Part shown: piece by piece, positions 1 through 30,382 of the stretch
Position numbering within the stretch: position 1 is the stretch's first letter
Layout: every line of letters starts with the position of its first letter
Assembly (NCBI GenBank): GCA_020725805.1
Contig: DYEF01000021.1
Coordinates: 1-30,382, forward strand
Source of the DNA: Bdellovibrio sp.
Lineage (GTDB): Bacteria > Myxococcota > SpSt-1050
Direction: 5' to 3'
Length of the DNA: 30,382 nt
The notes under the pieces: generated by a model
Databases searched by the model: none
Told to the model about the DNA's origin: nothing
The model's input: the letters and a program-made list of their open reading frames with translations, nothing else
Translations under genes and position numbers: made by a program

Positions 1-5
1 AAAGC

Positions 6-27
6 AAAGGAAAGTGAAAGGAAAGTG
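6..27. repeat. Two tandem copies of an 11-base purine-rich unit
   Basis: The unit AAAGGAAAGTG occurs at 6-16 and again immediately at 17-27. It lies downstream of the MFS transporter gene, which ends at 104 on the minus strand. No function is evident, and two copies could be chance slippage. Confidence 0.5.
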
Positions 28-34
28 GGAAGAG

Positions 35-60
35 AAGCAAAAATGTGTTGATTTTTGCTT
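35..60 (-). terminator. Perfect 10-bp inverted repeat downstream of the MFS gene, possible terminator
   Basis: AAGCAAAAAT at 35-44 and ATTTTTGCTT at 51-60 are perfect reverse complements around a 6-base loop. The hairpin lies 43 bases past the stop codon of the minus-strand transporter gene. The stem is A/T-rich and no clean T-run follows it on the minus strand, so termination is plausible but not textbook. Confidence 0.4.
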
Positions 61-66
61 ATTATG

Positions 67-102
67 CCTGGCACCAGTGCTTCTCGCCTGGCACAATTGC
101 TT
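67..102. repeat. Two 16-base direct repeats, 20-base period
   Basis: CCTGGCACCAGTGCTT (67-82) and CCTGGCACAATTGCTT (87-102) differ at only two positions and are spaced 20 bases apart. They sit directly after the stop codon of the MFS gene. The first contains the small inverted repeat GCAC-CA-GTGC. The function is unknown; the sites could be a binding site or part of a repeat that continues elsewhere in the genome. Confidence 0.5.
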
Positions 103-103
103 A

Positions 104-1693
104 TTACATATCCTTTGAAAGCCACTTTTTGCCAACTATCAGAATCAGAGGGGAGATAACTGCAATCAGACCGAATATAAACCACATCTGCTCAGGTTTT
201 GTGCAGGCATTCTGCGGGCAGTACTTTTCGATCATCCATCCGGAATATAAAAGCGGTACTAAAAACTTGGTCAGAAACCACGGAAGCTGTGCAACTCCCT
301 GATAGAGTCCTGCCTTACCCTCCGGTGCAATCTCGGTCGCATACTGCAGAAATCTCGGAGACCACATCGCCTCTCCTATTGTCATAATCAGGATATAAAG
401 ACCCAGCGTTACAACATTGTGGTCGATTGCAAGGACAAAAGCAGAGAGACTCATTACGAGTGTCCCCCATATCATCATATTATACACCTTTGCCTTCACC
501 GTTGCTGCTGTTATAATCGGCACGAGAACGAATATCAGAATCGGATTCAGGTTTGAGGCTATTTCAAAATACTCTCCTACCCAGCCTTCATAAGCCCTCG
601 ATATATATTGCGGGAGAATAAGCCAGTTATAGGTAAAGAGCGTCTGGACAGGTATCAGGGAGAAAATAAAGACAAAGAATTTCGTATTTGCAAGGGGGTG
701 CTCCATAATCCATTTGAGAGCGGGATTCCTGATGGCGGAGGGCAGCAGGAGAATGATTACCGGTATAATCAGAATGACAGCAGATACAATGTAATTTACC
801 GGAGCGGGCAGTTTGAACAGGGCAGTAAGAATAAGTGCAGCAATAATTATCCAGACAGTCACAGGAATATAAAGCTTCCCGCCTGATTGAACTTCTGACT
901 CAGAAGAACCTTTTGATTCATTCTCTTCCTCTTTCTTCCCCTCTTCAGCCTTGATCCTTTCAGTCTCCTCCTTTGCCTTCTTTATTGTCTCCTCAACCGT
1001 CTTTTTCGATAAAATGAAATATGTTGAGAGGAGCGAGACGGCAGTAATACCTGTATAGACCCAGAAAGTCCCCTCGATACCGAGCCCCAAAAATTTTTCA
1101 TCCCTTAGCAGGAACGAGAGCATAACAAGAGATGAACCGGCATTCATAAGGGCATAGAGCATTGCATAACCCATAGAGGCCGTCTTCGGAGTAGTAAACT
1201 GTCTCACTGCCGCATAGGCCGCCGGCTGATACATACCATATCCTATCAGCACTATAATAATCCCGAGCATTACGATCAGATGCAGCGGCGACCAGAGACC
1301 GGAGGGCTCGAATCCGAAGAGACTGTGTGCACCAGAAATAAAGAATCTTCCCGTCAGCAGCAGAAAGAAAGATAATATCAGAGCCCTTCTCACACCAATC
1401 TTATCAGGGATAAAACCCAATACCACCATAGATATCGCAATACCTGCTGTCAGAATCATCACCATATTGTGTGACCAGACATCTGCGTGGTCAACCCCCT
1501 GAAAGACATAATCCGAAAAGTACATCGCAAGATATGTTAGTATCCCGAAATACGAAAGCCCTTCGAGGGTATAGGCAAGATTGACACCCCAGAGAGCCCG
1601 TGGGGCGTGAATTAGGTCAATAAAGGGCTGTATTATCTCCTTTAGGGGATTCTGCTTTACCTCTGTCTCTGCCTGATTCTTCTCTTCTGACAT
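104..1693 (-). CDS. MFS transporter, POT/PTR-like (probable proton-coupled peptide or small-solute transporter)
   Basis: A 529-residue integral inner-membrane protein with many hydrophobic segments across its length. Near the N-terminus, TLEGLSYFGILTYLAMYF resembles the E..E(R)F.YYG signature of proton-dependent oligopeptide transporters, and a cytoplasmic-type basic turn (PDKIGVRRA) follows. A highly charged Lys/Glu/Ser-rich loop at about residues 235-275 splits the two halves, as is usual between helices 6 and 7 in MFS proteins. The late segment with SPRFLQYATEIAPEGKAG also looks POT-like. The ATG is preceded by a good ribosome-binding site (AAAGGAG). The substrate cannot be read from sequence; di/tripeptides are a reasonable guess for the family. 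It is transcribed divergently from the lipoprotein gene at 1833. Confidence 0.85.
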   Translation of the reverse strand: MSEEKNQAETEVKQNPLKEIIQPFIDLIHAPRALWGVNLAYTLEGLSYFGILTYLAMYFSDYVFQGVDHADVWSHNMVMILTAGIAISMVVLGFIPDKIGVRRALILSFFLLLTGRFFISGAHSLFGFEPSGLWSPLHLIVMLGIIIVLIGYGMYQPAAYAAVRQFTTPKTASMGYAMLYALMNAGSSLVMLSFLLRDEKFLGLGIEGTFWVYTGITAVSLLSTYFILSKKTVEETIKKAKEETERIKAEEGKKEEENESKGSSESEVQSGGKLYIPVTVWIIIAALILTALFKLPAPVNYIVSAVILIIPVIILLLPSAIRNPALKWIMEHPLANTKFFVFIFSLIPVQTLFTYNWLILPQYISRAYEGWVGEYFEIASNLNPILIFVLVPIITAATVKAKVYNMMIWGTLVMSLSAFVLAIDHNVVTLGLYILIMTIGEAMWSPRFLQYATEIAPEGKAGLYQGVAQLPWFLTKFLVPLLYSGWMIEKYCPQNACTKPEQMWFIFGLIAVISPLILIVGKKWLSKDM

Positions 1694-1791
1694 AATCGCT
1701 CCTTTGAATAGCCTGCCTATTATCCCAAAAATTCGAAATATTCAAACTGAAACTTACAATTATTTCTTCAACATATCGCCTATAGATTTTT

Positions 1792-1823
1792 TTGTTGTGA
1801 TTAAAACAATGTTTTGATATTAA
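1792..1823 (+). promoter_or_regulatory. Candidate promoter with an embedded 13-bp palindrome upstream of the 1833 lipoprotein
   Basis: TTGTGA (1795-1800), 17 bases, then TATTAA (1818-1823) fits a weak sigma-70 promoter. AAAACA-A-TGTTTT (1803-1815), a perfect palindrome with a one-base centre, lies between the two boxes where a repressor would act. Transcription would begin only a few bases before the ATG at 1833, and no ribosome-binding site is visible, so the mRNA may be almost leaderless. Confidence 0.35.
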
Positions 1824-1832
1824 TTTGAAATA

Positions 1833-2603
1833 ATGCAATATAATCGAATTATTCTGACAATAATTATATGCCTATTCATTCATTGGTTTACTTCCTGTAT
1901 AACCTTTGCCCCACCAGTCTTTGTACCCTCCAGGAGCCTTCATAAAACAGAAGGAACAAGAAACATCAATTTTTTATTAGGATATACAAATTTCATTTTA
2001 CCTGTTCCACTCCCCTGTATAGAAGTCCCTCCCTGTATAGCAGGAATAGAGATTGAAAACAAAATATCAGACAAGGCAAATATTACCTTAAATCTTTCAG
2101 GTATTATGGAATCTATCAACAGCAATCAGGATATCTCCGCATTAGGCATAGGGACCGGTCTAATTACTTTTCCTTTCAGAGAGGATAATAATAATTTTTC
2201 AATTGCTATGGAAAACCGACTTGACTTTCTATATATGTCTAACCATTCTATCTCAGCACAGCCATCTATACATTTGCACCTATCATATACAGTACCAAAA
2301 GCTGAGATTAGATTTACTCTTAGAACAGGATATAATAAAATACTGAGAAAGGGGAGTTTAATAATATATGAAGAACCTGGAAACTTCCTTTTAGGAGGTT
2401 TATCTTCAAGAGATGAAATAACTATAGAAATAAATGACAACTATTATTATGGAGGTGATTTTGGCCTCCTCTTTCATAATGATTCATATTATATAGGACC
2501 TGTATTTGGATTACTATCAATAAAAAATTCAAAAACAGAGAAGTCGAGTGGTCTTCTCTATACTATCCTGGTCATTGGAAAAAATACTGATTTAAAACAA
2601 TAA
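1833..2603 (+). CDS. Putative outer-membrane-like lipoprotein of unknown function
   Basis: A 256-residue protein with a hydrophobic N-terminal stretch (residues 6-19) ending in the lipobox-like FTSC, so it is probably lipidated at Cys22 or exported. The rest has alternating polar and hydrophobic residues with many aromatic and Gly/Ser positions (for example IYNGLL-type strand ends and SIHLHLSYTV), which suggests a small beta-barrel or beta-rich outer-membrane protein. No family was recognised. The base composition is more AT-rich than the transporter next to it. No clear Shine-Dalgarno sequence precedes the ATG, but no better start exists, because the signal peptide begins right after it. Confidence 0.65.
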   Translation: MQYNRIILTIIICLFIHWFTSCITFAPPVFVPSRSLHKTEGTRNINFLLGYTNFILPVPLPCIEVPPCIAGIEIENKISDKANITLNLSGIMESINSNQDISALGIGTGLITFPFREDNNNFSIAMENRLDFLYMSNHSISAQPSIHLHLSYTVPKAEIRFTLRTGYNKILRKGSLIIYEEPGNFLLGGLSSRDEITIEINDNYYYGGDFGLLFHNDSYYIGPVFGLLSIKNSKTEKSSGLLYTILVIGKNTDLKQ

Positions 2604-2707
2604 ACGCAATTTTAGAAACTATATCAAAATCTGTAACAATAAAAATAATCGGTATCTCTTTAGAAACATACATTTATAAAATATTACAACTGCAAAAACA
2701 GACAAGC

Positions 2708-2736
2708 TTGACACATCAGTTTATATATATTATACA
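2708..2736 (+). promoter_or_regulatory. Strong sigma-70 type promoter for the metalloprotease-like lipoprotein
   Basis: TTGACA (2708-2713), a 17-base spacer and TATACA (2731-2736) match the consensus closely. Predicted transcription starts near 2743, leaving a leader of about 28 bases before the ATG at 2771. A reading frame opening at the TTG of the -35 box therefore cannot be the true start. Confidence 0.75.
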
Positions 2737-2770
2737 AAATAAGGCAACTACATACAGGGAGAGATTAAAT

Positions 2771-4972
2771 ATGAAGAGAGAGGTTTTTATTATTGTAATC
2801 ATAGGGGCCTTTTTTTACCTGTTTGCCTGTTCAGATAATAACAATTCCAGCAATCCTTCAAACAATTTAACAGATACTTCTTTTTCCGACATCTCATCGG
2901 ATGCAGGTTATGAAAGACTGATTCTAACAACACAGATAGATGATAAGGGAAAAGTAGTTGAGGCTGAGGGACTCAAAATGAATATCCCTGAAGGGGCTAT
3001 TAATAGTTCTACAACGATTGAGATAAGCGAGATAAAGACCGATACTCCATATTCAGGGAATCTCGCCGGAAAGATATACAAGATAACCAATCTCCCCATA
3101 GAGATATACAAACCAATTGAAATAAGTCTTAAGATGGATATCACAGATAAGAATTCTTCATTTATTATGCTTGGTGAGACAAATTTTATACAATCACTCA
3201 ATACAAATACACAGACATTTACCCTTCTGGACGGCCAGATAATCAATAAGGAAGTAAAAGGGATTCTGCCATATATTGAGAGTACAAATCTCAAATTTCT
3301 GAAAAATACCATCGGTACTCTAAGTACTTCCGATAAAAATACAATACTTGTTGCACCGGTTACAAATATGATTACACACGAATTCAATCATTTCAGATTT
3401 ACCTATTCACCAGAGAAACTTGGAGACAACTTTGGAACAAAGATTGAGAAACTAAACACATTTTTTGAAGAAGCCTATTCTGTCCTTGAAAATGACCTCG
3501 GCCTTTCATTTTCAAAAAGAAAGAGCTTCCCAATTAAAATTGAGATCAAAGACTTGAAAAATATAGAAAGATGGGCACTTGCAATATCAAGCAAGGTAAG
3601 TCGCGATTATGACTGGATCGATATAAATGAGGAAAATTTTAGTTCGCCTGATTTTGATACTGAATTTAAGGTCTCTGCAGGACACGAACTCTTTCACCTA
3701 CTTCAGGACCTGTATGACCCATCCTGGTTTATAGGATTTACTGGTGGAAAAAATATATGGTTTAAGGAGGCATCCTCGGTCTGGTTCGAAAAATATTTTC
3801 TTAAAAATCCAAGATACTGTTCTAAAGTAATCAATAACCTGTCTGGTTTTTTTATCCTTAATGGTTTCCTTAATCCCGAGGATGAATCACAGCACGGGTA
3901 TGGCGCTTCACTATTTTTAGGATATCTATTAAAGTATTACAACGATGACCCCAGAATAGTAGGAAAAATCTGGGAAAATATATCTAATAAACAGACAGTG
4001 CAGGATGCAATCCAAAACGCAACAGATGATATACACTGGTACTGGAAGTGGGAATGGTTTATAAATGAATATTTTCTGGATAATGGTTATTTTACAGACA
4101 TCAAAGATTGCATAAATAAGGCAAAAGAACTTATAATCAATAGTGCTAAATACTGGTATATTGATAATCCTGAAACCAATAACAATAATGTGTTTACATC
4201 TGAGTTCAACGGCCTTTCAGCAAAACCTTTTATAATAATGCTAAGATTAAAAGATAAAGGCTTTGAACAGAATATACCTTATAAACTTACAATTTCTTCA
4301 GAAAACCTATCTGAGGAGAACAAGATACTTATTATAGATGAAAATTACAAAAGATTAATTGGTGAAGTTAATAAAAATAGTCAGGAAGTTACTATTAATA
4401 AAATTGAGACATATTCAAAGGGATTCAGATTTTTGTTGATAATAATAAATAGTGAGAAGAATAAAAAGACAATTTCAGTAAAAGCCGAGCTTAAAAAGGA
4501 TATAGGGACTAAAACATACGAATGGAGTAAACAGTATAAATTCTATTATGGGCAATTCTTCGCTACTATATACGCAAGAGTAAGTTCTACCAATTCATTT
4601 GTAGTTCAAGAAAGCACTACGGATAACGACAGTAGAACAATTACTATGATAGAACCAATAAAGAACACTGATACGACGAAATCTATCAAATTTGAAATAG
4701 ACTTGTTAAAACTTGAAAGAAATGAAGAAATTGAATGGGATCCAAGCTATGGCCAGGCCTGCCTTTTGGAATCCTGTCTTTCGACCTGGGATGAGACAAT
4801 CAAAGAATGTGGAGCAAAAATTTCTAAATTATTAAATCCACCTATAACCATAAATTCACTCTATTATAAAATTAAACCTGGTCTAACAAATAATAGCACA
4901 AATAGTTGTGATTGTGTTATAGAGGGATGTTCTGGAGAAGGAATATTTAAATTTGAAATTGTGAACCAATAA
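2771..4972 (+). CDS. Secreted lipoprotein with a gluzincin-type (HExxH) metallopeptidase domain
   Basis: A 733-residue protein from the ATG at 2771, which has a GGGAGAG ribosome-binding site. Residues 1-20 form a lipoprotein signal ending in LFAC, followed by an Asn/Ser/Asp-rich linker. Residues of about 55-130 (GLKMNIPEGAI onward) look like a ZU5-type beta-sandwich. The central domain has HELFH at residues 305-309, and further on KNIWFKEASSVWFEKYF, which mirrors the WLNEGFA.Y.E third-ligand segment of gluzincins (Glu at about 333). The zinc-binding and catalytic residues therefore appear intact, although the gap between the motifs (about 24 residues) is longer than the classical 18. The C-terminus is beta-rich and ends in a Cys-rich region (six Cys in the last 70 residues). 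The substrate is unknown; an envelope-anchored or surface protease is inferred. Confidence 0.75.
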   Translation: MKREVFIIVIIGAFFYLFACSDNNNSSNPSNNLTDTSFSDISSDAGYERLILTTQIDDKGKVVEAEGLKMNIPEGAINSSTTIEISEIKTDTPYSGNLAGKIYKITNLPIEIYKPIEISLKMDITDKNSSFIMLGETNFIQSLNTNTQTFTLLDGQIINKEVKGILPYIESTNLKFLKNTIGTLSTSDKNTILVAPVTNMITHEFNHFRFTYSPEKLGDNFGTKIEKLNTFFEEAYSVLENDLGLSFSKRKSFPIKIEIKDLKNIERWALAISSKVSRDYDWIDINEENFSSPDFDTEFKVSAGHELFHLLQDLYDPSWFIGFTGGKNIWFKEASSVWFEKYFLKNPRYCSKVINNLSGFFILNGFLNPEDESQHGYGASLFLGYLLKYYNDDPRIVGKIWENISNKQTVQDAIQNATDDIHWYWKWEWFINEYFLDNGYFTDIKDCINKAKELIINSAKYWYIDNPETNNNNVFTSEFNGLSAKPFIIMLRLKDKGFEQNIPYKLTISSENLSEENKILIIDENYKRLIGEVNKNSQEVTINKIETYSKGFRFLLIIINSEKNKKTISVKAELKKDIGTKTYEWSKQYKFYYGQFFATIYARVSSTNSFVVQESTTDNDSRTITMIEPIKNTDTTKSIKFEIDLLKLERNEEIEWDPSYGQACLLESCLSTWDETIKECGAKISKLLNPPITINSLYYKIKPGLTNNSTNSCDCVIEGCSGEGIFKFEIVNQ

Positions 4973-4979
4973 CTGTAAA

Positions 4980-5492
4980 CTACCCCAAAAATTTTAGTAT
5001 ATACTCCTTCAATTGATTAAAGAATATCACTGCCTCTGCGTCCTTGTATTTTGCAGTCCAGATATATTTTGCAAGCCCCGCCTGTGCAAGTCCGTAATAC
5101 CCTACTACAATCTGTCCGATTGCAATATAACCGGTTGCCACCTGACCAATACCAAAGAGGAGTGTAATCGCCACCTGTGCAATGGCGGTAATCCCTATAA
5201 TAAACTGACCGAAGCCGAAAAGGATGCCGACTCCAAACTGTGCAAAAGTAATAAGACCAAAGGCAAACTGACCTATCGCAATGATTCCCTTTGCAACTCT
5301 CAGATGACCGTTTCTGTCCTTACCGAAGGCGATATGAATCAGCGGATAACCGAAGAGCTCGATACCGGATTTGTAATCGATACCGGTCCCGTCATACAGA
5401 TGATTGGCCGGCTTCTTTGCACCACAGTGAGGACACATCTCTGCCTCAACCGCCACCATATTTCTGCAAACCCTGCAGGGAAACATATTCAT
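4980..5492 (-). CDS. Zinc-ribbon protein with Gly-Gln hydrophobic tandem repeats, probably membrane-associated
   Basis: A 170-residue protein. The N-terminus has a zinc ribbon with CRVC at about 6-9 and CPHC at about 20-23, ending in GAKKPA. From about residue 65 to 150 there are about seven consecutive hydrophobic units of 10-11 residues, most containing Gly-Gln or Ala-Gln (IAIGQFAFG, FGFGQFIIG, FGIGQVATG, YIAIGQIVVG). The unit is too short for a normal membrane helix and too regular for chance. It could form a beta-helix-like or membrane-embedded solenoid. The start has a good ribosome-binding site (AAGGGGA), 10 bases after the stop of the lipoprotein gene at 5503, so the two are probably co-transcribed. 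Function unknown. It converges on the 2771 gene with only 7 bases between the stops. Confidence 0.7.
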   Translation of the reverse strand: MNMFPCRVCRNMVAVEAEMCPHCGAKKPANHLYDGTGIDYKSGIELFGYPLIHIAFGKDRNGHLRVAKGIIAIGQFAFGLITFAQFGVGILFGFGQFIIGITAIAQVAITLLFGIGQVATGYIAIGQIVVGYYGLAQAGLAKYIWTAKYKDAEAVIFFNQLKEYILKFLG

Positions 5493-5502
5493 AAAAATCC
5501 CC

Positions 5503-7722
5503 TTACCTGATAACGCCTATGAATCTCCCCATCCAGTACGGCAGGAGATACGGAGTCATAATCTGCTCCGAATACCCTTCACCCTCCTCATCAAGGACGA
5601 ACGGATTCTCTGCCCATCTTATAACACGCTTTTGATTATAAGAAAATACCTCAAGTGATTGAGGTCTGCCAAATCTATCCTTCTTCGGGTCGAGTGTATA
5701 ATCTGCTCTATGACTGTTATATACCTTCCACTCAATTCCATGCAGATAAAATTCTTTGAGTGTTCTTACAGAATCATCTATATGATAATTACCTTGCGGA
5801 TTAAAAAATGCATAGATCATATTAAATTCGGGATTTCTCTCTTTAATCTGAGTCTGATAGATATTCTCAAGCCCCTCATTCCAGTATTTTAAAAATTTTG
5901 GGTCTTTTTCAAGTCTTATCAGTGTAAAAAGTGCAAGAAAGCTCATCTCCTCAGAGTCGTGATTTATTTGCACAGCAGTATTGATATCCTGAATCCTTCT
6001 TACATAATCAAAATATCTCTCATCTCTTGCAAGTTTATAGAAGTGTTCTTCGAAGAACTTATCGCCTGTAATATGGTATGCAAATCTGAGTCCCCCCAGA
6101 ATCATAGCCGAATTCAATCCCGCATCACCAAACTGACCAGTCGTCTTAATCCATTCCGGATAAAACTGACCGTGAGTGGTCACTTCTCCGTCCAGATCAA
6201 CAATCTTATATCCGTTGAGCACTATATATCTCTGAAGTTCCCCGTGAACATCTCTGATCCGTTTTTTCTCATCCTCATTTGCACAATAGTCATAATAGAT
6301 AGAAAGACCGAATACGTGCCCGACATATTCATCCGAGGATGTATCTCCCTTGAAGCACCACTTTCCGTCGTCCGAGAGATGCCACTCGCCGCCGCTCTGT
6401 TTTTTAATATCGCAGAGTTCTGGCTCTACTACCGAGCGGGCAAAGAATCCCTTTTTACCAGTTACTGTCTCCAGAAGCAGTAATGCCTCAAGCGTCTCCC
6501 TTGCGTCATTTAATACTGATTGGTCCTTAGTTACAACATATTTGAAGCACATCGCTGCAAGATACATCCCCGACCACTGTCCGTCATTGTCATCATCGTG
6601 TGTATAACAGGAAGAAAGGTCTCCCGGATTTTTCATCGCACAGGGGGAATAAAATCCCATTCTGTTGTGCCTCTTCTTCATACCATCATATAGAATTCCC
6701 TCTTTCTCCCTAAGGGTCATCTGTTTCGGAGATATCATCCCGACTCCCTTAGCGGTTGCAACAAGAATATTGCCGGGAGAATCGATTAGAACATCATTCA
6801 CATCCCAGTCCGGTATATAATATCTGCTGTGGAAATAATCCCACAACCCGTTTTCTTTATAGAGCATAAGGCCCTTATCGGAGAGCCCGAATATACCGTA
6901 TCGTGAAAATTTTACCGACTTCAGTTTCGGATAGGGCATTTTCTCTTCCTTCGTAACCCATTTGAGATTCTGCCCGTCATAGATTACATATCTATCGGTA
7001 TTCGATGCCACAAAGCCCCCTCTGGTATCACAATCAATCGAATTAAAAACCCCTTCGACGACAGAGGAGGTTTTGTCAAAATTACCCTCAACCTTCAATA
7101 TGCTGCTAAGTGACACCACATAATAGAAACCGTCCGAATAACATAAGTGCCTGATTCCGTATTCGAATTTCTGCTCCAAAAACTTACCATCTTCATATTT
7201 TATAAAGAGCTGCTCTGAATCTCCCGCAATAACCCTTACATTATCAGATGAGGCAAATATAACCGGATTTGCAAAATCTCTGGAATCAATAATCTTATCG
7301 GTATCGGTAATAATAATTCTCTTTTCCATTACAACGACAAGAAGGTCCCTGTAAGGCAGGAGTCTTATTATCTTCTCATCTCCCAAAAGTTCTATCTTCT
7401 GAAAGGTATCATCCTGAAGGAAGAAAAGACCATCATCGCGGCCGGCAATTATCTTATTTTTATACTCTGCAAGCGAATTTACAGATACACTGGTATCAAA
7501 AAGTTTCGATTCATACTGAACAAACGGAATGTCTTCATATACGTACTTATAACCTTCATCCGTATTTACATCGTGTAAGACATCAGAGAAGACATCACTC
7601 ACAACTGATGCATCTCCTAAAACATCTTTCGGTATATCTGAGGCGGAATTCGTACTGCAATTTAGGAAAAGGGAAGAGACATAAACGATTGCAGCAAGCA
7701 GGCATCTGTAGTTTTTATTCAT
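5503..7722 (-). CDS. Lipoprotein with an N-terminal beta-propeller-like region and a C-terminal helical-toroid-like domain
   Basis: A 739-residue protein from the ATG at 7722, which has ribosome-binding site AAAGGAAAG. The signal peptide ends in LFLNC (lipidated Cys at about 22), followed by an Asp/Val/Ser-rich linker. Residues of about 55-330 contain repeated short beta segments with aromatic, Gly and Asp turns (AGRDDGLFFLQDD, VASNTDRYVIYDG, GIFGLSDKGLMLYK), like the propeller blades of sensor and sugar-binding proteins. The second half is helical with repeated segments such as YLAAMCFKYVVTKD, GLRFAYHITGDKFFEEHF and LARDERYFDYV, reminiscent of the alpha/alpha toroids of polysaccharide-acting enzymes. 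No catalytic residues can be assigned with confidence. A role in binding or degrading a glycan at the cell surface is only a suggestion. Confidence 0.65.
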   Translation of the reverse strand: MNKNYRCLLAAIVYVSSLFLNCSTNSASDIPKDVLGDASVVSDVFSDVLHDVNTDEGYKYVYEDIPFVQYESKLFDTSVSVNSLAEYKNKIIAGRDDGLFFLQDDTFQKIELLGDEKIIRLLPYRDLLVVVMEKRIIITDTDKIIDSRDFANPVIFASSDNVRVIAGDSEQLFIKYEDGKFLEQKFEYGIRHLCYSDGFYYVVSLSSILKVEGNFDKTSSVVEGVFNSIDCDTRGGFVASNTDRYVIYDGQNLKWVTKEEKMPYPKLKSVKFSRYGIFGLSDKGLMLYKENGLWDYFHSRYYIPDWDVNDVLIDSPGNILVATAKGVGMISPKQMTLREKEGILYDGMKKRHNRMGFYSPCAMKNPGDLSSCYTHDDDNDGQWSGMYLAAMCFKYVVTKDQSVLNDARETLEALLLLETVTGKKGFFARSVVEPELCDIKKQSGGEWHLSDDGKWCFKGDTSSDEYVGHVFGLSIYYDYCANEDEKKRIRDVHGELQRYIVLNGYKIVDLDGEVTTHGQFYPEWIKTTGQFGDAGLNSAMILGGLRFAYHITGDKFFEEHFYKLARDERYFDYVRRIQDINTAVQINHDSEEMSFLALFTLIRLEKDPKFLKYWNEGLENIYQTQIKERNPEFNMIYAFFNPQGNYHIDDSVRTLKEFYLHGIEWKVYNSHRADYTLDPKKDRFGRPQSLEVFSYNQKRVIRWAENPFVLDEEGEGYSEQIMTPYLLPYWMGRFIGVIR

Positions 7723-7753
7723 TTTCTTTCCTTTCGCAAACAGGGCATACGGT

Positions 7754-7782
7754 TTAATATCAGGTTTTTGCGATCTTCTCAA
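7754..7782 (-). promoter_or_regulatory. Sigma-70 type promoter for the 5503-7722 lipoprotein operon
   Basis: On the minus strand TTGAGA (7782-7777), a 17-base spacer and TATTAA (7759-7754) precede the ATG at 7722 by about 31 bases. The TTG of the -35 box opens a longer reading frame that should not be used as the start. Confidence 0.6.
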
Positions 7783-7876
7783 AGAAAAAAATCTTTATTA
7801 AGGCTGACAATATCTTCTGCTTTGGCTAATCCGATATCTCATAACTGAAAAAGGCCGGCTGCGAAAATTAATACCT

Positions 7877-7905
7877 TTGACAGATGATATCTCAGGTGAT
7901 AGAAA
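7877..7905 (+). promoter_or_regulatory. Candidate sigma-70 promoter for the 7941 gene
   Basis: TTGACA (7877-7882), 17 bases, then TAGAAA (7900-7905) with an upstream TGA that resembles an extended -10. The leader to the ATG at 7941 would be about 29 bases. Confidence 0.5.
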
Positions 7906-7940
7906 AATTCCGATACTGGTTTTAATACTGCGGAGGCATA

Positions 7941-8447
7941 ATGGGACCCATTTCTTTTGAGACTATTGACACAGTATTTAATGAAATATCAATGTATACA
8001 CCGGATCAGGCAATTCAACTGATGAATGAGATGAATAAAGAGCAGCCTTATTTACTTACCTACCTAAAAGCAACAGCCGATCGCGATTTCGGAATGATAG
8101 AAAAGGAATTATTTATATTCTTAGGTGTTTGTATATGGAAGGTTATGGCCCGCGTGAATTCATCACTCCCGAAGGTTCTGCCGGTTCTGATAGGTGAGAT
8201 GGAAAAACAGAACTCACAATTACTTGATACAATGGAAGATATGAATGAAGAGGATTTTTCAGAATCCATAAAGAAGATGATGGAGAACTACCCGCAACCG
8301 GATCTGCTGGATTATATAAATATGGTACTTGCAAATGAAGAGGAGGAAGGTGAACTCAATCCGGAGGATACAGGTCTGATTCTTGTTTACCTTAAAACCA
8401 TAATCGATGCATTTCAAAAGGTATCTGAAATAAACTCACATCGCTAA
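7941..8447 (+). CDS. Acidic helical protein of unknown function
   Basis: A 168-residue protein preceded by GGAGG four bases before the ATG. It has no signal peptide and no membrane segment. It is predicted to be almost entirely helical and is rich in Glu, Met and Leu, with an acidic stretch at about residues 90-140 (EDMNEEDFSESI, ANEEEEGELNPED). One hydrophobic helix (LFIFLGVCIWKVMARV) is probably buried. No family was recognised. It stands alone between divergently oriented neighbours, with its own promoter. Confidence 0.6.
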   Translation: MGPISFETIDTVFNEISMYTPDQAIQLMNEMNKEQPYLLTYLKATADRDFGMIEKELFIFLGVCIWKVMARVNSSLPKVLPVLIGEMEKQNSQLLDTMEDMNEEDFSESIKKMMENYPQPDLLDYINMVLANEEEEGELNPEDTGLILVYLKTIIDAFQKVSEINSHR

Positions 8448-8498
8448 AAAATACCGGAAAAACGACAGTATTTTGGTATAAAAGGACAGGTGCCCTCT

Positions 8499-8513
8499 AT
8501 AAAACGGTTTTAT
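8499..8513 (+). terminator. Small A/T-rich hairpin between converging genes, weak terminator candidate
   Basis: ATAAAAC-G-GTTTTAT (8499-8513) is a perfect 7-bp palindrome followed on the plus strand by further T residues, just after the 7941 gene and overlapping the stop of pepT on the other strand. A second inverted repeat, AAAATAC (8448-8454) with GTATTTT (8468-8474), lies upstream. Stem stability is low. Confidence 0.3.
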
Positions 8514-9763
8514 TTTTCGGCCCAGAGACTGCAGATATTGATTCCTACTTCCACAGCCTTTTCAAATGCCACGACAGGTATCCACTCCTTTTTTGAATGG
8601 AATAAAAGTCCGCCGGCAAAGACATTTGGTGTTGGTATCCCCATAAAACTCAGTCTTGCCCCGTCTGTGCCGCCCCGGATTGCCCTTCTGATAGGTTTTA
8701 TGCCTGCCATCTCGATAGCCTTTATGGCAAAGTCGGTAACCTCCGGGGTCTTATCCAGAACCTCTTTGAAGTTCCTGTACTGCTCCTTTATCTCCACATC
8801 GATCTTCAGACCCGGATACTTCTTTTCAAAGAAATCTTTCAGCGAATTTAATAGTTCCGCCCTTTTCTCGTTTCTTGCGTGCTCAAAATCGCGGATAATA
8901 AACTGAAGGACCGCCTCACTCTCGTCACCGGAAATCTTCAGGAGATGAAAGAACCCCTCTCTGACTTCCGTCCTCTCAGGTGTCTCATATTCCGGAAGCA
9001 TAGCATAAAACCTGGCCGCAATACCTGCGGCATTGATCATCTTGTTTTTTGCATACCCCGGATGGACATTGAGACCTGTAAATTTTATCTTTGCACCCAT
9101 GGCATCAAAACACTCATTCTCGATCTCGCCGATCATCCCTCCGTCAAATGTATAACCGATCTTCCCGAGTTTACTGATATCGATCTTTGCCGTTCCTGCC
9201 CCGATCTCCTCATCAGGTGTAAAGCAGATTCTTATTTCGGGATGCTTAAGCTGACTGAATTTTTTAAAAACCGCCGCCATCGTCATTATCGCCGCAATCC
9301 CTGCCTTGTCATCGGCACCGAGGAGTGTCGTTCCTGATGCAGTGATTATATCCTGTCCTATAAATTCCAGAAGTTCGGGTGAATCTTTCGGGCTCAGTAC
9401 CAGACCGGGATCATCCGGAAACCTTATCTCTCCACCGTTGTAATTCCTATGAATAACAGGTTTTACATTCTCGCCGGATACTGCCGGGGACGTATCGATA
9501 TGTGCAATAAAACTTATCGGTGGGGCCTTTACACCGTCTGATGCAGGCAGCGTTGCATATAAATAGCAAAACTCATCTACCACCACATCAACTCCTAAGG
9601 ACCTGAGCTCGTCTTTCAAGAGATTTGTAAGTTCAAACTGATTCTTAGAAGAGGGATTCGTCCCGCTCTCTTCGTTACTGGTAGTATTAATCTTCACATA
9701 CCTTAAAAATCTCTCAAGAGCATCTTTTTTTATAAATTCCAACATCTCAGCTGTAAGCTTCAT
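8510..9763 (-). CDS. pepT: Peptidase T (tripeptide aminopeptidase, M20B)
   Basis: A 417-residue cytosolic zinc aminopeptidase that removes the N-terminal residue of tripeptides. Family landmarks are in order: SFIAHIDTSPAVSGENVKP with the first zinc-binding His and catalytic Asp, then TTLLGADDKAG with the bridging Asp, then FTPDEEIGAG with the catalytic Glu pair, and the C-terminal GGTDGARLSFMGIPTPN. The length is normal for PepT. The start at 9763 has an excellent AAAGGAG ribosome-binding site seven bases upstream; the frame can be extended 20 codons to a TTG, but that TTG is the -35 box. It is monocistronic, divergent from era. Confidence 0.95.
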   Translation of the reverse strand: MKLTAEMLEFIKKDALERFLRYVKINTTSNEESGTNPSSKNQFELTNLLKDELRSLGVDVVVDEFCYLYATLPASDGVKAPPISFIAHIDTSPAVSGENVKPVIHRNYNGGEIRFPDDPGLVLSPKDSPELLEFIGQDIITASGTTLLGADDKAGIAAIMTMAAVFKKFSQLKHPEIRICFTPDEEIGAGTAKIDISKLGKIGYTFDGGMIGEIENECFDAMGAKIKFTGLNVHPGYAKNKMINAAGIAARFYAMLPEYETPERTEVREGFFHLLKISGDESEAVLQFIIRDFEHARNEKRAELLNSLKDFFEKKYPGLKIDVEIKEQYRNFKEVLDKTPEVTDFAIKAIEMAGIKPIRRAIRGGTDGARLSFMGIPTPNVFAGGLLFHSKKEWIPVVAFEKAVEVGINICSLWAEK

Positions 9764-9794
9764 TTTATATCTCCTTTCGAATAATGATATTCTG

Positions 9795-9823
9795 GTTATA
9801 TTAAAGCCTTTATCCATATTCAA
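9795..9823 (-). promoter_or_regulatory. Sigma-70 type promoter of pepT
   Basis: On the minus strand TTGAAT (9823-9818), a 17-base spacer and TATAAC (9800-9795). Predicted transcription starts near 9788, 25 bases before the ATG. Confidence 0.65.
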
Positions 9824-9879
9824 GTAAATTCAGCATACAATTAGGTTGCATTTTTTCTATAAATGCTTAAATTTGCAGT

Positions 9880-10806
9880 ATGAGCAAGAGATGCGGATTT
9901 GTAGCAATAACCGGATTCCCGAACGCCGGAAAATCAACTTTATTAAATACGTTAATCAGGCAGAAACTCTCCATTGTAAGCCCCAGACCCCAGACGACAC
10001 GGTACAGAATCGAGGGTATCTACACCACAGGTAATACTCAGATAATCTTTGTCGATACCCCGGGTTTTATAAAGGCCGAGGAGGGGCTCAATCATATACT
10101 TCAGTCAGAGATTATCGAGGCAATAAAAAACTGCGATGTGATATTAATGCTCGTTGAGCCGAAAAATATTTCTATCTTTGACCAAAAAGACGAGACCTTC
10201 GAATTATTCAGAAAGAAGATTGAGGAGGTCAGAAAACCATTCATTGTAGCACTGAACAAGAGCGATACCATCAGCAATGACGAAGTCTCAAACCTCCTGA
10301 ACCGGTTGCAGGAATTGAAGATCGGCTCTGAGATAGTCCCGGTATCTGCACTAAACAACACAAATATAGACAGGCTTATTTCAACTATTGAACGATATCT
10401 GCCGGAAGGTGAATTCCTATATGACCCGGATCAGATAGCAATTAAGAGTGAGAGATTCCTTGCACAGGAACTAATAAGAGAGCAATTGTTTTATCTTTTG
10501 AAAAAAGAGATACCTTACGAATGTGCTGTAACAATCGAGGAGTTTGACGAATCTGACAGGGAGAATGAGGACGAAATGAAAAGGATTGTCAGAATCAGCG
10601 GAGTAATATATGTTGCACGGGAATCCCTAAAGCCGATTATAATCGGTAAAGGCGGAGATATGATTAAAAAAATAGGCACATTTGCCAGAAGAGAGATTGA
10701 AGAGTTGCTTGGTTGCAAAGTCTTTCTTGGTCTGAGAGTCATTGTAAAGAAGAACTGGAACAGAGACAGATTCTTCCTCTCTGATTTGGGATATGAAAAG
10801 GTATGA
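9880..10806 (+). CDS. era: GTPase Era, 16S rRNA/30S assembly factor
   Basis: A 308-residue protein with the complete GTPase and KH layout. The P-loop GFPNAGKS is at 12-19, the switch II DTPG at 59-62, NKSD at 126-129, and a VSAL guanine-specificity loop follows. The C-terminal KH domain has the RNA-binding turn IIIGKGGDMIKKIG and ends in the typical VKKNWNRD segment. Era binds the 3' end of 16S rRNA and promotes small-subunit maturation. The length is normal. It overlaps der by four bases (ATGA), so the two GTPases are translationally coupled. No clear Shine-Dalgarno sequence precedes the ATG; a TATAAA (9858-9863) with a poor -35 may be its promoter, giving a very short leader. Confidence 0.95.
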   Translation: MSKRCGFVAITGFPNAGKSTLLNTLIRQKLSIVSPRPQTTRYRIEGIYTTGNTQIIFVDTPGFIKAEEGLNHILQSEIIEAIKNCDVILMLVEPKNISIFDQKDETFELFRKKIEEVRKPFIVALNKSDTISNDEVSNLLNRLQELKIGSEIVPVSALNNTNIDRLISTIERYLPEGEFLYDPDQIAIKSERFLAQELIREQLFYLLKKEIPYECAVTIEEFDESDRENEDEMKRIVRISGVIYVARESLKPIIIGKGGDMIKKIGTFARREIEELLGCKVFLGLRVIVKKNWNRDRFFLSDLGYEKV

Positions 10807-12146
10807 GTTATAAAGTAGTCCTTATCGGCAGACCAAACGTCGGTAAATCTACCCTCTTAAACAGGATTTGCGGCAGAAGGGTCTCTATAGTCTACGACCG
10901 CCCCGGTGTAACAAGGGACAGAAAAGAGATCGAGATCGAAGAGAACGGAATTAAAATACTTTTGACTGATACCGGTGGTTTCATAGTCTCCGAAGAGGCA
11001 GACCATCTCACAAGACTTGTAAGAAAGCAGATCGAAAAAGGGATTGAGAATGCAGACCTGATTCTCTTTGTCACGGATGTAAAACAGGGCTGTACTGCAT
11101 TCGACACTGAAATTGCAAATATCCTGAGAGACAGGAAAGAGTCGGTAATTACCGTCGTCAACAAATGTGACAATGAATACGAACAGAACCTGAATTCACA
11201 GGAATTTCATAAACTCGGTCTCGGTGAGTTATTCATCGTATCCGCCACTACCGGATACGGGATTTCGCTACTGAAAGAGGAGATAATCAGAAGAGCCGTC
11301 GGTTCAGATACAGAGACGAAAGAGTCTGCCGGTGACATAAAACAGAGCATCAATGTCGCAGTCCTTGGAGTGCCAAATGTAGGGAAATCCTCTTTTGTAA
11401 ACTCGCTTATCAACGATGAAAGGCTCATAGTTTCCGAGGTACCTGGCACTACAATAGATACCGTTGATGTCAGATTCGTCTTCAACAACTATGAGTTTGT
11501 ATTTATTGACACGGCCGGCATCAGAAGGAAGAAAAGGATAACGGATGAACTCGAAGAGATTTCGGTCAAAAAGAGCATCGCCACTATCGAGCGGGCATCT
11601 GTCGTAATTATTATGCTCGATGCAAACGAAGAGATTTCAGAGCAGACGAAGAGAATCGTCAATCTGGCGGAGGAGAGAGGAAGAGGCATAATATTTTTTG
11701 CAAACAAGTGGGACCTCGTCCAAAAGAGCAGAAAATACAAGAACGAAAAGGCATTTATGAAGGAGTTTTATTATATCTTCAAGGCAAACACATACTCCCC
11801 GCTGGTTATCGACTCTGCCTTAAAACTCAAAACCAGAAAAGATATCCTCAATCTCATAATAAAGACCGACGAGAATTTCAGAAGAAGAGTCAAAACGAGT
11901 GAACTGAATGCACTGATCGAACAGATTCAGACCGAGCACCCGCCCCACGGCACAAAAGGACGAATGATAAAATTCTTTTACGCCGCACAGACGGAAGAGG
12001 CACCACCCAATTTCACGATATTCGTAAATCACCCCGAAGAAATACACTTTGCCTACAAAAGATATCTCATCAACAAGATAAGGGAGAGATTTGAATTCGA
12101 CGGTGTCCCAATTCGTGTAAATTTCAGAGGCAGAGAGAAAAATTAG
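10803..12146 (+). CDS. der: GTPase Der (EngA), 50S assembly factor with two GTPase domains
   Basis: A 447-residue protein with two tandem GTPase domains: GRPNVGKS at 9-16, DTGG at 56-59 and NKCD at 120-123 in the first; GVPNVGKS at 189-196, DTAG and NKWD in the second. A C-terminal KH-like domain follows, containing the conserved HPPHGTKGR stretch and ending with VNFRGR. Der acts in late maturation of the large ribosomal subunit. Its start overlaps the era stop (ATGA). Its stop overlaps the stop of the converging zinc protein gene, leaving no room for a terminator between them. Confidence 0.97.
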   Translation: MSYKVVLIGRPNVGKSTLLNRICGRRVSIVYDRPGVTRDRKEIEIEENGIKILLTDTGGFIVSEEADHLTRLVRKQIEKGIENADLILFVTDVKQGCTAFDTEIANILRDRKESVITVVNKCDNEYEQNLNSQEFHKLGLGELFIVSATTGYGISLLKEEIIRRAVGSDTETKESAGDIKQSINVAVLGVPNVGKSSFVNSLINDERLIVSEVPGTTIDTVDVRFVFNNYEFVFIDTAGIRRKKRITDELEEISVKKSIATIERASVVIIMLDANEEISEQTKRIVNLAEERGRGIIFFANKWDLVQKSRKYKNEKAFMKEFYYIFKANTYSPLVIDSALKLKTRKDILNLIIKTDENFRRRVKTSELNALIEQIQTEHPPHGTKGRMIKFFYAAQTEEAPPNFTIFVNHPEEIHFAYKRYLINKIRERFEFDGVPIRVNFRGREKN

Positions 12147-12451
12147 GAAAAGCTCTTTTTGTCCAGCCGGTATATCCGTATCTTAAGGTCAATCTTTTCG
12201 AGTCCCTTTATGCAGTTTGCACAATAATTTGTAAGAATCACACAGGGGCGTACAATCTCTGTCCCGCTCTGGGATTTCAGCATAGCAGCCACTTCTTCCG
12301 TTATGACTCCCGTCGAATCGCAGTTCGAACACTTAAAGAGCGGATGTTTTAGTGCCAGAAGCAGACACTTTTCACATAAGAATTCGGCCCTGCTGGTTTT
12401 TCCCTCTCTTTTGCAAATAAAACATCTCCCGCTAATATGATTCAAACTCAT
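12143..12451 (-). CDS. Small zinc-binding protein with four Cys pairs, function unknown
   Basis: A 102-residue protein with Cys pairs CFIC, CEKC, CSNC and CANC plus one extra Cys, enough for two zinc sites. The first two pairs resemble a treble-clef or zinc-ribbon module. The chosen ATG at 12451 has GGAGG five bases upstream; the frame also opens at a TTG at 12466, but there the GGAGG would be inside the gene. It overlaps the end of the 59-residue gene upstream by about 20 bases, so the two are likely one transcript. Nucleic acid or ribosome binding is suggested by the context only. Confidence 0.65.
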   Translation of the reverse strand: MSLNHISGRCFICKREGKTSRAEFLCEKCLLLALKHPLFKCSNCDSTGVITEEVAAMLKSQSGTEIVRPCVILTNYCANCIKGLEKIDLKIRIYRLDKKSFS

Positions 12452-12611
12452 AATCCTCCGGCTCAAACTCTATATCTCTTCTCAGTCTTCTCTTTTCCCG
12501 TTTCCTGTCGTATCCCTTCTTCCCCTTCTTCGTCCCGATCGGACGGGAGGGTTTTTTCATCGGCTCAATCCAAAACGGAATCTTCTTTCTTTTATTTCTC
12601 TTCTTTCTCAT
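12432..12611 (-). CDS. Short basic protein, candidate ArfA-like ribosome-rescue factor
   Basis: A 59-residue frame. The first half is extremely basic (MRKKRNKRKKIPFW at the start), the centre reads GTKKGKKGYDRKREKRR (residues 26-42), and the last 15 residues are acidic and aromatic. The central motif resembles the KKGKGSY.RK segment with which ArfA-type factors enter the empty mRNA channel of stalled ribosomes, although Ser is Asp-shifted here and the ArfA C-terminal hydrophobic tail is missing. A promoter match lies just upstream (12630-12657), and the reading frame overlaps the downstream zinc protein as in a real operon. It could equally be a small ribosome-associated protein of another kind. 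Confidence 0.5.
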   Translation of the reverse strand: MRKKRNKRKKIPFWIEPMKKPSRPIGTKKGKKGYDRKREKRRLRRDIEFEPEDYEFESY

Positions 12612-12629
12612 ATGCTATCCGTAATCACC

Positions 12630-12657
12630 ATTCTAACCCAAAAAGGACCAAAGACAA
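12630..12657 (-). promoter_or_regulatory. Candidate promoter for the 59-residue / zinc-protein pair
   Basis: On the minus strand TTGTCT (12657-12652), 16 bases, then TAGAAT (12635-12630). The leader to the ATG at 12611 would be about 12 bases, with GGAT as a weak ribosome-binding site. Confidence 0.45.
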
Positions 12658-12709
12658 CAGGAAAATCTGTCAGGACACAATCGTCCAAAAACCGGCAAAA
12701 TTCAGAATA

Positions 12710-14071
12710 TCAGAGCAGAAAAGATGCAAAAGAGATAATTATGCCATAAACAAATGCAAACAGGAGCTCGTAACCGATTATTTTCCTGAATTCTATTTTT
12801 GCCGCAGCCAGAAGTGGAATCGCCCAGAAGGGTTGTACGAGATTAGTCCACATATCGCCGTACGCATAAAACATCGCAATCCTCTCTACGGGCACATTGA
12901 GTCTTGCAGCCACATCTATAAGATAGGGAGCTTCGATTACCCACTTGGAACCCCCCGAAGGGACAAAATAATTGAGAATCCCTGAATAGAGAAAAACTAT
13001 AAATGCGAATGTCTTTGCAGATGATACAGAAATGAAGAAATGACTTATCACATTCAGTAGCGCCGTCCCTTTGATTATCCCGTAAATCCCTGCATAAAGC
13101 GGAAACTGAATTACTACACCTGTAATCATTGAAACACCGCTCTGGGCGGCTCTTACAAATTCAGACGGTGATTTGTGCAATACAAACCCAAGACCAATAA
13201 ATATAAGATTTACCCTGTTTAATGACAGAGAGAATTTCCCTTCGTAAATATCAATAAAATTATACACAAGGATAAGTGTAAAAATTACCAGATTCAGAAG
13301 ATACGACTCTTCCATCCTTTTTGCAAATGAATCTCTTCTTTCCTCGCTCTTTTCTCCCTCCCCGGCTCCCTTCCCTGATTCATCAAATGATACAACTTCA
13401 AAATTCTGTGCAGGATACAGCATATATACCAGAAACAGCATAACCAGAAATACGGTCAGCATCAGAACAATATTTGATGCAGAGAATATTGTTTTACTTA
13501 CCGGAATCACCCCCGTCTTTGCCACGAGAAAGTGATTTTCCGTTGCAAGCAGAAGGGGTACCGAGCCTGAGAGTCCTCCGTGCCAGAGAGTTCCGAGTCC
13601 CAGATATGCAACTGCCACAAGATAGACATAGTTGATTCCCCTTCGGTGAGAATATGCTGTCTTCACGAGCATTGCCCCCGCCACAAGCCCGAATCCCCAG
13701 TTGATAAAGCAGAGGAGCATCGATACCGCTGCAACCGTCAGCGCTACTCCCCGTTCGCTTTTGGGATATCTGATTACAGAGACGAGAAGTTTATTGACCG
13801 GTCCGGATACCGCTATAATATAGCCGCAGAGGATAATAAGAGACATCTGCATCCCAAACTCAAGGAGGGTAAAGAAACCACTTCCCCATCCCGTAATGCA
13901 GTTCGAAACCGATTGTGTAATCCCGCTGCCAGAATAAAACAATTCAGAAAAAATGCCGCCGGCAAAGACAACAATTGTAAGCAGTATGGCTATCGTGAAC
14001 GAGTCGGGGATAATACGGTTTAGGAAATCATTTGCTTTTGTGAAAAATTTTTCGAAAAGAACTCCCCTCAA
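12710..14071 (-). CDS. atoE: Short-chain fatty acid transporter, AtoE family
   Basis: A 453-residue polytopic inner-membrane protein. Family-typical stretches are FINWGFGLVAGAML, LGTLWHGGLSGS and the C-terminal FVPSGGSKWVIEAPY followed by YGDMWTNLVQPFWAIP. AtoE-type carriers take up short-chain fatty acids such as acetoacetate or butyrate; the exact substrate here is inferred. A charged Gly/Glu/Lys loop lies near the middle (about residues 225-245). The start is a TTG overlapping the alr stop (TTGA), so translation is coupled to alr. It is the last gene of the murA-alr-atoE unit, and its metabolic link to cell-wall synthesis is not obvious. Confidence 0.85.
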   Translation of the reverse strand: MRGVLFEKFFTKANDFLNRIIPDSFTIAILLTIVVFAGGIFSELFYSGSGITQSVSNCITGWGSGFFTLLEFGMQMSLIILCGYIIAVSGPVNKLLVSVIRYPKSERGVALTVAAVSMLLCFINWGFGLVAGAMLVKTAYSHRRGINYVYLVAVAYLGLGTLWHGGLSGSVPLLLATENHFLVAKTGVIPVSKTIFSASNIVLMLTVFLVMLFLVYMLYPAQNFEVVSFDESGKGAGEGEKSEERRDSFAKRMEESYLLNLVIFTLILVYNFIDIYEGKFSLSLNRVNLIFIGLGFVLHKSPSEFVRAAQSGVSMITGVVIQFPLYAGIYGIIKGTALLNVISHFFISVSSAKTFAFIVFLYSGILNYFVPSGGSKWVIEAPYLIDVAARLNVPVERIAMFYAYGDMWTNLVQPFWAIPLLAAAKIEFRKIIGYELLFAFVYGIIISFASFLL

Positions 14072-15207
14072 TAAATCACCCTCTCTGCAAACGGGTCTGT
14101 CTGTGTCAGAACTTCATAATTGATAGTCTGTGACATCTGAGCCAGGTCTTCGGCACTTATAATCTCCCCGTTATCCTTACCCAGCAGAACCACATCGTCC
14201 AGAACCTGTGCATCAGGTATATCAGTAATATCAATCATTGTGATATTCATACAGACTCTTCCTACTACCGGCGCCCTCTTACCCCTCACAACGACGTAGG
14301 CATTATTTGAAAATGCCCTTCTGTAGCCGTTGGCATAGCCGACCGGCAGAATCCCGATCTTCATATCCCTCATTGCCCTGTATGTGCAGCCATACCCTAT
14401 ATATTCGGAGGATTTGATGCCTTTTATCTGAATGATTTTTGTCCTGAGAGACATAACAGGTGCAAGGTTTGGTTTTTCGATATTCAGGTGTCCGGCAGAG
14501 ACGAACGTCTCTTTCGAAGGCCAGTGCCCGTAAAGACTTATCCCTACCCTTGCAAAATCAAAATGAGTCTCAGCAAAGAGAATAGCGGCCGCAGAACAGG
14601 CAGTATGTCTGAACTCAAAGTTCAGACCCATTCTGTTCAGTTCGGCAACAAACTGTTTGTACCTGTTCAGCTGAAACATAGCATATGAATGGTCAGTTGT
14701 ATCTTCAATATTGGCAAAGTGTGTATAAATTCCCCTGAGTTTTATCTTTCTGATATCGGATAACACCTTCGATACATATTCAATATCTTCACTCTTTATC
14801 CCCTGCCTGTTTGTACCTGTCTCGACCTTGAGATGGACAAACGGCGGGCTCTGTGTATGTTTGATAACCTCAACAAGATTTTTCAGATTATCAACAGAGC
14901 CTGTCGTTATATCAAATCCCCGTTCAATGGCCTCCCGCAACTCATCATTATAGAGAGACTGAAATATCAGGACCATCGAATCAGGTATGTATTCTCTTAC
15001 CTTTATTGCCTCCTCAAGGGTAAAGACACCGAATTTTCGCACCTTGGTATCCCGTATCACAGACAAAATCTCATTGAGCCCGTGACCGTATGCATTTGCC
15101 TTTACCACTGCCATTATTTTTTCGGAGCCATTGCATATCCGGGTAAATTCCGAAATATTGTTTATAAGTGCTTCTCTCGACAGGAAAACCCTTAACACAC
15201 TCATCAT
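14068..15207 (-). CDS. alr: Alanine racemase
   Basis: A 379-residue PLP enzyme that interconverts L- and D-alanine for peptidoglycan. The N-terminal motif AVVKANAYGHG carries the PLP lysine at residue 36. IGYGCTYRA carries the second catalytic base (Tyr), followed by ILPVGYANGYRR, then VGRVCMNITMID as in the family. The length is normal. The start overlaps the murA stop by four bases (ATGA); the next codon is also ATG. Alr and MurA thus provide two precursor steps from one transcript. Confidence 0.96.
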   Translation of the reverse strand: MMSVLRVFLSREALINNISEFTRICNGSEKIMAVVKANAYGHGLNEILSVIRDTKVRKFGVFTLEEAIKVREYIPDSMVLIFQSLYNDELREAIERGFDITTGSVDNLKNLVEVIKHTQSPPFVHLKVETGTNRQGIKSEDIEYVSKVLSDIRKIKLRGIYTHFANIEDTTDHSYAMFQLNRYKQFVAELNRMGLNFEFRHTACSAAAILFAETHFDFARVGISLYGHWPSKETFVSAGHLNIEKPNLAPVMSLRTKIIQIKGIKSSEYIGYGCTYRAMRDMKIGILPVGYANGYRRAFSNNAYVVVRGKRAPVVGRVCMNITMIDITDIPDAQVLDDVVLLGKDNGEIISAEDLAQMSQTINYEVLTQTDPFAERVIY

Positions 15208-16460
15208 TTGAGCCTTTCTATTCTTGCCCCTATCTTCTTCATCTTTGAATCCAGATGGGCATACCCTCTGTCAATGTGGTAAATTCTGTTTATGACAGAT
15301 TCACCCTCAGCCGCAAGTGCAGCAAGCACAAGAGCCGCCGATGCCCGCAAATCGGTCGCCATAAGGTTCGCACCTGAAAGCTTCTTAACTCCTCTGATGT
15401 GGGCAGTATTTCCCTTGATTTCAATATCTGCGCCCATTCTCATCAACTCCGGTATATGCATAAACCTGTTCTCAAATATCGTCTCCTTAACTACGGAACT
15501 TCCCTCTGCAAGCGTTGCAAGTGCCACAAACTGTGCCTGCATATCCGTCGGAAAACCCGGATACGGCATAGTAACAATTTCGAAAGGCTTCGGCCTTCTC
15601 TTCATACTGACTTTTACGGCATTCTTCATCCGTCTGATATCAGAACCGGCCTCTTCGAGTTTCAGGAGCACATTATCAAAATACTCCGGCTCACAGTTAT
15701 CGATTATGACATCTCCCCTCGTGATAGCCGCCGCAACTGCATATGTCCCTGCCTCTATCCTGTCTGAAATCAGTTTGTAGCTGCATCCCTTCAGATATCT
15801 GACACCCTCAATGACTATTCTGTCTGTACCCTCCCCTTCTATTCTCGCACCCATCTTTTTTAGCATTTTTGCAAGACACACAACTTCCGGTTCTTTGGCA
15901 CAGTTCTCAAGCACCGTAACACCATTGGCAAGTACAGCCGCCATCATAATATTTTCCGTGCCGGTTACCGTCACAATATCAAAAAAGAATTTAATACCTT
16001 TGAGCTGTCTTGCCTCTACAACAATATAGCCGTGTTCATTTCTTATATCTGCGCCCATCTGTGCAAGTGCCTTGATGTGAAGGTCAATCGGTCTGACGCC
16101 GATTGCGCAACCGCCGGGAAGTGAGACTCTTGCCTTTTTATATTTTGCAACAAGAGGTCCTAGCACAAGAGAAGACGCCCGCATCTTTCTGACAATATCA
16201 TAAGGGGCCTCACACTTTGTGAGTTTACCGCCCTCGATTTTCAGAATATTCTTCTCTTTATCAAAACTGCAATCACTCCCCATATATCTCATCAGTTCTA
16301 TGGTTGAAATTACATCTGCGACATCAGGAACATTGGTAAGTCTTACAGACTCATCTGTCAGAATAGACGCTGCCATACAGGGAAGTGCGGCATTCTTGGC
16401 ACCGGAAATCCTTACTCTGCCTTTAAGTTTTACAGGACCTCTGATAAGTAATTTATCCAT
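15204..16460 (-). CDS. murA: UDP-N-acetylglucosamine 1-carboxyvinyltransferase
   Basis: A 418-residue enzyme for the first committed step of peptidoglycan synthesis, transfer of enolpyruvate from PEP to UDP-GlcNAc. SGAKNAALP at 19-27 contains the essential Lys22-Asn23. LPGGCAIGVRPIDLH carries the catalytic Cys118, the residue alkylated by fosfomycin, and it is Cys and not Asp, so the enzyme should be of the fosfomycin-sensitive type. PGFPTDMQAQF and the C-terminal DLRASAALVLAAL are conserved. It is the first gene of the murA-alr-atoE operon. Confidence 0.98.
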   Translation of the reverse strand: MDKLLIRGPVKLKGRVRISGAKNAALPCMAASILTDESVRLTNVPDVADVISTIELMRYMGSDCSFDKEKNILKIEGGKLTKCEAPYDIVRKMRASSLVLGPLVAKYKKARVSLPGGCAIGVRPIDLHIKALAQMGADIRNEHGYIVVEARQLKGIKFFFDIVTVTGTENIMMAAVLANGVTVLENCAKEPEVVCLAKMLKKMGARIEGEGTDRIVIEGVRYLKGCSYKLISDRIEAGTYAVAAAITRGDVIIDNCEPEYFDNVLLKLEEAGSDIRRMKNAVKVSMKRRPKPFEIVTMPYPGFPTDMQAQFVALATLAEGSSVVKETIFENRFMHIPELMRMGADIEIKGNTAHIRGVKKLSGANLMATDLRASAALVLAALAAEGESVINRIYHIDRGYAHLDSKMKKIGARIERLK

Positions 16461-16501
16461 AAAATTCCAATACCTCTTAACAAAAAAATTCCCCGACCAG
16501 A

Positions 16502-16530
16502 TATCTATCGCTTATTCAGGACCGTTGCAA
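16502..16530 (-). promoter_or_regulatory. Weak promoter candidate for murA-alr-atoE
   Basis: On the minus strand TTGCAA (16530-16525), 17 bases, then TAGATA (16507-16502). Both boxes are imperfect. No terminator is visible between the upstream radical SAM gene (ending at 16575) and murA, so read-through from the AT-rich island is possible. Confidence 0.35.
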
Positions 16531-16574
16531 TAAAAAACTTATAAATGCCAACACTATCATTTTTTAATTCTAAT

Positions 16575-17837
16575 TCATTGTTCGCTATAATTTTTTCGGT
16601 TAATTTTAAGAGCGACATTTTCCATTATATGATATTCTTCCTCAGAAAAAGAGTAAGTTGAAACTACTATATTTAATTTTTTCTTGTCAATTTTTATTTT
16701 ATATTCTTCCATTTTTTTCTCTAGTCCAGTTCCAGGAAAAATCGACAATGGAAATGCTCTTATTTTTTTTACATTGTTTTTCTTTAGGAAATCTATTGTT
16801 TTTGAAAATGAATTGTAAGTCTGCCCTGGTAATCCATACAAAATACTAACCTCATAATCTATACACCTTTTATTTAATTCATATATTGCCTTTTCAAATT
16901 TGACTAAATCATTTTTTCTATTAATTATATTACTTTCCTCTTCAAAAATTGTTTGCAAACCTATTTCCAGACAAGTATTTAACCTGTTAAACAAATCAAT
17001 AAAATCATCTTTAATAAGTTCTACTCTTAAATGTAGACAAAGTTTACCTCTGTAACCTATTCTAATAAAATATTCCAATATTTCTATTGAATATTTATCA
17101 GGATAAAATACAGGATCAACCACTGATATTCTCCCAATATTTTTCAGATGGAACAAATCTATCTCACCTTTTATCCTATTAATATCGAATTTGTTATGAA
17201 TATTATTGTGTAAATTGCCATGGTATTGACAATATGCGCAATTATATGGACAGCCCCTCCTTGTTTCCCAGTTAATACTTGTATGATTCTCTTCTAAATG
17301 AATAATATCCATTAGCCATGGAGAAGCAAGTTTACAAATATCTATATTTGTCAATATTTCAAATTTACTCTTAGAGTTATTATAACTAACACCGGATATT
17401 TTTAATTTATCAGACGACATCAAAATATCATATATTACATCTTCTGCATATCCTTTGACAAAAATGTCTGCTTCTGGAAAGATTTTTTGCAATTCATGTT
17501 TATCCCTATATGTTACAGATGGTCCTCCTAGTATAATTCTTCCTTCAAAACCATTTTTTCTAATGTTTGATAATATTTCACTTACAATGCTTTCCGACCA
17601 TATATAAACCCCAATTAATAAATTTAAGTTTTTGCATGATTTATATATATAATTCAATTTTGACAATCTCGATTCGATTTCAGCTAAGTTATCGGCTTCT
17701 ATGACCTCAACATATCCAAAACTTTTACTTTTTAATGTTGCAATTAACGACGCACATCCTAGTGATAAATGCTTCCATCCCTTTTGGCTTTTAATATCAA
17801 GAAAAATCGCTATGTTATTATTCACTATTACCTCCAT
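16575..17837 (-). CDS. Radical SAM enzyme with an N-terminal B12-binding-like domain
   Basis: About 420 residues. Residues 1-140 form a Rossmann-like region with IILGGPSVT, typical of B12-binding radical SAM proteins; the DxHxxG cobalamin-ligand motif is not visible. The iron-sulfur motif is CPYNCAYC at 196-203, preceded by ETRRG as in this class. Downstream, LCLHLRVELIKDDFIDLF, a CLEIGLQTI strand and ILYGLPGQTYNSF complete the TIM-barrel. The substrate is unknown; relatives modify peptides, lipids or other metabolites. The start is ambiguous: ATG at 17837 overlaps the upstream gene, while GTG at 17825 has GGAGG five bases before it and follows the upstream stop by 2 bases. The gene is very AT-rich compared with murA next to it. 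Confidence 0.85.
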   Translation of the reverse strand: MEVIVNNNIAIFLDIKSQKGWKHLSLGCASLIATLKSKSFGYVEVIEADNLAEIESRLSKLNYIYKSCKNLNLLIGVYIWSESIVSEILSNIRKNGFEGRIILGGPSVTYRDKHELQKIFPEADIFVKGYAEDVIYDILMSSDKLKISGVSYNNSKSKFEILTNIDICKLASPWLMDIIHLEENHTSINWETRRGCPYNCAYCQYHGNLHNNIHNKFDINRIKGEIDLFHLKNIGRISVVDPVFYPDKYSIEILEYFIRIGYRGKLCLHLRVELIKDDFIDLFNRLNTCLEIGLQTIFEEESNIINRKNDLVKFEKAIYELNKRCIDYEVSILYGLPGQTYNSFSKTIDFLKKNNVKKIRAFPLSIFPGTGLEKKMEEYKIKIDKKKLNIVVSTYSFSEEEYHIMENVALKINRKNYSEQ

Positions 17838-18103
17838 CTTTTCCAGTGATTAGGAATTTTCCTGGTATGTTGCACAGTAACAATATTTTTGCCCGAAACA
17901 ATAACTGCTACACCAAGCAATTTTTCCATACATATGCACTCATGCTCCGCAATTTTAATAGAAGATTTGTCTATTAAATACGCAACACATCCATCACCTA
18001 CAAAGTAGATACTTCCATAACTTACCGCTAAATCGATGAGACTAAAAGAAATTGATCTTTGCTTTGCTCTTTTGCAAGCATGCGTGGTAAATACAAAACT
18101 CAT
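17828..18103 (-). CDS. DUF4258-like small protein
   Basis: A 91-residue protein from the ATG at 18103, which has AGGAGG upstream; 26 further codons are open but lack any site. The layout THACKRAKQRSISFSLIDLAVSYG, then a Gly-rich strand, then GVAVIVSGKNIVTVQHTRK matches the DUF4258 pattern (H..R...R.I...... and a closing I.TV). Some members are toxin-like or RelE-related, but the function here is unknown. It is translationally coupled to the radical SAM gene, so a partner role such as substrate or accessory protein is possible. It has three Cys residues in the middle (DGCVAY, HECICME), unusual for such a small protein. Confidence 0.6.
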   Translation of the reverse strand: MSFVFTTHACKRAKQRSISFSLIDLAVSYGSIYFVGDGCVAYLIDKSSIKIAEHECICMEKLLGVAVIVSGKNIVTVQHTRKIPNHWKRWR

Positions 18104-18126
18104 TACTACCTCCTTATCTATCAAAA

Positions 18127-18154
18127 ATTTTAACATTTGCCAGATATTATTCAA
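18127..18154 (-). promoter_or_regulatory. Promoter of the DUF4258 / radical SAM pair
   Basis: On the minus strand TTGAAT (18154-18149), 16 bases, then TAAAAT (18132-18127). Transcription would start near 18120, 17 bases before the ATG, supporting the short start at 18103. Confidence 0.55.
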
Positions 18155-18165
18155 GCAGTATTTTG

Positions 18166-18195
18166 TGCATGCATAATGCATGCATAATGCATGTA
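18166..18195. promoter_or_regulatory. Repeat/palindrome block between divergent promoters, probable operator
   Basis: GCATGCATAAT occurs at 18167-18177 and 18178-18188, with a third partial copy from 18189. ATGCATGCAT is self-complementary, so each unit is a palindrome, and the 11-base period puts successive copies about one helical turn apart. The block sits exactly between the -35 boxes of the leftward promoter (18149-18154) and the rightward one (18198-18203). Control by a dimeric regulator, possibly the HTH-like protein encoded at 18247, is inferred. Confidence 0.55.
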
Positions 18196-18197
18196 TA

Positions 18198-18226
18198 TTG
18201 ACAAAACATAATTTTTGTGAAATATT
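18198..18226 (+). promoter_or_regulatory. Promoter of the 885-residue protein gene
   Basis: TTGACA (18198-18203), 17 bases, then AATATT (18221-18226), or TATTAT with a 19-base spacer. A strong AGGAGG ribosome-binding site (18235-18240) follows, six bases before the ATG at 18247. Confidence 0.6.
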
Positions 18227-18246
18227 ATTGAATCAGGAGGAAGCTA

Positions 18247-20904
18247 ATGGAATCAATAAAAGAGATGATGAAAAGTAAAGGTATAAAAAGTTATGATGAG
18301 CTTGCAAAAATGATCCTTAAACCCAAATCAAAAAATAAAACATTTCGATCGCTTGGAAATCAACTAAGAAACTTAGATAAAGGGAAAACTGATTATTGGA
18401 AAGGGAAAGGCAGAGAATTTATAGAGCCTCTCGCTAGAGAATTAAAAATCGATATTTCTGAATTTAATAGATTAATATACAAAGAAGAACCATCTATCAT
18501 TCAATTTAGTAATTTTCCAGACATTCCTCAACTTGACTTGAGTAAAGAAGATTTACCTCCCGGATTACCTAAAGTATTTAATAATCCTGTATTTGGACAA
18601 CTCGACCCATACAGGTTTACTCGATGGACATATCAATCTGACCTTGAGAAGGAAATAATTATAAAATGGTTAGAAAACAGGAAATGGTTTAAGAAAGGGA
18701 ACTTAGAGGATTTAGACAAACCAACAAATAACAAAATATGGATAGAAATAGATAAAGCAGAGAAACTTAATAATATAAAAAAAAGCAAATTAGAACAATT
18801 AAGTGCATTATGTGTTATGATTAATATGCAAAATGAAAGAACATATAAAAGTCAAATTGGAGATGAAAATATTAATAAGGAACCTGTTGGTTTTAATTAT
18901 TATTTTAAAAATAAAGATGAAGACAAAGCAGATTTGTTTAATATAATATCACCTTCTGTCGATGAATATTTTGATGAGTTTGTCGAATGGTTTGGCGAAA
19001 GAGTTACAAAGGGAGGTGGTTTCTCGAAAGATGACATATTAAATAGAAAAAATGATATACTTAGACTAGTTTCAAATTTTGAGGAACTATTAGAAATATT
19101 ATACATAATTAACCAGATTGGAACAAATAATTTATCAAACAGTAAAAGATTTGTTAAGGAGTACTTTAGGTTAAAGATAGAGAATAATAACACGAATGAT
19201 AATAATAATAGAACTTCACTAATAATAAATAGAGGACATGAATTTTTATGTATAACAGAAAAAACCAGAGTCATGAATTACTGGCCTACATCTATGAACA
19301 AAGAACAGTGGATAAAAGCCGCAAAATACATAGGTCTCAAAAAGGAAGAATATGAAGAATATAAACGCATCAAAAGTGAAGATTTGCGCAAGATTATAAT
19401 ATCCTCGAAGAATATAAGCGATGACTTCATAAAATATTTAATAAAATATAAGATATTATCATCAAGAGATGGTAATCAATATGAATTGACTTCAACATGG
19501 CTTAAGAATCTTATATTTCAGGAAATTTTTATTGAAACATTTCAGTCATCCGGTATAGATTGGACATATTTTCTTTTTTACAAGGAATATTCATCCAAAA
19601 TCATCAAAAAACTGATTGAAGAATTTTCGAGTAATAATTATACAAAAATCAAAGAAGCTATAGCTCATCTCAATATTAATGAACCGAATAGTGTATTAGC
19701 CATAGATGCTATTTTCCGTGCAATTGGTATATCCATAGCAAAAGGAACAACATTTCAGGACAATAGCATAGTCGAAGAAATTTGGAAAAACGAAATGAAA
19801 ATTGTTATTGAAAGATATAACAATTTCCCTCCTGTTCCGCTAATAAATATACAAACGAAAGACTCGACCAATAATGATTTCCTTACAACACTTGGGTGTT
19901 ATTTATTCTCAGCACAAATTATCTCGGAGTATCTATATATTAACAACAAAAATGATACTCTTAAAAATAGTGATCCCTCTCTATCCCCCTGGATTCATAA
20001 AAGTCCTCCTGAAAACTTAAATAAGGTCTTAGAAATAATATCTTATGATGGGATTTATAGTAATTATGATATAATAAAGGAGTTGTATTCTTTGGGTTCT
20101 AGACTTTTTGACAAATTTGGCGTCTTAAATACAGAAAGATATCCTCTTCTTCAGGAACCTACTATTTTTGTCCATCAAGCGACCGGACAAATAAGTCCGA
20201 TTATAAGAAGTTTTTCTCTTCCATTTTCTTTTCCTGTCGATATATTAAAAGAGGAATGTAACAGAAGAAATATATCATATGATAATGTTATTGATTATTT
20301 TTGGCAAAATTATATAAGTAATATTAATAGTGGGAAAATTAACAACGACGATTATTTTGCTTATAAGAAAGACGAATTATTAGAGATCATTAAGACAGCC
20401 CCAGAAGAATTTTTCAACAATAATTTTTTCAACAATGAATACCAAATATTGCAATATATTCTTTCTAACATTGACAAACAGACATGGGAAAAAATTGGTA
20501 ATATGATAAAGCATAAAAATATTTCAAATAAAAAATATCCAGATATAATATGGGAAAAAATACCAGAAGAAAAGGCAATAGAATTAATTAAATCCACAAA
20601 AATATTTCCAATATTTTTAAGTAGAATACTAGATATTTTATGGAAACGTATGCCAAAACATTTGATTGGTTTAATAATAACCGAATATGAAAATAATAAT
20701 TTGTCTGAAAACATATCGGAAGTTATATATCACACACCGGATCAACATCAAAAGGAATTATTTACTTTGATAAAGAAGATTATCGACAATAAAAAAATGA
20801 TTGAAAAAAATATTGTTATATGGTTATATGATTTAGTAGATAAGAGAGTTCATTTTTGGAAAGATGTATATAGTTTATTGGTCAAATATTCTTTCATTGT
20901 TTGA
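18247..20904 (+). CDS. Large protein with an N-terminal HTH-like domain, unknown function (candidate defence or regulatory protein)
   Basis: 885 residues, no signal peptide and no membrane segment. Residues 1-80 (KSYDELAKMI, a RSLGNQLRNLDKGKTDYW segment, then FIEPLARELKIDISEF) read as a helix-turn-helix or related small helical domain. A linker PDIPQLDLSKEDLPPGLP at 91-108 follows. The rest is long and mostly helical with many Asn, Lys and Ile residues. I recall myxobacterial proteins of similar N-terminal design in which the region aligned to residues 125-150 carries a P-loop; here RWTYQSDLEKEIIIKWLENR has no GxxxxGK[ST], so an ATPase active site is absent or degenerate. The gene is very AT-rich (a sample row at 18781-18840 is 14/60 G+C by hand count) against about 43% in der. 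No known family was assigned. Confidence 0.65.
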   Translation: MESIKEMMKSKGIKSYDELAKMILKPKSKNKTFRSLGNQLRNLDKGKTDYWKGKGREFIEPLARELKIDISEFNRLIYKEEPSIIQFSNFPDIPQLDLSKEDLPPGLPKVFNNPVFGQLDPYRFTRWTYQSDLEKEIIIKWLENRKWFKKGNLEDLDKPTNNKIWIEIDKAEKLNNIKKSKLEQLSALCVMINMQNERTYKSQIGDENINKEPVGFNYYFKNKDEDKADLFNIISPSVDEYFDEFVEWFGERVTKGGGFSKDDILNRKNDILRLVSNFEELLEILYIINQIGTNNLSNSKRFVKEYFRLKIENNNTNDNNNRTSLIINRGHEFLCITEKTRVMNYWPTSMNKEQWIKAAKYIGLKKEEYEEYKRIKSEDLRKIIISSKNISDDFIKYLIKYKILSSRDGNQYELTSTWLKNLIFQEIFIETFQSSGIDWTYFLFYKEYSSKIIKKLIEEFSSNNYTKIKEAIAHLNINEPNSVLAIDAIFRAIGISIAKGTTFQDNSIVEEIWKNEMKIVIERYNNFPPVPLINIQTKDSTNNDFLTTLGCYLFSAQIISEYLYINNKNDTLKNSDPSLSPWIHKSPPENLNKVLEIISYDGIYSNYDIIKELYSLGSRLFDKFGVLNTERYPLLQEPTIFVHQATGQISPIIRSFSLPFSFPVDILKEECNRRNISYDNVIDYFWQNYISNINSGKINNDDYFAYKKDELLEIIKTAPEEFFNNNFFNNEYQILQYILSNIDKQTWEKIGNMIKHKNISNKKYPDIIWEKIPEEKAIELIKSTKIFPIFLSRILDILWKRMPKHLIGLIITEYENNNLSENISEVIYHTPDQHQKELFTLIKKIIDNKKMIEKNIVIWLYDLVDKRVHFWKDVYSLLVKYSFIV

Positions 20905-20929
20905 AAATTTATGTATTATACTTTATTAT
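20901..20929 (+). promoter_or_regulatory. Promoter of the 48-residue gene, overlapping the end of the large gene
   Basis: TTGAAA (20901-20906), 17 bases, then TATTAT (20924-20929). The -35 box includes the stop codon of the 885-residue gene. AAAGGAG (20937-20943) lies eight bases before the ATG at 20952. Confidence 0.55.
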
Positions 20930-20951
20930 TTAATACAAAGGAGTTGTTTTT

Positions 20952-21098
20952 ATGAGTAAAAAAATTAATCCAAAGGACAATCAATCCAATATGCAAAATC
21001 CTAACAAAGGAACAACTGGAACAAACAAACAATACGACCAGAATCAAGGTAACAGGGGAAAACAGTTGAACCCAAATCAAAAAAAGAAAGAAAAATAA
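20952..21098 (+). CDS. 48-residue Asn/Gln/Lys/Gly-rich protein, unknown
   Basis: Starts MSKKINPKDNQSNMQNPN, continues with KGTTGTNKQYDQNQGNRGKQ and ends in LNPNQKKKEK. It has no Cys, no hydrophobic core and only one Tyr, so it is likely disordered. It has its own promoter match and a very good ribosome-binding site, which argues for real expression. It resembles small Asn/Gln-rich proteins with NRGKQ.NPNQ-like endings that I vaguely recall from other bacteria, but I cannot name the family. It could be a stress-related hydrophilin; a peptide substrate for the radical SAM enzyme is less likely because of its position and composition. Confidence 0.6.
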   Translation: MSKKINPKDNQSNMQNPNKGTTGTNKQYDQNQGNRGKQLNPNQKKKEK

Positions 21099-21143
21099 TA
21101 TCTGGTTATCAAAATTTTACGTTAAGCTATAAAGGAGAAATTT

Positions 21144-22385
21144 GTGAAGTTTTGTTTTTTAGTTTTTATCGTTACCCTCTTTCTTGCATGTTCTGAATCT
21201 GAAAATTCACAAGAGGGATACGAAGACACAAACCCGAATGATATTTTTACTCCGGATACCGGATTTAAGGATACAGAAGACATACTCTTTGCGGACAATG
21301 CGGCGACAGACACACAGACGGATGGTATATACAGTGATATAACTGCTGCAGATGAAAGAATAACCGATACCGGTATTACAGACAATTCAGGCACAGATTT
21401 ATCGCAAGATGATACCGAATCAGATGATACTGTAATTATTCCCGATACCGGTAGTGATATCAATTACGACACAGGAGGAGATACTGCAGGTGAAGATACA
21501 ACTGATATATCTTTGCAGACACCGTATGTCAAGATTACCTCTCCCGTTGATGGCACAACCGTCAAAAACCCTGTCACTTTCACATTTGTCGCACAAAATG
21601 TATCAACAGTCAGATTCTTTGCAGACAGTTATCCGCTCGGAAGCGCATTTGACCCGACGGGGAAAGACTCCTTTACCTATACATTCTCGGGAGTCGGGTA
21701 TGAGAGGAATATCCTGCTTGAGGGATATAATCTTTCGGGAGAGACAGTCGCATCTGATTCAATCAGGATAACAGTCATAAACGACAATGATAAGGGAGAC
21801 CTGATAGGAAAGATGTGGAATACATACTACTATCTGGTATATGAAAATGACTATACCGGTGCAGATGATACAACGCTTTATGATTCGAACTGCAAGGCAA
21901 TTGCTGACGTACCATACAGGTTTTCCGACGCCGTTTGTATCGAGGGCAGCGGAAAACTGGCAGACGGGAGAGTGATAAACTACGCCAAAACCTGCAGTTG
22001 CGGCAGAAAATGTGCCAGTTACAGTTATATTGTCTGCTACAGTGTTCTGGATGTTAATAAATATCCGTGGGGGATGGGCTCGAAGGGAAACCCGCTCGTA
22101 CCGCTGAGGTCCTGGGCTGTGGATAATTCCATTATTCCTTTCGGAACCGTTCTGTATGCCGAGGAATGGGATGGGGTATTAATACCGGATGTAGACGGAA
22201 TAGGCAATTTTGTGCATGACGGGTGTTTTCGGGCAGATGATATAGGCGGTGCCATACAGGGTATGCATTATGACTTTTTTGCAGGAACGCCGAAAATGTG
22301 GAAGGCACTCGAGAAAATCTTCCCCACAAAGAGCAATTTCAATGTCTATAAAAACACTCCGAAATGTAACTACCTGAAACAGTAA
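21144..22385 (+). CDS. Lipoprotein with an Asp/Thr linker, Ig-like domain and C-terminal 3D domain
   Basis: A 413-residue protein with a GTG start and AAGGAG upstream. The signal peptide ends FLAC (Cys16). Residues of about 20-125 are a low-complexity linker rich in Asp, Thr and Gly (repeated DTG and TDxG words). Residues of about 130-215 (ITSPVDGTTVKNPVTFTF onward) look like a bacterial Ig-like domain. The C-terminus carries the 3D (Asp-Asp-Asp) double-psi barrel: SWAVDNSIIPFGTVLYA, then FRADDIGGAIQG, then HYDFFAGT. This fold occurs in peptidoglycan-lytic proteins (MltA/RlpA-like, YabE-type), so an envelope muralytic role is inferred. Several Cys pairs precede the 3D domain (CSCGRKC and nearby), perhaps disulfide-bonded. 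Confidence 0.75.
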   Translation: MKFCFLVFIVTLFLACSESENSQEGYEDTNPNDIFTPDTGFKDTEDILFADNAATDTQTDGIYSDITAADERITDTGITDNSGTDLSQDDTESDDTVIIPDTGSDINYDTGGDTAGEDTTDISLQTPYVKITSPVDGTTVKNPVTFTFVAQNVSTVRFFADSYPLGSAFDPTGKDSFTYTFSGVGYERNILLEGYNLSGETVASDSIRITVINDNDKGDLIGKMWNTYYYLVYENDYTGADDTTLYDSNCKAIADVPYRFSDAVCIEGSGKLADGRVINYAKTCSCGRKCASYSYIVCYSVLDVNKYPWGMGSKGNPLVPLRSWAVDNSIIPFGTVLYAEEWDGVLIPDVDGIGNFVHDGCFRADDIGGAIQGMHYDFFAGTPKMWKALEKIFPTKSNFNVYKNTPKCNYLKQ

Positions 22386-22416
22386 AACTGCTCATATCAG
22401 GTGCCATCGTTTTGTC

Positions 22417-22445
22417 TTGACGGAACAGGTATCCAATATTACAAT
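22417..22445 (+). promoter_or_regulatory. Sigma-70 type promoter for the 22468 membrane protein
   Basis: TTGACG (22417-22422), 17 bases, then TACAAT (22440-22445). It gives a short leader before AAAGGAG and the ATG at 22468, and shows that the frame's TTG at 22417 is not a start. Confidence 0.65.
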
Positions 22446-22467
22446 AATTCAGGTCAAAGGAGTATTT

Positions 22468-22887
22468 ATGGAAAAAAGAACTTCAGGTCTGATTGCTTCG
22501 CTGGTGATTACTGCCGTAATTATGGGTCTTACCGCTTTTCTGTTTTTCTTTCTGTCCTCCGCTGAATCAAGAAGTACTAATTTCTATGTTGCATTCGGGT
22601 ATCTGTTGTTTCTGGAACTTATTTCAGGTTTGTATCTTTCATTCGTATATACAGCCCGCTCGGAACTCAGGACAAAGGGGATGTGGGATTTCTTCTTTAT
22701 TCTTGGGATAATAATCTCATCCTATGCGGTTATCGGTTTTCTTACCGTAATTATTTTCGCACTCTTCAATCTTATAGTTGCAACAAATAAGGTTCTGATA
22801 ACTGCAGTAGTAATTGAATCAGCATTCTTTATCATGACAGGTGCACTTGCATATTTTATCAAAGCCCGCAGCAGTTCTTTCGAATAA
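22468..22887 (+). CDS. Small integral membrane protein with four predicted helices, unknown
   Basis: A 139-residue protein with good ribosome-binding site AAAGGAG. Hydrophobic segments lie at about residues 7-30, 40-62, 72-97 and 108-131. The loops are short and there is a basic C-terminus (FIKARSSSFE). No signature residues were recognised. It has its own promoter and converges on the PBP1A gene. Confidence 0.6.
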   Translation: MEKRTSGLIASLVITAVIMGLTAFLFFFLSSAESRSTNFYVAFGYLLFLELISGLYLSFVYTARSELRTKGMWDFFFILGIIISSYAVIGFLTVIIFALFNLIVATNKVLITAVVIESAFFIMTGALAYFIKARSSSFE

Positions 22888-22912
22888 TCTTTTAAAAGAA
22901 GAAAGAGTCAGT

Positions 22913-25435
22913 CTACCTGTCCATTTTAAAGAGTTCGTCTGTCCCTTTTGCACTCTGCTTGTTCAAAAGTGCATCAAAATCAGTAGTTCTCTTAAACGGG
23001 GCGGTAATCCCTCCCGCGCTCTCATCTGTAAGAATAGCACCAGTTATAGGGTCCATTTTTCTCATTACTATGCCGGGAGGCGGATAGAAATCGGGCTCCG
23101 TCCTGCCCTCGAGAGCTTTTCTTGTATAAGCCATCCATATAGGGAGTGCCGCTTTCCCTCCCGTCTCTCTCCTGCCGAGGGGGACTTCATACTGGTCATA
23201 ACCAACCCATACACCGGTAACGAGATTTTTCGTAAAACCCATAAACCAGGCATCAAATGAGTCATTTGTCGTACCCGTCTTACCTGCAACAGGCTGTTTT
23301 ATCGCTGATGCGGCTGCGGCGGTTCCGAACATGCAGACATCTTTCAGCATTCTGACAAGAATAAATGCGCTATCTGCATTAAGTACCCTTTCGGGGGGAT
23401 TCATCAGCGTCTCAAACCCCTTCTCTATTCTCCTCAGAAACGGAACATCGGGGTCATAAAAATCCGAATTGTCCTCTAAGACATTTCCGTACCTGTCCTC
23501 AACCCTTCTGATAAACTTCGTCTTTACCTTTGTACCAAGACGTGCAAAGACTGTATAAACATTTGTAAGGTCCCACAGAGTGACACAGGATGCCCCGATC
23601 GCGAGGGCGAGATTAGGAGCGAGTTCCGTTGTAATTCCGAGTTTCTTCGCATAATCAATAACGTTCTGGATACCGGCGTCCTGCATAGTCTTTACGGCCG
23701 GGATATTGAACGAGTTGACTATGGCATTCCTCATTGTAACATCACCCTTGTAGTCACTCTCAAAATTTTCGGGCTTCCACCTTATATTATTATCAGCGTC
23801 ATCGAAAACCACGGGAGAATCAACGATTATTGTTGCGGGGTTGTAATCTTTTTTCTCGATCGCAGTAGCGTATACAATCGGTTTAAAGGCACTTCCGGGC
23901 TGTCTGCAGGACTGAAAAGCCCTGTTGAATTCACTCCATTCGAATGAATATCCGCCAATCATAGCGACAACATATCCGTTATTCGGGTCGACAGAGACCA
24001 GCGCACCCTGTACATCCGGCTCCTGTTCGAGAGCAAAGGTACGGTTGCTGATAATCTCACTGTTTAAGGGTAAAAGTGTCCCGGGTTCCCATTCGTGAGT
24101 AAGGTCCGCCTTCGTAGCCAGCCTGACTATTATCACATCACCTGTCTTCAGAATTTTGTTAAGATTTTCCAGTTTGTCATAAGGAGAGGAATTTTCAAAC
24201 GGCCTTGCCCACTTTGACGCCTTTGCAATCAGTTTACCTGTTATCTTTTCCGAAAGCTGAATGGTAGCCTCGCTGCCGCTGCTGTTAATCTCCCTGACAA
24301 CCGCAAAATACTTCTCCTGCGGCAGAATCTCAGAATCATCCTTGAGTTGTCTGGAGAGGATTTTCGCATAATTATCTATATCCTTCCTCTCAACGTGCTT
24401 GACAGGTCCCCTGAACCCCTGTCTCTTGTCTATCTCCCTCACCCCTCTTATCAAGGCCTCTTCTGCAGCCGTCTGTTTTTCGATATCAACCGTTGTATAT
24501 ACCTTGAGCCCGCCCCTGTACAGAGCCTTATCCCCGTATTTCTTCTGAATATATCTTCTGACGTGCTCCGTAAAGTAAGGCGCCCTTGCCCTGAAATAAT
24601 CCTCTATATCATAGACCTTCGGAAACTCCTTTATCGCCTTTTCCTTCTCCTCCTTTGTTATGTAACCGTCCTCTACCATTCTGCCCAGAACATAGACGGC
24701 TCTTTTATATGCGCTCTTCGGATTGGAAAAAGGAGAATAATTGCTCGGTGCGGGCGGAAGACCGGCAAGCATTGCCATTTCGGGGAGTGTAAGCTCGCCT
24801 ATATTCTTTCTGAAATAACCCTTTGCCGCCGCCCCTACACCATATAATCCGTGTCCCAGATAGACCTGATTGAGATAAAGATAGAGAATCTGGTCCTTTG
24901 TAAACTCCTTCTCGAGTTTCAGCGCAAGGAGCATCTCCCTGATCTTTCTGGTATAGGTCTTCTCCCTCCCTACAAACGTCTTTGCAACCTGCTGAGTTAT
25001 TGTCGAACCACCCTGCGCCTTCTTCCCTTTTTTGATATTCTTGAGTGCGGCCCGGAGTATTCCCATAGGCTCTATACCGCGGTGATTATAGAAATTCTGG
25101 TCTTCGGCGGCAATGAATGCCTTCTTGAGAAGGTCCGGTATATCCTCCTCCTCTACAAGCTCCCTCCTCTCAATCGCAAATTCACCCGTAACACGGTCAT
25201 CATACGAATAAAACTTCGTAGCCAGGTCCGGGGCATACTTTCTGATATCATCAACAAGAGGTATCTCTTTCGAAAAGCTGTTCAGAACAAGATAGAGAAC
25301 CAGAGTCCCGCCAGAGAGAAGGCAGAAGACCACCCCTGTAAAGGCAATCAGAAATTTGAATCCCTTGCTCAGTCTGCCTTTTCTTGCAACAACTATTATT
25401 TCTTCTTCAGGCCTTGAGTTCAAAGTTCTTTCCAT
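22913..25435 (-). CDS. mrcA: Class A penicillin-binding protein 1A (transglycosylase/transpeptidase)
   Basis: An 840-residue bifunctional peptidoglycan synthase. One N-terminal membrane segment lies at about 28-50, with a basic cytoplasmic tail. The glycosyltransferase domain has EDQNFYNHRG (catalytic Glu111), GGSTITQQVAK at 142-152 and LEKEFTKDQILYLYLNQVYLG. The transpeptidase domain has SxxK at Ser515-Lys518 (RQPGSAFKP), SxN at Ser575-Asn577 and KTGTT at 719-723, so both active sites are intact. An extra region of about 110 residues lies between the two domains (roughly 345-465), as in PBP1A proteins with an OB-like insert. It is the last gene of the ldcA-mpl-suhB unit and its start overlaps the end of suhB by 29 bases. 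The mrcA symbol is by architecture, not by synteny. Confidence 0.93.
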   Translation of the reverse strand: MERTLNSRPEEEIIVVARKGRLSKGFKFLIAFTGVVFCLLSGGTLVLYLVLNSFSKEIPLVDDIRKYAPDLATKFYSYDDRVTGEFAIERRELVEEEDIPDLLKKAFIAAEDQNFYNHRGIEPMGILRAALKNIKKGKKAQGGSTITQQVAKTFVGREKTYTRKIREMLLALKLEKEFTKDQILYLYLNQVYLGHGLYGVGAAAKGYFRKNIGELTLPEMAMLAGLPPAPSNYSPFSNPKSAYKRAVYVLGRMVEDGYITKEEKEKAIKEFPKVYDIEDYFRARAPYFTEHVRRYIQKKYGDKALYRGGLKVYTTVDIEKQTAAEEALIRGVREIDKRQGFRGPVKHVERKDIDNYAKILSRQLKDDSEILPQEKYFAVVREINSSGSEATIQLSEKITGKLIAKASKWARPFENSSPYDKLENLNKILKTGDVIIVRLATKADLTHEWEPGTLLPLNSEIISNRTFALEQEPDVQGALVSVDPNNGYVVAMIGGYSFEWSEFNRAFQSCRQPGSAFKPIVYATAIEKKDYNPATIIVDSPVVFDDADNNIRWKPENFESDYKGDVTMRNAIVNSFNIPAVKTMQDAGIQNVIDYAKKLGITTELAPNLALAIGASCVTLWDLTNVYTVFARLGTKVKTKFIRRVEDRYGNVLEDNSDFYDPDVPFLRRIEKGFETLMNPPERVLNADSAFILVRMLKDVCMFGTAAAASAIKQPVAGKTGTTNDSFDAWFMGFTKNLVTGVWVGYDQYEVPLGRRETGGKAALPIWMAYTRKALEGRTEPDFYPPPGIVMRKMDPITGAILTDESAGGITAPFKRTTDFDALLNKQSAKGTDELFKMDR

Positions 25436-26273
25436 CCAAAAGCGGAACGGTCTCCTTACAGCTTGTCTCCTTTATACACTGAAGCATCTGCGAATGAATC
25501 TTGCCGTTCGACGCAACTATTTCCTTACCGAAGATATCGACTGGTTTGTTTACGAAGTCTGTAACTGTCCCTCCGGCCTCAGCCACAAGGAGTGAACCGG
25601 CCGCTGTATCCCACGGTTTGAGCTTGATTTCCCAGAAGCCATCAGCCCTTCCGGCAGCCACATAGGCCAGATTGAGTGCGGCAGAACCATCCCTTCGGAC
25701 TGCCTGACACTTTATTGCAAAGGAATTCCAGAGATTCAGATTGTTTTCATAACTGACTCTTATATCATACGGAAAACCCGTAAGCAGAAGGCTCTTGTCG
25801 AGTTCCTTTTCCGAACTTACATGAATCCTTCTCCCGTTGAGCCTTGCACCCAGACCCTTCATTGCAAAGAAGAGTTCGTCGCGCAGCGGGTCATAGACCA
25901 CAGCAATAATAACTTCTCCGTCCCGTTCGACACCTATCGAGATTGCAAAGTGGGGATATCCGTGTGCAAAATTGGTAGTCCCGTCGAGCGGGTCAACTAT
26001 CCAGAGGTATTTTGAAGAAGGTCTGCAACTGATCCCCTCCTCAGAGAGAATCCCGTGATCCGGAAAATTGGTCTCGATATACTGTGCAATCTGTTTCTCT
26101 ACCTTCTTATCCACATCCGTTACCAGATTGGTCGGGTCACCCTTGAACTCTATCTTGAGCCTCTTGCGCGTTCTAATAAGGTAGTGCTTGATGAGTGTCT
26201 GACCTGCCTTTCTTGCAATCTCACAGGCCGACTTCGAAATCTTCTTGTCAAATACGCTGTATTTGGGTTCCAT
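25407..26273 (-). CDS. suhB: Inositol monophosphatase family protein (SuhB-like)
   Basis: A 288-residue Mg2+-dependent phosphatase. Metal ligands follow the family order: Glu78/79 in SEEG, DPLDGTTNF at 94-102 (Asp94 and Asp97), and the C-terminal WDTAAGSLLVAEAGG with Asp222. Substrates in the family include inositol-1-phosphate; SuhB also interacts with the transcription machinery in E. coli, and which role applies here is unknown. The start directly follows the mpl stop, with the ribosome-binding site AAAGGAG inside mpl. It has about 20 extra residues at the C-terminus that overlap the PBP1A start. Confidence 0.9.
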   Translation of the reverse strand: MEPKYSVFDKKISKSACEIARKAGQTLIKHYLIRTRKRLKIEFKGDPTNLVTDVDKKVEKQIAQYIETNFPDHGILSEEGISCRPSSKYLWIVDPLDGTTNFAHGYPHFAISIGVERDGEVIIAVVYDPLRDELFFAMKGLGARLNGRRIHVSSEKELDKSLLLTGFPYDIRVSYENNLNLWNSFAIKCQAVRRDGSAALNLAYVAAGRADGFWEIKLKPWDTAAGSLLVAEAGGTVTDFVNKPVDIFGKEIVASNGKIHSQMLQCIKETSCKETVPLLDGKNFELKA

Positions 26274-27686
26274 CTATCTCTCTCCTTTCAAAAGGGTTAC
26301 CGTCTCCTTAACCAGTCCGCCAAAATCTCCGTTGCTCATAAAAAGCAACAAATCATCCTTACGGACATTCTCCCTGATGAACCCCAGTAGTTCATCTATA
26401 CCTCCCCCGCAAAATACCCTTATACCACATTTTGCTAAATTTTGTAATACCCCATTTACATTTAATTCATCTTTCAGTCCGTCCGCCTTTTTATATGGTT
26501 TTGACATAACAACAACATCAGAACCCAAAAAGGCCTTTGAATATTCATCAAAGAATATGTTCCGCCTCGAGGTATTCGAACGCGGTTCAAAGAGAGTAAT
26601 CAGCCTTTTGTACCTCCCTGTCTCTATATACGCCTTCCTGACCGCATCAATCGTAATCCTGACGGCTGTCGGGTGGTGGGCAAAGTCATCTATAACACCT
26701 GTTTGGTTATAATCACCCAGAAACTCCATTCTCCGTCTGACTCCTCTGTACTCCCTCACCGCTTTCAGAACCCTGTCCTCTTCAAAGCCAAGACTTACAA
26801 GCAGAGTAATCACCGAGAGACTGTTGAGTGCATTCTGAAGGCCGTAAACACCAAGATAATATACAATCTCTTTGTCGCCCAGAACTGCCTTTACCTCCAT
26901 CAATTCACCCCTGTATGAAGTACCAAGCACATACGAATTGCTCTCTTTTCTCTCCCCGTAGAATATCTTTTTAATATCATCCCTGACTATAATACTTTGA
27001 ATTATCTCATCATCCTTCAGGACAAGAAGACCATCTCTGTTTACGATTTTTGAGAGTCTGACAAACTGCTCCTTATAGACCTCGAAGTCGCTGTATATAT
27101 CTGCGTGGTCAAACTCAACAGAGGTGATAATCGCCGAATAAGGGAGATAGTGCATAAATTTCGGGACTTTATCGAAGAATGCCGTATCATACTCATCCCC
27201 CTCAATTACGAAGAACCTCCCGTCGGTCAGCCTGAAAGAGACTCCGAAATTCAGCGGAACAGCACCTACAAGAAATGACGGATTTTCACCAAGACTATAA
27301 AGTGCCGAGGCAAGCATTGAGGTCGTGGAACTCTTCCCGTGAGTACCGGCTACAACGAGCGTCTTATAGTCAGATAGGACGAATTTCTCCATAAACGAAG
27401 GCATCGAATAATATTCTATGCCGTTGTCAATAATATACCGCGCCTCCTCGTTGTCACTTCTCGCCACATTCCCGATAATCGCAAAATCCACCTTTACAGG
27501 CAGATTCTGGAGATTCTCCCTTTTATATCCCTTAAGTATTTCGATGCCCTGATTTTTTAGCATATCCGACATCGGGGGATAGGCATTGGAATCCGACCCG
27601 AAAACATTATAACCCTTTGATTTCAGGAGCCCCGCAAGTGAAGCCATTGCAGTTCCGCAGATTCCGACTATATAGACATTCTTCAT
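26274..27686 (-). CDS. mpl: UDP-N-acetylmuramate:L-Ala-gamma-D-Glu-meso-DAP ligase (Mpl)
   Basis: A 470-residue ATP-dependent Mur-type ligase that re-attaches recovered murein tripeptide to UDP-MurNAc. IVGICGTAM at 6-14 is the nucleotide-sugar fold typical of Mpl/MurC. GTHGKSSTT at 114-122 is the ATP loop. EGDEYDTAFFDK and HHPTAVR follow as in the family, and TLFEPRSNTSRRN near the C-terminal third is the Mpl signature that separates it from MurC. The length is normal. Its start overlaps the serine hydrolase stop by four bases (ATGA). It indicates that DAP-containing peptidoglycan is recycled. Confidence 0.95.
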   Translation of the reverse strand: MKNVYIVGICGTAMASLAGLLKSKGYNVFGSDSNAYPPMSDMLKNQGIEILKGYKRENLQNLPVKVDFAIIGNVARSDNEEARYIIDNGIEYYSMPSFMEKFVLSDYKTLVVAGTHGKSSTTSMLASALYSLGENPSFLVGAVPLNFGVSFRLTDGRFFVIEGDEYDTAFFDKVPKFMHYLPYSAIITSVEFDHADIYSDFEVYKEQFVRLSKIVNRDGLLVLKDDEIIQSIIVRDDIKKIFYGERKESNSYVLGTSYRGELMEVKAVLGDKEIVYYLGVYGLQNALNSLSVITLLVSLGFEEDRVLKAVREYRGVRRRMEFLGDYNQTGVIDDFAHHPTAVRITIDAVRKAYIETGRYKRLITLFEPRSNTSRRNIFFDEYSKAFLGSDVVVMSKPYKKADGLKDELNVNGVLQNLAKCGIRVFCGGGIDELLGFIRENVRKDDLLLFMSNGDFGGLVKETVTLLKGER

Positions 27687-28753
27687 AAATTGCCTCTCGA
27701 CCTCAAAAATATCCTTGATATGTGATTGTGAATCTCTCTTCTGAAATCCCTTATCCTGAAATTATTTCTGTCCGGACAGACCCTGTTTGTAAGAAGGATT
27801 ATCCCGAAACCCGAACCCAGATCCATAACGAAAGATGTCCCTGTAAAACCGAGATGTGCAATTACATCTCCGGTAAAATAATCCCCGTACTGCGAACCAG
27901 ACTCCACGGGAGTATCGAATCCCCCTCTGAACATCCCGGGTAAAAAGTCATTTGACAGTCTGAGTAATTCCCTGACAATAGATGGCTTAAATATCTTATA
28001 ATCAAGATCGTTGTATGAATTATACAATTCAAGAAGCATTCTGTAAATCTCCTCTGCATTAGAGAACAATCCAGAATGACCTGCAATCCCCCCCATTGCC
28101 CTCGAGTTTTCATCGTCAACCCCCACAAATCCACCTGATACCGGCACCATTAGAGATTCATTTCTGAACCTGCTATTCCCGCAGAAATCGGAGGCTGTCA
28201 GAGACAGCGGTTTCAGGATATTTTCAGCATAAAAATCGCGAAGTGAAACTGTTGATACAACCTCAGTCAGATAACCAAGAATGATAAAATCTATATCGGA
28301 GTAGAGGGTCTTCCCCCGCTCACCAATCTCTTCGTTTAAGGCCAGATTTATTATCTCATCTCTTGCTATACCCGAGCCCCATCTCTCCTCCGGAATATTC
28401 CTGAAATATTCCCTGTGTGCCGGAAGACCCGAGCGGTGAGAGAGCATTTCCATTACTGTAATACCAAGTTTATCAGGTCTTTTATATTCCTTAAAGTAAT
28501 ATGCAAGTTCATTACCGGGTTTCAGCTCGTTTCTTTGAATCAGAAATGCAATCAGAAGCGATGTCACGAGTGGTTTTGTCAGTGAGGCAACGTCATAGAG
28601 GTGAGCACGGCCGGCCTTTATCCCGCTCTCATAACTTAATGTGCCGTAAACGTTTTTATATAAAATATTCTCTTTTTCAAAGACAAGCAGAGATGCGGAT
28701 GGAAATATTTTATCGTTTATAGCCTTATCAAAGAGTTCATCAATCTCTTTCAT
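27683..28753 (-). CDS. Serine hydrolase of the beta-lactamase/penicillin-binding (class C/AmpH-like) fold
   Basis: A 356-residue protein. The SxxK motif is Ser57-Lys60 in YDVASLTKP. The second motif is YSD at 151-153, in the position of Y-x-N. HLGFTGTSF at 300-308 is in the position of the KTG/HxG loop. No signal peptide is visible, so it seems cytosolic, unlike a resistance enzyme. Between ldcA and mpl it most likely acts on murein peptides or D-alanyl bonds, or is an esterase; a drug-resistance role is not supported. It overlaps both neighbours by four bases. Confidence 0.85.
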   Translation of the reverse strand: MKEIDELFDKAINDKIFPSASLLVFEKENILYKNVYGTLSYESGIKAGRAHLYDVASLTKPLVTSLLIAFLIQRNELKPGNELAYYFKEYKRPDKLGITVMEMLSHRSGLPAHREYFRNIPEERWGSGIARDEIINLALNEEIGERGKTLYSDIDFIILGYLTEVVSTVSLRDFYAENILKPLSLTASDFCGNSRFRNESLMVPVSGGFVGVDDENSRAMGGIAGHSGLFSNAEEIYRMLLELYNSYNDLDYKIFKPSIVRELLRLSNDFLPGMFRGGFDTPVESGSQYGDYFTGDVIAHLGFTGTSFVMDLGSGFGIILLTNRVCPDRNNFRIRDFRREIHNHISRIFLRSRGNL

Positions 28754-29670
28754 AAAAATATTCTTTCAAGGACAGATAAATACCCTTTTGAGGCATTGAG
28801 ACGGCATCTGGTATTAAACGGTAAGACAAGATTATTCTTAATATGTCCAGAATCAATACCATAAATAACCGGTTTCTTTATTTTATTTGCAAATTCTAAG
28901 AGAATTCTTATCAAGAGTTCTTCTCTGCCACAATTAGAAAAATGTCCGAATACAATACCTCTCAGATATCTGACATCCTTTCTGAGCAGTATCTGAGTAA
29001 GCATCCTGTCGATACGGTAAGGCTGTTCGTCCACATCCTCCAGAAATAGTATTTTGCCTCTCAGGTCTATATCAAATTTCGTCCCCGAGAGTGCAGATAT
29101 TATACTCAGATTCCCGCCTATAAGAATACCTTCGGCAACTCCGCCACGAAGTGATTCTCCGGAACCGAATTCAATCTCCCTGAAATCGACTCTTTTGGTA
29201 ATTACATCAAAAAAGAATCTCTGAGCTCTCTTCGAAAGTTCTGAAAATCCATTCAGGTTCGGCGAATGAAATGTAATCCAGCCAAGTCTGCCGAAGAATA
29301 TGTGCAGTGCCGTAATATCAGAAAAACCGAAGATTGGCTTCGGGGACATATTCTTTATATTTGAAAGCCTTTCGAGCAATCTCATCGAGCCATATCCGCC
29401 TCTCGAGAATAGAACTGCCTTATATTGTTTATTTTTCAAGGCCTCACAGAGGTCTTCAAACCTCTCATTATCGCTGCCGGCAAGATACTCATCCCTCTTG
29501 AAGACTGATGGCAAAAACTTTAGAAAAAAACCGTTCCTCTTAAAAACCGATGCAGATTTTTTGATTTTCTCCCTTTTTACAGGACCCGAAGGGGATACAA
29601 CGGCAATCACATCCCCTTTTTCCAATCTTTCAAATGCCTTTATACTATCTTTATGAATGGTTTTATTCAT
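28750..29670 (-). CDS. ldcA: L,D-carboxypeptidase (murein tetrapeptide carboxypeptidase, S66)
   Basis: A 306-residue enzyme that removes the terminal D-Ala from murein tetrapeptides in the cytoplasm, making the tripeptide used by Mpl. The S66 triad is visible: Ser117 in GFSDIT, Glu211 in FLEDVDE, and His276 in GIDSGH. GDVIAVVSPSGP at 19-30 and FSRGGYGS at 88-95 are also conserved. It is the first gene of a five-gene unit with overlapping starts. The ATG has no good ribosome-binding site and lies only about 4 bases past the predicted transcription start; the N-terminus is about 12 residues longer than usual. Confidence 0.93.
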   Translation of the reverse strand: MNKTIHKDSIKAFERLEKGDVIAVVSPSGPVKREKIKKSASVFKRNGFFLKFLPSVFKRDEYLAGSDNERFEDLCEALKNKQYKAVLFSRGGYGSMRLLERLSNIKNMSPKPIFGFSDITALHIFFGRLGWITFHSPNLNGFSELSKRAQRFFFDVITKRVDFREIEFGSGESLRGGVAEGILIGGNLSIISALSGTKFDIDLRGKILFLEDVDEQPYRIDRMLTQILLRKDVRYLRGIVFGHFSNCGREELLIRILLEFANKIKKPVIYGIDSGHIKNNLVLPFNTRCRLNASKGYLSVLERIFL

Positions 29671-29680
29671 CCCGCGGCCT

Positions 29681-29709
29681 TATATATCAGAAAGGAAATA
29701 AAAGTTCAA
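29681..29709 (-). promoter_or_regulatory. Promoter of the ldcA-mpl-suhB-PBP1A operon
   Basis: On the minus strand TTGAAC (29709-29704), 17 bases, then TATATA (29686-29681). Predicted transcription start is near 29674, four bases from the ldcA ATG. The rest of the gap up to 29869 holds no other recognisable feature. Confidence 0.6.
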
Positions 29710-29869
29710 CCAGAAGTTCTATTAGAGAGTTATCTGGCAAAGAGCAGTTTATATAGAGAAACGATTTTCCATTAGCATTTGTTCCAGTTATAGTATAATC
29801 CCGTCTCTTCTATGTAGTATTGTCCCGTAAAGCGGAAATTATATGTTTTTCTCTCGTTTAAGATATTAT

Positions 29870-30097
29870 TCATTTTAGTAAACCTATTAAGTAAGCCTTT
29901 ATAAAAACATATAATAGCCATAATCCAAAAGAAAAATACAATACCCTAAGCAGTTTTTCATTTACTATTCTACTCAATGATTCAGGAAATAATGTCGAAC
30001 TAAATATTTTCTTAAATCTTTCCCAAAATATTGTTGATCCGAAAATATAAATAAATATTAGAAATGTAAATAATAAGATGAATAGATTCTTCACCAT
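29870..30097 (-). CDS. Small two-helix membrane protein, possible immunity-type partner
   Basis: A 75-residue protein with hydrophobic segments at about 5-25 and 50-70, separated by a basic and polar loop (WERFKKIFSSTLFPESLSRIV). Its ATG lies only 6 bases after the stop of the Cys-rich partial gene upstream and has no clear ribosome-binding site, which suggests translational coupling. Short membrane proteins in this position can be immunity partners of secreted toxins; that is inference only, and no family was recognised. Confidence 0.5.
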   Translation of the reverse strand: MVKNLFILLFTFLIFIYIFGSTIFWERFKKIFSSTLFPESLSRIVNEKLLRVLYFSFGLWLLYVFIKAYLIGLLK

Positions 30098-30103
30098 ATT
30101 TAT

Positions 30104-30382
30104 TTAATAGCACTCAGAACTAATTGATTCACATAAAGTATTATAACCTGCATATCCGCCAATCCCCAATCCACCACTAATAGTTACAGAATAATTTCGG
30201 CTATCTGAAATCACACCTCCACCATACACACCATATCCATAACCAGCAGACCATCCTCCCGGGACAGGATGAACACTTGACCAGCAGGCATTTATCGAGG
30301 CACTAAGACCTATCCCTATCAGTAAGCAAGCATAACAAGATCTGCAACAAGATGTCTTTCTATCACAGTCATCATAACAGCA
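30104..30382 (-). CDS. C-terminal part of a Cys- and Gly-rich protein, truncated by the window edge
   Basis: Ninety-two residues are visible, open from the window edge to a TAA at 30104-30106. The first 22 residues contain seven Cys (CCYDDCDRKTSCC, then CYAC), followed by a hydrophobic Gly/Ser-rich stretch LIGIGLSASINACW. The tail is Gly/Tyr/Ser-rich (GGWSAGYGYGVYGGG, then ISGGLGIGGYAGY) and ends in a Cys-containing tail. This resembles the variable C-termini of RHS-type or other polymorphic secreted proteins, but the repeats that would prove this lie outside the window. Family not assigned. Confidence 0.5.
   Translation of the reverse strand, partial: CCYDDCDRKTSCCRSCYACLLIGIGLSASINACWSSVHPVPGGWSAGYGYGVYGGGVISDSRNYSVTISGGLGIGGYAGYNTLCESISSECY

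What the first reader, a model, noticed from the sequence alone, without database searches (positions are those of the whole stretch)
16575..21098. AT-rich island with a divergently controlled radical SAM / DUF4258 arm and an HTH-like / small-protein arm
Seen: genes from 16575 to 21098 are far more AT-rich than the housekeeping genes on both sides (23% G+C in a sample row, 43% in der). The four genes form two arms around one control region, next to murA. Inferred: a transferred accessory module, perhaps defensive or producing a modified product, with the large protein as sensor or effector and the radical SAM pair as enzyme arm.
Basis: partly seen in the sequence, partly recalled or inferred. 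Interest (0 to 1): 0.72.

Follow-up and report, generated by a model that had tools for sequence, protein, structure and literature searches.

The report
Radical SAM plus RNase-toxin-fold defence candidate
An AT-rich foreign gene island next to a cell-wall gene carries a vitamin-B12-type radical enzyme, a small protein with the fold of RNA-cutting toxins and a large control protein facing a shared DNA switch; the set looks like an anti-virus module related in layout, but not in enzyme, to bacterial viperins, and it has not been tested in the laboratory.

Summary
Genes 16575-21098 have 28-36% G+C against 38-48% in the housekeeping genes, and a sister species keeps murA (87% identical) but lacks the island's genes.

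The radical SAM protein is a strong PADLOC PDC-M51A (candidate phage defence) member, and its model matches cobalamin-type radical SAM enzymes. Its 91-residue operon partner is DUF4258-like and models as a BECR (RelE/BrnT/colicin E5) RNase-toxin fold. The divergent 885-residue protein belongs to a family absent from Pfam, with an HTH-like N-terminus and a P-loop that has decayed here. A distant Myxococcales contig has the same three genes in the same layout.

Across 15 members of the large family, a tandem repeat with an 11-bp period (10 in two members) lies upstream of the start, in the window at 18167-18193. This points to autoregulation.

PDC-M51A homologues in many phyla sit beside BECR, HicA-like or zinc-ribbon small proteins and a thymidylate-kinase-like gene. 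HicA and RelE genes also accompany bacterial viperins. Most likely this is a transferred, viperin-like defence module with a different enzyme. Defence, substrate and RNase activity are inferred, not shown. The window lacks the kinase, so it is not a complete PDC-M51 system.

The parts
16476..16504 (.). Left arm of a 29-nt imperfect inverted repeat (21/29) that brackets the island
   Evidence: 4 of 400 shuffles as good; the pair occurs nowhere else in the 3.29-Mb genome
16575..17825 (-). Cobalamin-fold radical SAM enzyme, PADLOC PDC-M51A family (ORF can be read from 17837; GTG 17825 with GGAGGT upstream is the likelier start)
   Evidence: AlphaFold model pLDDT 78.5; Foldseek/VIA matches CysS, AprD4, MgmA, TsrM, OxsB, TokK
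17828..18103 (-). 91-aa DUF4258-like protein with BECR RNase-toxin fold; ends 2 nt before the radical SAM start
   Evidence: left-out profile E 4e-9; pLDDT 87
18104..18246 (.). Divergent control region
   Evidence: sequence
18167..18193 (.). Operator-like tandem repeat GCATGCATAAT x 2.5 (11-bp period, palindromic ATGCAT cores)
18198..18226 (+). Promoter-like site TTGACA-17-AATATT (TG before -10) for the large gene
   Evidence: consensus match only
18127..18154 (-). Promoter-like site TTGAAT-16-TAAAAT (TG before -10) for the small gene/radical SAM operon
   Evidence: consensus match only
18247..20904 (+). 885-aa large protein of an uncurated family: HTH-like N-terminus, degenerate P-loop region, long remainder without a known domain
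18613..18675 (+). Position of the family's P-loop motif (WxAPxGSGRTLVGxWLE); here RFTRWTYQSDLEKEIIIKWLE, no Walker A
   Evidence: weak profile match to AAA ATPase P-loops E 0.26
20952..21098 (+). 48-aa basic Asn/Gly-rich protein of a mobile small-protein family (NxNxGTxGxN...GNRGxQxNP)
21098..21126 (.). Right arm of the bracketing inverted repeat

Best explanation
The island is a horizontally acquired, self-regulated candidate anti-phage module built on a PDC-M51A-type (cobalamin-fold) radical SAM enzyme. The large protein sits on the 11-bp tandem operator between the arms through its HTH-like N-terminus and keeps both arms low, acting as sensor and switch. When it senses infection or its consequences, the operon for the RNase-fold protein and the radical SAM enzyme is released. 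The radical SAM enzyme chemically modifies a small molecule, most likely a nucleotide by analogy with viperin-type systems. The RelE/BrnT-like protein stops translation by cutting RNA, so phage and possibly host shut down together. The 48-aa protein is a mobile companion gene of unknown role. Shown: gene content, families, folds of the two small-arm proteins as models, conserved divergent layout, conserved operator-like repeat, partner types of the enzyme family. Inferred: transfer, DNA binding, sensing, substrate, RNase activity, defence.
For: Radical SAM = PDC-M51A, E 2.7e-116. Model matches cobalamin-type radical SAM enzymes over full length (CysS Z 29.7, AprD4 25.4, TsrM 22.8, OxsB 21; Foldseek E down to 4e-18). 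The small protein models at pLDDT 87 and its best structural matches are nearly all BECR toxins (colicin E5, BrnT, YoeB, RelE, ParE; Z 5-7). The same layout, large gene divergent from small gene + radical SAM, occurs in L027/L093 with homologues only 11-28% identical; homology is confirmed with profiles built without them. BECR-type genes adjoin the enzyme at five further loci, one of them downstream, and starred branches of the enzyme tree force at least three changes of this label. PADLOC PDC-M51B is a thymidylate-kinase-like family that also hits VakA; it lies next to the enzyme at 15 of 80 loci. HicA-like genes adjoin it in Pseudomonas, Oceanobacter and Massilia. HicA and RelE genes likewise adjoin viperin genes (PMC10865869). 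Operator repeat in the family: combined shuffle p 4e-15, and scores 7-10 against 5-8 at 44 control genes, p 1e-7. Eight of 13 myxobacterial large-protein genes have a divergent DUF4145-type partner. Absent from the same-genus genome.
Against: No kinase in the window. Neighbouring genes are housekeeping, not a defence island. The sequence match of the small protein to DUF4258 is below the Pfam cut-off (18.9 of 25 bits), and Z 5-7 is modest for a small fold. Only two loci carry all three core genes, and in Myxococcaceae the enzyme and the large protein are not adjacent. No experiment that I found supports PDC-M51 as a defence system; PADLOC lists it as a candidate. The HTH-like reading of the large protein rests on the operator pattern and weak matches in single members.
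Confidence: 0.5

Rival explanations
1. Toxin with an enzymatic antitoxin: the RNase-fold protein is a toxin without a protein antitoxin, and the radical SAM enzyme continually methylates or otherwise modifies the toxin or its RNA target to keep it harmless; loss of SAM or of the enzyme during infection frees the toxin.
For: Two unrelated RNase-toxin types (BECR and HicA-like) lie directly upstream of the same enzyme family with no classical antitoxin gene between them; the two genes are tightly coupled (2-nt gap); the enzyme fold family contains methylases of proteins and small molecules.
Against: Many enzyme homologues have no toxin-type neighbour and Myxococcaceae homologues look solitary; the kinase association is not explained; viperins, which make nucleotides, have the same toxin neighbours.
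Confidence: 0.18
2. A small-molecule or RiPP biosynthesis cassette: the enzyme makes a modified metabolite or peptide and the large protein is its pathway regulator.
For: Best structural matches are biosynthetic enzymes (CysS, TokK, AprD4, TsrM); a 48-aa peptide gene is nearby.
Against: No precursor-like ORF in the enzyme operon, no transporter or second tailoring gene; the 48-aa family recurs widely without any radical SAM enzyme, including in an antibiotic-resistance gene array; toxin-fold and kinase partners are unusual for such pathways.
Confidence: 0.15
3. Unrelated accessory genes that happen to lie together in an AT-rich, rearranged spot near murA.
For: Gene order differs on both sides of murA/alr in the sister genome; a second AT-rich stretch exists at 1833-4972.
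Against: The same divergent three-gene layout in a distant genome, the 2-nt operon spacing and the shared operator-like repeat.
Confidence: 0.1

Closest known systems
PADLOC PDC-M51 (PDC-M51A radical SAM + PDC-M51B thymidylate-kinase-like), candidate phage defence system
   Same: The enzyme is a clear PDC-M51A member (E 2.7e-116)
   Different: No PDC-M51B kinase next to it; instead a BECR-fold gene, a divergent large HTH-like protein and an operator. The candidate has no experimental support that I found
Prokaryotic viperins (pVip) with HicA, RelE or kinase neighbours
   Same: Radical SAM enzyme; same partner types in the family: RelE-type and HicA-type RNases, thymidylate-kinase-like kinase
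   Different: The enzyme is not a viperin: weak pVip score (E 0.006), an extra N-terminal Rossmann domain, and viperin structures match only residues 182-417 at Z 13 against 29.7 for CysS
Cobalamin-dependent radical SAM enzymes (CysS, TokK, TsrM, OxsB, MgmA) and the cobalamin-free relative AprD4
   Same: Two-domain fold over the full length, CxxxCxxC motif
   Different: Substrate unknown; 13-19% identity; genomic setting is toxin- and regulator-linked
BECR-fold toxins (RelE/ParE superfamily, BrnT, DUF4258, colicin E5)
   Same: Predicted fold and size; DUF4258 is listed among BECR toxin families (PMC11980606)
   Different: No antitoxin of known type next to it; partner is a radical SAM enzyme
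STAND/AAA-type sensor ATPases
   Same: Size, HTH-like N-terminal region followed by a P-loop region
   Different: Family motif is GSGRT (Arg in place of the Walker A Lys) and the window copy has lost it altogether

Membership tests
PADLOC PDC-M51 | PDC-M51A radical SAM protein | tested here: met
   E 2.7e-116, positions 15-415 of 420
PADLOC PDC-M51 | PDC-M51B kinase in the same locus | tested here: not met
   No kinase in the window; only match in the genome is on another contig at E 6.9e-11, probably housekeeping tmk
Prokaryotic viperin (pVip) | Strong match to viperin profile / single-domain radical SAM | tested here: not met
   E 0.0059, 14.1 bits; extra N-terminal domain; viperin structures align only over residues 182-417, Z about 13
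Prokaryotic viperin (pVip) | Conversion of CTP/UTP/GTP to ddh-nucleotides | not testable with these tools
   Needs enzymology
Cobalamin-dependent (class B) radical SAM enzymes | CxxxCxxC [4Fe-4S] motif | tested here: met
   C196, C200, C203 invariant in alignment A1
Cobalamin-dependent (class B) radical SAM enzymes | N-terminal Rossmann cobalamin-binding fold | tested here: met
   Model matches CysS, TsrM, TokK, OxsB over residues 5-420, Z 21-30; Pfam B12-binding weak, 16.7 of 32.1 bits
Cobalamin-dependent (class B) radical SAM enzymes | Binds and uses cobalamin | not testable with these tools
   AprD4 has the fold without cobalamin (own knowledge) and is the second-best match
DUF4258 / BECR toxins | Sequence match to PF14076 above cut-off | tested here: inconclusive
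   18.9 of 25 bits for the window; homologues next to the same enzyme in L045 and L056 pass (36.0 and 26.7); left-out profile finds the window at E 4e-9
DUF4258 / BECR toxins | BECR fold | tested here: met
   pLDDT 87 model; best-ranked solved structures are nearly all BECR proteins, Z 5-7, rmsd 2.4-3.5 over 62-76 residues
DUF4258 / BECR toxins | RNase activity or toxicity | not testable with these tools
   Needs expression assay
STAND / AAA ATPases | Walker A lysine | tested here: not met
   Family motif GSGRT; window has no P-loop motif at that place
Type II toxin-antitoxin module | Small protein antitoxin gene adjacent to the toxin | tested here: inconclusive
   None in the operon; the divergent large HTH-like protein could act as one
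Discrete mobile element | Terminal inverted repeats, target duplication, recombinase | tested here: inconclusive
   Imperfect repeat brackets the island (4 of 400 shuffles) and is unique in the genome; no target duplication seen, no recombinase gene recognised, no tRNA

The most novel reading that the evidence does not exclude
PDC-M51A enzymes are a second, viperin-independent lineage of antiviral radical SAM enzymes: a cobalamin-fold enzyme that makes a chain-terminating or otherwise toxic nucleotide, deployed with RelE- or HicA-type RNases and, in many loci, a dedicated nucleotide kinase. In this variant it is switched by a new family of HTH/degenerate-P-loop sensor proteins through an 11-bp tandem operator.
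Probability: 0.27. Interest if true: 0.87.

Novelty: new variant of a known kind. Interest (0 to 1): 0.62.

Why it matters
Viperins are the only radical SAM enzymes I know of with shown antiviral nucleotide products in bacteria. Here a radical SAM family of another subclass carries the same partner set (RelE-type and HicA-type RNases, thymidylate-kinase-like kinase), which makes a specific, testable case for convergent antiviral nucleotide chemistry and asks why RNase toxins accompany such enzymes. The large protein gives a new regulator/sensor family with a predicted operator of fixed helical spacing whose sequence changes with the protein subgroup.

Tried and rejected
Large protein: no match in Pfam, NCBIfam or PADLOC, none in plasmids or viral contigs, none in genome contigs by peptide patterns; relatives came only through the genome search. 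A single-sequence comparison of the 885-aa and 805-aa proteins finds nothing, so their homology rests on profiles; only the left-out tests are independent of circularity.

A kinship of the 674-aa gene beside L045 to the large family was rejected: it reads as a Ser/Thr protein kinase. The 724-aa gene beside L068 was also not in the family.

The idea that the TGCAT motif is a universal operator was rejected: it occurs only in the window and L093; what is conserved family-wide is the 11-bp period with another palindromic core, mostly CCAATTGG-like. In L153/L154 the period is 10, and in L148-L152 and L154 the single-locus shuffle test is not significant (p 0.065-0.35). At L146 the best-scoring repeat lies slightly upstream of the CAATTGG pair.

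An empty site was sought in the sister species, but gene order around murA/alr is broken there. The BECR label on the tree is clustered to some degree (24 of 500 shuffles as low), so its loci are not all independent gains; the window's own branch is long (2.05) and its place unsure.

Structure of the large protein was not predicted: only two of its sequences came from tools named in the rule for that job, too few for a useful model. I should have limited the alignment; the second job kept to the rule.

Literature: no paper held names PDC-M51, or links DUF4258 or cobalamin radical SAM enzymes with defence; the library holds open-licence papers only, so this is weak evidence of absence. The main viperin paper (PMC7610908) is not held.

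Full report
Observation. The island 16575-21098 is real. Its four genes have 27.7-35.9% G+C and GC3 of 21-33%, against 38-48% and 37-54% in the housekeeping genes; the 1-kb profile falls from 45% in murA to 25-31% and returns to 41-44% after 21000. Once amino-acid content is removed, relative codon usage does not stand out, so the signal is base composition. A second AT-rich stretch exists at 1833-4972. The start of the DUF4258-like gene is most likely 18103 (GGAGGT before ATG) and that of the radical SAM gene GTG 17825, two bases after the small gene's stop. No tRNA. An imperfect 29-nt inverted repeat brackets the island (16476-16504 and 21098-21126; 4 of 400 shuffles as good), and its consensus occurs nowhere else in the 3.29-Mb genome. 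This is suggestive only.

Presence and absence. The same-genus genome G001 keeps murA (87% identity) next to the alanine-racemase-type gene but has no PDC-M51A enzyme, no large protein and no 48-aa protein. Its gene order differs on both sides of that pair, so no clean empty site can be shown. The enzyme family is patchy: 13 of 195 genomes of the phylum, 2 of 395 sampled in the phylum of Raineya (Bacteroidota), and archaea, planctomycetes and proteobacteria among the 80 loci returned of 426. This fits transfer.

The enzyme. NCBIfam gives only sub-threshold matches to cobalamin radical SAM methylases. PADLOC gives PDC-M51A at E 2.7e-116. The AlphaFold model (pLDDT 78.5, pTM 0.80) matches CysS (Z 29.7), AprD4 (25.4), MgmA (24.0), TsrM (22.8), OxsB and TokK (21) over the full length, and viperins only over residues 182-417 at Z about 13 (Foldseek). 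It is therefore a two-domain cobalamin-type enzyme, not a viperin. Cobalamin use is not proven, since AprD4 shares the fold without it (own knowledge).

The small partner. The 91-aa protein is a DUF4258 relative below Pfam's cut-off (18.9 of 25 bits), but profiles of the homologous genes beside other PDC-M51A enzymes find it at E 4e-9 when it is left out. Its model (pLDDT 87) has a BECR fold: the best solved matches are nearly all RNase or gyrase toxins of that superfamily (colicin E5, BrnT, YoeB, RelE, ParE; Z 5-7). DUF4258 is listed among BECR toxin families, function unknown, in PMC11980606. RNase activity is inferred.

The large protein. The 885-aa protein matches nothing in Pfam, NCBIfam or PADLOC. 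A three-sequence profile found members in 14 of 195 genomes of the phylum, mostly in the family that holds Corallococcus, aligned. A profile built without the window and L093 finds the window protein at E 6e-57, and one from two distant members finds both the window (1e-14) and L093 (9e-13) proteins. The family has an HTH-like N-terminus and a P-loop motif GSGRT with Arg in place of the Walker A Lys; the window copy has lost it, so it is unlikely to be an ordinary ATPase.

Control region. Nearly every family member has, 35-80 bp before its start, a short tandem repeat with an 11-bp period (10 in L153 and L154) and a palindromic core: GCATGCATAAT in the window (18167-18193), TGCAT in L093, CCAATTGG-like in most myxobacteria, TTCGAA in L153/L154. 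Combined shuffle p is 4e-15, and period 11 stands out among periods 5-24 (sum 124 against 73-95). Forty-four neighbouring genes score 5-8 where the family scores 7-10 (p 1e-7). Six loci are not significant alone. One helical turn between palindromic sites points to a dimeric DNA-binding protein; autoregulation by the large protein is the simplest reading because the core changes with the protein subgroup. Eight of 13 myxobacterial members face a DUF4145-type gene across this region (Pfam), so the divergent layout is a family trait with an exchangeable partner.

The conserved unit. L027/L093 (uncultured Myxococcales, 6.1-kb contig) has the same three genes in the same orientation, although the enzymes share 26%, the small proteins 28% and the large proteins 11% identity. 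BECR-type genes also lie beside the enzyme in L045, L056, L044, L068 and L069. On the enzyme tree starred branches force at least three changes of this label.

What the family context says. PADLOC PDC-M51B is a thymidylate-kinase-like family that also matches VakA, by its name taken here as the viperin-associated kinase. It lies immediately next to the enzyme at 15 of 80 loci. Upstream small genes are HicA-like in three Pseudomonas loci and Oceanobacter kriegii, a HicA-like segment follows the enzyme in Massilia, and zinc-ribbon genes precede it in four other Oceanospirillaceae-type loci. [quoted passage not shown] A Treponema plasmid carries the 48-aa protein, a zinc-ribbon protein like that of L057, and a viperin gene within about 5 kb. 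So an enzyme of another radical SAM subclass occupies the gene neighbourhood of viperins. This is the main new point, and it is genomic association only.

The 48-aa protein. It belongs to a real family (55-73% identity) on Klebsiella, Vibrio, Treponema and Arcobacter plasmids, in the Klebsiella case inside an antibiotic-resistance gene array that looks like integron cassettes, and is fused in longer Vibrio proteins. It is rare (5 copies in 390 Bacteroidota genomes) yet lies 118 bp from the enzyme in L085 and 1.5 kb from it in L068. Elsewhere it has no such neighbour, so it is a mobile companion, not a defining part.

Verdict. A transferred, self-regulated candidate defence module of PDC-M51A type without the kinase, with a BECR-fold partner and a new family of regulator/sensor. 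Shown: composition, content, homology, model folds, layout, operator-like repeat, family partners. Inferred: transfer, DNA binding, RNase action, nucleotide substrate, defence. Rivals: enzymatic antitoxin (0.18), biosynthesis (0.15), chance assembly (0.10).

Noticed in passing
window 1833-4972: A second AT-rich stretch (33% G+C) with ORFs of 256 and 754 aa; no Pfam or PADLOC match.
   Followed up: partly
window 20952-21098; L159, L160, L162, L163, L164, L085: 48-aa protein family (GNRGKQxNPN motif) on plasmids, in a resistance-gene array and fused in longer Vibrio proteins; function unknown, PLSDB annotates hypothetical proteins.
   Followed up: partly
L164 4986-10132: Treponema plasmid: 48-aa protein, 40-aa peptide, zinc-ribbon protein, adenylyltransferase, PEP/pyruvate-binding protein, cysteine desulfurase and viperin in a row.
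   Followed up: no
L061 1630-2196: KptA/Tpt1 RNA 2'-phosphotransferase gene directly upstream of a PDC-M51A enzyme in a gammaproteobacterium (Pfam E 1e-39).
   Followed up: no
L041 191-3679; L051 312-3944: CHAT-domain plus P-loop proteins of 1162 and 1210 aa upstream of PDC-M51A enzymes in marine Euryarchaeota.
   Followed up: no
L074 4333-6528: Ankyrin-repeat 731-aa protein with an HTH-like stretch upstream of the HicA-like gene and PDC-M51A enzyme in Pseudomonas; weak PADLOC PDC-M72A match.
   Followed up: no
L144, L145, L149-L152, L155, L133: DUF4145-type gene divergent from the large-family gene in 8 of 13 myxobacterial loci: a second module built on the same regulator family.
   Followed up: partly
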